DNA from: Fusobacteriota bacterium
Lineage (GTDB): Bacteria; Bacillota; TC1
DNA: 64,000 nucleotides
Reading direction: 5' to 3'
Assembly (NCBI GenBank): GCA_009773805.1
Contig: WTXA01000002.1
Location: forward strand, 620,001-684,000
Made by a program: the position numbers and the translations under genes. Under the pieces are notes generated by a model that did not search any database, was not told where the DNA came from, and saw nothing but the letters and a program-made list of their open reading frames with translations. Below, one piece after another: positions 1 through 64,000 of this stretch (positions are counted from its first letter, which is position 1; every line of letters starts with the position of its first letter).

Positions 1-57
1 GAAAGAGTTAAGATTCATATCTATCATGATAATATTGGTATCAATGAGTTTGAATAA
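1..57 (+). CDS. 3' end of an unidentified gene (partial)
   Basis: Frame 1 stays open from the window edge to a TAA at 55-57 and encodes about 18 residues ending in NEFE. The fragment is too short to assign. It could be the C-terminus of the gene before the ABC transporter, or a chance open frame. Confidence 0.35.
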   Translation, partial: ERVKIHIYHDNIGINEFE

Positions 58-77
58 TTTAAGGTTAATGATATAAT
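50..77 (+). promoter_or_regulatory. possible sigma-A promoter of the ABC transporter
   Basis: TTGAAT (50-55) and TATAAT (72-77) are separated by 16 bp, upstream of the substrate-binding protein. The -35 overlaps the end of the preceding open frame, so only the -10 is convincing. Confidence 0.4.
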
Positions 78-120
78 TAATTATTAGATGTAAAGAGAAT
101 ATATAGTAGGAGGAATAAAA

Positions 121-873
121 GTGAAAAAATTTGGAATTTTATTAGTATTAATTATGATGATGTTATTTGTTGTTGGTTGTGGTGCCAAGAATGAGAAGTT
201 GTTGAAAGTTGGTACAGAACCAACGTTTCCTCCATTTGAGTTTACCGATGAGAAAACAGGTAAAATTGATGGATTTGATATAGCGTTGATTACTGCAATG
301 GCAGAAAAAGCAGGCTATGAAGTAGAGATTACAAGTGTTGCTTTTGATGGTTTGATTGCTGCGTTACAATCAGGAAACATTGATATCGTTGCAAGTGCAA
401 TGTCAATTACTCCTGAAAGAGAAGAAAGTGTAAAATTTTCTGATCCATATATAGATGCAGGTCTAACAATTGCTGTTACACAAAAAAATAATGATATAAA
501 AGGTGAAGCTAATCTTAAAGGTAAAGTTGTGGGTGTTCAAATTGGAACTACTGGAGCGGAAAAAGCTAATGAGCTAAAAGCTAGTGGTTTAGTTAAAGAG
601 GTAAAGACCTACAATACTATTGACGTGGCTTTTCTTGATTTATTAAATGGTGCTATTGATTGTGTAATCAATGATGGTCCTGTTAATGAAGCCTATATGA
701 ATAAAAATGAAGGTAAGATAAAGACTGTTGGTGATACGCTAGTAAGTGATCAATATGGTTTTGCAGTTGCTAAGAGTAATGATAAATTGATTGGTGAATT
801 AAATAAGGCCTTAAAGGAACTTATCGAAGATGGTACTTATGATACATTGGTTGCAAAATATTTCGGGGAATAG
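121..873 (+). CDS. polar amino-acid ABC transporter, substrate-binding lipoprotein
   Basis: This 250-residue extracellular solute-binding protein of family 3 should capture a polar amino acid and deliver it to the permease. It starts at a GTG preceded by AGGAGG. The signal peptide ends in the lipobox VVGC, giving lipidated Cys20. Family features follow: EPTFPPFEF near the start of the mature protein, GFDIALI, the SMSITPER stretch and the GTTGA segment. Permease and ATPase genes follow in order, so this is a complete importer. The ligand (Gln, Arg, Cys or other) cannot be fixed from sequence alone. A hairpin after the stop probably tunes the lipoprotein to permease ratio. Confidence 0.93.
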   Translation: MKKFGILLVLIMMMLFVVGCGAKNEKLLKVGTEPTFPPFEFTDEKTGKIDGFDIALITAMAEKAGYEVEITSVAFDGLIAALQSGNIDIVASAMSITPEREESVKFSDPYIDAGLTIAVTQKNNDIKGEANLKGKVVGVQIGTTGAEKANELKASGLVKEVKTYNTIDVAFLDLLNGAIDCVINDGPVNEAYMNKNEGKIKTVGDTLVSDQYGFAVAKSNDKLIGELNKALKELIEDGTYDTLVAKYFGE

Positions 874-882
874 TTAAATTCG

Positions 883-917
883 GGATGCAACATCTATGTA
901 TGTTGCATCCTTTGTTT
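883..917 (+). terminator. intercistronic hairpin / partial terminator
   Basis: The arms GGATGCAACAT (883-893) and ATGTTGCATCC (900-910) form a perfect 11-bp stem followed by TTTGTTTT. It lies between binding-protein and permease genes, where a leaky terminator or 3' mRNA stabiliser commonly keeps binding protein in excess. That role is inferred. Confidence 0.75.
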
Positions 918-930
918 TGAGGTGAAGAGT

Positions 931-1611
931 ATGTCTTTTTTAGATCATGCATTAAGGGTATTACCTCTACTGTTAGAGGGTCTTAAGTTATCTATTATGG
1001 TAACTGTTATTTCAGCTATTATTGGTATTTTTCTAGGGCTTTTTCTAGGTCTTGGAAGACTTTCAAAGAACAGCATTATTAAATGGTTAGCTTCTGTTTA
1101 TGTGAATTTTATCAGAGGAACTCCGCTTTTGGTTCAATTGTTGATTATTTATGCGGGTATTCCTCAGATTTTTATGTTTATTACAAATCAACCAAGCCCA
1201 ATGTCTCCAATAGTTGCGGCTATTGCGGCTTGTAGTTTAAATAGTGCTGCTTATGTTGCGGAGATTTTTAGAGCTGGTATTCAGTCTATTGACAATGGTC
1301 AGATTGAGGCTGCTCGTTCCTTAGGCTTAACCAAGAATCAAGCAATGGCTCAGGTAATCTTGCCACAGGCTTTTAGAAGGATCATTCCTCCACTAGGAAA
1401 TGAGTTGATTACTCTTTTGAAGGAGACTTCAATTCTTTCAGCTATTGGTTTAGAGGAAATGATGCGTAAGGGGCAGTTGTATGTGGCTAATACTTTTCAG
1501 CCATTCCCAGTATATATTACTGTGGCTCTTTGTTATTTTGTTATAGTGCTTATAATTTCTAAGGGCTTATCTCTATTAGAGAGGAGGTTGAGGATTAGTG
1601 TTGAAGATTAA
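931..1611 (+). CDS. polar amino-acid ABC transporter, permease
   Basis: This 226-residue HisM/GlnP-type inner-membrane permease has several hydrophobic helices. The cytoplasmic EAA loop is clear ([14 protein letters not shown], then [13 protein letters not shown]), which couples to the ATPase. I chose ATG at 931 because GAGGTG sits just upstream; a GTG at 922 would bury that site. The 3' end overlaps the ATPase gene by 14 bp, so the two are probably translationally coupled. One permease gene implies a homodimeric pore. Confidence 0.92.
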
Positions 1612-2320
1612 TAATTTACATAAAAATTTCAAGGATTTGAAGGTGCTTAAGGGTATTACAACTGAAATTCATACTGGTGAAGTTGTTTGCGTCATTGGAC
1701 CTAGTGGTAGTGGTAAGAGTACATTTCTTCGCTGCTTGAATAGGCTTGAGGAAGCCACTTCCGGTGATATTTTGGTTGATGGTATTAATATCAATGACAA
1801 GGGTGTAGATATTAATAAAATTCGGGAAGAAATGGGTATGGTGTTTCAACGTTTTAACTTATTTCCTCATATGAAGGTTATTGATAATATTATGCTAGCG
1901 CCGATGAAGGTAAAGAAGTTGAGTAAGGAAGATGCTAGAACGTTAGCTCTTGCTCTTTTAGATAAGGTTGGTTTGTCTGATAAGGTTGATAGTTATCCTG
2001 ATCAACTGTCCGGAGGTCAACAACAACGTGTTGCTATTGCAAGAGCTCTTGCGATGGAGCCTAAGGTTATGTTGTTTGATGAGCCTACAAGTGCTTTGGA
2101 TCCTGAAATGGTTGGTGAGGTGCTCCAGGTTATGAAGACATTGGTCAAGGAGGGTATGACTATGGTGGTTGTTACTCATGAGATGGGTTTTGCCAGGGAA
2201 GTTGGTACTAGAGTTTTGTTTATGGATGATGGTGTTATTGTTGAAGATGGTACTCCATTGGAGATGTTTACTGATAGTAAAAATGCTAGAACTCAGGAGT
2301 TTCTTAGTAGAATATTGTAG
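1598..2320 (+). CDS. polar amino-acid ABC transporter, ATP-binding subunit
   Basis: This 240-residue GlnQ-type ATPase energises the importer. It contains Walker [10 protein letters not shown] near residue 34, the Q-loop in [11 protein letters not shown], the signature LSGGQQQR, Walker B VMLFDEP and the switch histidine in VTHEM. GTG at 1598 is preceded by GAGGAGG inside the permease gene. Length and all motifs are normal. A strong terminator 7 bp after the stop ends the operon. Confidence 0.94.
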
Positions 2321-2327
2321 TTTGTTT

Positions 2328-2352
2328 GGAACCAGGTGACTGGTTCCTTTAT
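2328..2352 (+). terminator. rho-independent terminator of the ABC operon
   Basis: GGAACCAG (2328-2335), loop GTGA, CTGGTTCC (2340-2347), then TTT. A perfect 8-bp stem. Confidence 0.8.
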
Positions 2353-2387
2353 CATAATTTGATTATATTGTTTGAAGGAGGTATATT

Positions 2388-3530
2388 ATGTTTAATTTTG
2401 ATTATTTTAATCCTACGAAGATTTTGTTTGGTAGGGACAGGTTGTCTGAGCTTAGTTGTGAAATTCCTAGTGATGGTAGGATTATGTTGGTTTATGGCCA
2501 GGGTAGTGCTGTTAGAAGTGGTTTGATTGATAGGATAAGAGATATATTAGGTGATAGGATAGTTGGGGAGTTTTTTGGTATTGAGGCTAATCCTAGGTTT
2601 AATACTTTGATGGAGGGTGTAGATAGAATAGATGTTTGTGGTGCTGATTTTCTTTTGGCTGTAGGTGGTGGTTCTGTTATGGATGGGACTAAGTTTATGG
2701 CTTTGGCTAGTCAGTATGAGGGTGATGATTTATTATCCTTTTTGAAGTCATATAGTCTTGGGTCTTGCGTTGAGACTGCTTTACCTCTTGGTGTTGTTTG
2801 TACATTGCCGGCTACGGGTTCTGAGATGAATTGTGGAGGGGTTATTAGTCATGAGGATGGGAAGTTCTATTTTAGTAGTCCTTTGGTGTATCCTAGATTT
2901 GCTTTCTTGGATCCTACTTTGACTTTTACCTTACCTCGTGAGCAGGTTGCTAATGGTGTTGTTGATGCTTTTGTGCATATTATTGAAGGATATGTGACTA
3001 AGAATGTTGAGGCTAGATTTCAAGATAGGGCTTGTGAGGGGTTACTCCGAACTTTGATAGAAGTTGGTAAGAAGAGTATGGATAATCCAGAAGATTATGA
3101 TGCTAGGGCTAATTTGGTCTGGTGTTCTACTATGGCCTTAAATGGTATGTTGGCTGTTGGTACCCCTGAGGATTGGAGAGGTCATATGTTAGGTCATCAG
3201 TTGACTGCTAGTTTTGGTTTTGATCATGGTAAGAGTTTGGCAGTTGTTATGCCTGCTTTGTGGTCTGTTGCCAGAGATGAAAAAAGGGCTAAAATATTGC
3301 AGTTTGGCGAGCGTGTTTTTGATATAGTTGGTGCGGCTAGTGATGAGGATGAGACTATTGATAGGATTATTGATAGACTAAGGGAGTTTTTTGAGAGTTT
3401 GGAAGTTAAGACTAGTTTTAGTGATTATGATATGGGTCAAGCTGAGGTTGAGGTTATTTTGGCTGGCTTGGCTAAGTATGGACAAGGTGACCCTAGCTTT
3501 AATCGATGTGTTCTAGAATTGGCTATTTAA
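2388..3530 (+). CDS. iron-containing alcohol dehydrogenase, YqhD/butanol-dehydrogenase type
   Basis: This 380-residue group III alcohol dehydrogenase should reduce aldehydes with NAD(P)H. The cofactor loop is GGGSVMD (residues 93-99). The metal ligands are visible as Asp193, His197, His266 and His280 in VDAFVHIIEGY, EDWRGHMLGH and FGFDH. The MALNG and HMLGHQLTA segments are typical of the YqhD/BdhA branch, often NADPH-linked. A GGAGG site precedes the ATG. Coding-strand composition is unusually rich in G and T (about 78% in 2641-2700). The stop overlaps the convergent ImmA gene by 8 bp. Confidence 0.9.
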   Translation: MFNFDYFNPTKILFGRDRLSELSCEIPSDGRIMLVYGQGSAVRSGLIDRIRDILGDRIVGEFFGIEANPRFNTLMEGVDRIDVCGADFLLAVGGGSVMDGTKFMALASQYEGDDLLSFLKSYSLGSCVETALPLGVVCTLPATGSEMNCGGVISHEDGKFYFSSPLVYPRFAFLDPTLTFTLPREQVANGVVDAFVHIIEGYVTKNVEARFQDRACEGLLRTLIEVGKKSMDNPEDYDARANLVWCSTMALNGMLAVGTPEDWRGHMLGHQLTASFGFDHGKSLAVVMPALWSVARDEKRAKILQFGERVFDIVGAASDEDETIDRIIDRLREFFESLEVKTSFSDYDMGQAEVEVILAGLAKYGQGDPSFNRCVLELAI

Positions 3531-4035
3531 GAAAGTTGCTTTTAGGCAGACCAAAGGTCTTTAGGTTTTCTTTTCTTTTGTAGAGTTCGTTTACTTTGAT
3601 AAGTAAGAGATTGATGTCTACTCCAAGCATACTTGCTACTTGGTAGACATCAAAGCCCTCTTTGAAACAGGTATAGACTACTTCATCATCTAGAAGTAGC
3701 TCGCTGGCAAATATGTTGGCTTCATATTCTGGTTTTGATTTCATATCGTAAAGAACGAATTCTTGGAAGATGCTGCTTTTTAGATATATTCTATGTAGTA
3801 GATCATGTCCTAGTTCATGGGCGCATACTAGGTGCTGCATCTCTAAGGGTAGGTTGCTATTGATAAAGATGTAGCGGTTTCTTAAGATGACCTTGTACAT
3901 TCCTTTTAGGTTTAAAAAGTCATCTCGAAATATTATATTGACACCAAGTTCCTTAGCTAGTGCGAAGGGATCTCTGGTGTCATATTTTTTTAAAAGTGTC
4001 TCTACCATTTTGAATATTTTTTGTTCTTTTTTCAT
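3523..4035 (-). CDS. ImmA/IrrE-family metallopeptidase
   Basis: This 170-residue zinc peptidase of the ImmA/IrrE family carries HELGH at residues 73-77 and the downstream EYEANIFASELLL helix that supplies the third ligand, probably Glu105. Members cleave a cognate XRE repressor after DNA damage or another signal (ICEBs1 ImmA on ImmR; Deinococcus IrrE on DdrO). The adjoining XRE gene lies directly upstream on the same strand, its stop abutting this ATG, so it is the likely substrate. The only nearby palindromes are the shared 16-bp operators described at the XRE, toxin and polymerase promoters. Confidence 0.88.
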   Translation of the reverse strand: MKKEQKIFKMVETLLKKYDTRDPFALAKELGVNIIFRDDFLNLKGMYKVILRNRYIFINSNLPLEMQHLVCAHELGHDLLHRIYLKSSIFQEFVLYDMKSKPEYEANIFASELLLDDEVVYTCFKEGFDVYQVASMLGVDINLLLIKVNELYKRKENLKTFGLPKSNFLK

Positions 4036-4385
4036 TATTTGTTCCTATATTTCTTGTTCTTTTCCTTTGCGTCTATGTAGGCTTCAGTTATAGCTTGGAA
4101 CACTGCTTCTTTGTCTTCTTCTCCTAGTTCTCCTCCTGCAAATAGTGCTTGTATTTCTAATATTAGTAGGTCGGCAGGTTTAAAATCCTGACTGGACATC
4201 AGGGCAGTCATACTTGTTCTTAGGGCTCTAGCCAGTCTTGATAGTATGGCTACGTCCTTTGGGTGTCTGTTGTTGCTTTCATAGTTCTGGATGGAGCGTG
4301 TTGTTACTCCTACCTCTTCGGCCAGTTCCTTCTGGCTTAGTCCTTGTTGTTTTCTTAGGTCTTTTAGTGTATCTCCAAATAGCAT
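4035..4385 (-). CDS. XRE-family repressor paired with ImmA
   Basis: This 116-residue protein has an N-terminal helix-turn-helix (about residues 6-58; QGLSQKELAEEVGVTTRSIQNYE) and a charged C-terminal tail. It resembles the ImmR/DdrO-type partner of ImmA proteases. AAAGGAG precedes the ATG. Its promoter carries the palindrome at 4403-4418 over the presumed transcription start, consistent with autorepression. The same motif recurs at the toxin (4673) and polymerase (9239, 9276) promoters. Binding by this protein is inferred; LexA is the main alternative. Confidence 0.87.
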   Translation of the reverse strand: MLFGDTLKDLRKQQGLSQKELAEEVGVTTRSIQNYESNNRHPKDVAILSRLARALRTSMTALMSSQDFKPADLLILEIQALFAGGELGEEDKEAVFQAITEAYIDAKEKNKKYRNK

Positions 4386-4402
4386 TTTCTATTCTCCTTT
4401 AT

Positions 4403-4418
4403 ATGAACGATATTTCGT
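4403..4418 (-). promoter_or_regulatory. SOS-like operator at the XRE-ImmA promoter
   Basis: Minus-strand sequence ACGAAATATCGTTCAT lies just downstream of the -10, over the expected start of transcription. It matches the outer bases of the Gram-positive SOS box (CGAAC-N4-GTTCG) at 8 of 10 positions. Confidence 0.65.
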
Positions 4419-4425
4419 TATGTTT

Positions 4426-4454
4426 AGTTTATCTTTTTATAGCAATGTTGTCAA
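4426..4454 (-). promoter_or_regulatory. sigma-A promoter of XRE-immA
   Basis: On the minus strand TTGACA (plus-strand 4449-4454) and TAAACT (4426-4431) are spaced by 17 bp, reading toward the XRE gene. Confidence 0.75.
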
Positions 4455-4475
4455 GGATGTTTTTGTATTATTAAT

Positions 4476-4580
4476 GGAAAAAGTAATCACCCCACTAGTA
4501 TAGGGTGATTACTTTGAGTCATTAGATTTAATGATCTTGTATGCTACATTAGTTATACACCATGCAACAGAGTGATTACA
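4476..4580 (-). ncRNA. putative antisense-type small RNA, upstream copy
   Basis: A minus-strand unit resembles the antisense RNA at 4847-4931. It has a promoter TTGATT-17-TATAAT (4587-4615) and a terminator whose arms AGTAATCACCC (4482-4492) and GGGTGATTACT (4503-4513) form a perfect stem followed by TTTTT. The same GTGATTACT stem ends the downstream copy. No intact toxin frame lies opposite this one, so it may be a decoy or the residue of a duplicated cassette. Predicted length is about 105 nt. Confidence 0.6.
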
Positions 4581-4633
4581 ATTAATATTATATATCCTAC
4601 TGTGAAATAAATCAATAATAAATTGAAAAAATA

Positions 4634-4662
4634 TTGACTACATACATATAAAGTATTAGAAT
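4634..4662 (+). promoter_or_regulatory. sigma-A promoter of the small toxin gene
   Basis: TTGACT (4634-4639), 17 bp, TAGAAT (4657-4662). It is followed after 10 bp by an SOS-like palindrome and points at the 25-residue peptide gene. The untranslated leader would be about 110 nt. Confidence 0.72.
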
Positions 4663-4672
4663 ATTATTATGG

Positions 4673-4688
4673 ATGAACGTTTATTCGT
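4673..4688 (+). promoter_or_regulatory. SOS-like operator at the toxin promoter
   Basis: Plus-strand ATGAACGTTTATTCGT reads ACGAATAAACGTTCAT on the other strand, the same ACGAA-N4-CG-TTCAT pattern as the XRE promoter site. It covers the likely transcription start. Confidence 0.65.
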
Positions 4689-4779
4689 TTATCCGATATA
4701 TGGTGTAGATAGTTTAATACAGAGTGGTTATGCATTATCTTTTTTAAAATCGAAAGATTGAGGAAAGGAGGTGTTGCTA

Positions 4780-4857
4780 ATGGGAATATATGAGTCATTA
4801 TATATAGTGATTTTATATACCATGTTAGTAGTGTCTATAATAGATACAAAAAAGTAA
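4780..4857 (+). CDS. 25-residue hydrophobic peptide, putative holin-like type I toxin
   Basis: The ATG is preceded by a near-perfect AAAGGAGGTG. The peptide opens MGIYESLYIVI, continues with a single hydrophobic helix containing TMLVVSII and ends DTKK. The YESL start, one membrane helix and lysine tail match the short 'putative holin-like toxin' peptides of Firmicutes type I toxin-antitoxin systems. A convergent RNA with its own consensus promoter and terminator overlaps the end of the gene, as in txpA/ratA and bsrG/SR4. The promoter carries an SOS-like operator, so expression may follow DNA damage, as with E. coli tisB. Toxicity is inferred. Confidence 0.72.
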   Translation: MGIYESLYIVILYTMLVVSIIDTKK

Positions 4858-4931
4858 TCACCCTGTTGTACCAGGATGATTACTAAATACAGTAATTGTC
4901 TTATTGCATAACCATTAAGTGGTTACTATCT
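4847..4931 (-). ncRNA. antisense RNA to the holin-like toxin mRNA
   Basis: The promoter on the minus strand is exact consensus: TTGACA (plus 4961-4966), 17 bp, TATAAT (plus 4938-4943). Transcription from about 4931 would end at a hairpin with arms 4853-4865 and 4872-4884 followed by TTTTTT. The hairpin pairs better on this strand (G-U in place of C-A). The roughly 85-nt RNA overlaps the last codons and 3' region of the toxin mRNA, the geometry of a type I antitoxin. Confidence 0.72.
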
Positions 4932-4937
4932 ACCCAT

Positions 4938-4966
4938 ATTATATATCCATATATTATTCTTGTCAA
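4938..4966 (-). promoter_or_regulatory. consensus promoter of the antisense RNA
   Basis: TTGACA-17 bp-TATAAT on the minus strand. The perfect match suggests strong constitutive transcription, as expected for an antitoxin RNA. Confidence 0.8.
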
Positions 4967-4997
4967 TTATGAATGTTAAGGAAGGGTGGTGAATTCA

Positions 4998-5051
4998 TTG
5001 AATCTTGATTTTTGGGAGATTATTCTTCTTTTAATGCAGTTGACTTTATAA
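4998..5051 (+). pseudogene. short membrane-peptide frame, possibly decayed
   Basis: A TTG codon preceded by AAGGAAGGGTGG opens a 17-residue frame beginning MNLDFWEII. It resembles the start of the small membrane protein at 5958 (MNFDFIDLL) but stops after a half-length hydrophobic stretch. It may be a truncated relative or a chance frame. Between 4858 and 5170 I otherwise see only the antisense RNA unit and a weak third copy of the GTGATT motif near 5103-5130. Confidence 0.3.
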
Positions 5052-5170
5052 GTTGATGTTGTCAAGATTTTGTTCGCTGTTTTTCAGTGATTCCTGTAAA
5101 ATAGCAATCACCTACTCTCTTGTTTAGACTGCAAATATCAATAATAAATGAATACATATCATATTTATAG

Positions 5171-5199
5171 TTGACATTATCCATTATAAATTGTATTAT
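5171..5199 (+). promoter_or_regulatory. sigma-A promoter of the secreted protein gene
   Basis: TTGACA (5171-5176), 17 bp, TATTAT (5194-5199). Transcription would begin near 5206, so the ATG at 5213 would be leaderless. That supports the start at 5243. Confidence 0.75.
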
Positions 5200-5242
5200 A
5201 GGTATGTAAATTATGGAAATACTTTTCAATGGGAGGTTGGTT

Positions 5243-5941
5243 ATGAAAAAAAATGTAATTTTGGAAATTATTATTATATCTATGTTTTTCTTTCTGTTTT
5301 CGTCAAGTTTTTTGTTAGCAAGCAATTCGAAACAAGATAATCTGGAATCTAAGATCAAGGAAGAGTTAAATATACATGTAGATGTTTTGGGAGTGGAAGA
5401 ACTTTCTGAAGAATCAATGAATGATAAATCGGATAATTTGCTAGGTTCATTAGAAAAAAATGGAGTTAATGGTGGAAGAGTAGAGATAGTAAAAAAAGAC
5501 CGAGTGCCCAAAGGGATGAAATTACTAGCATTCGAATCAGATGAAGATGCTGCTAGATATATAGCATATAAGGATGATAAAATAATAGAGGAACCACTAG
5601 CTTATTCAACATCTTTGTATACTTATACGAGAAACTATAGGGTTCACGTTGAACAGGCGGGATTTTCTTCAATACAAATAAATGCCAGAGGTACATATTA
5701 TACAGATATTTATGGTTATAGCAGATTTACCTATGTTGGAAAGCCGTGGATTACACATACAGGAATTACCCTTGGGTTAGAAGTTAGTTTAAATAATTCT
5801 TGGAGTTCAATAAGTTATTCAAAATCATCAGCTAACATTGGTGCTAGTTATCATACAGACTATTATTTAATTATTAATGGTTTGATTAAAATATATTCAT
5901 ATGACACAACTACAAATAAAAAAATAACACCTTTAATGTAG
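5243..5941 (+). CDS. secreted protein of unknown function
   Basis: A 232-residue protein with GGGAGG before the ATG. It begins with a Lys-rich n-region and a long hydrophobic core ending near LLASNS, a signal peptide. An acidic region (to about residue 110) follows, then a beta-rich part with many Tyr, Ser and Thr residues (ARGTYYTDIYGY, YVGKPWITHTG, DTKYYL-like DYYLIINGLIKIYSYDT). No catalytic motif is recognisable. A small membrane-protein gene starts 16 bp after the stop and is likely co-transcribed. I do not recognise the family with certainty. Confidence 0.72.
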   Translation: MKKNVILEIIIISMFFFLFSSSFLLASNSKQDNLESKIKEELNIHVDVLGVEELSEESMNDKSDNLLGSLEKNGVNGGRVEIVKKDRVPKGMKLLAFESDEDAARYIAYKDDKIIEEPLAYSTSLYTYTRNYRVHVEQAGFSSIQINARGTYYTDIYGYSRFTYVGKPWITHTGITLGLEVSLNNSWSSISYSKSSANIGASYHTDYYLIINGLIKIYSYDTTTNKKITPLM

Positions 5942-5957
5942 GGATGAGGAGAATGTA

Positions 5958-6071
5958 ATGAATTTTGATTTTATTGATTTATTATGGCAACTTTTTAATT
6001 TTTTTGTTCTTACTGCAATTGTGATATTGATTATTATTCTTTTACGAAGATATAGCGGGAAAGGTAACTGA
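5958..6071 (+). CDS. 37-residue single-pass membrane peptide
   Basis: ATG preceded by GGATGAGGAGA. The peptide opens MNFDFIDLLWQL, runs through one hydrophobic helix (VLTAIVILIIILL) and ends in a basic RRYSGKG tail, implying a cytoplasmic C-terminus. It follows the secreted protein gene by 16 bp. It may be an accessory or immunity-like partner, but nothing in the sequence proves a role. Confidence 0.55.
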   Translation: MNFDFIDLLWQLFNFFVLTAIVILIIILLRRYSGKGN

Positions 6072-6145
6072 CAGGAAAGATTGTTCTTCATATAGTTGAT
6101 AGTACATAAACAAAATATCGTATGTATATACATTGTTTTGTTATT

Positions 6146-6181
6146 ATAACTACTTTGTGTTAACAGGGTAGTTATTTTTTA
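6146..6181 (+). terminator. rho-independent terminator
   Basis: ATAACTAC (6146-6153) and GTAGTTAT (6168-6175) followed by TTTTT. It ends the transcript of the secreted protein and membrane peptide. Confidence 0.7.
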
Positions 6182-6256
6182 TGCCGTTATCATAAAGATA
6201 AAACAATAATTCCTAGTAATCATATAGAATTTATAGTATAAATATTTGAAAATCAA

Positions 6257-6285
6257 TTGACACTCTCCTGGAACAATGTTAATAT
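6257..6285 (+). promoter_or_regulatory. sigma-A promoter upstream of the rhodanese gene
   Basis: TTGACA (6257-6262), 17 bp, TAATAT (6280-6285). The interval 6072-6483 otherwise holds the terminator at 6146 and a possible 24-codon frame at 6351. Confidence 0.7.
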
Positions 6286-6350
6286 ATATTTATTGGATTT
6301 CATATTATTCATATATGAAATAAGAGTAATGAGGGGAATGGGGTGTTTTT

Positions 6351-6425
6351 ATGATAGAGTTTAAAGTTAAAGGAGTCGTTGACACCTTGGAACTTGAATA
6401 TTCAGTACGATGTTATAGTTGCTAA
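6351..6425 (+). CDS. possible 24-residue peptide
   Basis: An ATG downstream of GAGGGGAATGGGG opens a 24-codon frame ending in CYSC and TAA, between a good promoter and the rhodanese gene. The ribosome site is too far from the ATG to be convincing. It could be a leader peptide or chance. Confidence 0.25.
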   Translation: MIEFKVKGVVDTLELEYSVRCYSC

Positions 6426-6483
6426 TTGTTCAAGTAGGAAATAAAAATTTAGTTTAAAATAATTGAATATCAAGGAGGAAAAA

Positions 6484-7524
6484 ATGAATAAGAAAAAATT
6501 TATATCAGTAATTATAATTATTTTAGTAGTAATCATAGCTGCAGTAATAGGTTATATAACTTTCGGAAATAGAGGATCAGTAATTGATAGTGATAATAAT
6601 ACTAGATCAATTAGAACTGGGGATAATAATGCTCAAGTGCTTTCAGCACCAAAAGATATTAAGGAATTACCTGGGGATAGTAAATTGTTTGATAGTTATG
6701 TCTATTCTGCTGAGAAGTTAAAGGCTGATTATGATGAGGTTATTGTTTTAGATGCTCGCTCTAAAGAAGCATATGACAAAGGACATCTACCTAATGCGGT
6801 TCGTGCAACTTGGCAAGAGTGGTCGGATGTTAAAGTTAAGCAAGACAGTGGAGATTGGGCTCGTATTAAACCATTTGCTGAATTATCGAAGATTTTTGGT
6901 GATTTAGGTATTGATGGATCTAAACCAGTTGTTATCTATACGGATACTCAAGCTGGATGGGGTGAAGAAGGTCGTCAGTTGTGGACATTACGTGTGTTCG
7001 GCTTGACTAATACATATATTTTAAATGGTGGTATTAAAGCTTGGCAAGATGCTGGTGGAGAAATCAGCAAAGATGAAACAAAGATTGTGGCAGTTGCAGG
7101 ACCTACAGCTAAGCCTGATGAAAGTTTAATTGTTGAAACTGAATATGTAGCAGCTAATTTAGATAAGGTTAATATTCTAGATGCAAGAGAAGATGGAGAG
7201 TATGCTGGTAAAAAGAATTATGGAGAAAAAACCAATGGTCGTATTCCAAATTCAAAACATGTCTGGTTCAAGGATTTCTATAATGCTGATGGTACATTGT
7301 TATCACCTGCTCAGATTAGGGCGAGAGTAGAGGCTCTTGGGTATGAGACTGATGAGGAAGTGATTGTTTATTGCACAGGTGGTATTCGTTCTGGTTTTAC
7401 AACTATTGCTTTAAGAGCAGCGGGTTATACAAAGGCAAGAAACTATAATGTGAGTTTTAGTGCCTGGGCTGGTACTGATCAAAGTATTGATAAAAAAGTG
7501 TTAGAAAATTTAAAACTATATTAA
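6484..7524 (+). CDS. membrane-anchored two-domain rhodanese-like sulfurtransferase
   Basis: A 346-residue protein; the ATG at 6484 follows AAGGAGG. An N-terminal helix (about residues 6-26) exports or anchors it. Two rhodanese domains follow. The first (about 70-195; VIVLDARSKEAYDKGHLPNA) has lost the catalytic cysteine, with IYTDTQAG at that position. The second (about 215-340; NILDARE) keeps the loop YCTGGIRSG with Cys297. This inactive-plus-active layout is that of thiosulfate or 3-mercaptopyruvate sulfurtransferases, here outside the membrane. A cysteine synthase fusion gene lies downstream after a terminator, suggesting a sulfur theme. The substrate is not known. Confidence 0.85.
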   Translation: MNKKKFISVIIIILVVIIAAVIGYITFGNRGSVIDSDNNTRSIRTGDNNAQVLSAPKDIKELPGDSKLFDSYVYSAEKLKADYDEVIVLDARSKEAYDKGHLPNAVRATWQEWSDVKVKQDSGDWARIKPFAELSKIFGDLGIDGSKPVVIYTDTQAGWGEEGRQLWTLRVFGLTNTYILNGGIKAWQDAGGEISKDETKIVAVAGPTAKPDESLIVETEYVAANLDKVNILDAREDGEYAGKKNYGEKTNGRIPNSKHVWFKDFYNADGTLLSPAQIRARVEALGYETDEEVIVYCTGGIRSGFTTIALRAAGYTKARNYNVSFSAWAGTDQSIDKKVLENLKLY

Positions 7525-7575
7525 TTATCTATAGCAATTTGGACGGATTAAGATAGTAAGTTTAATAAAAATATT

Positions 7576-7612
7576 AATGCAACTACTATTTAAATAGTAG
7601 TTGCATTTGTAA
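7576..7612 (+). terminator. long palindromic terminator
   Basis: A 32-bp palindrome (7576-7607; arms AATGCAACTACTATTT and its complement) lies between rhodanese and cysteine synthase genes. The T run after it is short. Confidence 0.6.
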
Positions 7613-7654
7613 CTTTATTTATGGTTAACAATTAATTAGAATGGAGAAATATTT

Positions 7655-9142
7655 ATGAAAATCGCAGATGATTTGACGAAATTAATAGGTAACACACCTT
7701 TAGTAAAGATTGGTAGGATGAATTCAACAGAAGCTGAGATTGTTGCAAAGCTTGAAATGTATAATCCTCTTTCAAGTGTGAAAGACCGAGTAGGTTTTTC
7801 AATGATAGATGGGGCTGAAAAGGCCGGTTTAATAAAACCGGGAGATACTCTAATTGAGCCAACTAGTGGAAATACAGGTATTGGCTTAGCTTTTGTTAGT
7901 GCGATAAAGGGTTATAAGCTTATTTTAACAATGCCTGAAACTATGAGTATTGAGCGTAGAAAGATTCTTCATGTACTAGGTGCAGAAGTTGTTTTGACTG
8001 AAGCTTATGGTGGTATGGATGGAGCGGTAAAAAAAGCACAAGAATTAGCAAAATTAATTCCTAATTCATATATTCCACAACAATTTGAGAATCCTAATAA
8101 CCCAGAGATACATAGGAAGACTACAGCAGAGGAAATTTGGAGAGATACTGATGGAAAGATTGATGTGTTTATTGCTGGAGTAGGAACTGGTGGGACTATA
8201 ACTGGAGTTGGGCAGATACTAAAAGAGAAAAATCCGAATATAAAAATTATTGCTGTTGAGCCTTTTAAATCAGCTGTATTATCTGGTGGCCTTGCAGCAC
8301 CCCACAAACTGCAAGGAATTGGAGCAGGATTTATACCTTCAATATTAGATATGAGTATTATTGATGAAATCATAACTGTAAAGGATGAAGATGCAGGAGA
8401 GACGGCTAGAGAACTATCAAGTAAAGAAGGAATTCTGGCAGGTATTTCATCAGCAGCTGCTATGTGGGCTGCGCTTGAGGTTGCAAAACGGCCAGAACAT
8501 AAGGGGCAAAGGATTGTAACAGTATTTCCAGACTCTGGCGAAAGGTATTTAAGTACATGGTTATTTGATGATTTTGACAGCAAGAAGGATAATCTAAATT
8601 TGAATTCAGAACAAGAAAAGGTGCTTGAAAATTCTGAATTTTCTCCGGCTGTAGACTTATCTCTTCGTTATTTTCGTAATGGGCTATATTGTAGTGAGGC
8701 TATTTTTAAAGCCTTCAATGAAGTATATCAACTTGGTCTTCCAGAAAATTTTTATAAAATTTCAACTGGGTTTGGATCTGGACTTGGTGAGTCAGGTTGT
8801 ACTTGTGGATCGGTTGCTAGTGGTGTTATGATACTTGGTTTGATAGCGGGTCGTAATAAGGTGTACGAGTCTGAGCGGATAGTTTATTTAGCTGTTAATG
8901 AATTGCATAGGAGGTTCAAGGAGGCTAATAAGGCGATATGTTGTAGAGTGTTAACTAAGGATGTTAAATGGAACTCTGCTGAGCACAAAATTACCTGTGA
9001 GGAATATGTGATTAGTGCAGCTAAGATAACTGATGAGATTATAAATAAGAATTTAAGTGAATTTTTACCAAAGACTGGTGGTAAGGTTCTGCCAACGAAG
9101 AAAAATCCGTTGGCTTTGTTTAGGAGAATTTTTAATAAATAA
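7655..9142 (+). CDS. cysK: cysteine synthase fused to a C_GCAxxG_C_C redox domain
   Basis: A 495-residue fusion. Residues 1-305 are an O-acetylserine (thiol) lyase: NTPLVKI, the PLP lysine Lys43 in [15 protein letters not shown] (70-77), GTGGTITG (177-184) and [10 protein letters not shown]. Residues 335-470 form a separate domain with LYCSEAI (Cys346), [14 protein letters not shown] (Cys382, Cys384), AICCR (Cys429, Cys430) and Cys448, matching the C_GCAxxG_C_C family, normally a stand-alone putative redox protein. The linker (305-332) is polar. The fusion suggests sulfide or electron handling tied to cysteine synthesis, which is inferred. The 3' third is more G+T rich than the 5' part. Confidence 0.88.
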
Positions 9143-9186
9143 TTAAATTAATTAAATAATGAGTTTATTAATATTAATTTTAAAAA

Positions 9187-9220
9187 GACTAAAGGGAAAT
9201 TTTTCCTTTAGTCCTTTTTT
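9187..9220 (+). terminator. rho-independent terminator of the cysK fusion
   Basis: GACTAAAGG (9187-9195) pairs with CCTTTAGTC (9205-9213), followed by CTTTTTTT. Confidence 0.85.
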
Positions 9221-9233
9221 TGAATGCTTTCCA

Positions 9234-9262
9234 TTGACACGAAAGTTGGTTCGTCATATAAT
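9234..9262 (+). promoter_or_regulatory. perfect-consensus promoter of the Y-family polymerase gene
   Basis: TTGACA (9234-9239), 17 bp, TATAAT (9257-9262). A gene with so strong a promoter normally needs a repressor, and two matching operators are present. Confidence 0.85.
9239..9254 (+). promoter_or_regulatory. SOS-like operator 1 of the polymerase promoter
   Basis: ACGAAAGTTGGTTCGT fills the spacer between the -35 and -10. The core CGAAA-GTTG-GTTCG differs by one base from the Gram-positive SOS box CGAAC-N4-GTTCG. Confidence 0.75.
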
Positions 9263-9275
9263 TGGGTATATCATT

Positions 9276-9291
9276 ACGAATTATCGTTCGT
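9276..9291 (+). promoter_or_regulatory. SOS-like operator 2 of the polymerase promoter
   Basis: ACGAATTATCGTTCGT lies in the early transcribed region, 37 bp centre-to-centre from operator 1. The core CGAAT-TATC-GTTCG is one base from the SOS box and shares ACGAA-N4-CG-TTC with the XRE and toxin promoter sites. Confidence 0.75.
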
Positions 9292-9311
9292 ATTAGATGA
9301 GGAGTACTAAG

Positions 9312-10553
9312 ATGAAAAGGGCAATTTTACATTGTGATATGAATAATTTTTACGCTAGTGTTGAGGTGAAGATGAATCCTGAACTGTCTGGTAAGCCTGT
9401 GGTTGTAGGTGGTAGTAAGATGGAAAGACATGGTATAGTGCTGGCTAAGTCCTATGAGGCTAAAAAGTTTGGTATAAGGACTGGGGAGACTCTTTATGAT
9501 GCTATTGCTAAGTGTCCTGCTTTGGTGGTGGTGCCTCCTCATTTTGAGGAGTATCTTCTTATTTCCAACGAAGCTAGGGAGATCTATAATAGTTTCACAG
9601 ATAAGGTGGAGGCTTATGGTATTGATGAGTGTTGGTTAGATATTACTGGTACTGAGGGGTTATTTGGTAGTCCTATTGATGTTGCCTATATGGTTAAGGA
9701 GCGGATTAAGTCTGAACTTGGTGTTAGTGTTTCTGTAGGGGTTAGTTTTAATAAGATTTTTGCTAAGTTGTGTTCTGATTTGGCTGGTAGGGATGAGATT
9801 AGTGAAGTTTGGGAGGATAATTTCAGGGAGTTGTTGTGGCCCTTGCCGGTTGGTACTTTGTTGGGTGTTGGTTATGCTACGAGGAAGAAGCTGGCTTGGT
9901 ATGGTATTTATACTATTGGTGATTTGGCTAGGGTTGGTGAGGATTTTCTTCGGAGTAAGTTTGGTAAGAATGGGTGGTATTTGTTTGTTTATGCTTGTGG
10001 GTTGGATGTTTCTAGGGTTGCTGGTTTTGGTGAGCATGCTCCGGTTAAGAGTGTTGGTCATGGGACTACTTTGGTGGAGGATGTGGTTGGTGAGGAGGCT
10101 ATTTTTGGGGTGATGTTGGAGTTGGCTTTGGATGTTGGTTATAGGATGGGAAAGTTTGGTGTTAGGGCCAGGGGTGTTGAGGTTACTATTAGGGATTCGT
10201 CTTTGGCTTTTTTTAGTTTTCAGTGTAGGTTGGAGTTTCCTTCTTCTTGTCCTTCTGTGTTGGCTGATGCTAGTAGGCGTTTGTTTAGGGATAAGTATTT
10301 GTGGGCTTTTCCTGTGAGGGCGGTTACTATTAGGGGTATTGATTTGGTGAGTGAGGTTGTGGCTGGGGTTCAGTTGGATTTGGTTGGTAGTGTTGCTCGT
10401 ATGGATAGGTATGATAGGATTGGTGATGTTTTATCTTCTGTTCGTGATAGGTATGGTAGGGGTTCTTTATCTTTTGGTGTGTTGTTGGAGGATAATAGGG
10501 TACCTAAGGGTAGGTCTTTGGATTTGTTGTTGCCTAGTGGGATGGTAAGGTAG
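9312..10553 (+). CDS. dinB: Y-family translesion DNA polymerase (Pol IV/DinB)
   Basis: A 413-residue lesion-bypass polymerase. The ATG at 9312 follows GAGGAG at the usual spacing; an upstream ATG at 9297 would overlap that site. Motifs: HCDMNNFYAS with catalytic Asp9, the CAxxxG-like AKSYEAKKFGIRTG, YGIDECWLDIT with the second acidic pair, SVGVSFNKIFAKLCSD and the helix-hairpin-helix region LLGVGYATRKKL. The C-terminal little finger is present. Regulation by the two palindromes at 9239 and 9276 is strongly suggested. Coding-strand composition is extreme, about 85% G+T in 10081-10140. Confidence 0.92.
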   Translation: MKRAILHCDMNNFYASVEVKMNPELSGKPVVVGGSKMERHGIVLAKSYEAKKFGIRTGETLYDAIAKCPALVVVPPHFEEYLLISNEAREIYNSFTDKVEAYGIDECWLDITGTEGLFGSPIDVAYMVKERIKSELGVSVSVGVSFNKIFAKLCSDLAGRDEISEVWEDNFRELLWPLPVGTLLGVGYATRKKLAWYGIYTIGDLARVGEDFLRSKFGKNGWYLFVYACGLDVSRVAGFGEHAPVKSVGHGTTLVEDVVGEEAIFGVMLELALDVGYRMGKFGVRARGVEVTIRDSSLAFFSFQCRLEFPSSCPSVLADASRRLFRDKYLWAFPVRAVTIRGIDLVSEVVAGVQLDLVGSVARMDRYDRIGDVLSSVRDRYGRGSLSFGVLLEDNRVPKGRSLDLLLPSGMVR

Positions 10554-10633
10554 GTATAGATGAGGATGTTAACTTATTAAGTATAAAAAGGATTAAGGGT
10601 TAAGTTGGTGAAATATGTATTAGGGGGTAATAC

Positions 10634-12046
10634 GTGGATATATATGATTTGATTGGGGAAACGACTGAGTATGATAAAAAGCAAAAACTTGAAAAGAAGA
10701 GACCAAAAAGTTGGTGTAAAAGTATTAGTGCATTTGCTAATGGATTAGGTGGTGTGCTTGTTTTTGGAATTTCTGAGGATAATAGGATTTTAGGTCTAGA
10801 GAATGCAGAAAATGATGCAGAAATTATAAGTGAGCAAATAAAAGCTAAATTAGATCCAATACCAAATTTCAGTTTGAGTTTTCATAAAACAGAGAATAAG
10901 GAGAAAATCATTTCACTAAAGGTAATACCTGGGGATGAAACACCATATTACTATATTGGGGACGGTATGAAAATAGCATATCATCGTATAGGAAATGAAA
11001 GTGTGCCTGCAGATAGAGCGAAGATGAAAGAGTTAGTACTTAGAGGGACGATTGCTTCATTTGATAGTTTAAAATCAAAATATAATTTTAACGATTATTC
11101 ATTCTCAAAGCTTAAAGCAACATATAAGCAGAGAAATGGAAATTCTTTTGAAGATGCTGATTTTAAATCATTTGGTATTGTTGATGAAGAAAATAATTTA
11201 ACAAATGCGGGTGCTTTATTGGCAGATGAATCCCCTATAAGGCATTCAAGGCTTTTTTGTACTAGGTGGAATGGCTTGGATAAGGCACCTGGAGTTATAG
11301 ATGCCATAGATGATAAGGAGTTTTCTGGTGGACTTATTAATCTATTGCAAGATGGCTTGGATTTTATGAAAAATAATTCAAAAGTACAATGGAAAAAGGT
11401 ATCAGAAGGAAGAGTGGAAATGCCAGATTATCCGGAAAGACCACTACTGGAATCTTTAGTTAATGCATTGATTCATAGAAATTATCTTGAAGTTGGTAGT
11501 GAGGTGCATGTAGATATGTTTGATGATAGGATTGAAATATTTTCTCCAGGTGGAATGGTAGATGGTAGTAAGGTTCAAGATTTGGATTTAATGAATATAT
11601 CATCACGTAGAAGAAATCCGGTTATTGCAGATATTTTTAATCGTTTGAAATTGATGGACCGTAGAGGTAGTGGATTTAAAAAAATATTAGGAGACTATAA
11701 AATTCAATTGAAATATTCTGATAAGAATGTTCCAGAATTCTATTCGGATAATAATTCGTTCTTAATAATGCTTAATAACTTGAATTACAAAAAAGTGGCG
11801 ATAAAAAGTGGCGATAAAAAAGTGGCGATAAAAAGTGGCGATAAAAAAGTGACGATAAAAACACAAGAAAATTACTTTATTATTTTGAATCATATGATAT
11901 TTGATATGGAGTATAAGTTAGAAGACTTAATAGTTTTGATAGATGTGAAGAAATCTAGAATGAAAAACATATTGTTTGAATTAAATAGTGCTGGAAAAAT
12001 TGAAATAGTAGGATCGAATAAGAATCGTAGATACAAATTAAAATAG
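10634..12046 (+). CDS. AlbA_2 / RecG-like ATP-binding regulator with a C-terminal repeat
   Basis: A 470-residue protein with an N-terminal AlbA_2 (Schlafen-like) domain (about 10-130; ISAFANGLGGVLVFGISED) and a GHKL-type ATP-binding module (about 250-350; PLLESLVNALIHRNY, IEIFSPGGM, RRGSGF). A basic linker repeats the nine-residue unit KKVAIKSGD about 2.3 times (11789-11860), then a C-terminal winged-helix-like segment follows. Such proteins are annotated as putative transcriptional regulators; their function is poorly known. The start is GTG after GGGGG. The stop is one base from the convergent EAL gene. Confidence 0.8.
   Translation: MDIYDLIGETTEYDKKQKLEKKRPKSWCKSISAFANGLGGVLVFGISEDNRILGLENAENDAEIISEQIKAKLDPIPNFSLSFHKTENKEKIISLKVIPGDETPYYYIGDGMKIAYHRIGNESVPADRAKMKELVLRGTIASFDSLKSKYNFNDYSFSKLKATYKQRNGNSFEDADFKSFGIVDEENNLTNAGALLADESPIRHSRLFCTRWNGLDKAPGVIDAIDDKEFSGGLINLLQDGLDFMKNNSKVQWKKVSEGRVEMPDYPERPLLESLVNALIHRNYLEVGSEVHVDMFDDRIEIFSPGGMVDGSKVQDLDLMNISSRRRNPVIADIFNRLKLMDRRGSGFKKILGDYKIQLKYSDKNVPEFYSDNNSFLIMLNNLNYKKVAIKSGDKKVAIKSGDKKVTIKTQENYFIILNHMIFDMEYKLEDLIVLIDVKKSRMKNILFELNSAGKIEIVGSNKNRRYKLK
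11789..11860 (+). repeat. in-frame 27-bp tandem repeat
   Basis: About 2.3 copies of a 27-bp unit, itself two 13/14-bp half-units (AAAAAGTGGCGAT). Because half-units alternate 14 and 13 bp, the same DNA word is read in two frames (KVAIK and KSGDK). The last copy has GTGACG in place of GTGGCG. Confidence 0.9.
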
Positions 12047-12047
12047 T

Positions 12048-13808
12048 TTATTGAATCTTGGATAAGCCTACTTTTTTACTCTTGTTTCTCTTTATGCTTA
12101 TTTTCAAACCTGCCAGTATTGAAGATATTTCAACCGCATTATTAAAAGTTTGCGACCTATTGTTTATAACGGCTACAGTAAGGGTTATTAATGGAAACCT
12201 TTCAATTTTTCCACTTCTGTTTCTAGTGGTAATATAACCATTTTGTATATCCTTTTGATTATAGAAGGCTAAGACCTCAGATTCAAATTGTCTTACAATA
12301 TTAATAAAGTCATTCTCTGTTTTATGATCTTCTAAAATAACCAAGAAATCATCTCCGCCGACATGGCCAACAAATTGATCATAAGATATATTATTTCTCA
12401 AAATATCTGATAATAGCTTTATAACCAAGTCACCGTTTTCGAATCCATAAATATCGTTATAAGCCTTAAAATTATCAATATCGAGATATGCTGCGCTAAA
12501 TTTGCTATTACTATCTATATAATGATTAAGCTTATGTTCAATCATTAAATTACCTGGTAAGCCAGATAATGGATTCTGATGCTTTGCAGTTGAAATTTCA
12601 ATCTCAATCGATTTTTGCAGTAAGTTTTTTATTGTTACTGTTCCCAGATATTTATTATCTTCGGTAACGACAATAAAGTCATAAATCTTTTCGGTTGGTC
12701 TTGACATCGCTATTGAAGCAACAATATTTACAGGTGTCTTGCAATCAACAGACAAGAAATTTGTATCCATAATTACTGATATCGGCTTATTTTGATTTAA
12801 GGTATAACCATATTGCCCGCTTAAGCATAAAGTTAATTTATCTTTAGTAATAATGCCTATAGGAACATCATTATCTATAATGCATAATCCAAAACAACCA
12901 GGATTTTTCTTCATGATATCGTAAACTTTAGGTATGGTAACATTTGGTGAAATAATCTCTGTTGTTTCACATAAGTTTCGAATAGAGGTATTAAAAATAC
13001 AATCACGTTCTGATTGATTTTTTTTAATATTTATATCTAATATAGCCTGCAAGACATCGTTAGATATTTCTTTAACAACTGAGTCTGGCTTTTGTATAAA
13101 GTATCCTTGTCCGTATTGAACGCCAAGGTTTATAATTGTTTCTAACTCCTCATAGGTTTCAATACCTTCGGCGATGAGTTTTATATTCGAAGCTTTAGAA
13201 AATTCAACCATTCCTTTTACTAATGCATATTTGATTTTATCAATATGTATATTGCGTATAAGTAACATGTCAAGTTTTATATAATCTGGAGCAACATCAC
13301 TTATGAGATTTAGTCCTGAATATCCTGATCCAACATCATCGATAGCTATATTGTATTCTTGACTCTTGTAATGACTAACAGTAGATTTAAAACCAATTAA
13401 GTCTTCTATAACATTACGTTCAGTAATTTCGAAAATAATATTTTGAGGAATGATTGTATATTGTTTTAAGAACTCTTTTGTGAATCCTTTTTTAAAGGAT
13501 TCATCGTGCATTATATTTGGATTAACGTTAATAAATAATTTTTTATTAAATGGTGGAATCATAAATTTGTAGGCTGATTCAAGAGCTTTAGTTCTGCATA
13601 AAAGTTCTAAGTCCCACAGATAATTAAATTCTCTTGCAATTTTAAACAAATCTTCAGGATTATTAATCTCACTATCACAAGTAATTCTGCTTAGAGCCTC
13701 ATAACCAAGAATTACACCGTCCCTAATTGAAATGATTGGTTGAAATACTGTTTTTATCTGTTTTTTATTAATAATATATTCTAGTGCCTCTTTTCTTTGC
13801 TCTTTCAT
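12048..13808 (-). CDS. EAL-CBS-GGDEF c-di-GMP turnover protein
   Basis: A soluble protein of about 586 residues with the less common order EAL (about 1-240), a CBS pair (about 265-390), GGDEF (about 420-575). The EAL part keeps GYEALSR, INVNPN, FEITER, IDDVGSGYSGL, YIKLDM and AEGIET, so phosphodiesterase activity is likely. The cyclase site reads GGDDF, a tolerated variant. The CBS domains suggest adenine-nucleotide sensing. No membrane helix is present. The ATG at 13808 is preferred; a GTG at 13817 is possible. Confidence 0.88.
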   Translation of the reverse strand: MKEQRKEALEYIINKKQIKTVFQPIISIRDGVILGYEALSRITCDSEINNPEDLFKIAREFNYLWDLELLCRTKALESAYKFMIPPFNKKLFINVNPNIMHDESFKKGFTKEFLKQYTIIPQNIIFEITERNVIEDLIGFKSTVSHYKSQEYNIAIDDVGSGYSGLNLISDVAPDYIKLDMLLIRNIHIDKIKYALVKGMVEFSKASNIKLIAEGIETYEELETIINLGVQYGQGYFIQKPDSVVKEISNDVLQAILDINIKKNQSERDCIFNTSIRNLCETTEIISPNVTIPKVYDIMKKNPGCFGLCIIDNDVPIGIITKDKLTLCLSGQYGYTLNQNKPISVIMDTNFLSVDCKTPVNIVASIAMSRPTEKIYDFIVVTEDNKYLGTVTIKNLLQKSIEIEISTAKHQNPLSGLPGNLMIEHKLNHYIDSNSKFSAAYLDIDNFKAYNDIYGFENGDLVIKLLSDILRNNISYDQFVGHVGGDDFLVILEDHKTENDFINIVRQFESEVLAFYNQKDIQNGYITTRNRSGKIERFPLITLTVAVINNRSQTFNNAVEISSILAGLKISIKRNKSKKVGLSKIQ

Positions 13809-13997
13809 TTTTCCCACTTTCCGAGTTTCTATGATCTATCTTCTTCATCTCATATAATGGTAATACATGGATATTAAATTTAAATTATTTTTGTGTTAAG
13901 TAGTTGTAAAATCTTTTATAGTCTCATGCAATATACAATATAAGTAATAAATATGATAGAATGAAGACAACACAATAATTTTCAAGGAGGATGACTT

Positions 13998-15644
13998 ATG
14001 AAAATAAAATTCCTAGGGGCAGCAACATCAGTAACAGGATCATGCTACCTCATAACAACCAAAACACATAAATTCATAATAGACTGTGGACTATATCAAG
14101 GGAATAAAACTATAGAAAGTCAAAATCGTGAAGAATTCGGCTTTGATCCAGCTACAATAGATTTTATGATACTTAGTCACGCACACATAGATCACTCAGG
14201 AAGAATACCACTATTAGTCAAAAAAGGATTTAAGGGAAAGATATACTGCACTAATGCTACCGCAGATTTAGTAGATATCATGCTAAAAGACAGTGGCTAC
14301 ATTCAAGAAAGAGAAGCCCAATGGGACAATAAAAAAGCCCAAAGACTAGCTAGACCACTTGTTGAACCACTCTATACAATGGAAGATGCAACAAGAGCCC
14401 TAAAACAAATAGAACCATACCTCTACGAACAAAATATTCAAATTGATGATAGTATAAAGTTCAGATTTAGAGACGCTGGGCATATACTAGGTTCGGCTAT
14501 AGTAGAAATATGGGTAGAAGAAGACGGTAAGGTAAATAAATTAGTATTCTCAGGAGACTTGGGTATGAAAAACAAACCTATTCTTAACGACCCAGTATAT
14601 ATAGAAGAAGCAGATTATTTGATCATGGAAGCAACCTACGGTAATAGAAAACACGAAACAATTGAAGAAAGCTTAGAGGAATTTATTAATATAATCGTCA
14701 AAACCATCAAAAGAGGGGGAACTGTAGTTATACCATCCTTTGCAGTAGGAAGGACCCAAGAACTAATCTACCAACTAAATATGTACTACGAACATAATGA
14801 TGAATTCAAAGAAATACTAGAAAAAATTAAAGTATATATAGATAGTCCACTTGCTATAAGTGCCACAGAAATATTTAGAAGAAATGCCCAGGACTTTGAT
14901 GAAGAAACAAGAAACTATATACTATCAGGAGATAACCCTTTGGATTTTAAAAACTTAGTATTTGTAAGAGAAAGCAAAGACTCCAAGGAGTTAAACTTCA
15001 ATAACGAACCAAAGATAATAATTGCTTCAAGTGGGATGGCAGAAGCTGGTAGAATTAAGCATCATCTAAAGCACCATTTATGGAAGGATACCTCAAGTGT
15101 GGTTATTGTTGGCTATCAAGCAGCCGGTACACTTGGTAGATCCCTAGTAGAAGGTATAAAGGATGTTTATATATTTGGTGATAAGATAAAGATTAAGGCA
15201 GAAGTATATAGTTTAGAAGGCTTCTCTGGGCATGCAGACAAGGATGGCTTATTTGAATGGATATCTTCTTTCAAGACATTTCCTAAGAAAGTTTTCTTAG
15301 TGCATGGAGAGGATGAATCAAAGATTGCTTTTGCTGAGAGAATAAAAGCAGAACTGAATCATGTTGTTCAGGTAATTAATGAGGTTTCAGAGTTTGACTT
15401 GGCAACAGATGAGGGAGAACCAGCTGATATAATAGTAGAAAAGAAAGCAAGATGTAAAGATATTATCAGGTTGAGACATAAACTAGAAAAAATCCAAAGT
15501 GATTTTGATTCTGTAGTCAATAATGCTAATGTTGTTCTAGACAAGGGCATAAAGCAAGATAGATTCGAGGAAATAGGCAATATGATAATTGACCTAGAAG
15601 ATACTATGATTAATTTAGGAACAACAGTTACAAAAAACGAATAG
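13998..15644 (+). CDS. MBL-fold beta-CASP RNA-processing exonuclease
   Basis: A 548-residue cytosolic metallo-beta-lactamase/beta-CASP nuclease of the CPSF/YSH1-like group. The zinc motif is HAHIDHSG (His61, His63, Asp65, His66), then DAGHILGSA, the beta-CASP insert with PSFAVGRTQE and IIASSGMAEAGR, and the C-terminal motif FLVHGEDES. A helical tail of about 90 residues follows. Probable role: RNA cleavage or trimming. AAGGAGG precedes the ATG. The 5' part is A+C rich on the coding strand (about 67% in 14041-14100) and falls to about half toward the 3' end. Confidence 0.87.
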   Translation: MKIKFLGAATSVTGSCYLITTKTHKFIIDCGLYQGNKTIESQNREEFGFDPATIDFMILSHAHIDHSGRIPLLVKKGFKGKIYCTNATADLVDIMLKDSGYIQEREAQWDNKKAQRLARPLVEPLYTMEDATRALKQIEPYLYEQNIQIDDSIKFRFRDAGHILGSAIVEIWVEEDGKVNKLVFSGDLGMKNKPILNDPVYIEEADYLIMEATYGNRKHETIEESLEEFINIIVKTIKRGGTVVIPSFAVGRTQELIYQLNMYYEHNDEFKEILEKIKVYIDSPLAISATEIFRRNAQDFDEETRNYILSGDNPLDFKNLVFVRESKDSKELNFNNEPKIIIASSGMAEAGRIKHHLKHHLWKDTSSVVIVGYQAAGTLGRSLVEGIKDVYIFGDKIKIKAEVYSLEGFSGHADKDGLFEWISSFKTFPKKVFLVHGEDESKIAFAERIKAELNHVVQVINEVSEFDLATDEGEPADIIVEKKARCKDIIRLRHKLEKIQSDFDSVVNNANVVLDKGIKQDRFEEIGNMIIDLEDTMINLGTTVTKNE

Positions 15645-15672
15645 AATAATTGGATAATAGTAGACTAATTAA

Positions 15673-15710
15673 GGATTAAATCAAGATGTAATTTTGATTT
15701 AATCCTTTTT
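15673..15710 (+). terminator. rho-independent terminator
   Basis: GGATTAAATCAA (15673-15684) pairs with TTGATTTAATCC (15694-15705), followed by TTTTTG. Confidence 0.85.
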
Positions 15711-15836
15711 GTTTATTCAATACATAAGTAAATCTAATATAAAAATAAACTAAATAAAAAGTATTTCTATTCCATCTATTCTCTATGAATATTTTATATA
15801 ATAAGGAATAGTGAAATAAAAGGGAGGCTATATATT

Positions 15837-17174
15837 ATGAAAAAGAGTTTATGGATTATGTTGACTTGCTTACTAATGTTGTCGTTCTTAGTAGTAGGTT
15901 GCAATAAAGATGCTAAAAAAATAGGTAACTATAATAGTGCTACTCTAGAAGAAGTTAAAGCAGCTGATATTGTAGTGGATGCAAGAGCCAATGAAGCTTA
16001 TGCAGGCTGGTCTACAGAAAAAAATACAAAAGGTGGTCATATAGAAGGGGCAACAGATTTTTCAGCCAATTGGCTAACTGTAACCTATAATGATAAAGAA
16101 AACCTAGACGGAATGACAAGAGACGAACAACTAAAACAATACATGAAAAACAAGGGTATTGAAAAAGATAGTAAAGTTGTAGTCTATGATGAAAATGGTA
16201 AAGATGCGGTAGCTATAGCAGATTATCTAACAAGCCAAGGTGTCAAAGACATCAAGGTTTTTGATTTAAATAAGTGGGAAGAGAAATTAGTCTCTTATAA
16301 AAACTACAAGCTTTATCTCCCGCCAGTAGTGGTGAAAAACCTAATTGATAATAAAGCTGTTGAAGAAATTGGTAAGGTAGATGATTTGAAGATTGTTGAA
16401 GTTAGCTGGGGAAAAGAAGAAGAGTCAGGCTATCTAAAAGGTCATGTGCCAGGGGCAATTCATGTGAATAGTGACAGCTTTGATGATGAGGATAATGTTT
16501 ATCTTTTAGAAAAAGATAGTGTCTTATTTGAATTGGCTAAATCACAAGGTATAAGTATTGAGAGTACTGTTGTTGTAACAGGTGATCCAATATTTGCTAC
16601 TCGTTATGCTATAATTTTAAAATATCTTGGAGTTGAAGATGTATATGTGATGAGTGGTGGTGCTTCAAGTTGGAGTGATGCAGGATTCGATATGGAAACC
16701 AAGTCTAACAAAGGCGTAGCAATTAAAGACTTTGGAACAACTTCTCCAAAAAACTCAGATCTTATTGATACTGTTTCTGAAGTGAAGTCTAAATTGAGTG
16801 ATGATAAATTTATGTTAGTTGATAATAGGACTATAGAAGAATATAGAGGTGAAACTTCAGGTTATAGCTATTATGATAAAGCTGGTCGTATTGAAGGTGC
16901 TGTTTTTGGCTATGCCGGGGCAGGTAATTCTAGTTCTATGTTGTACTATAGGAGTTTAGATACTACTATGAGAAATGGCTATGAAATTGAAGCTATGTGG
17001 AAAAAAGCTGGTGTTGATACTAGTAAGCATCTATCATTTTATTGTGGTGGTGGTTATAGAGCAGCTGAGATTTTATGGGATGCTTTAGTTCTTGGTTATG
17101 ATGATGTTTCACTATTTGCCGATGGCTGGGTAGGCTGGTCTCTAGCTGGTGAGAAGTCAGTAACTGGAAAATAG
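15837..17174 (+). CDS. triple-rhodanese lipoprotein
   Basis: A 445-residue exported protein: the signal peptide ends in the lipobox VVGC with lipidated Cys22. Three rhodanese-like domains follow. Domain 1 (about 35-150; IVVDARANEAYAG) reads VVYDENGKD at the catalytic loop and domain 2 (about 165-290; KGHVPGAIHV) reads VVTGDPIFA; neither has a cysteine. Domain 3 (about 310-440) carries FYCGGGYRAAE with Cys403. It is the second extracytoplasmic rhodanese in the window. GGGAGG precedes the ATG. A small membrane protein gene follows immediately. Confidence 0.85.
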   Translation: MKKSLWIMLTCLLMLSFLVVGCNKDAKKIGNYNSATLEEVKAADIVVDARANEAYAGWSTEKNTKGGHIEGATDFSANWLTVTYNDKENLDGMTRDEQLKQYMKNKGIEKDSKVVVYDENGKDAVAIADYLTSQGVKDIKVFDLNKWEEKLVSYKNYKLYLPPVVVKNLIDNKAVEEIGKVDDLKIVEVSWGKEEESGYLKGHVPGAIHVNSDSFDDEDNVYLLEKDSVLFELAKSQGISIESTVVVTGDPIFATRYAIILKYLGVEDVYVMSGGASSWSDAGFDMETKSNKGVAIKDFGTTSPKNSDLIDTVSEVKSKLSDDKFMLVDNRTIEEYRGETSGYSYYDKAGRIEGAVFGYAGAGNSSSMLYYRSLDTTMRNGYEIEAMWKKAGVDTSKHLSFYCGGGYRAAEILWDALVLGYDDVSLFADGWVGWSLAGEKSVTGK

Positions 17175-17189
17175 GTGAAGGGAAACGAT

Positions 17190-17633
17190 ATGAAAAAGAA
17201 GGTAGTTTATGTAATCCTTGGTTTTCTATCCTTGTTACAAATATTAGGTGGGTTTGGTATTTTTTTTCTTGATGATTTAAGTGGGAAGAAGGTAGGTGTT
17301 AATCATCACGTAATTATCAAGAAAAAGGAGTTCATTTCTACTTGGATGAGCAATAATCAGGTTGATGTGTATAAGTTGGTTTTGCTATTCATAGTAGTAT
17401 TGGCTTCGTGTTATCTAGTTTATCAGATATTTAAGAGAGAAAATTGGTGGAGGTATGTTAGTACTTTTTTAGTAATTTTATTTGGTATTCTAATTTATTG
17501 TGAGTTGATACTTGAGGTGTTTCAAGAATTACCGGTATATATGTACCTAGTGTATATGTCCGTGGGTATCTTGTTTATTGAAATTCTTAAAGTTGTAATC
17601 CAAAAGTTGATGGATATAGAAATTTTTAAATAA
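17190..17633 (+). CDS. small multi-pass membrane protein of unknown function
   Basis: A protein of about 147 residues with four probable membrane helices (ILGFLSLLQILGG; LVLLFIVVLASCYLVY; STFLVILFGILIYC; VYMSVGILFIEI). It begins 15 bp after the rhodanese lipoprotein stop and is probably co-transcribed. The ATG at 17190 follows GAAGGGA; a GTG at 17175 is in frame. I do not recognise the family. Confidence 0.7.
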   Translation: MKKKVVYVILGFLSLLQILGGFGIFFLDDLSGKKVGVNHHVIIKKKEFISTWMSNNQVDVYKLVLLFIVVLASCYLVYQIFKRENWWRYVSTFLVILFGILIYCELILEVFQELPVYMYLVYMSVGILFIEILKVVIQKLMDIEIFK

Positions 17634-17644
17634 TTGTAGATTAT

Positions 17645-17678
17645 GAGGGTGAGGATATATTTATTCTCACCCTCTTTA
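17645..17678 (+). terminator. rho-independent terminator
   Basis: GAGGGTGAG (17645-17653) and CTCACCCTC (17666-17674) followed by TTTAT. Confidence 0.8.
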
Positions 17679-17729
17679 TATAGTTAATGATATAATGTCT
17701 ATTAAGGAAATATTTTAGGAGTGGGTATT

Positions 17730-18947
17730 ATGATGATTAAGAATTTGATGATTACTGATATAACTGAAGAGGGAAATGGTGTTACAAGGCATGATGGTAA
17801 GGTTGTTTTTGTTAAGGATGCTTTACCTGGTGAGTTGGTTAATATTAGAATAACTCATAGTAAGAAGAAATTTGATCAAGGTGAGGTTATTGCCTATTCT
17901 AGTAAAAGTGATATGAGGGCTACTCCTTTTTGTATGCATTATGGTACTTGTGGTGGTTGTTCCTTGCAGCATGTTGATTATGATGAGGGTCTTAGCTATA
18001 AGACTAATTGGGTTAGGCATGCTTTTTCTAAAATCGGCAAAATAAGTATTGATACTCCTTCTATAGTAGGGATGCAAAATAGATTGAAGTATAGAAACAA
18101 GGTTGTTTTTCATGGTTTTTTTATTGATGGTGAGTATAAGCTTGGTTTTTATAGGAAGGGGTCTAATAGTTTTGTTCCTATTGTTGAGTGTTTGCTTGTT
18201 CCTGATTTTTTTATTGAGATTAAGGGTAGGATTGAGGAACTTGCTGGGGAGTATAATGTTTTTCCTGATAGGATTATGCTTAGATCTAATGGTCAGGATT
18301 TTCAGATTAATTTAGAATGTGGACAGGGTGATAATCTTGATTTGTTGTTGTGTGATTTGAAAAGTGAGTTTTCTACGCTTAAGGGTAATATTGAGTTTAG
18401 TATAGATGGTAGTGTTTTTGAGGTTTCTTCTGGTTCGTTTTTTCAGGTGAATTTGGAGGGGGCTTCTTCTTTGTTTAGTATTGTGGAGAAGTTTGTGGGG
18501 GATGTTTCATCATCTACCATATATGATTTGTGTTGTGGTGTTGGTAGTCTTGGTGTTCATTTAGGTAAGGCTGGGGCTAAGGTCAGGGGTTATGAGGTTT
18601 TTGAGGAGGCTGTTGTGCTTGCTCGTAAAAATGCTGAGCGTAATGGTTTGTCTGATTTTTCTTTTACTGCTGGTAGGGTTGAGGATGTTATTTCTTCTTC
18701 TATGTTTGTTGAAGAGGGTGTTGTTATTTTGGATCCTCCTCGTGGTGGTGTTGATCCTTTTGTTATTGAGAGTATTATTTATTCTAATGTTGAGCGGGTT
18801 GTTTATGTTGGTTGTGGTCTTGGTAAGATGGTCCGTGATGTTGCAAGGCTGGTTGAGGGTGGTTTTGTTGTGTCTGTTGTGGAGTGTGTTGATATGTTTC
18901 CTTGGACTGGGCATGTTGAGACTGTTGTCTTGATGTCAAGAAAGTAG
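17730..18947 (+). CDS. rlmD: RumA/RlmD-family 23S rRNA uracil-C5 methyltransferase
   Basis: A SAM-dependent RNA methyltransferase of about 405 residues with an N-terminal TRAM domain (to about residue 55), the cluster motif FCMHYGTCGGC and a later Cys for a 4Fe-4S site, the SAM motif YDLCCGVGSLG, LDPPRGGVDP and the catalytic cysteine in YVGCGLG. It should form m5U in 23S rRNA; which uridine cannot be told. TAGGAG precedes the start; ATG 17730 or 17733 both fit. G+T content of the coding strand climbs from about 65% near the start to about 83% near the end. Confidence 0.9.
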   Translation: MMIKNLMITDITEEGNGVTRHDGKVVFVKDALPGELVNIRITHSKKKFDQGEVIAYSSKSDMRATPFCMHYGTCGGCSLQHVDYDEGLSYKTNWVRHAFSKIGKISIDTPSIVGMQNRLKYRNKVVFHGFFIDGEYKLGFYRKGSNSFVPIVECLLVPDFFIEIKGRIEELAGEYNVFPDRIMLRSNGQDFQINLECGQGDNLDLLLCDLKSEFSTLKGNIEFSIDGSVFEVSSGSFFQVNLEGASSLFSIVEKFVGDVSSSTIYDLCCGVGSLGVHLGKAGAKVRGYEVFEEAVVLARKNAERNGLSDFSFTAGRVEDVISSSMFVEEGVVILDPPRGGVDPFVIESIIYSNVERVVYVGCGLGKMVRDVARLVEGGFVVSVVECVDMFPWTGHVETVVLMSRK

Positions 18948-19110
18948 AAGTAAGAGGCCGAAAGTGTTTGAAAACAAAGGGTTTTCGGAACATTGAACCA
19001 ATTCTCGACTGTAACGCCGGAGGGTGCAATGTCCGGAAACTTCGTTTTTTGGTGAATTGCAACTCCGTAATGCGAGAGGGTTGAGTAGACAAATGGAAGG
19101 AGAAAAAGCC
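18948..19110. other. intergenic stretch with an imperfect inverted repeat
   Basis: GTTTTCGGAACATTG (about 18980-18994) is partly complementary to CAATGTCCGGAAAC (19027-19040). The stretch is visibly richer in G+C than its neighbours and carries no recognisable gene. It may be a hairpin from acquired DNA accompanying the damaged hydrolase gene that follows. Confidence 0.4.
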
Positions 19111-19772
19111 ATGTCAAAAGGTATAGAAATAATCGATGTAGGTGGGGTGAACTGTTATTTGCTCGAAGCAGATGATGGCTTTGTGCTTATAGATACCGGA
19201 TTTTCCGCAAAATGTATGTTTCTTGATGAAGTGTTGAAAAAAGCACTCAATAAGCCCGGAGAAGTACCTAAAAAGTTAAAGCTTGTAATTTTAACTCATG
19301 GCGATTCAGATCATGCTGGAAATTGTAAGTTCCTTAGAGAAAATTATGGTGTGAAAATTGCAGTGCACTTTGAGGATTCTATGATGGTTGAAAATGGGGA
19401 TATGTCGTGGAATCGGAAGTCAAAACCTGATAAAATATCTTTTACTTTCAGATTAGTCACTCTTGCTTTCGGTAAGAATAGTGTTTTTGACACGTTTAAG
19501 CCTGACATTTACTTACAGGACGGACAAAATCTCGCCGAGTTTGGTTTATCTGCAAAGGTAATTCATCTTCCGGGGCACTCAAAAGGATCTATTGGTGTAC
19601 TGACAAACGAAGGTGATTTATTTTGCGGTGACTTAATTTACAATTTGAAGACTTTAACGAAAGTATATATAAACTGAAAAAGTTGGATATCAATAACCTT
19701 TACCCTGGTCATGGAAAGCCAATCAAAAGATTGTTGATTAAATCATTCTTAGATGAGTTGAAAATAGATTAA
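19111..19772 (+). pseudogene. MBL-fold metallo-hydrolase, frameshifted near the C-terminus
   Basis: The frame from ATG 19111 (GGAAGGAG upstream) encodes a metallo-beta-lactamase-fold hydrolase: LIDTGFS, THGDSDHAG (HxHxDH variant with Gly before Asp), LPGHSKGSIG and FCGDLIY. It stops at 19677. A second frame from about 19656 to 19772 continues the fold with LDINNLYPGHGKPI, the expected last zinc-ligand motif. One indel around 19645-19660 would restore a protein of about 220 residues. It is either a pseudogene or a sequencing error. Codon choice and G+C differ from neighbours, suggesting acquisition. Confidence 0.75.
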
Positions 19773-19999
19773 TTCACAATTATTGATAATATTTTCACCC
19801 AATTTGAAAATGAATCAGAGAACAAAGGAGTCATTTACAAAATAATGTATTAACCATTGTGGAAATCTTACTATAGGGGTAGAATTGAGATAGTAATGCT
19901 GAGATATTTGGGTGTAAGGGCAGCAAAATTTCTCTTTAAAATGGGTATGTAATTAAAAAGAATGTTTTGCGTGTCAAACCAAGATTATCGGAGGATAGG

Positions 20000-22006
20000 A
20001 TGCCACTTTTTAAACCAGATGTTAAAACTTATACGATTAACAACTCTGAACTAACAAAGAAGCCATGGAGAACAGTTATTAGTTATGCAATTTTTGGTTT
20101 TCTTTGGATACTTTTCTCAGATCAGTTATTAGCGCTATTCGTTCAAGACTCAGTTAACTATGCCACAATGCAGACTTATAAAGGGTGGTTTTATGTGACG
20201 TTAACTTCCTGTGCACTCTTTTTTTTAGTGAAATTAGATTACAGACATATTTTAGAACTCGATCAAAAACTCCTTATGCAGCATCAAAAACTCGAGGCTG
20301 CATATGATGAATCTATTGCTTTAGAAGAAGAATTAAAAGAAAAAATTGGTCATTTATTAGATAAACAAAGGTTTATCGATACGGTTCTTGACCATTCTCA
20401 AGTAGCTATTGTCATTTGGAATACAGAGGGAATCGTAATAGATGCCAACTCCTATTATCTTAAGTTAGTAGGTCGTGAGTTAAAAGAGTTAGTCGGTAAA
20501 CGTTGGCTTGATTTTTATGTGGAAGAATCAGAAAAACCAATGCTAGAAGCAATGATTAACGCTTTAAAGAAAGGTCATAATATCAATAATATCGAAAACA
20601 AGATACTTAGAGAAGATGGAACAGTTGCTCATACTCTATGGAATAATTCTATAGTAGATGGTGTTGAGGCATCGGGCACGTACATTGCTTCTTTTGGTAT
20701 AGACATAACAAAAGAGAGAGAACACGAACTAAAAGCCATGAGCTTAGCTTATGAAGATCCACTAACAGGTTTAAGTAATCGGATTGCTTTTGAAAAAGAT
20801 ATTGAGACCTATATTGCAGCGGGAGATGATTTCGCACTTTTTTATATGGATATTGATCAATTTAATGCCTTAAACGATTTACATGGACATAGTTATGGAG
20901 ATTTTTTCTTAAAGCGATTAGCAGAAATGTTAAAAAAATGCTGCCCTGACATGCAAGTGTATAGATGGTCTGGAGATGATTTCATTCTCTATAAAAAGTA
21001 TAAATTTCATTCAAAGGACCTCAACCTCTTAATGGAAGAAGATGTTGAGCATATAAAGAGTTTTATTCATAAAAAATGGCAATTAAAGGAAGTGAGTTAT
21101 ACACCAACACTATCAATGAGCTCGGTGGTCTTTCCCCAAGATGGAGAACTTCTAGACGTACTGTTTAGGAATCTAGATTATGCACTTCATGAAGCCAAGC
21201 GTCGGGGAAGGGGAAGCTATGTACGCTTTGAAAGTAGCTTGCACTTAGCCATGGAGCATCGTTTTCATTTAGAAACAAAGATGCTAACAGCTTTAAGTGA
21301 TGACCACTTCTCATTATTTTATCAGCCAATCTATCACCTTGATAGCGGTGCGATGGAAGGGGCTGAAGTTTTAATACGATGGTTAAGTGAGCCGAAGGTC
21401 AGCGTCATCGAGTTTATTAAAATTGCTGAGGAGTCGGGCATTATTCTAAAACTTGATGAATGGGTTATGAGAAAATCCTTCGAATTTTTGAGTAGGAATC
21501 AAGAAGCATTTGGTGATTTGATGTTATCTATCAATTTGTCCGCTCAAACTATTGCCTCAACTGAATTAATTACTATACTAAAAGAATTGGTGTTCCATTT
21601 TCAAATTAACACTGCGCAGGTGAAATTCGAGATTACGGAGCATAGTTTTCTTAAGGATTTCGAGTTTGCGAATATTCAACTCAATAATCTTAGAGATATG
21701 GGCTTTTCAATTGCCCTAGATGATTTTGGTATTCAGTATTCCTCATTGAGCTATTTAGCAAAACTGCCATTTACGCATTTGAAAATTGATAAATCCTATA
21801 TAGACCGAATAGTAACAAACGAGAAGGACCGCGTCATCGTGCAGCAAGTGATACAACTCGCTCATAGTTTAGGTTTATCAACGGTTGCAGAAGGAATCGA
21901 AAGTGAAGAGCAGCGGTTAATTGCATCCCAGATGGGTTGTTGCTTTGCACAAGGCTACTTGTTTTCTAAACCGTTACCAGAAGACTTGTTCTTAGAGTTA
22001 ATTTAG
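20000..22006 (+). CDS. membrane PAS-GGDEF-EAL c-di-GMP protein
   Basis: A 668-residue sensor. ATG at 20000 follows GGAGG. Two membrane helices (about 19-75) precede a coiled linker, a PAS domain (about 130-245; VIWNTEGIVIDAN), a GGDEF domain (about 255-410) whose signature is SGDDF, so cyclase activity is doubtful, and an EAL domain (about 420-665). The EAL signature reads EVL, but FEITEH, LDDFGIQYSSL, LKIDKSYID and AEGIES are kept, so phosphodiesterase activity is plausible. The nonconsensus GGDEF may act as a GTP-binding regulator. Confidence 0.88.
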   Translation: MPLFKPDVKTYTINNSELTKKPWRTVISYAIFGFLWILFSDQLLALFVQDSVNYATMQTYKGWFYVTLTSCALFFLVKLDYRHILELDQKLLMQHQKLEAAYDESIALEEELKEKIGHLLDKQRFIDTVLDHSQVAIVIWNTEGIVIDANSYYLKLVGRELKELVGKRWLDFYVEESEKPMLEAMINALKKGHNINNIENKILREDGTVAHTLWNNSIVDGVEASGTYIASFGIDITKEREHELKAMSLAYEDPLTGLSNRIAFEKDIETYIAAGDDFALFYMDIDQFNALNDLHGHSYGDFFLKRLAEMLKKCCPDMQVYRWSGDDFILYKKYKFHSKDLNLLMEEDVEHIKSFIHKKWQLKEVSYTPTLSMSSVVFPQDGELLDVLFRNLDYALHEAKRRGRGSYVRFESSLHLAMEHRFHLETKMLTALSDDHFSLFYQPIYHLDSGAMEGAEVLIRWLSEPKVSVIEFIKIAEESGIILKLDEWVMRKSFEFLSRNQEAFGDLMLSINLSAQTIASTELITILKELVFHFQINTAQVKFEITEHSFLKDFEFANIQLNNLRDMGFSIALDDFGIQYSSLSYLAKLPFTHLKIDKSYIDRIVTNEKDRVIVQQVIQLAHSLGLSTVAEGIESEEQRLIASQMGCCFAQGYLFSKPLPEDLFLELI

Positions 22007-22126
22007 CGCAAGAGATTGAAAGAATTCTATATGCTAGTCGTGACTGGCTTAGATTTATATATTTAAAGGAGCGTTCTTGAATCTAATCAAAAGCCCCATA
22101 AAAAGTCCTAGAATACTGAGAAAGCA

Positions 22127-22178
22127 AAAAGACTTGAAAACACCCATATAATCTGGGTTTTCTCAAGTCTTTACTTTT
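22127..22178. terminator. bidirectional terminator
   Basis: AAAGACTTGAAAACACCC pairs imperfectly with GGGTTTTCTCAAGTCTTT, with A-rich 5' and T-rich 3' flanks. It separates the convergent EAL and LapA-like genes. Confidence 0.75.
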
Positions 22179-22200
22179 TAACGGGCAAAAAAGAAATAAA

Positions 22201-22623
22201 TTACAAGATGATAATATCTTCTTGTTCTTTTTGTTGCATTTTTAATTCTTCTTCAAGCTTTTTATTCTCATTCTCTAAATCAGCATAAGCTTTCTCAGAG
22301 GCCTGTTCACGTTCTTTCTGCTGCTTGTCCAACTCTGCTTTCAACTCTTTTGTTTCACTCTCTAGTAGTTTAACGCGTTCCTCCAACACTTTTTTGTAGT
22401 CCCGATCACCTTGAGACTTCATATGTTTATTGATAGAGCTAAAGATGCTCAAAAAGCCAATAAACATTGCTCCAGCTAAGGCTGAACCCAAAATCAGCAT
22501 AAATAAAGGAAGGTCAATCTGCCCTAAAAAATAGTTCAAAGTGACAACATCATTATTAATTGTTGCAACTGCAGCTAATAATAAGCCAACTAGTAACGCT
22601 AATAATAGAAATATCGTTTTCAT
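22201..22623 (-). CDS. LapA-domain (DUF1049) membrane protein with coiled coil
   Basis: A 140-residue protein: two hydrophobic helices (about 3-22 and 38-62) joined by NNDVVTLNYFLGQIDLPL, the hallmark of the LapA/YrvD family, then a long charged coiled coil (about 75-135) rich in Glu, Lys and Gln. Gram-positive members have no firmly known role, unlike enterobacterial LapA, which regulates LPS synthesis. GAAAGGAG precedes the ATG. Confidence 0.8.
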   Translation of the reverse strand: MKTIFLLLALLVGLLLAAVATINNDVVTLNYFLGQIDLPLFMLILGSALAGAMFIGFLSIFSSINKHMKSQGDRDYKKVLEERVKLLESETKELKAELDKQQKEREQASEKAYADLENENKKLEEELKMQQKEQEDIIIL

Positions 22624-22698
22624 GATTTTTCTCCTTTCTAGTTTTCTGAATATTTACCTAATGTCCACATCATCTTTTAAATCCCTTGTTAGGTACAA

Positions 22699-22727
22699 AG
22701 TCTAACACTTTTTCTATACTCTTTCAA
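22699..22727 (-). promoter_or_regulatory. probable promoter of the LapA-like gene
   Basis: Minus strand TTGAAA (plus 22722-22727), 17 bp, TAGACT (plus 22699-22704). In 22624-23035 I see only this and the hipB promoter. Confidence 0.5.
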
Positions 22728-22939
22728 TACATTTATTATGAATATATTCTTTTGTAGCCTTTAAAAACAAAGTTGAAATAGAATGTAATATAATTATTAG
22801 ATTATATGCTAATTCAACAATTAGTCATTGTAAAAATTTTCTCTTCAGGGTAAGGATAAAAAAGTAGATACTTTGATGTTCTATTATGTTGAAATAATAA
22901 TGTCAAATTAGGCATATAAGAGAATAATATATAGATAAT

Positions 22940-22978
22940 ATGCATTATATTGCATTTTAATCATATTTGAGTTATTCT
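22940..22978 (+). promoter_or_regulatory. putative hipBA promoter and operator
   Basis: TTGCAT (22950-22955), 17 bp, TATTCT (22973-22978). The palindrome ATGCA-N6-TGCAT (22940-22955) overlaps the -35 and could be bound by HipB for autorepression. Confidence 0.42.
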
Positions 22979-23035
22979 ATATATAGATGAGAATTGAAGT
23001 AAATAAGTTTTTACTAACATGAAAGAGGTGATGTT

Positions 23036-23380
23036 ATGGGTAAATATTTAACTTCTCGCAGCGCGTTATCTGAAATTGGTGCAAGACTGAAAGCATACAG
23101 AATTGATTTTCCATTAACCCAAGAAGAATTATCAGATAAATCAGGCATTGCTATAAGAAGTATATCCCGTATGGAAAGTGGCGAAGATATACAGTTTGGT
23201 AATCTGATTAAGGTGCTTATCGCACTTGACTTAGATGCCAATCTTGATATGCTCGTTCCTGATCCAAAAAAAAGACCATCGTTTTATTTGAATGATAAGT
23301 CGACGATACCACAAAGACATCGTACCAAAAAAAAGACAATTAAAAACCAAGGGACAGATATTAAGTGGGGAGATGAATAG
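23036..23380 (+). CDS. hipB: HipB-like XRE antitoxin
   Basis: A 114-residue helix-turn-helix protein (about residues 10-70; LTQEELSDKSGIAIRSISRMESGED) with a basic tail. It ends two bases before the HipA-like kinase gene, so it is the antitoxin and autorepressor of that pair by position. GAAAGAGGTGATG precedes the ATG. Only the context separates it from other XRE proteins. Confidence 0.82.
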   Translation: MGKYLTSRSALSEIGARLKAYRIDFPLTQEELSDKSGIAIRSISRMESGEDIQFGNLIKVLIALDLDANLDMLVPDPKKRPSFYLNDKSTIPQRHRTKKKTIKNQGTDIKWGDE

Positions 23381-23382
23381 TA

Positions 23383-24681
23383 ATGAATAATACTGCAACC
23401 GTAACACTATGGGGAACAACAGTAGGCTATTTTCATTTAGACGAGGTGAAGAAGTATGTGTCATTTGAATATGATAAGGATTTTCTTCGCATGGGTATTG
23501 AAATATCACCGCTTATGATGCCATTATCAAATAGAGTATACGAATTTCCTGAATTGGTAACTCCAGCTTTTAAAGGTGTTCCTGGGCTAATTGCAGATTC
23601 TTTACCAGATAAGTTTGGAAATGCTGTGATAGACCAGTGGCTTGCAACAGAGGGCAGAACACCAGAGTCTTTTAATGTGGTAGAACGATTGTGTTATACT
23701 GGAAAACGTGGAATGGGTGCACTAGAATACATACCTGCAATAAACTCAAACGAAGATAATAATGATAAGATTAACATTGAGAGATTAGTAGACTTTGCTT
23801 CAACTGTATTAGAAGAGAAAGAAAATATTCATATATCAGCAGAGACGGAGGTTGATTTTAAGCAGCTATTAAAGCTAGGAACTTCAGCTGGTGGCGCAAG
23901 AGCCAAGGCGGTCATTGCTTACAATATACAAACAGATGATATACGTTCAGGGCAGGTTGATCTAGGAAGTGGTTATGATTATTGGCTTATTAAGTTTGAT
24001 GGTGTTATGAAGAACGGCGATCATAATCTTGAAGATATACCAGAATACACACTGATAGAGTATGCGTATTACAAAATGGCACTAAAAGCAGGGATTGTTA
24101 TGAGCGAGTGTAAGCTACTAGAAGAAGGACGTCGGAAACATTTTATGACAAAGAGATTTGATCGAGTAAAGGGTGAAAAGCTACATATGCAGTCATTTGG
24201 TGCAATTGCTCATATTGATTATAATGAGCCGGGTTTAAGTAGTTATGAAATGGCGGCTTTAACTGCAAGAAGACTGGGCTTGCCAAGTGGTGATATAGAA
24301 CAGTTATTTAGAAGAATGGTCTTTAATGTCCTTGCAGTCAATCAAGATGATCATGTAAAAAATATTTCTTTTTTGATGGATAGAAGTGGAGTTTGGACAT
24401 TATCTCCAGCATATGATGTAACATTTGCATGTGATTCAGGAAATAAATGGCTTCAGGCTCATCAAATGACTATTAACGGAAAAAAATCAAACATCTTAAT
24501 AAATGATATGATTACATGTGGTCAAAATATGGACCTTAAGGCATATAAGTGTAAAAAAATTATTGAAGAAGTAAATGATGCTGTAAAAGAGTGGCAGAAT
24601 ATTGCACATTCTGTTGGTATCAGACAAAAAACAATAAAACTGATTTATAAACAAATTGAAAAAAATCATTATGAAAAGTAA
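23383..24681 (+). CDS. hipA: HipA-like serine/threonine kinase toxin
   Basis: A 432-residue HipA family kinase. It shows the N-terminal HipA_N region (WGTTVGYFHLDEVKKYVSFEYD), a Gly-rich loop GTSAGGARAKAV, YDYWLIKFDG with the ATP lysine, MTKRFDR, the catalytic segment NQDDHVKNISFL and LSPAYDVTF (metal site). All key motifs are kept, so it is probably active. Classical HipA phosphorylates GltX and induces dormancy; the substrate here is unknown. Paired with the upstream HipB-like gene. Confidence 0.88.
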   Translation: MNNTATVTLWGTTVGYFHLDEVKKYVSFEYDKDFLRMGIEISPLMMPLSNRVYEFPELVTPAFKGVPGLIADSLPDKFGNAVIDQWLATEGRTPESFNVVERLCYTGKRGMGALEYIPAINSNEDNNDKINIERLVDFASTVLEEKENIHISAETEVDFKQLLKLGTSAGGARAKAVIAYNIQTDDIRSGQVDLGSGYDYWLIKFDGVMKNGDHNLEDIPEYTLIEYAYYKMALKAGIVMSECKLLEEGRRKHFMTKRFDRVKGEKLHMQSFGAIAHIDYNEPGLSSYEMAALTARRLGLPSGDIEQLFRRMVFNVLAVNQDDHVKNISFLMDRSGVWTLSPAYDVTFACDSGNKWLQAHQMTINGKKSNILINDMITCGQNMDLKAYKCKKIIEEVNDAVKEWQNIAHSVGIRQKTIKLIYKQIEKNHYEK

Positions 24682-24702
24682 CAAGAAAAAAATTTTTAGA
24701 AT

Positions 24703-24740
24703 TAGCATATAACATGATCATAAAGGCATGTTATATGCTA
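24703..24740. terminator. hairpin between convergent genes
   Basis: TAGCATATAACATG (24703-24716) and CATGTTATATGCTA (24727-24740) make a perfect 14-bp stem between hipA and the SOUL gene. The T tract is weak. Confidence 0.6.
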
Positions 24741-24805
24741 TAAATATATTTAACAAGGAAAATTTTGCATTAAATTCAAAGTACCTATACTTCTTAAGAT
24801 AATAA

Positions 24806-25312
24806 TCAATCTTTAAGAATGGCTAGAATCTCATTTTTTCGAAGAAATGGAAGACTAAATGGTGAGTTATACCTTGCCAAAAGAAAATCCCCTGATGTTT
24901 TCCATTGGGTTTTAGCTAGCCATTCAATCAGTTGATTTTTATAATTCAAAATTTTTACAGAATCAACATTTCCGGAAAAAGTAATAGCTGCAATCAAATG
25001 TTTTTCATATCTACGAATAGTAACGCCTTGATCATCGGGATTGGGTGGACCGGTCTCAGCAAATTGTCTTGGCATCACAAATTCGGTTGTCATATGATTT
25101 TCGCTTAAATCATTTATCACTGGCACTGTCATTGATATTTTTTCCTTATTTGCATTATTACCGCTGATGTAAGAAAATAGTTTATTGAATCCCATTGTTT
25201 CACCTATATTAGATTCATTGGTAATTACAGTAAAGAATGATTCATAACTCCTTATTTCAAAGTCACCATCTTTTTTAAGCACTTCATATGATACAGTTTG
25301 ATATCTTGGCAT
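24806..25312 (-). CDS. SOUL-family heme-binding protein
   Basis: A protein of about 168 residues of the SOUL/HBP family: YEVLKKDGDFEIRSYE near the start, the FNKLFSYISGNN segment, ISMTVPVI and MTTEFVMPRQ. Proteins of this family bind heme or related tetrapyrroles, although the bacterial role is unclear. The ATG at 25312 is eight bases after AAGGAGG; a GTG at 25321 would overlap that site. It is monocistronic, convergent with hipA. Confidence 0.85.
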   Translation of the reverse strand: MPRYQTVSYEVLKKDGDFEIRSYESFFTVITNESNIGETMGFNKLFSYISGNNANKEKISMTVPVINDLSENHMTTEFVMPRQFAETGPPNPDDQGVTIRRYEKHLIAAITFSGNVDSVKILNYKNQLIEWLAKTQWKTSGDFLLARYNSPFSLPFLRKNEILAILKD

Positions 25313-25500
25313 AAGGGACACCTCCTTGAGCTAGTATTTAATACAGTTTCATTATATTCCTTTTTATACCATTGAAGAAGACTATTATAATAAAAATGAA
25401 ATGAATTATAAGAAACTGGAACTGTCTATTGAAGAGAATGATATAATTAAAGAAATATAAATTATTCTCTAATATTATTAAGGATAAGTTTAGGAGTATT

Positions 25501-26028
25501 ATGATGGTGAAAAAAATTGAAGAACCAATATTAATAAATGTACAGAAGCATTCTCCAAAAGCAGAAAATGCAAGGGAACTTGAAAATGATATAAGAAAAC
25601 TTTTAGAATCTCAAGCTTTTGCAGTGCTTGCTACACAGGGAAAAGGAATTACAGTTGCCTCCTTGGTTACCTTCGATTCTAGCATTGATTTAAAAAATAT
25701 AGTTTTTGTAACCCCTAGAAATTCAGAAAAATTCAATCTAATTGATAGGGATGAGAATATTTCTATTTTGGTCGACGATCGTTCAATGCATCAAGATAGC
25801 ATAAATGAAATCAGTGCCTTGACGATTATTGGCAAAGCCAGAATTTTATCTAATGAAAAAGAAATTCTTGAGTGGGGTGCTCGATTAACAAGAAAGCATC
25901 CTAATCTTACATCATTTGTAAAGGCACCAACCAGTGCAGTTATACTTGTAGATGTTGTTCGATATCAATATGTTAAAAAATTTCAGGAAGTATGGGAGTG
26001 GGATCCAAGCAATCACTATACTGATTGA
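25501..26028 (+). CDS. pyridoxamine 5'-phosphate oxidase-like FMN-binding protein
   Basis: A 175-residue split-barrel protein (about residues 22-165): LESQAFAVLATQGKGITVASLVTF and the strand with ENISILVDDRSMH fit the PNPOx-like FMN/heme-binding family. The substrate is unknown. TAGGAG precedes the ATG. It stands alone, followed by a strong hairpin. Confidence 0.75.
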   Translation: MMVKKIEEPILINVQKHSPKAENARELENDIRKLLESQAFAVLATQGKGITVASLVTFDSSIDLKNIVFVTPRNSEKFNLIDRDENISILVDDRSMHQDSINEISALTIIGKARILSNEKEILEWGARLTRKHPNLTSFVKAPTSAVILVDVVRYQYVKKFQEVWEWDPSNHYTD

Positions 26029-26063
26029 ATTTAACTTTTTTAATGTAATAAATTTTGTAATAG

Positions 26064-26106
26064 TGCGTGTGATTTAAACTACAACTTTAAATCACACGCA
26101 TTTCTC
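26064..26106 (+). terminator. rho-independent terminator
   Basis: TGCGTGTGATTTAAA (26064-26078) and TTTAAATCACACGCA (26086-26100), a 15-bp stem followed by TTTCT. Confidence 0.75.
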
Positions 26107-26182
26107 TTGCTTTTTTCTAATATATCGTTTAATATAAAATTAGATTTTAAATCAAACGGAAATACTTGACTGGGAGGTCGTT

Positions 26183-27397
26183 ATGTTTATCAATAGAGCG
26201 CTAGAGTCTATAGTAAAAGAAGTATCTAACACATATCCTGTATTGCTGGTGACAGGTCCTAGGCAGATAGGTAAAACGACATTATTAGAACGTGTCGCCG
26301 AAGAGAATAGAAAATATGTCAGCCTAGATGATCCAGTGGCAAGACGTCTAGCAAAAGAAGAACCTCTATTATTTTTACAAAGATATGAACCACCTATAAT
26401 TATCGATGAGATACAATATGCACCTGAACTACTACCATATATTAAACTACATGTTGACAAAAATAAGACAAATGGTGACTTTTGGCTTACAGGTTCGCAA
26501 ATGTTTCAAATGATGAAAGATGTAAGTGAAAGTCTCGCTGGTAGGGTAGGAATATTACCAATGCAGGGACTATCTATCTCAGAGCTAAATAAGTTGCCTA
26601 ATGAGCCTTATACAACAGATACCAAAAGACTGTTGGCGAGATCACAAGTTGCAAAAAAAATGAACTTACATGAAGCATATGAAAGGATATATAAAGGTTC
26701 TATGCCCGCTCTTTTTATAAATGAACAAAGTGTTGAAAGATTTTATGCATCATATGTAGATACATATATTCATCGTGATATTAGAGACTTAACTCAAGTC
26801 GCAGATGAAATGCAGTTTCATCGTTTTTTAACAGCCTGCGCTGCAAGAACAAGTCAAATGGTCAATTATGCTGAACTTGCAAAAGATGTGGGGATAACCT
26901 CGCCAACCGCTAAAAAATGGTTATCACTTTTGATTACATCAGGGATTATTGTACTTGTTGAACCTTATTTCAATAATGCACTAAAAAGGATAGTTAAAGC
27001 TCCTAATATGTATTTTATGGATACGGGACTATGTGCATATTTAACAAGATGGACATCAAGTGAATCCTTAGAAATTTCTGCTATGTCTGGAGCTTTTTTT
27101 GAAACTTTTGTAGTTTCAGAAATTATAAAAAGTTATTTAAATGCTGGTAAAAGAGCACCTTTATTCTACTATCGAGATTCGGATCAAAAAGAAATAGATT
27201 TAATTATTGAAGAGAACGGTTTGTTACAACCAATAGAAATAAAAAAGAGTGCCAACCCCAAAAATAATTCAGGTCGTCATTTTTCAATTTTAGAAAAAAC
27301 AGGCAAAGTATACGGAAGTGGTAGCATCATTTGCATGAGTGATGATTTACTACCAATAAATAAAGAAGTTTGGGCTGTTCCTGTTTGGTTGATTTAA
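26183..27397 (+). CDS. AAA-type ATPase with DUF4143
   Basis: A 404-residue protein: Walker A GPRQIGKTTLL (about 25-35), Walker B PPIIIDEIQYAP, sensor-like FWLTGSQ, then a winged-helix and the C-terminal DUF4143 with a nuclease-like core (YYRDSDQKEIDLIIEENG, IEIKKS). Such ATPases are common and scattered in Firmicutes and archaea. A defence or conflict role is often guessed but unproven. GGGAGG precedes the ATG. Confidence 0.85.
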   Translation: MFINRALESIVKEVSNTYPVLLVTGPRQIGKTTLLERVAEENRKYVSLDDPVARRLAKEEPLLFLQRYEPPIIIDEIQYAPELLPYIKLHVDKNKTNGDFWLTGSQMFQMMKDVSESLAGRVGILPMQGLSISELNKLPNEPYTTDTKRLLARSQVAKKMNLHEAYERIYKGSMPALFINEQSVERFYASYVDTYIHRDIRDLTQVADEMQFHRFLTACAARTSQMVNYAELAKDVGITSPTAKKWLSLLITSGIIVLVEPYFNNALKRIVKAPNMYFMDTGLCAYLTRWTSSESLEISAMSGAFFETFVVSEIIKSYLNAGKRAPLFYYRDSDQKEIDLIIEENGLLQPIEIKKSANPKNNSGRHFSILEKTGKVYGSGSIICMSDDLLPINKEVWAVPVWLI

Positions 27398-27450
27398 TCA
27401 TTTGTTAACTATAACGTTCTGAATGTAAAACCATATTATGGAGGATAAAT

Positions 27451-27792
27451 ATGAATATACAGATATTTGGAAAACCTAAATGCTTTGATACCAAGAAAGC
27501 AGAAAGATACTTTAAAGAACGAGGAATTAAATACCAACTCATAAATATTACAGAAAAAGCAATTAGTAAAGGAGAACTCCTTAGTATCAAACAAGCAGTA
27601 GGAGGCTACGGAAAACTAATAGACCAGGACTGCAAAGACAAGGACCTATTAGCACTAGTTAAGTATCTTAGAGAAGAAGACATAGAACAAAAAATCCTTG
27701 AAAACCAAAGGCTAATAAAAACACCTGTTGTACGCAATGGGAAAAAAGCAACCATAGGTTATCAAATAGATATATGGAAAAATTGGGAATAG
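27451..27792 (+). CDS. ArsC/Spx-family thioredoxin-fold protein
   Basis: A 113-residue protein with PKCFDTKKA in place of the usual CxxC region, hence a single reactive Cys, and the conserved KTPVVRNGKKATIGY cis-Pro/Arg loop. This is the ArsC-like or Spx-like fold. True arsenate reduction is not assured, as no ars genes are near. GGAGG precedes the ATG. The coding strand is A+C rich. Confidence 0.78.
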   Translation: MNIQIFGKPKCFDTKKAERYFKERGIKYQLINITEKAISKGELLSIKQAVGGYGKLIDQDCKDKDLLALVKYLREEDIEQKILENQRLIKTPVVRNGKKATIGYQIDIWKNWE

Positions 27793-27914
27793 AGATATAA
27801 GACAGTGGCAAAGAAGTCCAAAATAGGGTAGAATAGTAAGGGACATAGAATTGTTTAATAGAGAAACTAATCAAATCAGTATTTGATTTGATAATTTAGA
27901 ATGGAGAAATAGAA

Positions 27915-29534
27915 TTGATAAATGTAGTAGACGTAGGGTTAAGTTTTGGAGGACAAAAGTTATTTGATGGAGTAAATATAAAATTTACAGCCGGAAATTG
28001 TTATGGAGTAATTGGAGCAAATGGTTCTGGTAAATCCACATTTTTAAAAATACTTTCTGGGGAAATAGATTCAAACTCAGGAAATGTATCAATGACACCA
28101 GGTGAAAGACTTGCAGTATTAAAGCAAGATCATTATGAATTTGATGAATATACTGTTTTAGATACAGTAATTATGGGACATAAAAGACTTTATCAAATAA
28201 TGGTCGAAAAAGATGCCCTCTATGCAAAAGAAGATTTTAGTAACGAAGACGGAATTAAATCATCAGAGCTAGAAGGCGAATTTGCAGAACTAAATGGTTG
28301 GGATGCAGAGACCGATGCCGAAAAATTACTGATGGGATTAGGTATTAAAAAAGATATACATGCTAAAAAAATGTCCGAGCTTTTGGGTGGAGAAAAAGTA
28401 AAAGTACTACTAGCTCAGGCACTATTTGGTAACCCTGACAATTTACTATTGGATGAACCTACCAACCACCTGGACTTCAGAGCCATTACCTGGATAGAAG
28501 AATTTCTGATGGATTATCCTAATACTTTGATTGTTGTATCCCATGATAGACACTTTTTAAATAAAATATGTACACATATGCTGGATATAGATTATGGTAA
28601 AGTAAATCTATATGTGGGAAACTATGATTTCTGGTATGAATCAAGTCAACTGGCATTAAGATTACTGAACGACCAAAACAAGAAAAAAGAAGAAAAAATC
28701 AAGGAGCTACAAAGCTTCATCGATAGATTTAGTTCCAACGCATCAAAGGCAAAACAAGCAACATCAAGAAAGAAAGCCCTCGATAAAATCAATGTTGAGG
28801 ATATTCAGCCATCATCAAGAAAATACCCATTTGTAGGCTTTACACCAGAGAGAGAAGCAGGGGAACATATATTGATGGTTGAGGGTATAACCAAGACAAT
28901 TGATGGAGTTAAAGTATTGGATAATGTAAGTTTTATTATTGATAAAGGGGATAAGGTTGTTCTGCTTGGAAAAAATGATTTGTCAAAAACAACATTATTA
29001 CAAATTTTAGCGGAAGAAATTAAACCAGATTCAGGTTCTTTTAAATGGGGTGTTACAACTTCTAGAGCGTATCTGCCAAAAGACAACACAGAATACTTTA
29101 ATGATAGTGAGGATAATCTTATAGACTGGTTAAGACAATACTCAAAAGAGCCAAGTGAGCAATATATTAGAGGTTTCCTCGGAAAAATGTTGTTCTCAGG
29201 TGATGAGGCTTTAAAGCAGGTGAAGGTCTTATCCGGTGGTGAGAAAGTTAGATGTATGTTGTCAAAATTAATGTTGTCACAAGCCAATGTCCTACTTTTA
29301 GATGAGCCGACAAATCACTTGGATCTTGAGTCAATTGAAGCTTTAAATAATGGTTTAGTTGCCTTTAAGGGTACATTGTTATTTACATCACATGACCATA
29401 GTTTCATCGAGACAATCTGTAACAGAATTATTGAAATTACACCAACAGGTTTATTTGATAAAATAATGTTTTTTGATGAATTCCTTGAAAGTGATGAGAT
29501 TCAAAAGGAAATTGATCAAATGTATGAAGTTTAA
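27915..29534 (+). CDS. ABC-F family ATPase (YkpA/YbiT type)
   Basis: A 539-residue cytosolic protein with two ABC domains and the linker typical of ABC-F translation factors. Domain 1 has [18 protein letters not shown] and LLLDEPTNHLD. Domain 2 has the altered Walker A GKNDLSKTTLL, LSGGEKV and LLLDEPTNHLD. The changed second P-loop is usual in the YkpA/YbiT branch. These proteins act at the ribosomal E site or resolve stalls. TTG is the start, with GGAG upstream. Confidence 0.85.
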   Translation: MINVVDVGLSFGGQKLFDGVNIKFTAGNCYGVIGANGSGKSTFLKILSGEIDSNSGNVSMTPGERLAVLKQDHYEFDEYTVLDTVIMGHKRLYQIMVEKDALYAKEDFSNEDGIKSSELEGEFAELNGWDAETDAEKLLMGLGIKKDIHAKKMSELLGGEKVKVLLAQALFGNPDNLLLDEPTNHLDFRAITWIEEFLMDYPNTLIVVSHDRHFLNKICTHMLDIDYGKVNLYVGNYDFWYESSQLALRLLNDQNKKKEEKIKELQSFIDRFSSNASKAKQATSRKKALDKINVEDIQPSSRKYPFVGFTPEREAGEHILMVEGITKTIDGVKVLDNVSFIIDKGDKVVLLGKNDLSKTTLLQILAEEIKPDSGSFKWGVTTSRAYLPKDNTEYFNDSEDNLIDWLRQYSKEPSEQYIRGFLGKMLFSGDEALKQVKVLSGGEKVRCMLSKLMLSQANVLLLDEPTNHLDLESIEALNNGLVAFKGTLLFTSHDHSFIETICNRIIEITPTGLFDKIMFFDEFLESDEIQKEIDQMYEV

Positions 29535-29611
29535 TATATAGGGAACTATGACCTATAAAAAAATGACAATTAAAAAACGTCAATACAACTCGTAAAATAT
29601 ATGAATTAATG

Positions 29612-29645
29612 AAAGGAATGCAAAATTAATTGCATTCCTTTTTTA
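29612..29645 (+). terminator. rho-independent terminator
   Basis: AAAGGAATGCAA (29612-29623) and TTGCATTCCTTT (29630-29641) followed by TTTT. Confidence 0.85.
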
Positions 29646-29743
29646 GGTTTATTGTACAGGATTTTCCAATTATATTGTGAAATTCTTGATGTAGGAGTAA
29701 AATTGATTTAAATCCAAAGTGGTTATTGAAAAGGGGTGTTTTA

Positions 29744-30547
29744 ATGAAATCCATATGGAATGGAGCAATATCTTTTGGACTGGTAAATATTCCAGTTAGT
29801 TTATTTACTGTGGAAGAAAGTAACGATTTAAAGTTTAACTATATTGATTCAAGAGATGAAAATAAAGTTAAATACAAAAGAGTTAACGAAGTAACTGGTA
29901 AGGAAGTTCCTTGGGAAAACATTGTCAAAGCATATAAGTTTGAAGACGGAGACTATGTGGTAATGACAGATGAAGATTTTGAAAAAGCAGATCCAGAAGC
30001 ATCTAAAACTGTTGCTATTGAAACATTCATCGACACCTGTGAACTCTCAATGATGTATCTAGAAAAACCATACTATATGACCCCATCAAAGGGTAGTGAA
30101 AAACCCTATGTTCTACTACGTGAGGCACTTAAAAAAACTGGCAAGATTGCTATAGCCCGTGTGGTTATTAGAACAAAAGAACATCTAGCTGTTATATATA
30201 CAAAAGACGAAGGACTAGTTTTAAATCTAATCCGTTTTTATGAAGACATTAGGGCGATGGAGCAACTTAAAATACCTAAAACCATAAAAATAATTGATAA
30301 AGAAATGGAATTGGCCGAAAGTCTTATCGAAGGAATGACAGAGGACTGGAAGCCCGAAAACTACAAAGATCAATTCAGTCAGGCAATAATGAAAAGAATC
30401 GAAGCTAAATCCAAGAAAAAAGGCAAAGCAATTGATGATGAAATTGAACCTGAAAAAGAGACAAAAGAAACTGCTGGAAAAGTTATAGATATTATGGACC
30501 TACTGAAGAAAAGTGTCAAAGCCTATCCTAAAAAATCAACGAAGTAA
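29744..30547 (+). CDS. ku: non-homologous end-joining protein Ku
   Basis: A 267-residue bacterial Ku that binds DNA ends as a homodimer and recruits LigD. It starts MKSIWNGAISFGLVNIPVSL, shows YKRVNEVTGKEVPW and ends in a Lys-rich tail (KSVKAYPKKSTK), the part that in other Ku proteins contacts DNA and LigD. The ATG at 29744 follows AAGGGGTG; an upstream TTG is less likely. It is the first gene of a ku-ligD-sod operon, with ligD starting about 30 bp after the stop. Confidence 0.93.
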   Translation: MKSIWNGAISFGLVNIPVSLFTVEESNDLKFNYIDSRDENKVKYKRVNEVTGKEVPWENIVKAYKFEDGDYVVMTDEDFEKADPEASKTVAIETFIDTCELSMMYLEKPYYMTPSKGSEKPYVLLREALKKTGKIAIARVVIRTKEHLAVIYTKDEGLVLNLIRFYEDIRAMEQLKIPKTIKIIDKEMELAESLIEGMTEDWKPENYKDQFSQAIMKRIEAKSKKKGKAIDDEIEPEKETKETAGKVIDIMDLLKKSVKAYPKKSTK

Positions 30548-30577
30548 CATTGATTTATACAGAAAGAAAGTGCATTG

Positions 30578-33007
30578 ATGGCTAGAGAACTAGACGAATA
30601 TCAAAAAAAAAGAGATCCTAACAGAACAACTGAACCAAAAGGTAAGGTAGCTAATAGTGGAAAACAGTTAGTATATGTGATGCAGCACCATGCTGCATCA
30701 CATGACCATTATGACTTTCGCCTCGAATGGGATGGTGTACTCTTAAGTTGGGCAATTCCCAAAGGACCATCCTTTAATACAAAGGACAAGCGACTCGCTA
30801 TTGAAGTTGAAAATCATCCATTAGAATATAGAGATTTTGAAGGAACCATCCCTAAAGGTGAATACGGTGGTGGCACCGTTATGATCTGGGACGAAGGGGA
30901 ATGGGAACCTCAAGAGGGCTTTGAAAAAGGACTGGAAGAAGGTTCTTTAAAAATCATTTTAAAAGGAAATCGTTTAAAAGGTAAATGGGCTTTAGTCAGG
31001 CTTAAACAGGATAAAGATAACAAGAAAAATTGGTTATTGATTAAGGAAAAAGATAAATACGCTATGGATAACGATGGCATATCGGAATATAAGACAAGTG
31101 TTCGTACAAACCGAACAATGAATGAAATAACAGAAAATAAAGAAGCTATCAAGATAAGTCTCCCATTTGAAAAAACTAAGGTGCAACTTGCAAAACTTGT
31201 AGATAAGGTGCCTGAAGGAGAAGATTGGATTTATGAACTCAAATACGATGGCTATAGGATTATCGCTTATCTTAATAAGAATAAAGTTCAACTAATGTCT
31301 AGAAATGGTCAAGATTATTCCTTGAAGTTTAAAAGTATTACTGAAGCCCTTATTAAGTGGGGCGATGGCAGATCCATGGTACTAGATGGAGAAGTAGTCA
31401 TTCTTGACAAAAATGGCAGAACTGATTTCCAGGCCCTTCAAGAATATCTAAAAGCCCCTAAAGGTCAAACTCCTATTTTCATCATGTTTGACCTTTTAGC
31501 ACTGTCTGGAAAAGATCTTAGAGGCGAAACTCTTTTAGAGAGGAAGGGGAAACTCTCATCTCTAATGAAGAATAATCCTCAAATTTTACAGTATAGCAAT
31601 CATATTGATATTGCTGGGAAGGATACTTTTGTAGCAGCTTGCCAAGTTGGTATGGAAGGCATTATTTGTAAAAAAGCGAATTCTATTTACAGTGGGACAA
31701 GAAATGGTGACTGGCTAAAAGTAAAGTGTGGGAACAGACAAGAATTTGTGATAGGTGGGTACTCTCTGACAAACAAAAAGAAAAGTGGGGTCAGTGCTCT
31801 GCTTCTTGGTGTTTATGAAGGAGAAGATCTGATTTATGTAGGAAGAGCTGGAACAGGATTTACACAAAAAAATATGACACACTTAGAAAAACAATTTGAA
31901 AATATAAAAAGAAAGACATCCACTTTTATAGAAGCACCTAAAAAACGGTCTGATGAAGAAATTATTTGGCTAAGTCCAAAGCTTGTAGCTGAAATTAGTT
32001 TTGCTGAATGGACTAATGATAATCTATTAAGGCAGGCGAGTTTCAAAGGTTTGAGAATGGATAAGGCTCCTATGGAAGTAATACGAGAGAATTATTATCA
32101 AAATGAAGATGAAGATGTAGAAGTTGAAGAAACAAATGCAAATCGTAAAACTGCTACAGTAAATGGTATTAAAATCAGTAGCCCGGATAAGGAAATGTTT
32201 GAAGGTTCTGGTATCACTAAAGAGGATATTGCAAAATACTATAATACAGTTGCAAAGCGTATGATGATTTACGTAGGTAATCGAATTTTAAGTCTTGTAC
32301 GATGCCCTCATGGTATTCCAGGGGAATGCTTTTATCAAAAACATTTATTGAAAGAGATTAAAGGCCTGAAGATGATGCCAATTGAAGAAAAAAGTGGGGA
32401 CAATGAAGAATACTTCTATTTAGAGAATGCCGAGGCACTTATTAGATTAGTACAAATGGGAACTATAGAATTTCATACCTGGGGTAGTAAAGTACAGAAG
32501 CTAGAAACACCTGATATGATGGTTTTTGACCTTGATCCTGAAGAAGGCATGGATCTGGAACAAGTACGTGAAGGTGTTCGGGATATGAAAAGAATTCTTG
32601 ATGAAATTTCCTTGAAATCATTTCTTAAGACTAGTGGTGGTAAGGGTTATCACATTGTTGTTCCACTTGAGCCTTCAGCCGATTGGAATGCTGTTAAGTC
32701 ATTTGCCAAAATGACTGCCATTGCTATGGAAGAAAGATGGCCTGATAGATATACTAGTAATATGAGGAAAGAGAATCGCAAGGGTAAAATATTTATCGAT
32801 TGGGTTAGAAATGGTAGAAGCGCAACAAGTGTTGCACCTTATTCAGTTAGGGCTAGAAAAGGGGCTCCTGTCTCAATGCCAATTAGTTGGGAGGAGCTAG
32901 ATACAGTGGCTCCAAATGGAATCAGTATTGAGGATGCTATAAAAAGACTTCAAGGGGAAGATCCTTGGAAGGGTTTTTTTAAGATTAAACAAAAAATATA
33001 TCAATAA
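30578..33007 (+). CDS. ligD: LigD multifunctional DNA ligase/polymerase/3'-phosphoesterase
   Basis: An 809-residue NHEJ enzyme with all three modules in the order phosphoesterase (about 1-150; [21 protein letters not shown]), ATP-dependent ligase (about 190-490; nucleotidyl lysine in [10 protein letters not shown], then LDGEVV, LLGVYE) and primase-polymerase (about 530-800; [19 protein letters not shown]). Bacillus LigD lacks the phosphoesterase part; this has the Pseudomonas-type set. With Ku it should repair blunt or damaged breaks, useful for dormant or spore stages. The ATG is preceded by AGAAAGAAAG. Confidence 0.94.
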
Positions 33008-33020
33008 AGGAGGGAAAATT

Positions 33021-33608
33021 ATGGAACACAAATTATCAGCATTGCCTTATAGCATGGAGGCTTTAGAGCCAATAATCTCGAAAGAGACTTTAGAATACCA
33101 TTATGGTAAACATCATCAAACATATGTAACCAATCTAAATAAGTTGATTATCGACACTGAGTTTTTGGATATGTCATTGGAAGAAATAATTATGAAGTCT
33201 AGTGATGGCATATTCAATAATGCAGCACAGGTTTTTAATCATACTTTCTATTGGAATTGTTTAGCTCCAAATGCTGGGGGTGAACCAAAGGGGAAAATAG
33301 CGGAGGTGATCAATCAAGAGTTTGGGTCATTTGCTACTTTTAAGGAAAAGTTTAGCCAAAAGGCTATTACAACTTTTGGCTCTGGATGGGCTTGGTTAGT
33401 TAAAAACAAGGATGGGAAGTTAGAAATAGTCAGTACTAGTAATGCAGGGAATCCATTAACTGATGGTAAGAAACCATTATTGACATGCGATGTTTGGGAA
33501 CATGCTTACTATATCGACTATAGAAATGCTAGACCTAAGTATCTTGAAAAATATTGGGATTTAGTTAATTGGGATTTCGTATCATCGAATCTTCAAGAGA
33601 AAACTTAA
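33021..33608 (+). CDS. sodA: superoxide dismutase (Fe/Mn family)
   Basis: A 195-residue enzyme that dismutates superoxide in the cytoplasm. Metal ligands are His27, His74, Asp157 and His161 ([25 protein letters not shown]). Gln70 in AAQVFNH and GSGWAWL favour the iron type, though metal choice is not certain. It starts 13 bp after ligD with AAGGAGG, so it is probably co-transcribed with the NHEJ genes. Confidence 0.93.
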
Positions 33609-33644
33609 GAAATCTAATATAAGAAAAATTTAAAAGAGATTGAG

Positions 33645-33735
33645 ATTTTGTGAACTGAACCCCAAATCTTGGACAGTTTAATTAAGCAACGCTTAGGGAC
33701 TGAATCCGGTATTGTACTGGACTCAGTCCTTTTAG
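33645..33735. mobile_element. possible IS3-family terminus remnant with hairpin
   Basis: A non-coding stretch contains TGAACTGAACCCCAAATCTT, similar in style to IS3-group inverted-repeat ends, then a hairpin (about 33699-33732) with GGACTGA and CAGTCC arms and CCTTTTAG. No transposase remains and I see no matching second end. It could simply be the terminator of sodA. Confidence 0.3.
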
Positions 33736-33817
33736 TTTGCATTTCAAAATGATTATATTGCTTTCTATCACCGCTTGTGTTAGTATGGTGATAGTAACTG
33801 ATATTAGGAGTAAAATT

Positions 33818-35104
33818 ATGAATATTATTGAAAGTGAAACAGTAGAATTAAAAGAAATATATACCCCTGATTTAAAAAAAGAAATTATTGCTTTTGCTAA
33901 TACAAGCGGGGGAAGCATCTATATTGGTGTGCGAGACGATAGCAAAATAATTGGTGTTGATAATCCGGACTTTGTTATGCAACAAATCTCTAATTCACTA
34001 AGGGATAGTATACGCCCTGATATTTTAATGTTTACTAACATAGATTTACTAACAGAGGAAGATAAAAAGGTTATTAGAATAACAATTAACCAAGGAATAA
34101 AAAAACCATACTATTTAAAAGAAAAAGGACTGAGACCAACTGGAGTATATGTTAGAAATGGAACAACATCAGCACCAGCTTCTGAGGATGCAATTAGGAT
34201 GATGATTAAAATTTCTGATGGTGAATCATTTGAAACCAATCGCTCTCTTGTACAAGAGTTAACTTTCGTTAGCGCACAAGAGGAAATGAAAATAAGAGAT
34301 ACAGAATTTACAGCAATTCAAATGAAAAATTTGGGAATAATATCTTCTGATGAGATTTTTACCAATATGGGATTACTAATCTCTGACCAATGTACACATT
34401 CTATTAAGTTTGCAGTCTTTCAAGGGACTGATAAGCTTATATTCAAAGATAGAAAAGAACTTACAGGTTCTATATTTAACCAATTAACCCAAGCCTATAA
34501 AACAATTGATTTCTATAATGGTACCAAAGCTACTTTCCATGATTTACTAAGAACAGATGATAGAGATTATCCAGAAGAGGCTGTTCGTGAATCCTTGTTG
34601 AACGCTATAATCCATAGAGACTATGCTTTCAGTGGAAGTACATATATAAACCTTTATTCTGATCGTCTGGAAATTATATCTTTAGGTGGTTTGGTATCAG
34701 GCTTATCAATTGAGGCAGTCATGATGGGAGCTTCTCAACCAAGAAATGAAAAACTTGCTAATTTGTTCTATCGGATGAAATTAATAGAGGCATATGGTAC
34801 AGGTATTAGTAAAATAATTAGCAGCTATAAGGGCTTATATAAACAGCCTAGGTTTGAAAATGCAGAAGGAGCCTTTCGTGTTGTCTTGCCAAATATCCAT
34901 GCCCAAACAATATATGTAGAAAGTGTAAAATATGAACCGATTTTAAATTTATTTGAAAAAAGAAAAGAGATCGTTCGTGGAGATGTTGAAAAATCTCTTA
35001 ATATAGGAACAACCTATGCAATAAACCTATTGAGAGAAATGTTAGATAAAGATCTAATTGTAAAAAAAGGCAGTGGGAAAAATACTAAATATACTGCTAA
35101 ATAA
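33818..35104 (+). CDS. AlbA_2 / RecG-like ATP-binding regulator
   Basis: A 428-residue protein: an N-terminal AlbA_2 domain (about 1-120; ESETVELKEIY, FANTSGGSIYIGV), a GHKL-like ATP-binding region (about 255-365; EAVRESLLNAIIHRDY, LEIISLGGL, GTGISKI) and a C-terminal winged helix. The ATG at 33818 follows TAGGAG; earlier ATGs fall in the hairpin region. It is the second such protein here, without the KKVAIKSGD repeat of the first. Function uncertain. Confidence 0.8.
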   Translation: MNIIESETVELKEIYTPDLKKEIIAFANTSGGSIYIGVRDDSKIIGVDNPDFVMQQISNSLRDSIRPDILMFTNIDLLTEEDKKVIRITINQGIKKPYYLKEKGLRPTGVYVRNGTTSAPASEDAIRMMIKISDGESFETNRSLVQELTFVSAQEEMKIRDTEFTAIQMKNLGIISSDEIFTNMGLLISDQCTHSIKFAVFQGTDKLIFKDRKELTGSIFNQLTQAYKTIDFYNGTKATFHDLLRTDDRDYPEEAVRESLLNAIIHRDYAFSGSTYINLYSDRLEIISLGGLVSGLSIEAVMMGASQPRNEKLANLFYRMKLIEAYGTGISKIISSYKGLYKQPRFENAEGAFRVVLPNIHAQTIYVESVKYEPILNLFEKRKEIVRGDVEKSLNIGTTYAINLLREMLDKDLIVKKGSGKNTKYTAK

Positions 35105-35169
35105 TTACTTGAAATTAATAGCGCGATTAAAGAATTTGTCGAACAAGTAAATAAAATATTGGAGAAAAA

Positions 35170-35955
35170 ATGGTAACTATATACTTTTCAGGAACTGGCA
35201 ATAGCAGATACATAGCAGAAAAATTTTCCAAGACAATGGGTTGTGAGAATTATTCAATTGAAGAGAACATAGATTTCAAAAAACTAATAAACTCTAATGA
35301 CACAATAGTCTTTTCCTATCCGACCTATGGTTCTTGTGTGCCTATAATCATGCGTGAATTTATTTCAGAACATAAGAAGTATTTGAGGGGTAAGAAAATA
35401 ATCATCCTCTCAACACAGCTCTTGTTTTCAGGTGATGGTGCCAGGGTTTTGACTGAGCTACTAGAGGATATTGACTACAAGATAATCTATGCAGAACATT
35501 TCAATATGCCAAATAATATATGCAATCTACCAATATTCCCAAATCCAAGTGATAGGAGAATGGAGAAATATATAAGGAAAGCGAATAAGAAGATTGAAAA
35601 GTCATGTGCAAATATAAGAAGAGGGATTGTAAGGAAAAGAGGATTTAATCTAATATCAAAGTACGCAGGATTATATAGTCAAAGAATATATTTTAAAGGC
35701 ATTGAAGATATTGCTAAGAGTGATGTAAGAATTAATGAAGAATGTATACTCTGTGGTAAGTGTGTAAGAATTTGTCCTATGCATAACCTAGAAGACCTGG
35801 ATAATAGGATAGAGCAAAAAGATAATTGTACACTATGTTATAGGTGTGTAAATGAGTGTCCAGTTAAAGCTATAACAGTTCTGTATCATAGAAAAGTGCA
35901 GCAACAGTACACTGGATTTGGAAGAAGAGGAGATACCGAGGATGTTATTAAATAA
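35170..35955 (+). CDS. EFR1-type protein: flavodoxin-like domain plus 2x[4Fe-4S] ferredoxin
   Basis: A 261-residue electron carrier. Residues 1-165 are flavodoxin-like with the FMN loop SGTGNS. Residues 185-245 hold two ferredoxin motifs, CILCGKCVRICP and CTLCYRCVNECP. Such proteins are frequent in anaerobic Firmicutes; partners are generally unknown. The ATG of the next hydrolase frame (35942) overlaps this stop, so the two were probably coupled. Confidence 0.87.
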   Translation: MVTIYFSGTGNSRYIAEKFSKTMGCENYSIEENIDFKKLINSNDTIVFSYPTYGSCVPIIMREFISEHKKYLRGKKIIILSTQLLFSGDGARVLTELLEDIDYKIIYAEHFNMPNNICNLPIFPNPSDRRMEKYIRKANKKIEKSCANIRRGIVRKRGFNLISKYAGLYSQRIYFKGIEDIAKSDVRINEECILCGKCVRICPMHNLEDLDNRIEQKDNCTLCYRCVNECPVKAITVLYHRKVQQQYTGFGRRGDTEDVIK

Positions 35956-36987
35956 GGTTCAAAAGCTTCTAGAAAAACAGCCAAGAAGACCAAGACATTA
36001 CAATTTGGTATGAATCTTCCATCGCTTGGTATCAACTACAACTATCCCAATACATTACCGAAGCAACATTTCCATAGTGCAAGTGTTGGTAAGATGATTA
36101 CCAGTACTCTAGTTTTTATTGCCATAGAAATGGATAAATTGAAACTTGATACTAAAATTAAAGAAATATTAGAAGTTGGTATGTTAGACAAATTGTTTGT
36201 ATTTAAAGATCATGATTATCAAGATGAGATTACAATAAAGGATCTCTTAGGACATACTTCTGGGGTAAATGATTACTTAGAAAGCAAGGCTTTTGATGGT
36301 TCCCTATTTATTGATGATATTTTAAAGAATCCAAACACCTTTTGGAAGCCTATTGATCTAGTTGATTATACTAGAAATATGCAAGGAACTATAGGGAAAC
36401 CAGGAGATAGGTTCTTTTATTCAGATACAGGCTATGTACTCCTAGGACTTATTCTTGAAACAGTTTTTGAATTACCTTTTCATAAGATTTTGGAGAAGTA
36501 CATTTTCCAACCAGCAGCAATGGAGGAAACAACTTTTTGTTTCTATAGTGAAAGTTTTAATCAAGAGAACTTAGCACCTCTATATATTAATGGTGTTGAT
36601 GTACATAGTTTTAAAAGTTTAAGTTGTGATTTTTCAGGAGGTGGCTTGTCAACTACAACTGAAGATCTTTTAAAGTTTTTAGAGCATTTCTATACAGGGA
36701 AATTTATAAGCCAAAATTCAATTGATGAGATGTCAAAATTTAACCATCGCTATAGGCAAGGATTGTTTTATGGTCTTGGTATGATGGAGACGAGATTTGA
36801 AGAGTTTTTCTTTCTTCTAAGAGGTCTTCCAAGGTTAAGGGGACATCTTGGAGTAACAGGTGTTCATGCTTGGTATGATCCTATATCAAAGAACTCCTTT
36901 GTTATAAATGTTGGGAATACTAAGGATATGGTTAAAAGTTTTAGATTATTGATTGCTATTCTACAATTTGTTCAAAGGGAAAGGTAG
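35942..36987 (+). pseudogene. class C beta-lactamase-like serine hydrolase with an N-terminal frameshift
   Basis: The open frame from ATG 36010 to 36987 encodes a beta-lactamase/D-Ala-D-Ala carboxypeptidase-like hydrolase with nucleophile motif SASVGK, YSDTGY and a HxG-like GHLGVTGVHAWY. That ATG lacks a ribosome site and cuts the N-terminus. A frame from ATG 35942, overlapping the ferredoxin stop, supplies a fitting start (MLLNKVQKLLEKQ to HYNLV) and stops at 36013. A single indel near 36005-36013 would join them. No signal peptide is visible. Either a recent frameshift or a sequence error; it may still be made from 36010. Confidence 0.7.
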
Positions 36988-37397
36988 TGGTGAAGATGAT
37001 TGATACTGGACCATTCTATCATGGTACTAAAGCAGAATTAAATGTGGGGGACCAACTTGAAGTTGGCTTTGTTTCAAACTATGGATCTAAAGAAAAAGCA
37101 AACTACCTCTATTTAACTGCAACACTTGATGCAGCTATATGGGGAGCAGAACTTGCAACTGGTAATGGTAAAGAAAGAATCTACATTGTAGAGCCAATTG
37201 GAGAAATAGAAAATGACCCTAACCTTACAGATAAAAAGTTTCCAGGTAATCCAACAAGATCATATCGTACAAAACAACCTCTCTTAGTTGTGTCTGAAGT
37301 CCTAGAGTGGGAAGGTCATTCTCCTGAGGTGCTTCAACATATGAAGGATTATCTAGAAAACTTGAAAGCACTTGGAATTGAGGCAATAAATGAATAA
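36987..37397 (+). CDS. arr: rifampin ADP-ribosyltransferase (Arr)
   Basis: A protein of about 134-137 residues, the normal Arr size. It has GPFYHGTKAEL at the N-terminus, WGAELA, IYIVEPIG, the DDPNLT-like NDPNLTDKKFPGNPTRSYRT and the C-terminal EWEGH, all hallmarks of the NAD-dependent enzyme that ADP-ribosylates rifamycins. It overlaps the preceding hydrolase stop by one base (GTG 36987; ATG 36996 is an alternative). The setting is chromosomal, with no integron or transposon nearby, so it looks intrinsic. Rifampin resistance is a prediction. Confidence 0.9.
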   Translation: MVKMIDTGPFYHGTKAELNVGDQLEVGFVSNYGSKEKANYLYLTATLDAAIWGAELATGNGKERIYIVEPIGEIENDPNLTDKKFPGNPTRSYRTKQPLLVVSEVLEWEGHSPEVLQHMKDYLENLKALGIEAINE

Positions 37398-37469
37398 TAT
37401 TGTGTTTTCGGAAATTTAGGAGTATTCTTAATTTAGAAAACATATATTATTTGATAAGGAGGGATTTTA

Positions 37470-37841
37470 ATGTCGAGTAAGTTTGCAATAAATATAGAAG
37501 ATAAACACTATAGGTTTCATCTAAAAGCTGCAAATGGTGAAATTATTTTAAGTTCTCAACCGTATTCGTCACATGCAGCATGTGAAAAAGGTATTGAAAG
37601 CATAAGGTTAAATGCTCCAATTGCACCTATCGAAGACCAAACAATAGAAGGATTTACAAAAGAGTCGAATCCTAAATTTGAAGTGTATCAATATAAAAAT
37701 GGCGATTTTCGATTTAGATTAAAAGCAAAAAATGGAGAGTTGATAGGTACGGGGCAAAGGTATAAATCCAAAAGTGGTTGCCAAAATGGTATAGAGTCGA
37801 TTAAGAAAAATTCAGTAGAAGCAATAAATGTTGAAGAATAA
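37470..37841 (+). CDS. YegP family protein (two DUF1508 repeats)
   Basis: A 123-residue protein made of two copies of the same module: YRFHLKAANGEIILSSQPYSS (first, cut here) and FRFRLKAKNGELIGTGQRYKS (second), each followed by a GIESIR/GIESIK helix. This is the YegP/DUF1508 fold, of unknown function. AAGGAGG precedes the ATG. Confidence 0.85.
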   Translation: MSSKFAINIEDKHYRFHLKAANGEIILSSQPYSSHAACEKGIESIRLNAPIAPIEDQTIEGFTKESNPKFEVYQYKNGDFRFRLKAKNGELIGTGQRYKSKSGCQNGIESIKKNSVEAINVEE

Positions 37842-37869
37842 AACCTGTTCAATATTAGAAAATAGTTGC

Positions 37870-37912
37870 TAAATCACCGTATTATTTTATATGAGTAATA
37901 CGGTGATTTTAA
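37870..37912 (+). terminator. rho-independent terminator
   Basis: AAATCACCGTATTA (37871-37884) pairs with TAATACGGTGATTT (37896-37909), followed by TT. Confidence 0.7.
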
Positions 37913-37960
37913 ATAGAAAAACTTAACGATCTATTTTGAAATAAGTTGAAGGAGAACCTC

Positions 37961-38428
37961 ATGTATCAGAGTAGTGGAAAAGATAAGCTTGTTCTAATAG
38001 CACCATGTGGAATGAACTGTAGTCTATGTATAGCCTATCAGTTTAGAGAAAAGGACCTCAATAAAAAAGGATTCCATAGGACCTATTGTCCTGGTTGTAT
38101 TCCAAGAGGTAAAAACTGTACCCATATGGCTGACTCTTGCGAACTTCTGGCGAAGGGTTTGGTAAGATTTTGCTATGAGTGTGATTCATATCCTTGTAAA
38201 AGATTAAAGGCTTTAGATAAGCGCTATCAAACCAAGTATCATATGAGTATGATTGAAAATCTTGATTTCATTAAAGGAAATGATGCTGAAAAGTTTCTAG
38301 AAAAACAAGAAGACAAATGGAAATGTCCCGATTGTGGTGGATTAATCTGTTGTCATAATGGGCTTTGTTTAGATTGCAATCTTGATATTTTCCTGAAGAA
38401 TAAGAAGTATAGATGGAATGAAGATTAG
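37961..38428 (+). CDS. DUF3795 cysteine-rich protein
   Basis: A 155-residue protein with many paired cysteines: APCGMNCSLC at the start, CPGCIPRGKNC, CYECDSYPC and CPDCGGLICC near the end, fitting the DUF3795 zinc-ribbon-like family. The last pair could form a rubredoxin-like knuckle. Function unknown. The ATG at 37961 follows GAAGGAG. Confidence 0.75.
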   Translation: MYQSSGKDKLVLIAPCGMNCSLCIAYQFREKDLNKKGFHRTYCPGCIPRGKNCTHMADSCELLAKGLVRFCYECDSYPCKRLKALDKRYQTKYHMSMIENLDFIKGNDAEKFLEKQEDKWKCPDCGGLICCHNGLCLDCNLDIFLKNKKYRWNED

Positions 38429-38538
38429 CAAATTGCTAAATGATGAAATTAATCACCCAATGCGATCTGAAATAGACAATCTACATAAATTAATTCTAAG
38501 CTATAGATAATTATTAGTTATAAATAGGAGGTTTAATA

Positions 38539-39105
38539 ATGAAAAATAACAAAAAGGAACTAACAACAGAACAAATAAGAATATTAATCGAATTATTAAG
38601 GACTCGATTTGATAGAAATATTACAAGACATGAAAAAATAGATTGGAATTTAATAGAGGATAAACTCATATTAAATCCTGACAAACTATGGTCACTCAGT
38701 GAGATGGAAAGAACAGGTGGAGAACCTGATGTTGTTGGGTATGATGAGAGTACAAATGAATATATTATTTATGATTGCTCTCTTGAGAGTCCAATTGGCA
38801 GGAGAAATTTGTGCTATGATAAAGAAGCGCTAGAGTCTAGAAAAGAAAATAAGCCAGTGGGTAGTGCTCTAGGTTTGGCAGAAGAAATGGGCATTGAAAT
38901 TTTGACTGAAGAACAATATAGAGAATTACAACAGTTAGGAGAGTTTGATAAAAAGACTTCCAGCTGGGTGAAGACACCTGACGATGTTAGAAAACTAGGT
39001 GGAGTAGTATTTTGTGACTTACGTTATGGAAGAATATTTCTTTATCATAATGGAGCCTCCTCCTATTATGGAGTAAGAGGATTTCGTGGTTCTCTCCGTG
39101 TATAG
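38539..39105 (+). CDS. DUF4256 family protein
   Basis: A 188-residue conserved protein with LWSLSEMERTGGEPDVVGYD, YIIYDCSLESPIGRRNLCYD and the C-terminal GRIFLYHNGASSYYGVRGFRG (quoted in parts), which are the signature blocks of DUF4256. Function unknown. AGGAGG precedes the ATG. Confidence 0.75.
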   Translation: MKNNKKELTTEQIRILIELLRTRFDRNITRHEKIDWNLIEDKLILNPDKLWSLSEMERTGGEPDVVGYDESTNEYIIYDCSLESPIGRRNLCYDKEALESRKENKPVGSALGLAEEMGIEILTEEQYRELQQLGEFDKKTSSWVKTPDDVRKLGGVVFCDLRYGRIFLYHNGASSYYGVRGFRGSLRV

Positions 39106-39148
39106 CTGATATAATACTAGTAAATATATAATTTATGAGAGAGGGAAT

Positions 39149-39949
39149 ATGAATACAATAAGAGAATTAATAATTGATAATGCCAATCAAATAATCAAAT
39201 TTATAGCTATAGCTGTAATAGGCTATATAGTTATAAAAGTTATAATGCTAATATTTAATAAATCTAAGTCTATAGTGAAAATAGACCCTAATGTAGGTAG
39301 TTTTCTTAAAGGCTTAATTAAATTTATGCTTTATGCAGTTTATATAATAATGCTACTTACACTACTAGGTATACCAATAACTACCTTTGTTGCTATGCTT
39401 GGTGCAGTTGGTTTAGCAATAGCTCTAGCATTACAAGGGAACTTATCAAATTTTGCTAGTGCAATTTTAATTTTGATGTTTAAGCCCTTTGTAGTAGGTG
39501 ACTATATTGGATGTAAAGGGGATTCAGGATCTGTCAGAGACATACAACTCCTATTTACCACAATCATAACACCAGATAACAAGAAAGTTACCATACCAAA
39601 CTCAGATCTAATCAATTCTAGTGTAATTAACTATACTTCAGAAGACACAAGAAGAGTAGATTTAATCTTTAGTGCTGGTTATGATAGTGATGTTGGCATG
39701 GTAAAAAGTATATTGATGGATGTTGTAGCAAATCATCAAAAGATACTAATGAATCCTGAGCCAATAATTAGATTGGCCAAGCATACAGACAATGCACTAG
39801 ACTATGATGTTAAAGTCTGGGTTAATACATTTGATTACTGGGATGTTTTTTATGATTTAGAAGAAAATGTTCGAACAGAATTTGAGAAGAATCATATTCA
39901 AATACCATTTCCACAAAGAGAGATTGTAATTAGACAAATGCCAGAATAA
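39149..39949 (+). CDS. small MscS-family mechanosensitive channel
   Basis: A 266-residue channel with three membrane helices; the pore helix is LGAVGLAIALALQGNLSNFA and the beta domain begins FKPFVVGDYI. It should open under hypo-osmotic stress. The C-terminal alpha-beta domain is complete (TDNALDYDVKVWV). GAGAGGG precedes the ATG. Confidence 0.9.
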   Translation: MNTIRELIIDNANQIIKFIAIAVIGYIVIKVIMLIFNKSKSIVKIDPNVGSFLKGLIKFMLYAVYIIMLLTLLGIPITTFVAMLGAVGLAIALALQGNLSNFASAILILMFKPFVVGDYIGCKGDSGSVRDIQLLFTTIITPDNKKVTIPNSDLINSSVINYTSEDTRRVDLIFSAGYDSDVGMVKSILMDVVANHQKILMNPEPIIRLAKHTDNALDYDVKVWVNTFDYWDVFYDLEENVRTEFEKNHIQIPFPQREIVIRQMPE

Positions 39950-39987
39950 ATTATTAATATATAGATTCTATAATACAGGAGAAAACT

Positions 39988-40164
39988 ATGGATTTTCAAA
40001 TGAAAAAGACTAATGTGAAATTCCTTTCTGTAGCTTTAGGCTTTTCAGCTGGGCTGGATGAGTTTTTACCAACTGCTAGAGAATATGGAGAACACCATCT
40101 ATCAATAATTGGACTTATTGCCAGTATGGCGGTTATGGCTTTTAGCCTTTTGATGTTCCTATAA
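39988..40164 (+). pseudogene. remnant of a ZIP-family (ZupT-like) zinc transporter
   Basis: A 58-codon frame begins near KFLSVALGFSAG, the start of a ZupT helix, then jumps directly to LDEFLPTAREYGEHHLSIIGLIA and ends in MAFSLLMFL. In ZIP transporters these blocks are separated by a segment missing here, and both the N-terminal helices and the whole C-terminal half are absent. It is therefore a decayed transporter with an internal deletion. Its stop overlaps the next start. Confidence 0.7.
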
Positions 40165-40730
40165 TGGCCTGGAGTAAAATAAGACAACAACTAGATAATT
40201 TTCTATACCCTGGTCTTAAGGGTATATTGTCTTATAGTGCAACTGGATATCGTTATGCTCCTGATAAATCGGGCATGAATTATATTACTATAAATAAAAA
40301 GAACATTTTCAACATAAACGATGCAACCACTAAAATTAAATGGTATCAAACAGAGCAAGAAATAAAAAACGATAAGAATATTTTATTACCAATTAGTGAT
40401 AAAGAGATAGAAGCAATTAGAGTTGAAACTAAGGGAACAGTACCAGAAGATCGTTTGATTATTATGGCTAGAAATAAAAAGATTGTTGTTTATGCAAAGG
40501 AACTATTGATTGCACAGTCTGCTTTAACTAAATCTGATTTTCAAGTTATTGCAAATATATTCCTCTCTACTTCAATTGAAAATAGTCTTGAGAGTAGTGA
40601 TATATTGATAAATGTTCTAGCACTCGTTGATAAAAGAGTTGGTAAGAAAAGGTTATTGAAAATGTCGGAAAAGATTAAATTAAAGCATCCTGTTGTTCAA
40701 TACTTCTATAACCTTAGATGTAGTTTATAG
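40164..40730 (+). CDS. conserved protein of unknown function
   Basis: A 188-residue soluble protein opening MAWSKIRQQLDNFL, with a beta-rich middle (YITINKKNIFNINDATTKIKW) and a helical end (SDKEIEAIRVETKGTVPEDR, LKHPVVQYFYNLR). It resembles the short Firmicutes proteins annotated SF0329 family, which I recall only loosely. No catalytic motif is seen. It begins at the end of the ZIP remnant, whose DNA probably once separated it from its own promoter. Confidence 0.6.
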   Translation: MAWSKIRQQLDNFLYPGLKGILSYSATGYRYAPDKSGMNYITINKKNIFNINDATTKIKWYQTEQEIKNDKNILLPISDKEIEAIRVETKGTVPEDRLIIMARNKKIVVYAKELLIAQSALTKSDFQVIANIFLSTSIENSLESSDILINVLALVDKRVGKKRLLKMSEKIKLKHPVVQYFYNLRCSL

Positions 40731-40739
40731 GATAGTAAT

Positions 40740-40773
40740 TTCCCTTTGACTTAGGTCACTGGGAATTTTTTTA
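40740..40773 (+). terminator. weak terminator
   Basis: TTCCC and GGGAA arms enclose a GACTTAGGTC inner hairpin and are followed by TTTTTTT. Confidence 0.5.
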
Positions 40774-40872
40774 TACTAAAAACTGTAAAATAATAAATAT
40801 TTATTGTAAAACGATAAATATTATATTAAAATATAAGTAATTACTCATATTCACTTTAGGAGGTATTTAATT

Positions 40873-41349
40873 ATGAAAAAGGGAACAACTATCTTTTTAA
40901 AATTAGCAGTTATTTTAATGGGACTTCCTGTTTTGGGCTTGAGTCTTGTTGGTTTAATCGAGTTGGTGAGAAATCCTGCTAATCCAGACTATGCATATAT
41001 GCTTTATCCTATTGTAATAGGAATCTATATTTCTTGGTTACCATATTATTTTGCTCTTTATCAAGCATTTAGATTATTAACCTTTATTGACAAAGGTCAG
41101 GCTTTTTCTGAATTGTCAGTTTTTGCCTTAAAGAAAATTAAATATTGTGGGATAATAATCAGTATTCTATTTATGGTTCTTCTACCGTTTGTCTTTATGG
41201 TTGCAGAGAAAGATGATGCTCCTGGTTTAATTATTGTTGGAATGTTGCCTGTATTTACAGCTATGGTGGTAGGTGTTTTTGCAGCAGTACTGGAAAGACT
41301 TTTAAGAGAAGCGATTGATATTAAGTCATTAAATGACTTAACAGTTTAG
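40873..41349 (+). CDS. DUF2975 membrane protein
   Basis: A 158-residue protein with four membrane helices (LAVILMGLPVLGLSLVGLI; IVIGIYISWLPYYFALY; IIISILFMVLLPFVF; MLPVFTAMVVGVFAAVL) and FRLLTFIDKGQAFSELS, typical of DUF2975. It lies 10 bp before a small XRE regulator, the usual two-gene arrangement for this family. Role unknown; it may tune the activity of its regulator at the membrane. Confidence 0.83.
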   Translation: MKKGTTIFLKLAVILMGLPVLGLSLVGLIELVRNPANPDYAYMLYPIVIGIYISWLPYYFALYQAFRLLTFIDKGQAFSELSVFALKKIKYCGIIISILFMVLLPFVFMVAEKDDAPGLIIVGMLPVFTAMVVGVFAAVLERLLREAIDIKSLNDLTV

Positions 41350-41359
41350 AGGTGAACTT

Positions 41360-41563
41360 ATGGGAATTATAGTAAATATTGATGTGATGTTAGCTAAAAG
41401 AAAAATGAGTGTGACTGAGCTTTCAGAAAAAGTAGGGATAACTATGGCCAATCTTTCAATATTAAAAACAGGTAAGGCAAAGGCTATTAGGTTTTCTACT
41501 TTAGAGGCAATTTGTAGAGCGCTAGGTTGCCAACCAGGTGATATATTAGAATATCGAGATTAA
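41360..41563 (+). CDS. small XRE regulator (YozG-like) paired with DUF2975
   Basis: A 67-residue, nearly pure helix-turn-helix domain: MSVTELSEKVGITMANLSILK and CRALGCQPGDILEY. It follows DUF2975 by 10 bp, with GAGGTG before the ATG. No operator is obvious by eye. Confidence 0.85.
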   Translation: MGIIVNIDVMLAKRKMSVTELSEKVGITMANLSILKTGKAKAIRFSTLEAICRALGCQPGDILEYRD

Positions 41564-41574
41564 GGAGGAATAGA

Positions 41575-42147
41575 ATGAGTAAGGTAATATTAGGACTAAC
41601 TATATCCTTGGATGGATTTGCTGAAGATATTAATGGAAGTGTTAATCCACTATATTCTGATCTTGAACAACTTGAAGAATCTGAAGTTATGACTGAGTTC
41701 AAAACAAAAACTGGTGCTGTTGTGATGTCAGGTAAGGAATTCTACATGGCTGATGATCTAGATGGCTATGCAGATGGTTATGAATTTCAAGGACCAATCT
41801 TTATCTTTACTGACAAAGTCCCAGACAAACACCCTAAAGAAAATGATCTGATATCTTTTACTTTTGTGACTAGTGGTGTTGACGATGCTATTAGGGAAGC
41901 CAAAGTTGTTGCTGGGGATAAGGATGTTAATATAATTGGAAGCGCCTTGACTGCACAATTATGTCTGAAAACTGATTTGATTGACGAACTGCAAGTTGAT
42001 ATAATTCCACGATTTTTAAATGAGGGTTATCGTCCTTTTGATAATATTGGGGATTTGAATAAAAGGGTTGAAAGAATTCTTGTTAAGGAGCTTCCAGCAG
42101 GTAGGGTTCATATTAGATATAATATACTAACAATTGGAAAGTTTTAA
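41575..42147 (+). CDS. dihydrofolate reductase/RibD C-terminal-like protein
   Basis: A 190-residue protein with VILGLTISLDGFAED at the start, GAVVMSGKEFY, IFTDKVPD and IIPRFLNEGYRPFDN, matching the RibD_C/DHFR-like fold. It is likely an NADPH-binding reductase, but the substrate is unknown and true DHFR activity is not implied. AAGGAGG precedes the ATG. Confidence 0.78.
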   Translation: MSKVILGLTISLDGFAEDINGSVNPLYSDLEQLEESEVMTEFKTKTGAVVMSGKEFYMADDLDGYADGYEFQGPIFIFTDKVPDKHPKENDLISFTFVTSGVDDAIREAKVVAGDKDVNIIGSALTAQLCLKTDLIDELQVDIIPRFLNEGYRPFDNIGDLNKRVERILVKELPAGRVHIRYNILTIGKF

Positions 42148-42230
42148 TTGTACATCTATTAAAAACAGTTATACTTAAAGTATAAAAGATGATGAGCCTA
42201 AACATATCTTATGAGGAGGCGATGATACTA

Positions 42231-43667
42231 ATGAAAGAATTAGAACCCAAAAAAGTATTTGACTATTTTAAAGAGATATCTGCAATACCTCGATGTTCGA
42301 AAAATGAAAAAATGATAAGTGATTATTTAGTAAACTTTGCAGAGAAGAATAAATTAGAAGTCTATCAGGACAAAGCTCTAAATATAATTATTAAAAAGAA
42401 TGGGACAAAAGGCTATGAAGATTCATCCCCAGTGATTATTCAGGGACATATGGACATGGTCTGTGAAAAAGTCAAGGAGTCTAAACATGATTTTTCCAAG
42501 AATCCCATTTCTTTAAGTATTAAAGAAGATTTTTTAAGTGCAAATGGAACAACATTAGGTGGAGATAACGGCATAGCAATTGCATATGGGTTAGCTCTAT
42601 TAGATTCAAAAGACATCCCACACCCGCCAATCGAACTGCTAATTACAACCGATGAAGAATCTGGTATGTATGGAGCAGCTGCAATCAAAGCAGATTTACT
42701 CAAAGGAAAGACTTTGTTAAATATCGATGCTGAGGAAGAGGGTGTTTTTTTTGTCAGTTGTGCAGGAGGAATGAATCTAATATGTGAATTCGACACTAAA
42801 TGGGAAAAGACTACAAAAAAAGGATTGAGTATAGATATTTCAGGTTTAAGGGGTGGTCACTCAGGATTGGAAATCGATAAACAAAGAGCAAATGCAATTA
42901 AGATTCTAGGTAGAATACTTAAGGAAATAAAAAATGCCGGAGATTACAATATCGCTAATATAGCAGGAGGTTTAAAGAGTAATGCGATTGCAAGAGAAGC
43001 CAAGGCAACCATAACTGCTGACACAGCAGTACTTAATAAAATTAAAGCTAGTATAGAAGATTTATCAAAAATAATCAAAGATGAGTTTCTTACAGTTGAT
43101 CCGGATTTACAGGTTAAGGTAGGTAATGCTGAGAAGATAACAAGCCAACTTGATAAAGTTTCTACTGATAAAATTGTTGATTTTCTTTTTGTTGTTCCAA
43201 ATGGTGTTCAATCTATGAGCATGGATTTAGAAGGTATTGTAGAAAGCAGTCTAAACCTTGGTATATTGGAGCAGTCAGAGCAAGCAATAAAACTAACTAT
43301 TTCAGTGAGGAGTTCTGTAGAATCAATCATGGATGACATTGCCAAAAGAGTAGAAACACTTGCAAGTTTAGTCGGGGCAAAAAGTTCAAGGAGCGGGGTG
43401 TATCCTTCCTGGGAATATGAAGCAGAATCTAAGATAAGAGATTTGTGTCTCAAGGTTTATAAGAAGTTGACTGGCAAAGAAGGGAAGATTCAATCTATTC
43501 ATGCTGGACTAGAGTGTGGCGTATTAAAGAAAAAATTACCTAAAACTGATATGATAAGTTTTGGTCCAAACCTATATAATGTGCATACCCCTGATGAGCA
43601 TATTAGTATAAAATCAGTAAATAATTTATGGGAGTTCATTAAAGCTCTTCTCAAGGAATTAAAATAA
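42231..43667 (+). CDS. pepD: cytosolic beta-Ala-His (Xaa-His) dipeptidase, M20 family
   Basis: A 478-residue di-zinc dipeptidase: FDYFKEISAIPRCSKNE, the ligand motif IQGHMDMVCEK, TTLGGDNGIA, TTDEESGM (catalytic acid and ligand) and late HTPDEH-like VHTPDEHISI. It hydrolyses Xaa-His and other dipeptides. The ATG at 42231 gives the usual start MKELEPKKVF and follows GAGGAGG at wide spacing. The oligopeptide transporter starts 28 bp after the stop, so uptake and hydrolysis form one operon. Confidence 0.9.
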   Translation: MKELEPKKVFDYFKEISAIPRCSKNEKMISDYLVNFAEKNKLEVYQDKALNIIIKKNGTKGYEDSSPVIIQGHMDMVCEKVKESKHDFSKNPISLSIKEDFLSANGTTLGGDNGIAIAYGLALLDSKDIPHPPIELLITTDEESGMYGAAAIKADLLKGKTLLNIDAEEEGVFFVSCAGGMNLICEFDTKWEKTTKKGLSIDISGLRGGHSGLEIDKQRANAIKILGRILKEIKNAGDYNIANIAGGLKSNAIAREAKATITADTAVLNKIKASIEDLSKIIKDEFLTVDPDLQVKVGNAEKITSQLDKVSTDKIVDFLFVVPNGVQSMSMDLEGIVESSLNLGILEQSEQAIKLTISVRSSVESIMDDIAKRVETLASLVGAKSSRSGVYPSWEYEAESKIRDLCLKVYKKLTGKEGKIQSIHAGLECGVLKKKLPKTDMISFGPNLYNVHTPDEHISIKSVNNLWEFIKALLKELK

Positions 43668-43695
43668 GGAGATATAGGAAGGAGGCTATTCTGTT

Positions 43696-45729
43696 ATGAT
43701 TAAAAAGACGAAAATTGCTTCAAAATTCAAATTATCGAAATCAGCCTATAGTGGAACAGCTGGTAAGGATTACGTGCCTTATATTCCAACAACTGAGGCC
43801 ATGCCGGAAATGACTGGATATTCCATCATTATTGGGGTTATCTTCGCACTGATATTTGCAGCGGCAAACACCTACTTAGGACTTAAAGTAGGTCTGACAA
43901 TTTCCGCTGGTATACCTGGGGCTATACTTGCTACAGGTCTTTTAAAAGGTCTTTTTAGGAGGAATAATATCTTAGAAGCTAATATGGTTGCCTCACTAGC
44001 AGCTATGGGTGAATCAATTGCAGGTGGAATTATTTTCGTCCTTCCAGCACTTTTGCTCCTAGGCTTTGGACTTAGTATATTTACTGTCATAATTGTTACT
44101 ATCATAGGTGGTCTTATGGGAGTATTTTTTGTAACTCCAATAAGAAGGTATCTAATAGTCGAAGAACACGGTACACTTGTTTATCCGGAGTCAATGGCAG
44201 CAGCTGAAGTTCTTGTTACAGGAAGTGCAGGTGGAAGTGGATTTAAAACTGTACTTCTAGGTATGGGCGTTGGTGGTGCATATAAGATATTATCCGGAGG
44301 ATTTAAATTCTGGAGTGAAAATGCTTCTTATACAATAAAAAGCTATCAGGGTACTCTAATAGGAGTAGACACTATTGCCTCACTTATGGGTGTTGGCTTT
44401 ATTGTTGGTACTAAGACTTCTATGCTGATGTTTGGCGGTTCTGTTGTAGCGTGGCTGGCCCTTATACCATTAATTAAATTTCTTGGTGCTGGTTTAGTCG
44501 ATCCTCTATTTCCTTCTACAGTTCCGATTGGGGAAATGGACGCATTTGCAGTTTGGTCAAGTTATATCAGATATATTGGAGCTGGAGCAGTTGCAACAGG
44601 TGGTTTCATATCCCTTGCTAAGTCTCTTCCTACTATAATAAGCAGCTTCAAACAGGCTGTTGTAGGTATGAGTAAAGGTAAGGCAAGTTCAGTTAATAGA
44701 ATGAATCTTGAATCTCCACTTATGTGGGTCATAGCAGCAGCTATTGGTGGTTTTCTTTTAACCTGGCTAGTTCCAATGATAGGTGGAGGAATTATTGGTG
44801 GCATCATGGCTGTTGTATTCAGTTTCTTCTTTGCTGTAGTTTCAGCAAGAATGGTAGGCATGGTTGGAGCTTCAAATAATCCTGTATCTGGGATGACAAT
44901 TGCTACACTGCTTATTGTTACCACAGTTATAAAGCTTTTAGGTAATACAGGTGATAGTGGTATAAAAACCTCGCTAATGATAGCTGGAGTTGTTTGTGTT
45001 GCTATTGCAGTAGCTGGTGGGACAGCTCAAAGTCTTAAAACTACCTTCATCATTGGTGGTACACCAAGGAATGTACAACTTGGTATGTTTCTAGCTCTTG
45101 CTATTTCATCTTTGGCTGCTGCTGCTACACTTATGTTACTGGATACAGCTTATGGAATTGGTGGGGATGCTGTTCCTGCTCCACAAGCAACTTTGATGAG
45201 AATGATAGCTGAGGGCATAATGACAGCAGAGCTTCCTTGGACATTGGTATTTATTGGTGCGGCGATAGCAGTTTTTTGCTACTTAGCAAACCTACCAATA
45301 CTTGCAGTAGCACTTGGAATTTATCTTCCAATTGGATTATGCTCTGCAATATTTGCAGGTGGTTTAGTCAGAGAAGTTGTAGAAAGAATAATGACCATTA
45401 GAAATAGAGATAATGATAAAAAAGTTAAAGCCGCTAGCAAAGAGAAAGCAAAGGATGATAGTGAAAATAGCAAGGGTGATAATCCATTATTAGATGCAGC
45501 AGTTGAAAAGGGCATACTACTTGCTTCTGGTCTTGTAGCTGGGGATGCTTTGATGGGTATAGTAATAGGTATATTTGCTGTTATTGGTATTGACATCGGC
45601 TTTGGCCTCAAACTGATCCCATGGCTTTCAACTAACAACCTATTCTCCTTTGCTATGTTTATTTTGCTAGCTATTTGGATTTTTATCTACTCTACCAAAA
45701 AAGCTAAAGTTAAAGGTAAAGTGAAATGA
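43696..45729 (+). CDS. OPT-family oligopeptide transporter
   Basis: A 677-residue transporter with about 14-16 membrane helices, opening YVPYIPTTEAMPEMTGYSII and ANTYLGLKVGLTISAGIPGA (each shown in part), the classic OPT/YSL N-terminus. It moves small peptides with protons or possibly metal-chelates. It lies between pepD and a PqqD-like gene and overlaps the latter start by 4 bp. Confidence 0.9.
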   Translation: MIKKTKIASKFKLSKSAYSGTAGKDYVPYIPTTEAMPEMTGYSIIIGVIFALIFAAANTYLGLKVGLTISAGIPGAILATGLLKGLFRRNNILEANMVASLAAMGESIAGGIIFVLPALLLLGFGLSIFTVIIVTIIGGLMGVFFVTPIRRYLIVEEHGTLVYPESMAAAEVLVTGSAGGSGFKTVLLGMGVGGAYKILSGGFKFWSENASYTIKSYQGTLIGVDTIASLMGVGFIVGTKTSMLMFGGSVVAWLALIPLIKFLGAGLVDPLFPSTVPIGEMDAFAVWSSYIRYIGAGAVATGGFISLAKSLPTIISSFKQAVVGMSKGKASSVNRMNLESPLMWVIAAAIGGFLLTWLVPMIGGGIIGGIMAVVFSFFFAVVSARMVGMVGASNNPVSGMTIATLLIVTTVIKLLGNTGDSGIKTSLMIAGVVCVAIAVAGGTAQSLKTTFIIGGTPRNVQLGMFLALAISSLAAAATLMLLDTAYGIGGDAVPAPQATLMRMIAEGIMTAELPWTLVFIGAAIAVFCYLANLPILAVALGIYLPIGLCSAIFAGGLVREVVERIMTIRNRDNDKKVKAASKEKAKDDSENSKGDNPLLDAAVEKGILLASGLVAGDALMGIVIGIFAVIGIDIGFGLKLIPWLSTNNLFSFAMFILLAIWIFIYSTKKAKVKGKVK

Positions 45730-46076
45730 TGAAACAAGATAAGTATAATTTCGTACTATATATACCTGAAATTACTCATAAACAATATAGGTTGAACGAT
45801 GAAGGGAAGGTAATATTGGATTTAGGTCTTAATCCTATGAAAAAACTGATGGGTAAATTAGTTAATCGTCAACCTATCTCGGACATAGAGTTGGATGAGC
45901 TTTCTTCCTCGGCCTGGCTTAATATTAATGGAGAAAGAAGTATTTTGGATTTAGCTCGAATCCAGAGTGAAAAAACAGGAGATGATATAGACGAGTCTGT
46001 AAGAAGAATCGTTCAGTTTATAAGGTACATTTCAAAAAGAGGTTGGATAAAATTTAAAGGATATAAGAAAAATTAA
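45726..46076 (+). CDS. PqqD-like peptide-binding protein
   Basis: A 116-residue protein with the PqqD/RRE arrangement: a beta start, then AWLNINGERSILDLA, a helix with DIDESVRRIVQFIRYI and RGWIKF. PqqD-like domains bind precursor peptides for RiPP modification. Here no radical-SAM enzyme or precursor is nearby; the gene overlaps the OPT transporter stop (ATGA) and ends the operon. It may bind imported or cellular peptides. That role is inferred. Confidence 0.75.
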   Translation: MMKQDKYNFVLYIPEITHKQYRLNDEGKVILDLGLNPMKKLMGKLVNRQPISDIELDELSSSAWLNINGERSILDLARIQSEKTGDDIDESVRRIVQFIRYISKRGWIKFKGYKKN

Positions 46077-46112
46077 TTTATTATTATATTGCTGCATTCT
46101 AGTGCATATATA

Positions 46113-46148
46113 AAAAAACAGCTTCTACATAAGTAGAAGCTGTTTTTT
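46113..46148. terminator. bidirectional terminator
   Basis: CAGCTTCTAC (46119-46128) and GTAGAAGCTG (46133-46142), flanked by A7 and T6. It serves both the pepD operon (plus) and the polyamine operon (minus). Confidence 0.9.
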
Positions 46149-46150
46149 AT

Positions 46151-47284
46151 CTAAGACAAACGTTCTTTAAAGTCTGAATACCCGAACTCTTTTACCAACT
46201 TAATATCACCATTTCTGCCAGCTATTACTATAGATGGAAGATTCATACCATTAAAAGTATTATTCTTAACCATAGAATAAATAGCCATATCACAAAAAGT
46301 CAGTTTATCACCAACCTTAAGAGGAGTATCAAAGGAATAATCCCCGATAATATCACCAGCTAGACAAGTAGGACCACCTAAGCGATAAGTGTGAGGTTTT
46401 TCATTTGCTTGACCACTACCAATAATATTAGGACGATAGGGAACCTCAAGAACATCAGGCATATGACAAGCAGCTGAGGTATCCATAATACAAATCTTCA
46501 TACCATTATCAACAATATCAAGAACCGAACTTACCAAAAAACCAGTATTTAAAGCAACCGCCTCACCTGGTTCAAGATAAACCTTAACATCATACTTTTC
46601 TCTAAAATTAATTACACATTCTATAAGGGTTTCAACATCATAATCAGATCTGGTAATATGATGACCACCACCAAAATTGACCCACTCCATATCATATAGA
46701 TACTTTCCAAACTTTTCTTCAATAACCTTGATAGTACTAACTAAATCATCACTATTTTGCTCACAAAGTGTATGGAAATGTAAACCACTAATACCTTCAA
46801 GTAAGTCAGGTTTGAAATTATCTATAGTAACTCCAAGTCTTGAACCCTTAGCACAAGGATCATATATTTCATGATCAACACCTTGAGTAGAATGCTCAGG
46901 ATTTATACGAATACCAAAACTTTTATTACTATTACCAATCAAAGATTTTTCTCTATACTTTTCCCATTGAGTAAAGGAGTTAAAGACAATATGATCACAA
47001 ATATCTAGAATCTCATCGAACTCCTCTTCCCTATAAGCAGTAGAAAAAACATGAGTTTCCCCACCCATTTCCTCGTGCCCTAGCTTAGCTTCAAAAAGAC
47101 CACTAGCAGCAGTACCACTTAAATACTCACCAACTAAAGAATAAAGACTAAACATAGAAAAAGCCTTTTGAGCCAGTAGTATTTTACAACCAGCTCTATC
47201 TGCAACTTTCTTCAACAATTCAAGATTTTTTATAAGAAGATTCTCGTCTACAATATAGTAAGGAGTTTTTAATACATCATTCAT
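46151..47284 (-). CDS. nspC: carboxynorspermidine/carboxyspermidine decarboxylase
   Basis: A PLP decarboxylase of about 377 residues, fold type III. The PLP lysine is in LLAQKAFS (Lys40) and the catalytic Cys in GGPTCLAGD; WVNFGGGHHIT and LEPGEAVAL are typical of NspC. It removes CO2 from carboxy(nor)spermidine, or carboxyaminopropylagmatine in the agmatine-based route. ATG 47284 is preferred; a TTG at 47302 overlaps the upstream stop. It is the last gene of the minus-strand polyamine operon. Confidence 0.88.
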   Translation of the reverse strand: MNDVLKTPYYIVDENLLIKNLELLKKVADRAGCKILLAQKAFSMFSLYSLVGEYLSGTAASGLFEAKLGHEEMGGETHVFSTAYREEEFDEILDICDHIVFNSFTQWEKYREKSLIGNSNKSFGIRINPEHSTQGVDHEIYDPCAKGSRLGVTIDNFKPDLLEGISGLHFHTLCEQNSDDLVSTIKVIEEKFGKYLYDMEWVNFGGGHHITRSDYDVETLIECVINFREKYDVKVYLEPGEAVALNTGFLVSSVLDIVDNGMKICIMDTSAACHMPDVLEVPYRPNIIGSGQANEKPHTYRLGGPTCLAGDIIGDYSFDTPLKVGDKLTFCDMAIYSMVKNNTFNGMNLPSIVIAGRNGDIKLVKEFGYSDFKERLS

Positions 47285-47294
47285 ATTCGTCAAC

Positions 47295-48494
47295 CTAGTC
47301 AACCAATGTAGGGTTAAAGTCCTCTACCCAAGGAAGGCCCCATTTATTTAAAGCTTCCATAAATGGATCTGGATCAAACTCTTCCACATTATAGACACCA
47401 GGCTTCTGCCAAGTTCCATTCATAACCAACATAGCACCAATCATTGCTGGAACACCAGTTGTATAAGAAATAGCCTGACTTTGTACTTCCTTATAGCTTT
47501 CCTCGTGATCGCACACATTGTAGATATAGTAGGTTCTTTCTTTACCATCCTTAATACCCTTGAATATACATCCAATATTTGTTTTACCCTTAGTTCTAGG
47601 TCCAAGTGAAGCAGGATCAGGAAGAACCGCTTTTAAAAACTGTAAAGGCACAATTTGCATTCCATTGTAATCAATAGGCTCAATAGAAGTCATACCAACA
47701 TTTTCTAAACACTTCAAATGAGTAATATAGCTTTGTCCAAAAGTCATAAAGAAACGAATTCTTTTAATACCCTTTAGGTTGAGGGCAAGGCTTTCCAACT
47801 CTTCATGATGAAGTAGATACATATCTTTCTTACCAATTACTGGAAAATCATATTCTCTTTTTATTTCCAAAGGCTCAGTTTCTACCCAGGTACCATCTTC
47901 CCAATAACTGCCATTAGCAGTTACTTCTCTAATATTAATTTCAGGATTAAAATTAGTTGCAAAAGGATATCCATGATCCCCTGCATTAGCATCTAAAATA
48001 TCTAAATAATGAATTTCATCAAAATAGTGCTTTTGAGCAAAAGCAGAAAAAACACCAGTTACACCTGGATCAAAGCCACTTCCAAGAAGAGCAGTAATTC
48101 CAGCTTCCTTGAAACGTTCTCTATAGGCCCACTGCCATTTGTATTCAAATTTAGCATCATCAAGTGGCTCATAATTAGCTGTATCTACATAATGAGTCTT
48201 AGTAGCAAGACAAGCATCCATTATAGTCAGATCTTGATATGGAAGGGCAAGATTAATTACAACATCAGGTTTAAAGCTATTGATCAAGTCAATTACTTCT
48301 TGTGTATTGTCAGCATCTACTTGTGCTGTATGAATCTTGGTTTTTCCTCCGTCAAGTTTTGCCTTTAGAACATCACATTTACTTTTAGTTCTACTGGCAA
48401 TCATTATTTCCTCAAAGACATCACTGTTCTGACAACATTTATGTATTGTCACACCAGCAACACCACCACATCCAATTATTAAAGCTTTTCCCAT
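47295..48494 (-). CDS. carboxynorspermidine/carboxyspermidine dehydrogenase (saccharopine dehydrogenase family)
   Basis: A 399-residue NADPH-dependent enzyme with Rossmann start LIIGCGGVAGV, DTANYEPLDD and GSGFDPGVTGVF. Its partner nspC follows directly, which separates it from lysine-pathway homologues. It should condense aspartate semialdehyde with a diamine (putrescine or diaminopropane) or with agmatine. AGGAGG precedes the ATG. Its third place after speA and speE suggests agmatine or putrescine as acceptor; the true substrate needs an assay. Confidence 0.85.
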   Translation of the reverse strand: MGKALIIGCGGVAGVTIHKCCQNSDVFEEIMIASRTKSKCDVLKAKLDGGKTKIHTAQVDADNTQEVIDLINSFKPDVVINLALPYQDLTIMDACLATKTHYVDTANYEPLDDAKFEYKWQWAYRERFKEAGITALLGSGFDPGVTGVFSAFAQKHYFDEIHYLDILDANAGDHGYPFATNFNPEINIREVTANGSYWEDGTWVETEPLEIKREYDFPVIGKKDMYLLHHEELESLALNLKGIKRIRFFMTFGQSYITHLKCLENVGMTSIEPIDYNGMQIVPLQFLKAVLPDPASLGPRTKGKTNIGCIFKGIKDGKERTYYIYNVCDHEESYKEVQSQAISYTTGVPAMIGAMLVMNGTWQKPGVYNVEEFDPDPFMEALNKWGLPWVEDFNPTLVD

Positions 48495-48554
48495 ATTTAA
48501 TACCTCCTATAATGCATTTATTAAATTATTAATGTTTTGTATTTGTATACTGCA

Positions 48555-49406
48555 CTACTCTACATTCTCCAACATTTCTTCTACATAATTTGGCAGATAG
48601 AAAGAACCTCTATGAAGATTTGTATTATAGTATTTTGTTTTAATATCTAGTGATTTCCACCAGTCAGCTTTCAAGTCCTTTATTGGATGATACTTCTTAG
48701 AAGCAAACCCAAACAACCAATGACCTGATGGATAAGTTGGAATATGTGCTTGATAGACCTTGCTAATAGGGAAGGTCTCCACAATACGCTTATGAGCCCT
48801 CTTCATCGCATTTGCATCAGCTTCATAAAAAGGACTCTCATGCTGATTGACCATTATCCCATCCTCTTTTAAAGCCTTGAAACAATTTCCATAAAACTCC
48901 TTGGTAAAAAGCCCTTCACCAGGACCAAAAGGATCTGTAGAATCAACAATAATTAAATCATATTCATTTTCATATTTACGAATAAACTTCAAACCATCTT
49001 GATTATAGATCTTAAGACGACTATCATCAAAACAACAAGCAGTCTGAGGTAAGTACTCCTTACAAACAGCAATAACCTGTTCATCAATCTCCACCAAATC
49101 TATATTTTCAATACTCTTATACTTAGCAAGTTCCCTTACTGCACCACCATCACCAGCACCGATTACAAGCACCTTGCGAACATTAGGGTGAACAGCCATA
49201 GGTATATGAGTTATCATCTCATGATAAATAAACTCATCTTTTTCTGTTAACATCATCAGACCATCAAGAGTTAGGAATCTACCAAATTCAGGAGATTGGA
49301 AAACATCAATTCTTTGAAATTCACTTTGTCCACTATAGAGTTGTTTATCAACCTTTATGGATATTTTAACATTTTCTGTATATTTTTCGCTATACCATAA
49401 TTCCAT
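48555..49406 (-). CDS. speE: SpeE-like aminopropyltransferase
   Basis: A 283-residue enzyme with GRFLTLDGLMMLTEKDEFIYHE, GAGDGG in the cofactor loop, the Asp pair DSTDPFGPGEGLF and YQAHIPTYPSGHW, all typical of spermidine synthase. It transfers an aminopropyl group from decarboxylated SAM to putrescine or agmatine. No speD is in this window to make that donor. GAGGTG precedes the ATG and includes the speA stop, so the genes are coupled. Confidence 0.88.
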   Translation of the reverse strand: MELWYSEKYTENVKISIKVDKQLYSGQSEFQRIDVFQSPEFGRFLTLDGLMMLTEKDEFIYHEMITHIPMAVHPNVRKVLVIGAGDGGAVRELAKYKSIENIDLVEIDEQVIAVCKEYLPQTACCFDDSRLKIYNQDGLKFIRKYENEYDLIIVDSTDPFGPGEGLFTKEFYGNCFKALKEDGIMVNQHESPFYEADANAMKRAHKRIVETFPISKVYQAHIPTYPSGHWLFGFASKKYHPIKDLKADWWKSLDIKTKYYNTNLHRGSFYLPNYVEEMLENVE

Positions 49407-49412
49407 TTCAAA

Positions 49413-50861
49413 TCACCTCTTCAATATATTTAATTTATTTAAATCCATATCCTCTGAACCTGTTAGTAAACTACCTTTTTCCTTAGCATAATTAATATAC
49501 TCAATTATTTCCTCAGTTATAAGCTCACCTGGAGCAAGAATTGGAATACCAGGAGGATAACACATAACAAACTCTCCACATACATGACCGATGCTTTCCT
49601 TTAAGGGTAGTGCTGTCTTTTCCCAATAGAAGGCATCCTGTGGAGACATGATAACCCTTGGACTTAAATATTCGTTCTTAAGCATACCAATCTTTGTTTT
49701 CTTATATTTTCTTCTGATTTCAGCCAAAGCACCAATCAGTCTTTCAATATTCTTATTACTATCACCTACAGAAATATAGGCTAAAATATTCCCCATATCT
49801 CCAAATTCTATTTGGATATCGTATTCATCCCTTAATATATCATAGACTTCAATTCCAGCTAGACCAATCTCGAAGGTATTAATTGATAACTTAGTAATAT
49901 CAAAATCATAGATAGTATCACCGTTGATTAATTCCTTAGAATAAGCATAAAAGTCACCTATTTGATTGATTTCTTCTCTGGCATACTCTGTAAGTTCAAT
50001 AACCTTGTTGAAAATATCAATACCCTTTAAAGCCAGGTTCTTTCTTGCTATATCAAGACTTGATAATAGAAGGTATGAGCCACTAGTTGTCTGGGTCAGA
50101 TTAATAATCTGCCTTACATGATTAGGATTCATATTCTTACCACATAATAAAATAGAACTCTGAGTTAGAGAACCACCTGACTTGTGCATACTTACAGAAG
50201 CCATATCAGCTCCTGCTGCCATTGCAGACATGGGCATGTTTTTACCAAAGTAGAAATGTGTACCATGAGCTTCATCAGCAAGTACCAACATTCCCTTTTG
50301 ATGAGCAAGTTCAGTTATTTCCTTTATATTAGAACATATACCATAGTAGGTAGGATTATTAATTAGAATTACCTTAGCATCTGAATTTTCCGCAATTGCT
50401 CGCTTAACATCTTCAAGGGACATGCCTAAAGAAATTCCTAAGCGTTCATCAATTTGTGGATTAATATATATTGGAATAGCACCACAAAGAACCATGGCAT
50501 TAATTACACTTATATGTACATTTCTTGGAAGTATGATCTTATCATCTTTTTTACAGACAGATAATATCATTGCCTGGACAGATGAGGTAGTACCACCTAC
50601 CATAAAAAAAGCATTGGTAGCTCCAAAAGCTTCTGCTGCTAGTTCTTCAGCTTCTTTAATAACTGATGTAGGATGACAAAGATTATCAAGTGGTTTCATT
50701 GAGTTAACATCCACTGACATACATTTTTCTCCTAGAAAATCTAATAGCTCTTTGTTGCCTTTTCCTCTTTTATGTCCAGGAACATCGAAGGGGACTATTC
50801 TCATATTTTTCATTTCATTTAATGCTTCAAATATGGGAGCTTTGTTTTGTTTTTTGTCCAA
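49413..50861 (-). CDS. speA: arginine decarboxylase (Orn/Lys/Arg decarboxylase family)
   Basis: A 482-residue PLP enzyme of the short Bacillus SpeA/YaaO type. It shows PFDVPGHKRGKG near the start, FMVGGTTSSVQAMI, ADEAHGTHF and the PLP lysine in SMHKSGGSL. Arginine is the likely substrate, giving agmatine, but lysine or ornithine cannot be excluded by sequence. The start is TTG 50861 with a strong GGAGGTG. It heads the polyamine operon, behind a long structured leader with terminator. No agmatinase gene is present. Confidence 0.87.
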   Translation of the reverse strand: MDKKQNKAPIFEALNEMKNMRIVPFDVPGHKRGKGNKELLDFLGEKCMSVDVNSMKPLDNLCHPTSVIKEAEELAAEAFGATNAFFMVGGTTSSVQAMILSVCKKDDKIILPRNVHISVINAMVLCGAIPIYINPQIDERLGISLGMSLEDVKRAIAENSDAKVILINNPTYYGICSNIKEITELAHQKGMLVLADEAHGTHFYFGKNMPMSAMAAGADMASVSMHKSGGSLTQSSILLCGKNMNPNHVRQIINLTQTTSGSYLLLSSLDIARKNLALKGIDIFNKVIELTEYAREEINQIGDFYAYSKELINGDTIYDFDITKLSINTFEIGLAGIEVYDILRDEYDIQIEFGDMGNILAYISVGDSNKNIERLIGALAEIRRKYKKTKIGMLKNEYLSPRVIMSPQDAFYWEKTALPLKESIGHVCGEFVMCYPPGIPILAPGELITEEIIEYINYAKEKGSLLTGSEDMDLNKLNILKR

Positions 50862-51171
50862 GTTTTCACCTCCAAATAAAAAAACTCATGTTATTGCGAC
50901 GTTGCGCAACACTCATGAGATTTGTCATTTCACTTATAGAATTTCAGAGTCTATATAGCATTTGAACTACTTTACTACTCTTATTGACCGTTTCACAAGT
51001 GTGTAGCTTATACACATTTGGTTATGAAGTAACCATCTTATAAAATTTGCGCTCCTAACGCAATCAATAACTTGGCTTTCGCCACGATCGGCAGTTGACC
51101 CGGCTGTCCGTATGGCCTTTGCTCTTTTAAAAAAAGCGGTCAAGTAGTTCTAGTTTTTTTAAACTGAAACT
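50862..51171 (-). promoter_or_regulatory. structured 5' leader of the polyamine operon, putative riboswitch/attenuator
   Basis: The minus-strand transcript from about 51171 has roughly 310 nt before speA. A long-range stem closes a domain: plus-strand 51137-51143 (CGGTCAA) against 50984-50990 (TTGACCG), extended by 51144-51150 against 50964-50970. Inside lie hairpins including TGGC-GAAA-GCCA with a GNRA tetraloop, TTGCG/CGCAA, GGTTA/TAACC and TGTGT/ACACA. An intrinsic terminator (50876-50918) ends just before the speA ribosome site. I could not match lysine, SAM, T-box, guanidine, c-di-GMP or Mg classes by eye. Confidence 0.7.
50873..50918 (-). terminator. attenuator terminator before speA
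   Basis: On the minus strand CTCATG...TTGCG pairs with CGCAA...CATGAG in an imperfect stem of about 14 bp, followed by TTTTTTT. It ends a few bases before GGAGGTG and the speA TTG. Confidence 0.8.
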
Positions 51172-51177
51172 CATTAA

Positions 51178-51206
51178 ATAATACTTTGTTTTACCTATTT
51201 TGTCAA
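51178..51206 (-). promoter_or_regulatory. sigma-A promoter of the polyamine operon
   Basis: Minus strand TTGACA (plus 51201-51206), 17 bp, TATTAT (plus 51178-51183). Confidence 0.82.
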
Positions 51207-51317
51207 GTAAGATAAGGGGAAATCTATCCTATAAATTAGATTGAAAAACCCTTTTTTTGTAAAGATTTTATTGGTAGAATGAGAATAGTATTATTGATAA
51301 TATTGGAGGAAGTATAT

Positions 51318-51695
51318 ATGAATAACCTCATTAAACCAGATAGCTGGTTAATATGTAGTGATATAAGAGAATGGCATGATTGGCTTGTAATAAATCACTT
51401 AACAAAATCTGAAATGTGGTTACAAATAAGAAAAGTTAGATCAGAGGATATTGGAGTTAAATTAGACGAGGCGGTAGAAGAAGCTATTTGTTATGGATGG
51501 ATAGATGGTAAAATGTACAGTCTTGATGAGGGTAAATATATTCTTCGCTTTACACCAAGAAGGGGTGGCAGTTTTTGGTCTAAGAAAAATCGCAAACGTG
51601 CAGAGGTTCTTATAGAGACCGGTAGAATGACTGAAATTGGAATGAAAAAAGTCAAAGAAGCACAAAAAAATGGTCATTGGGAGAACGCTTATTAG
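51318..51695 (+). CDS. YdeI/OmpD-associated family protein, C-terminally short
   Basis: A 125-residue protein with EWHDWLVINH, WLQIRKV, EAICYGWIDGKM, RFTPRRGGSFWSKKNRKRAE and GHWENAY (parts quoted). It matches the N-terminal module of YdeI-like proteins, which usually run to about 190 residues; the C-terminal helical part is missing. It may be a short natural form or a truncated gene. GGAGG precedes the ATG. Confidence 0.75.
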   Translation: MNNLIKPDSWLICSDIREWHDWLVINHLTKSEMWLQIRKVRSEDIGVKLDEAVEEAICYGWIDGKMYSLDEGKYILRFTPRRGGSFWSKKNRKRAEVLIETGRMTEIGMKKVKEAQKNGHWENAY

Positions 51696-51775
51696 TCGTA
51701 ATTGCTAAATATTAAAGAGTCTAATGTGCTATAATGAAGGCAATTAGGCAAGTGTTTGAATGGAGTGTGATATAC

Positions 51776-53455
51776 ATGAAAGAAATAACAGTTCTTATTG
51801 CAGGTAGACGAGGAGATGGCTTAGATGATACTGGGCTTTTAGTTTCAAATATTCTAAGTAGAATAGGTTATCAAATATATATGTACAACGATATACCCTC
51901 CCTCATAATAGGAGGACATCAATTTGTCTTAGTAAGAGGGGCAAATGAAAAAATATCTGCTCATAAAGATAAAGTAGACATTGTACTTGCCTATAATCAG
52001 GATGCTATCGATAATCACAAAAATAGATTTAATGAAAAGACTATTATCATCTCAGATAAGGATAAGGTGCAAGTTGATGATCCTAATCTGATTAATATTG
52101 GGTTAAGTCTTAAAGAAATAATTGAAGACAAAGCCTTGACGATACAGCTTAGCGGTATCTGTCTAGTAGCTGGACTTTGTAAGACTCTAAATATTGAACT
52201 AAGTTTATTAGAAGATATTATAAAAAAGAACAATCCTAAGTTTTTAGAACAAAAACTGAAAGCAGCAAAAATTGCCTATGAAAAAGTAAATATAAAGAAC
52301 GATCAAATAATCAAAGAAATAAAAGAAAAATCAAAAAACGAGCAACTTCCAATCCTAAGTGGAAGTGAGGCTATAGGTCTAGGATTGCTCAAAGCTGGTC
52401 TTGAGGCTTATATAGCCTATCCTATGACTCCAACATCCCCTATACTAGAATTTTTAGCAGCTAATGAAAAGGAACTGGGACTCCATGTTGTGCTACCTGA
52501 GAGTGAAATTGCAGTGATGCTGATGGCCCTTGGTTATTCCTATATGGGAGTCAGAAATGCTGTTGGAACATCTGGTGGAGGTTTTAGTTTAATGGTAGAA
52601 GCGCTAGGATTATCAGGTCAAGCAGAACTTCCAGCAGTTATAGTTATGGGCCAAAGGTCAGGACCTTCAACAGGAATGCCTACCTATACTGCCCAAACTG
52701 ATTTGCACTTTGTTCTAAATGCCAGTCAAGGTGAATTTCCTCGACTTATTGTAGCCCCTGGAGATGCAGAGGAAGCCTATTATTGGTCAGGTGTTGCCAT
52801 GAATAAAGCCTGGAAGTATCAGATGCCAGCCATTATTCTTACAGACAAGACCTTGGGTCTTGGCTACTATAGCTTTGATGCAAGTTTAGTACCAGAAGTG
52901 AAAGTAGAAGAAGCAATCCTTTGGGATAGACAAGGGCAATATTCACGCTATAAAATGACTAATGATGGAATATCTCCTATAGCATTTCCTTCAATAGAGG
53001 GACAGGCTATTAAAGCTACAAGCTATACACATAATGAATATGGTATAACCACAGAAGATCCTAAGACTGCTAAAGCTTTAGCTGACAAGTTGATTATGAA
53101 GGAAAAGCAATTAGCTAATGTTCTTGAAAATTATGAGACTGTTAAAGTTTATGGTGAAGGTAGGACAGCACTTCTTTGTTGGGGTACTAACAAGGGTGTA
53201 TGTCTTGAAGTCGCCAGGAAATATAATTTAAAAGTTGTGCAAATGATTGTAATGTCACCATTTCCAACCAATGCTCTTACTAGGGCATTAGAGGGTGTTG
53301 ATAGATTAATTAGTGTTGAGTGTAATGCTAAGGGTCAGTTGGCCATTCTTTTAAAACAAAAAGGTTTTAATGTTGACGAGTTGATTTTAAAATATGATGG
53401 CAGACCATTTTCAGTAGATGATTTGGACCTTGAAGTAAAGAAGGTGATGGCATGA
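51776..53455 (+). CDS. korA: 2-oxoacid:acceptor oxidoreductase, fused gamma-alpha subunit
   Basis: A 559-residue subunit of a 2-oxoglutarate/2-ketoacid:ferredoxin oxidoreductase. The N-terminal gamma-type domain (about 1-175) has AGRRGDGLDDTG and GGHQFVLVRGA; the alpha domain begins GSEAIGLGLLKAGLEAYIAY and carries YPMTPTSPI. The ATG at 51776 follows TGGAG. It overlaps the beta subunit by 4 bp. The oxoacid cannot be told from sequence. Confidence 0.87.
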   Translation: MKEITVLIAGRRGDGLDDTGLLVSNILSRIGYQIYMYNDIPSLIIGGHQFVLVRGANEKISAHKDKVDIVLAYNQDAIDNHKNRFNEKTIIISDKDKVQVDDPNLINIGLSLKEIIEDKALTIQLSGICLVAGLCKTLNIELSLLEDIIKKNNPKFLEQKLKAAKIAYEKVNIKNDQIIKEIKEKSKNEQLPILSGSEAIGLGLLKAGLEAYIAYPMTPTSPILEFLAANEKELGLHVVLPESEIAVMLMALGYSYMGVRNAVGTSGGGFSLMVEALGLSGQAELPAVIVMGQRSGPSTGMPTYTAQTDLHFVLNASQGEFPRLIVAPGDAEEAYYWSGVAMNKAWKYQMPAIILTDKTLGLGYYSFDASLVPEVKVEEAILWDRQGQYSRYKMTNDGISPIAFPSIEGQAIKATSYTHNEYGITTEDPKTAKALADKLIMKEKQLANVLENYETVKVYGEGRTALLCWGTNKGVCLEVARKYNLKVVQMIVMSPFPTNALTRALEGVDRLISVECNAKGQLAILLKQKGFNVDELILKYDGRPFSVDDLDLEVKKVMA

Positions 53456-54324
53456 TTAAATTAAAAACTGATAAATCAATTGAATGGTGTCCTGGTTGTG
53501 GTAATTTTGGAATACTTGATACTTTTGAAGTTGTACTAGAGGAGTTAATAGCTGAAGGTACTCCACTTGAAAAGTTCATCATAGTTTCTGGTGTGGGTAA
53601 TCATGCTAAAATTGTTGACTACTTACATGTTAATAGTTTCTATTCCATTCATGGAAGAGCTTTACCTGTAGCTGAGGCTATTAAGCTTGCTGATCCTGAA
53701 TCGAAGGTTATTTGTTTTGTTGGTGATGGTGATAGTTTTGCAGAAGGTTTGGATCATTTGATTTTTGCTGCGAAGCGAAATATTGATATTACAGTTGTAG
53801 TTCATGATAATCGGACTTATGCGTTAGCTACTGGCCAGTTTACACCAACCTCACAAGAGGAATTTACTGGTGGTACTATGCCAGAAGGGGCTAAGGAAGA
53901 GTCCTTTAATCCATTGGAGCTTTTGTTAGTTAGTGGAGCTACATTTATAGGACGTGGATATCCAATTAAAAAGGATCATTTTAAAAAAATATTGAAAGAA
54001 GCTATTGTTCATAAAGGTTTTTCAATAGTTGATGTATTACAGGTTTGCGTTACTTTCAATAATCTCTATACAGCTTACAGTAAGAATGTTTATGAGATAG
54101 TTGATGAAAATTTGGATAATAGTGATGAGGCTCTAAAGAAAATTAGAATTTGGAATTACAAAGATTCAGATGAACCTATACCAATAGGTAGTTTCTACAA
54201 AACAAATAAAACAGATTTTGAAGAAAAATACCAAAGATTGAATTTAGATATGAAAACAAGAAATCAAAAGATTGATAATATTTTAAATCATAGAATTACT
54301 GATACAAAGGAGTACAATGAATGA
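53452..54324 (+). CDS. korB: 2-oxoacid:acceptor oxidoreductase, TPP-binding beta subunit
   Basis: A 290-residue subunit with EWCPGCGNFG (Fe-S cysteines), the TPP motif VGDGDSFAEGL-HDNRTYALATGQ region and TSQEEFTGG. It pairs with the fused subunit upstream to oxidise a 2-oxoacid with CoA and reduce ferredoxin. It overlaps both neighbours by 4 bp (ATGA), so the three genes are translationally coupled. Confidence 0.88.
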   Translation: MIKLKTDKSIEWCPGCGNFGILDTFEVVLEELIAEGTPLEKFIIVSGVGNHAKIVDYLHVNSFYSIHGRALPVAEAIKLADPESKVICFVGDGDSFAEGLDHLIFAAKRNIDITVVVHDNRTYALATGQFTPTSQEEFTGGTMPEGAKEESFNPLELLLVSGATFIGRGYPIKKDHFKKILKEAIVHKGFSIVDVLQVCVTFNNLYTAYSKNVYEIVDENLDNSDEALKKIRIWNYKDSDEPIPIGSFYKTNKTDFEEKYQRLNLDMKTRNQKIDNILNHRITDTKEYNE

Positions 54325-55511
54325 AAAAATTAATTAAGAATAATATTAGCTGGGTAGGCAAAGTAGACTGGGAATTGGAGACGATACATGGAGAAGAGTA
54401 TTCAACAAAAAAAGGTTCTACTTACAATGCCTATTTAGTACAAGAAGAGAAAACTGTTTTAATAGATACTGTTCAAACACTTTTCGCAGAGGAGTTCGTA
54501 GATAATTTAGATAAAGAAGTTGGATTGGATAATATTGATTTCATTATTGCTAATCATGGTGAAGTTGACCATAGTGGTGCTTTACCTGCTTTGATGAAAC
54601 GAATTCCTGGTAAACCCATATATTGTACAGCAAATGCGGTCAAGTCCCTTAAGGGGCAATATCATCAAGATTGGAATTTTCAAGTAGTAAAGACTGGTGA
54701 TAAGATTGATATTGGTAATGGTAAAAGTTTGATATTTATTGAAATGCCTATGTTACATTGGCCTGATAGTATGGCAACCTATATGACTGAAGACAATGTT
54801 TTATTTAGTAATGATGCATTTGGTCAGCATTTTGCAACTGAAAAAATATTTAATGATTTGGTAGATCACTGCGAGTTGAGTAATGAAGCCTTAAAATATT
54901 ATTCTAATATTTTGACTCCTTTTAGTGCTATCTTGAGAAAAAAACTTAATGAGATTATTTCTTTTAATCTGCCAATTGATATTATTGCTACAAGCCATGG
55001 TGTTGTTTGGAGAGATAATCCGATGCAGATTGTCGAGAAATATATACAATGGTCTAATGACTATATGGAAAATCAGATTACTATAGTTTATGACACTATG
55101 TGGAATTGTACTAGAACTATGGCTGAAAGGATAGCTGAGGGGATTGAACTAGCAGATCCTGAAGTGGTTGTTAAGGTATATAATTTATCTAAAAATGATA
55201 TTAATGATGTAATTATGGAAGTGTTTAAGTCCAAGATGGTTGTTCTTGGTTCGCCTACAGTGGTTAGTGGTATAATTCATGGTATTGCTGGTTTTATCCA
55301 GATGATGAAAGAGATGAAGTTCAAGGGTAAGAAGGCTACTTCTTTTGGTTGTTATGGTTGGAGTGGAGAGTCTGTCAAGGTTATGAATGAGTTATTAACT
55401 GATGCTGGGTTTGATGTTTTTGATGAAGGTATTAGAAGCCAGTGGAATCCTGATGAAGATGCAGAGGCAGCTATAGTAGAATTTGGAAAGAAAATTGCAC
55501 TTACAGATTAA
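54321..55511 (+). CDS. fprA: flavodiiron protein (FprA-type A-type flavoprotein)
   Basis: A 396-residue protein: a metallo-beta-lactamase-like diiron domain with NHGEVDHSG (His79, Glu81, Asp83, His84), MLHWPDS, SNDAFGQH and TSHGVVWR, then a flavodoxin domain (about 250-395; VYDTMWNCTRTMA). It reduces O2 to water or NO to N2O with electrons from rubredoxin or another carrier. It is coupled by a 4-bp overlap to korAB, suggesting direct use of oxoacid-derived electrons. A terminator follows. Confidence 0.9.
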   Translation: MKKLIKNNISWVGKVDWELETIHGEEYSTKKGSTYNAYLVQEEKTVLIDTVQTLFAEEFVDNLDKEVGLDNIDFIIANHGEVDHSGALPALMKRIPGKPIYCTANAVKSLKGQYHQDWNFQVVKTGDKIDIGNGKSLIFIEMPMLHWPDSMATYMTEDNVLFSNDAFGQHFATEKIFNDLVDHCELSNEALKYYSNILTPFSAILRKKLNEIISFNLPIDIIATSHGVVWRDNPMQIVEKYIQWSNDYMENQITIVYDTMWNCTRTMAERIAEGIELADPEVVVKVYNLSKNDINDVIMEVFKSKMVVLGSPTVVSGIIHGIAGFIQMMKEMKFKGKKATSFGCYGWSGESVKVMNELLTDAGFDVFDEGIRSQWNPDEDAEAAIVEFGKKIALTD

Positions 55512-55537
55512 ATTTAATAACTATATAGTTTAAATAG

Positions 55538-55570
55538 AGACAAAGGGTATATGCCTTTTGTCTTTATTTG
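55538..55570 (+). terminator. terminator of the kor-fprA operon
   Basis: AGACAAAGG (55538-55546) pairs with CCTTTTGTCT (55554-55563, one bulge), followed by TTATTT. Confidence 0.7.
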
Positions 55571-55589
55571 TTTCAACGAACGAAATGTA

Positions 55590-55655
55590 TATAGGCAAAA
55601 ATAAGTCATATTTTGCCTATATGCTGTTGACATAGGCAAAATATATGGATATAAT
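55590..55655 (+). promoter_or_regulatory. fic promoter with repeated TATAGGCAAAA motif
   Basis: Perfect promoter TTGACA (55627-55632), 17 bp, TATAAT (55650-55655). Upstream, TATAGGCAAAA (55590-55600) and TTTTGCCTATA (55611-55621) form an inverted repeat, and a third copy ATAGGCAAAATAT (55632-55644) lies in the spacer. Likely an operator. Confidence 0.7.
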
Positions 55656-55679
55656 GCATATATAAGGGGTGAATGAGAA

Positions 55680-56753
55680 ATGAACACACAAAAATTACCT
55701 ATATTACCACCAGATTTTGACTTGGAAACTAAAACAGTGTTAAAACATTTAGCAAAAGCCAATAGAGCGCTTGCCGAACTTAAAGGCTATGTAGAAACGA
55801 TTCCTAATAAACATATCTTAATTAATGGAATTATGATAAATGAAGCTAAAGATAGTTCTGCTATCGAAAATATAATAACTACACATGATGATCTTTATAA
55901 AGCCATTAGTAAAACTAGTGAAGCTAGTCATGCAGCAAAAGAAGTAGTTAGTTATAGAACTGCACTTTGGCATGGTTTTCAATTAGTAAAAGAAAGACAA
56001 CTATTAACTAATAATATGATTATTGAAATTCAAAGTATTATTGAATCAAATAAAGCAGGTATTAGAAAGCTTCCTGGAACTGTACTTCGTAACGATAGGA
56101 CCGGGGAGACAGTTTACACACCTCCAGTTGGGGAAGCGGAAATCATTAGCTTACTTGGAAATCTTGAAAAATATATTAATGAAGATAATAATGAGGATAT
56201 CGATCCCCTAATAAAAATGGCGGTCATTCACTATCAGTTTGAAAGTATTCATCCATTTTATGATGGTAATGGAAGAACAGGGAGGATCATAAATGTCCTT
56301 TATTTGATATTGATGGATCTCCTTGATAGTCCAATACTTTATTTAAGCGGATATATAAATAGAAATAAATCAGATTACTACAGATTATTACAGGAAGTAA
56401 GGAACATTAATAATTGGGAGGATTGGATATCATATATACTTGTTGGGGTAGAAGAGACAGCTGTAAAAACTCTGAGTCTAGCAAAAAAAATTAATAGTGA
56501 AGTTGCGACTATGAGTGAAGAAATCAAAATGAGATTACCTAAGATATACTCAAAAGAGTTATTAGAATTATTGTTTTTTGAGTTTTATACTAAAACTATA
56601 TATATTCAACAAGGGTTATCAGTATCAAGAAGAACAGCAGTAAGTTATCTTTCTTCATTGGAAAATGAAGGTTTCCTTATATCTGAAAAAATTGGGAAAG
56701 AGCGTATTTATCAAAATAAAAGTCTATATGACCTATTTAGATATGAGCAATAA
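55680..56753 (+). CDS. Fic-domain protein with C-terminal winged helix
   Basis: A 357-residue Fic protein. The inhibitory motif is near SSAIEN (Ser60, Glu63, Asn64) in an N-terminal helix, making it a class II Fic. The catalytic motif HPFYDGNGRTGR (191-202) is intact, so AMPylation is likely. The C-terminal segment (about 290-355; SVSRRTAVSYLSSLENEGFL) is a winged helix and could bind the upstream repeats. Target protein unknown. AAGGGGTG precedes the ATG. Confidence 0.9.
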   Translation: MNTQKLPILPPDFDLETKTVLKHLAKANRALAELKGYVETIPNKHILINGIMINEAKDSSAIENIITTHDDLYKAISKTSEASHAAKEVVSYRTALWHGFQLVKERQLLTNNMIIEIQSIIESNKAGIRKLPGTVLRNDRTGETVYTPPVGEAEIISLLGNLEKYINEDNNEDIDPLIKMAVIHYQFESIHPFYDGNGRTGRIINVLYLILMDLLDSPILYLSGYINRNKSDYYRLLQEVRNINNWEDWISYILVGVEETAVKTLSLAKKINSEVATMSEEIKMRLPKIYSKELLELLFFEFYTKTIYIQQGLSVSRRTAVSYLSSLENEGFLISEKIGKERIYQNKSLYDLFRYEQ

Positions 56754-56777
56754 ATCCTAGAAAGGGTGATGTATCTA

Positions 56778-56993
56778 ATGAATGAAAATGTAAAAGAAAA
56801 CAGAGATTATATATGTTACTGTAATCAGGTAACAGAACAAGATATTATAAATGCAATAAAAAATGGAGCAAGGACAATTGAGGCTGTGATAGAAGTTACA
56901 GGAGCCATGAAAAACAGTAACTGCGCAGTTAACAATCCTAAAGGAACGTGCTGCTATAGTGATATTGTTAGTGTATTTAATAAACATAGGTAA
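56778..56993 (+). CDS. BFD-like [2Fe-2S]-binding protein
   Basis: A protein of about 71 residues of the bacterioferritin-associated ferredoxin-like domain: ICYCNQVTEQDIINAI and later NCAVNNPKGTCC. Such domains carry a [2Fe-2S] cluster, also found in nitrite reductases and CopZ. It follows fic by about 15-25 bp and is probably co-transcribed. The ATG at 56778 or 56769 may be used. The role with Fic is unclear. Confidence 0.75.
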   Translation: MNENVKENRDYICYCNQVTEQDIINAIKNGARTIEAVIEVTGAMKNSNCAVNNPKGTCCYSDIVSVFNKHR

Positions 56994-57003
56994 AAACCTA
57001 TAG

Positions 57004-57040
57004 AAAATTGCCTATATCGTTTGGATATAGGCAATTTTTG
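57004..57040. terminator. terminator containing the TATAGGCAA motif
   Basis: AAAATTGCCTATAT (57004-57017) and ATATAGGCAATTTT (57025-57038), then TG. The arms repeat the motif of the fic promoter. Confidence 0.75.
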
Positions 57041-57099
57041 TAGTTTGATTACATATATTTTTCTGGCACATTTTTTATTGGCAAAAGTAATAATACTTA

Positions 57100-57128
57100 T
57101 TGTTTAAAAAAATGTTAATTGGTACAAT
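57100..57128 (+). promoter_or_regulatory. probable katG promoter
   Basis: TTGTTT (57100-57105), 17 bp, TACAAT (57123-57128). Just upstream, AAGTA-ATAA-TACTT is a palindrome that could bind a regulator, but it is a poor match to the PerR box. Confidence 0.55.
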
Positions 57129-57180
57129 GACGATATAAGACAATATCATATACACAGATATTGCTGAGAAGTTTAGATAG

Positions 57181-59391
<2,211 letters not shown>

Positions 59392-59435
59392 AGAAAATTA
59401 AATAAAGAAACCAAATTAATAAATATATGAAAAAT

Positions 59436-59461
59436 AAAGGGCTAAAAGCCCTTTGTTTTTC
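59436..59461 (+). terminator. katG terminator
   Basis: AAAGGGCT (59436-59443) and AGCCCTTT (59447-59454) followed by GTTTTT. Confidence 0.85.
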
Positions 59462-59530
59462 ATTTTATTAGGAAAGACTTGGCCTATTAATGATATAATA
59501 AAACAGAATATGGGAAAGATAGGAGTATAG

Positions 59531-60673
59531 ATGACCTTAACTAATAATATAATTATTAATATATATTCTATATTAATTTTATTAGTGATATATCATAACA
59601 CTAATAAACTCGATAATGAACAAAAATTCAATGATAAGATTTTTAAGTCAATGATAAAATTGACTTCTGTTTTGTTATTTATTGATATATTAAGCAGATT
59701 TGATGGCAATCCTGATTCATTTTATTTCTTTTTCAATCATGTTGGTAATTTTTTCATCTTTTTATTGAGTCCTGTACTAGCATCACTTTGGTTATTGTAT
59801 GTGCATTATCAAGTTTTTAATCTGGAAAAGAAAACAAGAAAATTAATAAAACCCTTAATTGGTATTAATTTACTGAATGCCTTTTTGGTTGTTTTGAATT
59901 TGTTTTTTGGTTGGTTTTATTATATTGATATTAATAATATATACAATAGGGGACCATATTTTTTAGTATCTACCTTATTTTCTGTAATCTTAATACTTTT
60001 TGCTTCTATCTTAATAATAAGATACCGTAATAATATAGGAAGAAAATACTATTTATCTTTAGCCTTATTTGCTGTCCCACCACTTATAAGCATTGTTCTT
60101 CTAATACTTTTTTATGGTATATCAATTGTCTTGAATAGTATAGTGCTTTCATTGTTGATAGCTTTTTTATATATTCAAAATAAAAGTATGGGTACTGATC
60201 ATTTGACTGGTTTATATAATCGTAAAAGATTTGAAAGTTACCTAAAGGAAAAAATTAATTCCTCTACAAGAAACAGAACCTTTTCTGCTATTATGTTGGA
60301 TATAAATAATTTTAAAACTATCAATGATACATTTGGTCATGAGATGGGAGATAAAGCACTGGAAGTTTCTGGCAAATTATTAAAAAGTTCTATTAGAACA
60401 AATGATTTTCTAGCGCGTTATGGTGGTGATGAATTTTTTCTAATCTTGGATATATCCAATCAAAGAGAACTTAAGGCGACAATTAATAGAATTAACGATA
60501 AGATTAATGAATTCAATAGTCGAGGGGTATATCCTTTTGAATTGTACTTTAGTATGGGTTATGCTATCTATGACTATAAATCAAAAATGGGGGTTAATAA
60601 ATTTCTGAAACATATTGATAATTTGATGTACGAAGATAAGGAAGAATATAGACAATCCTTATTATTTAAATAA
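59531..60673 (+). CDS. membrane diguanylate cyclase
   Basis: A 380-residue protein with about six N-terminal membrane helices (to about residue 215) and a C-terminal GGDEF domain (about 222-375; DHLTGLYNRKRFE, AIMLDINNFKTINDTFGH). The active site YGGDEFF is intact, so it should make c-di-GMP. I see no RxxD inhibitory site five residues before it. TAGGAG precedes the ATG. It may be co-transcribed with the YwbE gene. Confidence 0.9.
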   Translation: MTLTNNIIINIYSILILLVIYHNTNKLDNEQKFNDKIFKSMIKLTSVLLFIDILSRFDGNPDSFYFFFNHVGNFFIFLLSPVLASLWLLYVHYQVFNLEKKTRKLIKPLIGINLLNAFLVVLNLFFGWFYYIDINNIYNRGPYFLVSTLFSVILILFASILIIRYRNNIGRKYYLSLALFAVPPLISIVLLILFYGISIVLNSIVLSLLIAFLYIQNKSMGTDHLTGLYNRKRFESYLKEKINSSTRNRTFSAIMLDINNFKTINDTFGHEMGDKALEVSGKLLKSSIRTNDFLARYGGDEFFLILDISNQRELKATINRINDKINEFNSRGVYPFELYFSMGYAIYDYKSKMGVNKFLKHIDNLMYEDKEEYRQSLLFK

Positions 60674-60692
60674 AAAATCAAGGAGACATAAA

Positions 60693-60884
60693 ATGGATGG
60701 AACAAAAAGAAATGATATACAAATTGGCCAGGAGGTTTTAGTGGTTCAAAAACAAGATCAAAGAAACGGTAAACTAACCTCTGGTAAAGTTATGAAGATT
60801 CTAACAAACTCACCAAATCACCATCATGGTATCAAGGTAATGCTTGAAGGTGGTATAGTTGGAAGGGTTAAAGAAATAAAATAA
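60693..60884 (+). CDS. ywbE: YwbE family protein
   Basis: A 63-residue protein with DIQIGQEVLVVQKQDQRNGKLTSG (part), LTNSPNHHHGIKVMLEGGIVGRV, matching the YwbE family of unknown function, a small beta barrel with a His-rich loop. AAGGAG precedes the ATG. Confidence 0.85.
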   Translation: MDGTKRNDIQIGQEVLVVQKQDQRNGKLTSGKVMKILTNSPNHHHGIKVMLEGGIVGRVKEIK

Positions 60885-60982
60885 TAGCCTACTTGAATTC
60901 CTACTATTCCTATAGTAATATTATACTGTTACATCAAATAAAAATTAAACAGAGAAAAATAAATATACATATAGGAGATAAC

Positions 60983-62140
60983 ATGAAATACAACTTTGAT
61001 AAGATAGTTTGCAAACAAAATCGTGAATCAGTTAAATGGTCCTTTGACGATGAAATACTACCGATGGGTATTGCAGATATGGATTTCGAAACATTACCAG
61101 AAATAAAAGAAGCAATCATAGAAAGATTGTCTCGGGATATATATGGTTATTCCAATCTACAAGTTGACTATAAACCAACACTAATAGAATGGTATGAGAA
61201 GCTCCATGATTGGAAGATAGAAGAGGAATGGCTTTGCATCAGCCCAGGAGTATCACCAGCAATTGGAATAACTATTAGAGCCCTAGCTAATTCAGGGGAC
61301 AAGGTTATTCTACAAACACCAGTATATCCACCATTTTTTGGTGAAATAACCCATAACGGATGTAGTATAGTTAACAACCCACTTCTTTTGGATGAAAGCG
61401 GTTATCATATGGATTATGAAGACCTTGAAAAAAAAGCTTCCGATGTTAGGGTTAAGCTACTACTCCTATGTAACCCCCATAATCCAGTAGGTAGAGTGTG
61501 GACTAGGGATGAATTGACCAAACTTGGAGAAATTTGCCTTAGACATAATGTAATTGTTATAGCTGATGAAATACATGGAGATTTAGTATTTAAGGGCAAT
61601 AGGTATATACCCTTTGCTTCAATTTCTGAGGATTTCGCAAAAAATTCAATAACTTGTACAGCACCTAGCAAGACTTTTAACTTAGCAGGATTTCAAGTTT
61701 CAAATATTATTATACCTAATTGTAAGTTGCGAGCTGAGTATGAAATAGGAAGACACAATATAGGAATATCAAGATTAAATGTCTTTGCTTCTGGTGTATG
61801 TACAGCTGCCTATCGTCATGGTCAACCATGGCTTGAGGAACTTATGACTTATTTAGAAGATAATAAAAACTATGTTTTAAATTACATAAAAAAATATTTA
61901 CCACAAATTTCTGTTATAGAACCTGAAGGTACCTATATGCTATGGATGGACTTTCGAAGTCTTGGATTAAGGGATGAACAATTGCACAATTTAATTTTCG
62001 ATCAAGCAAAAATTGTCTTGAACGAAGGTCATACCTTTGGTCAAGGAGGAGACGGCTTCCAACGAATGAATATAGCTTGTCCAAGATCAATAATCCAAGA
62101 AGCCTTGGAGAGGCTTCGCAATGCTATAGAAAAGATATAA
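60983..62140 (+). CDS. MalY/PatB-family cystathionine beta-lyase (aminotransferase fold)
   Basis: A 385-residue PLP enzyme: MGIADMDFETLPEI, QTPVYPPFF, CNPHNPVGRVW, the cofactor Asp in IADEIHGDLV and the PLP lysine in APSKTFNLAG are typical of MalY/PatB C-S lyases. It likely makes homocysteine from cystathionine or releases sulfide from cysteine. The ATG at 60983 follows TAGGAG. A gamma-family enzyme gene follows 14 bp later. Confidence 0.87.
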   Translation: MKYNFDKIVCKQNRESVKWSFDDEILPMGIADMDFETLPEIKEAIIERLSRDIYGYSNLQVDYKPTLIEWYEKLHDWKIEEEWLCISPGVSPAIGITIRALANSGDKVILQTPVYPPFFGEITHNGCSIVNNPLLLDESGYHMDYEDLEKKASDVRVKLLLLCNPHNPVGRVWTRDELTKLGEICLRHNVIVIADEIHGDLVFKGNRYIPFASISEDFAKNSITCTAPSKTFNLAGFQVSNIIIPNCKLRAEYEIGRHNIGISRLNVFASGVCTAAYRHGQPWLEELMTYLEDNKNYVLNYIKKYLPQISVIEPEGTYMLWMDFRSLGLRDEQLHNLIFDQAKIVLNEGHTFGQGGDGFQRMNIACPRSIIQEALERLRNAIEKI

Positions 62141-62154
62141 AGGAGGATAAATAA

Positions 62155-63300
62155 TTGTCAAAAGACTTTAATATAAAAACACAATTAGTTCATGGATTCC
62201 GAGGATATGATGAAAAGACTGGGGCTGTAAGTTTTCCAATTTATCAAAGTGCGACATTTCGTCATCCAGGCTTGTTCGAAAGTACTGGTTACGATTATTC
62301 AAGAACACAAAATCCTACAAGGGAAGAACTTGAAGATACCATAGCGAGTCTAGAAAAGGGATTTGGAGCCTTGGCTTTTAGTTCTGGCATGGCAGCAATT
62401 TCAAATCTCCTTGCAATGTTTAAACCTGGTGATCATTTAATAGTTTCTGATGATCTATATGGTGGTACTTATAGACTTCTTGAGCAAGTTTATAAGAAGT
62501 ATGATATAACTGCATCATATATCGATTTTACAGATTTAAATAATTTAAAGACGAGTATTAGGGAAAATACTCGTGCCATTTTTATAGAAAGTCCTTCCAA
62601 TCCTATGATGAAAGTTACAGATATTCGTGGGGCTGTTGCTATAGCTAAAGAAAGAGGCTTGATGATAATAGTTGACAATACTTTTCTTAGTCCCTATTTT
62701 CAAAAACCTCTTGAGTTAGGTGCAGATTTGGTAGTCCATAGTGGAACCAAATTTCTTGGAGGACACGATGATACACTTGCAGGTTTTTTAGTGGCTAAGG
62801 ACAAGGGATTAATCGAGGAACTAAGATTCTTACAGAATTCTATTGGAGCAGTGCTTGCACCTCTTGATAGTTGGCTAATACTAAGAGGGATAAAAACTTT
62901 AGCTATTAGGATGGAACGCCAACAAGAAAATGCCTTAAAAGTTGCCAATTGGTTAAGAGCACATAAGTTAGTAGAGTCAGTTTTCTATGTTGGTTTATCT
63001 GATCATCCTGGTTATAAAATATCTAAGAGTCAATCCACAGGATTTGGTTCTATGATATCCTTTAGTATAAAAAATCCGAAAAAAGTTAAGAAGATTCTCT
63101 CAAGTCTTAAAGTCATAACTTTTGCAGAAAGCCTAGGAGGGGTAAAGACTCTTATGACATATCCTTTTCATCAGACACATGCAGATATTTCAGAAGAAAT
63201 TAGAAACCGTCTTGGAGTAAATGAAAAGTTATTAAGAATTTCAGTAGGGATTGAAGATGTAGATGATATTATTGAAGATTTAGAACAAGCACTATTATAA
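62155..63300 (+). CDS. cystathionine gamma-synthase/lyase family enzyme
   Basis: A 381-residue PLP enzyme of the Cys/Met metabolism family: QSATFRHPG, YDYSRTQNPTREELE, FSSGMAAI, DDLYGGTYRL, the PLP lysine in HSGTKFLGGHDD and MTYPFHQTHADI. It could be MetB, MetC or a methionine/cystathionine lyase; the exact role is open. The start is TTG 62155 with a strong AAAGGAGG. It forms an operon with the MalY-like gene, so both serve transsulfuration. Confidence 0.86.
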   Translation: MSKDFNIKTQLVHGFRGYDEKTGAVSFPIYQSATFRHPGLFESTGYDYSRTQNPTREELEDTIASLEKGFGALAFSSGMAAISNLLAMFKPGDHLIVSDDLYGGTYRLLEQVYKKYDITASYIDFTDLNNLKTSIRENTRAIFIESPSNPMMKVTDIRGAVAIAKERGLMIIVDNTFLSPYFQKPLELGADLVVHSGTKFLGGHDDTLAGFLVAKDKGLIEELRFLQNSIGAVLAPLDSWLILRGIKTLAIRMERQQENALKVANWLRAHKLVESVFYVGLSDHPGYKISKSQSTGFGSMISFSIKNPKKVKKILSSLKVITFAESLGGVKTLMTYPFHQTHADISEEIRNRLGVNEKLLRISVGIEDVDDIIEDLEQALL

Positions 63301-63306
63301 TATATT

Positions 63307-63347
63307 AAAGATAAAAGGAATACATGGATGTATTCCTTTTATCTTTA
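63307..63347 (+). terminator. rho-independent terminator
   Basis: AAAGATAAAAGGAATAC (63307-63323) and its complement (63330-63346). A 17-bp stem, readable on both strands. Confidence 0.85.
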
Positions 63348-63460
63348 TATAGTAAATCTTTGATTAAGTACATTGTGAAGGGTTTATTTGATATAATTAA
63401 GATGTATTAAGTAAACAGCTATAAGGTAATGGATAGAGTAGGAGATGGAGATAAGTGGAA

Positions 63461-64000
63461 ATGCGATTAATAAATCTAGGTTTCACAGAAAATATATATA
63501 AAAAAACTGATCAATATCCTGGTCTTTACCCAGGTAGAGTAATTGGTCAAAACAAAGAAATCTACAAGATAGCAACAACCACAGGGGAACTAATAGGGGA
63601 AATATCAGGGAAAATGCGTCACTTAGCAACTAAGATGACAGACTATCCAACAGTTGGAGATTTTGTTTTAATAGACAGGGTGGACCAATCAAAGGGCAAT
63701 GCCATAATTCATCAAATATTAACAAGACAAAGCCTAATAGTAAGAAAAGCTGCTGGAACAGGACATGAGGTCCAAATAGTAGCAGCAAATATAGATACTA
63801 TTTTTATCTGTATGTCCTTAAATAACGACTTTAATTTGAGAAGACTAGAAAGATACCTTGCAATATCCTTTGATAGTGGAGCAATGCCAGTTATTATACT
63901 AACTAAGTCAGATTTATGTGAGGATTTGGAAGATAAACTATCTGAAGTAGAAAAAGTAGGGCTAGGCGTTGATGTCATCATAACCTCAGGGTTAAGTAGT
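63461..64000 (+). CDS. rsgA: RsgA/YjeQ-like ribosome-assembly GTPase (5' part)
   Basis: The first 180 codons are present; the gene runs past the window edge. The N-terminal OB-like region has MRLINLGFTENI, YPGRVIGQ, DYPTVGDFVLID and the GTPase start shows the permuted order, with ILTKSDL (G4-like) before the P-loop. RsgA acts in 30S maturation. Members of the longer RsgA branch start as here with LINLGF. No clear ribosome site better than GGAGATGG is seen. Confidence 0.85.
   Translation, partial: MRLINLGFTENIYKKTDQYPGLYPGRVIGQNKEIYKIATTTGELIGEISGKMRHLATKMTDYPTVGDFVLIDRVDQSKGNAIIHQILTRQSLIVRKAAGTGHEVQIVAANIDTIFICMSLNNDFNLRRLERYLAISFDSGAMPVIILTKSDLCEDLEDKLSEVEKVGLGVDVIITSGLSS

Follow-up and report, generated by a model that had tools for sequence, protein, structure and literature searches.

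What signal governs the long RNA leader of speA-speE-CASDH-nspC, a spermidine operon, and by what kind of switch is it read? The operon lies in a window of 64,000 nucleotides (the whole stretch of DNA that was analysed), and positions 50862-51206 on the minus strand lead from a promoter through a multi-helix RNA of ~250 nt and an intrinsic terminator to speA. Sequence comparison with related leaders brings out a conserved fold, the terminator, a pair of alternative pairings that exclude each other and an association with particular genes. Judged by these comparisons, the leader belongs, with considerable probability, to a widespread class of candidate riboswitches that sense a polyamine, with spermidine the most likely one, and shut synthesis and uptake operons by premature termination. 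The landmarks of the locus are as follows.

51178-51206, minus strand: promoter (-35 TTGACA at 51206-51201, 17-nt spacer, -10 TATTAT at 51183-51178)
50878-50919, minus strand: intrinsic terminator (hairpin 50919-50885, then U7 at 50884-50878)
50869-50873, minus strand: ribosome binding site GGAGG
49413-50861, minus strand: speA-type Orn/Lys/Arg decarboxylase, TTG start, first gene of the operon
46151-49406, minus strand: rest of the operon, with speE (49406-48555), carboxy(nor)spermidine dehydrogenase (LYS9/CASDH, 48494-47295) and nspC (47302-46151)

Read from the sequence, the promoter matches the consensus at 11/12 positions (TTGACA-17-TATTAT), the leader is ~310 nt long and the terminator with its seven U adjoins the GGAGG of the TTG-start speA; the spacing from the promoter would place the RNA start near 51171. 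The predicted folding energy of the leader is -79.7 kcal/mol, whereas shuffled versions average -62.7 (z -3.35) and 0/100 of them fold as well. The original prediction of a consensus promoter, a leader structured well beyond chance and a terminator abutting the speA ribosome site is thereby borne out. Its GAAA-capped hairpin is located at 51087-51071, the purine-rich joints that it had described as conserved-looking (GAGUAGUAAA and CAUACGGACA) hardly vary among relatives, and its long-range helix is present in refined form: 51150-51142 pairs with 50972-50964, and an outer helix, P1, is formed by 51172-51164 and 50947-50939. In the NCBIfam search, speE and nspC score above cutoff, and the CASDH has carsnrspmd_synth as its best match, below cutoff. 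The host genome carries one such RNA element; its speD is present but unlinked. A second, weak core-model match in that genome (L171, E 0.23) was rejected, as it precedes a short-chain dehydrogenase-like gene and is devoid of the conserved words. Adjoining the leader on the plus strand (51279-51695) is a divergent 138-aa reading frame without an NCBIfam match, which by its sequence may resemble YdeI-type small proteins.

The conserved fold can be described helix by helix, all on the minus strand.

51164-51172, minus strand: 5′ strand of P1, GAGUUUCAG, pairing with 50947-50939 (z -6.6 against permuted pairs in relatives)
51142-51150, minus strand: 5′ strand of the closing helix P2, GAACUACUU, pairing with 50972-50964 (permutation test)
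51095-51143, minus strand: 5′ domain, with P3 (51143-51138/51100-51095), the P3a hairpin (51137-51121) and P3b (51117-51115/51104-51102)
51105-51114, minus strand: near-invariant P3b loop CAUACGGACA (alignment A1)
51088-51093, minus strand: near-invariant joint UGCCGA (alignment A1)
51071-51087, minus strand: P4 hairpin, with a GAAA tetraloop in the window genome; the stem co-varies (5/5 pairs with two-sided changes) and the loop is variable
50981-51070, minus strand: core domain, closed by P5 (51070-51062/50989-50981), with P6 (51061-51049), P7 (51045-51037/50999-50991), P7a (51034-51020) and P7b (51016-51000)
50977-50980, minus strand: GAGU, pairing with ACUC at 50950-50947 across P2 (putative pseudoknot)
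50964-50972, minus strand: 3′ strand of P2, AAGUAGUUC (permutation test)
50939-50957, minus strand: conserved tail with UAUAUAGACUCU, comprising the pseudoknot strand (50950-50947) and then the 3′ strand of P1 (50947-50939), from the alignments

Two alignments support this fold. Alignment A1 comprises 30 cores, to which a structure of 51 pairs was assigned by hand; paired cells make up 94.2% (88.2% when shuffled), two-sided changes occur in 20 pairs (10.7 when shuffled), and the covariation score is 0.206, against 0.105 for shuffled alignments and at most 0.065 for slid structures. Within the 5′ domain, two-sided changes affect two pairs of P3, five of P3a and two of P3b. Compensations are clear in P3 (GACC/GGUC to GCCC/GGGC in L067 and L074), P3b (GGC/GCC to GCC/GGC in L074), P3a and P4, while P5 and P7 show few two-sided changes because they are nearly invariant. 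In A2, made of 53 cores, 96.4% of cells are paired for P5, P6, P7, P7a and the GAGU/ACUC helix, and 99.5% for the latter helix taken separately, which has variants such as GAGC/GGCUC (L077, L079) and GAGU/GCUC (potA-type L158, L162 and L164). Because it crosses P2, the GAGU/ACUC helix would be a pseudoknot. The outer helices vary in sequence between clades, and their real partners pair better than permuted ones, with -8.57 against -6.29 kcal/mol for P2 (n=36) and -14.54 against -11.30 kcal/mol for P1; for each, 0/20000 permutations were as good, relatedness being partly controlled. The closing helices therefore co-vary, as the original prediction required. Sequence and structure conservation with covariation, found here in 5′ leaders, is one mark of a riboswitch.

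Another mark is the restriction of the element to genes of one theme. From a starting set of 80 loci with related speA, AAGGCCATACGGACAGCC-like words were found in 37 segments, about 33 of which continue into a long conserved stretch. A covariance search with model R1 recovered the element in 19/398 sampled Bacillota genomes, before speA, speD or CASDH. With model R2, it was found in 45/321 genomes (14%) in the class of genome G069, and 45/45 elements precede a polyamine gene (speD 16, potA 14, speA 13, CASDH 2); in the class of G181, 7/83 genomes carry it and 7/7 elements precede CASDH. The potA and potB calls derive from best NCBIfam matches to spermidine/putrescine PotA and PotB in three representatives, and from likeness in sequence and gene order in the others. 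The genes concerned are only those of polyamine synthesis and import. Five genomes of the window's genus or family (G014, G133, G213, G238 and G060) gave no match to the RNA; since close relatives of the host genome are without a match, presence within the genus appears patchy.

Variation among relatives suggests that the RNA consists of a near-invariant P5-P7/pseudoknot core and an optional 5′ domain. Model R1 matches L037, L012, L061 and L070 from position 75 onward only; in such partial loci, P5-P7 and the tail GAGUAGUAAAAG...UUGCUAUAUAGACUCU are retained, and the P3 domain is replaced or missing. In L037, L012, L070, L039, L072, L032, L040, L052 and L056, several of them from Mediterraneibacter, the core is unchanged and other hairpins (e.g. 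AUGGAAAGCAGAUAUUUGGAAGUUCUCCAUGC) stand in place of the CAUACGGACA-containing 5′ domain. Many potA-type leaders (L154, L157, L158, L160-L164) lose the P2 strand; in them, GAGUACGCGUA...RCUC folds locally into a short hairpin rather than a pseudoknot, which makes them a distinct subtype. In speD-type leaders (L002, L003, L024, L041, L092), a conserved GUGAAUAAAUAAAA-hairpin-AAUAAAUAAU directly follows the element, and part of it pairs in P1. What looked like tandem copies in G757 (L168, contig C99, about 37496-37893) is one potA-type element, broken up by an insert of ~250-300 nt that lies inside the P7b hairpin and has ~20-nt terminal inverted repeats, GAGCCGAACAGTAATAATCCAA ... TTGGATTGTTACTGTTCGGCTG; these repeats could lengthen the P7b stem, and therefore the switch may still work.

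The core is coupled to the terminator through two further strands.

50994-51002, minus strand: antiterminator strand 1, ACACUUGUG, made of the 3′ strands of P7b and P7, pairing with 50917-50909 at a predicted energy of about -14 kcal/mol in the window
50909-50917, minus strand: antiterminator strand 2, CAUGAGUGU, which is the 5′ arm of the terminator

In most relatives, an intrinsic terminator follows the element at a distance of up to about 180 nt; P7b and P7 have 3′ strands (ACUUGUG and preceding letters) that are complementary to the 5′ arm of this terminator. The paired sequences differ between loci: ACGCAGACUUGUG with CGCAAGUUGUGU in L027, UAUCACUUG with AAGUGAUAU in L046, UUCGUCGACUUGU with ACAAGUGACGAA in L157, and CACAUCGACUUGU with ACAAGCGAUGUG in L158. 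Across 70 non-redundant relatives, with relatedness partly controlled, the mean duplex energy is -13.5 kcal/mol for cognate strands, compared with -11.1 for swapped partners (z -9.6, 0/20000 permutations) and -7.1 for reversed arms, and the signal is retained by the variable P7b strand alone (z -4.9). Because the P7/P7b 3′ strand co-varies with the terminator 5′ arm too, both of its pairings are conserved, so that a single strand would engage in either the aptamer or the antiterminator. Such an expression platform, which cannot form while the aptamer fold persists, is again characteristic of riboswitches, and the originally proposed transcription-attenuation design gains support from an antiterminator that co-varies and overlaps the terminator arm.

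On the usual reasoning for riboswitches, the terminator arm is set free once a ligand stabilises the aptamer, which makes an OFF switch. At the speA leader, when little ligand is present, the 3′ strands of P7 and P7b would pair with the terminator 5′ arm as an antiterminator, and polymerase would read into speA. Spermidine would stabilise the P5/P7/pseudoknot core and hold the strand in P7/P7b; the terminator arm would then be free, the terminator would form and the operon would be off. In this scheme, we infer direct ligand binding, the identity of the ligand and the OFF direction. Constrained folds of the window RNA count against the model: in them, the antiterminator state lies 2.7 to 7.6 kcal/mol higher in energy than aptamer-plus-terminator across transcript lengths, so that the latter is predicted to be favoured by about 3 to 8 kcal/mol even without ligand, in calculations that omit co-transcriptional kinetics and the pseudoknot. 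In addition, polyamines bind many RNAs loosely, which is a point against reading the leader as a direct sensor.

The polyamine-type ligand originally proposed is supported by the exclusive association of the element with polyamine synthesis and import genes. Spermidine would be the product or cargo common to arginine decarboxylation (speA), decarboxy-SAM formation (speD), the carboxyspermidine route (CASDH) and polyamine import (potABC), and it is favoured because none of the other proposed ligands suits the four gene types together. Among the candidates put forward, spermidine or a close polyamine seems to fit, whereas arginine, agmatine, SAM and Mg2+ are set aside as a probable misfit, going by gene association, with an operon set that includes speD, CASDH and potABC. 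The same architecture could serve another ligand, such as putrescine, agmatine, norspermidine or cadaverine, an option to which we grant a small chance: PotABC can import putrescine, speA-type enzymes make agmatine or cadaverine, and the first genes vary between clades. Yet CASDH and SpeD operons run from putrescine to spermidine, where feedback by putrescine or agmatine would be odd, and spermidine remains the probable common denominator of all four gene types.

That the leader is read by a protein, either a terminator/antiterminator factor or a ribosomal signal, instead of a small molecule seems improbable. Polyamines affect many RNA-binding processes, and the near-invariant CAUACGGACA loop of the 5′ domain could dock a protein, but the size of the element, its multi-helix junctions, pseudoknot, invariant core and overlapping antiterminator are typical of metabolite riboswitches.

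Whether the element belongs to a known RNA family was addressed with Rfam 15. Over the whole window, the single match was RF02440 (SpF59_sRNA, 'ldcC RNA', from Streptococcus) at 51142-51088, with 69.8 bits against a cutoff of 37.2. The leader had been described as unassigned, which holds in that the only match is a fragment without a ligand class, but fails in that part of the leader is matched by Rfam. In the 398 Bacillota genomes, RF02440 matches 17, a subset of the 19 found with R1; in relatives without the 5′ domain (e.g. L037, L072), Rfam finds nothing in the leader. The 54-nt model, which matches the window's 5′ domain above the gathering score, covers only P3/P3a/P3b and UGCCGA and is without the P5-P7 core, the pseudoknot, P1/P2 and the expression platform, while conservation of the window element extends over ~250 nt and the core persists where the RF02440 part is missing. 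Going by the Rfam match, the Streptococcus SpF59 RNA very probably represents part of the element seen here. Its registration as an sRNA, and the stability that a terminated leader would have, might suggest that the terminated transcript acts mainly in trans; this is very unlikely, as the element is invariably found in cis, ahead of polyamine genes, and its terminator arm co-varies with the leader, which a trans-acting RNA would not need. Leader-peptide or T-box attenuation by arginine or lysine supply can practically be dismissed, since despite an Arg/Lys decarboxylase as first gene, a terminator and a 58-codon open frame overlapping the leader, the core lengths of relatives fall over all three frames (14:10:6), so that the frame is not conserved and a leader peptide was rejected, the Rfam search gave no T-box match, and the same RNA also precedes speD, CASDH and potA.

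A spermidine-sensing leader of this type would matter in several respects. Few metabolites bound to RNA are as abundant as the polyamines. The element itself is frequent, at 14% in one class sample; the genes behind it represent the two known routes by which bacteria make spermidine, together with an uptake system, and its terminator switch is easily readable. RNA-based spermidine sensing in bacteria thus becomes directly testable, and an identity is suggested for the orphan SpF59/ldcC RNA of streptococci.

As to known systems, a permissive Rfam search of the leader (E up to 5) added one sub-threshold match and returned no SAM, M-box or T-box family. The earlier impression of an M-box likeness was not sustained: the leader has a few short words in common with the M-box (ykoK), and its gene context is polyamine, not magnesium. 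The potE motif, confined to Veillonella and with weak structure support, and the odc1 motif, a uORF-linked hairpin of alphaproteobacteria (PMC8632094), are candidate RNAs that also precede polyamine-related genes, but they are different RNAs. The main text of a 50-genome survey (PMC11109978) is without mention of polyamine candidates. In the open-licence literature searched, no published description of the whole element was found, and the SAM-I variant (13 examples) was the only reported polyamine riboswitch; what had been catalogued previously is a 54-letter fragment, as an uncharacterised small RNA. The SAM-I variant has a four-stem fold with 13 known examples, is switched OFF by spermidine through a terminator/antiterminator platform, and precedes speE, speB and ldcC (Salvail et al. 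2023, PMC10853860); its authors considered that further polyamine classes are surely still to be found. Like that class, the window element stands before polyamine synthesis genes and has a terminator/antiterminator platform, with OFF switching as the presumed direction; unlike it, the element is without a SAM family match, has a larger and different fold, is represented many more times and also precedes potA. It thus appears to work like the SAM-I-variant spermidine riboswitch without belonging to that class. On comparative grounds, it would probably constitute a structurally independent and widespread class of spermidine (polyamine) riboswitches in Bacillota, unrelated to the rare SAM-I-derived one, built from a core and an optional 5′ domain, and serving both synthesis (speA, speD, CASDH) and import (potABC).
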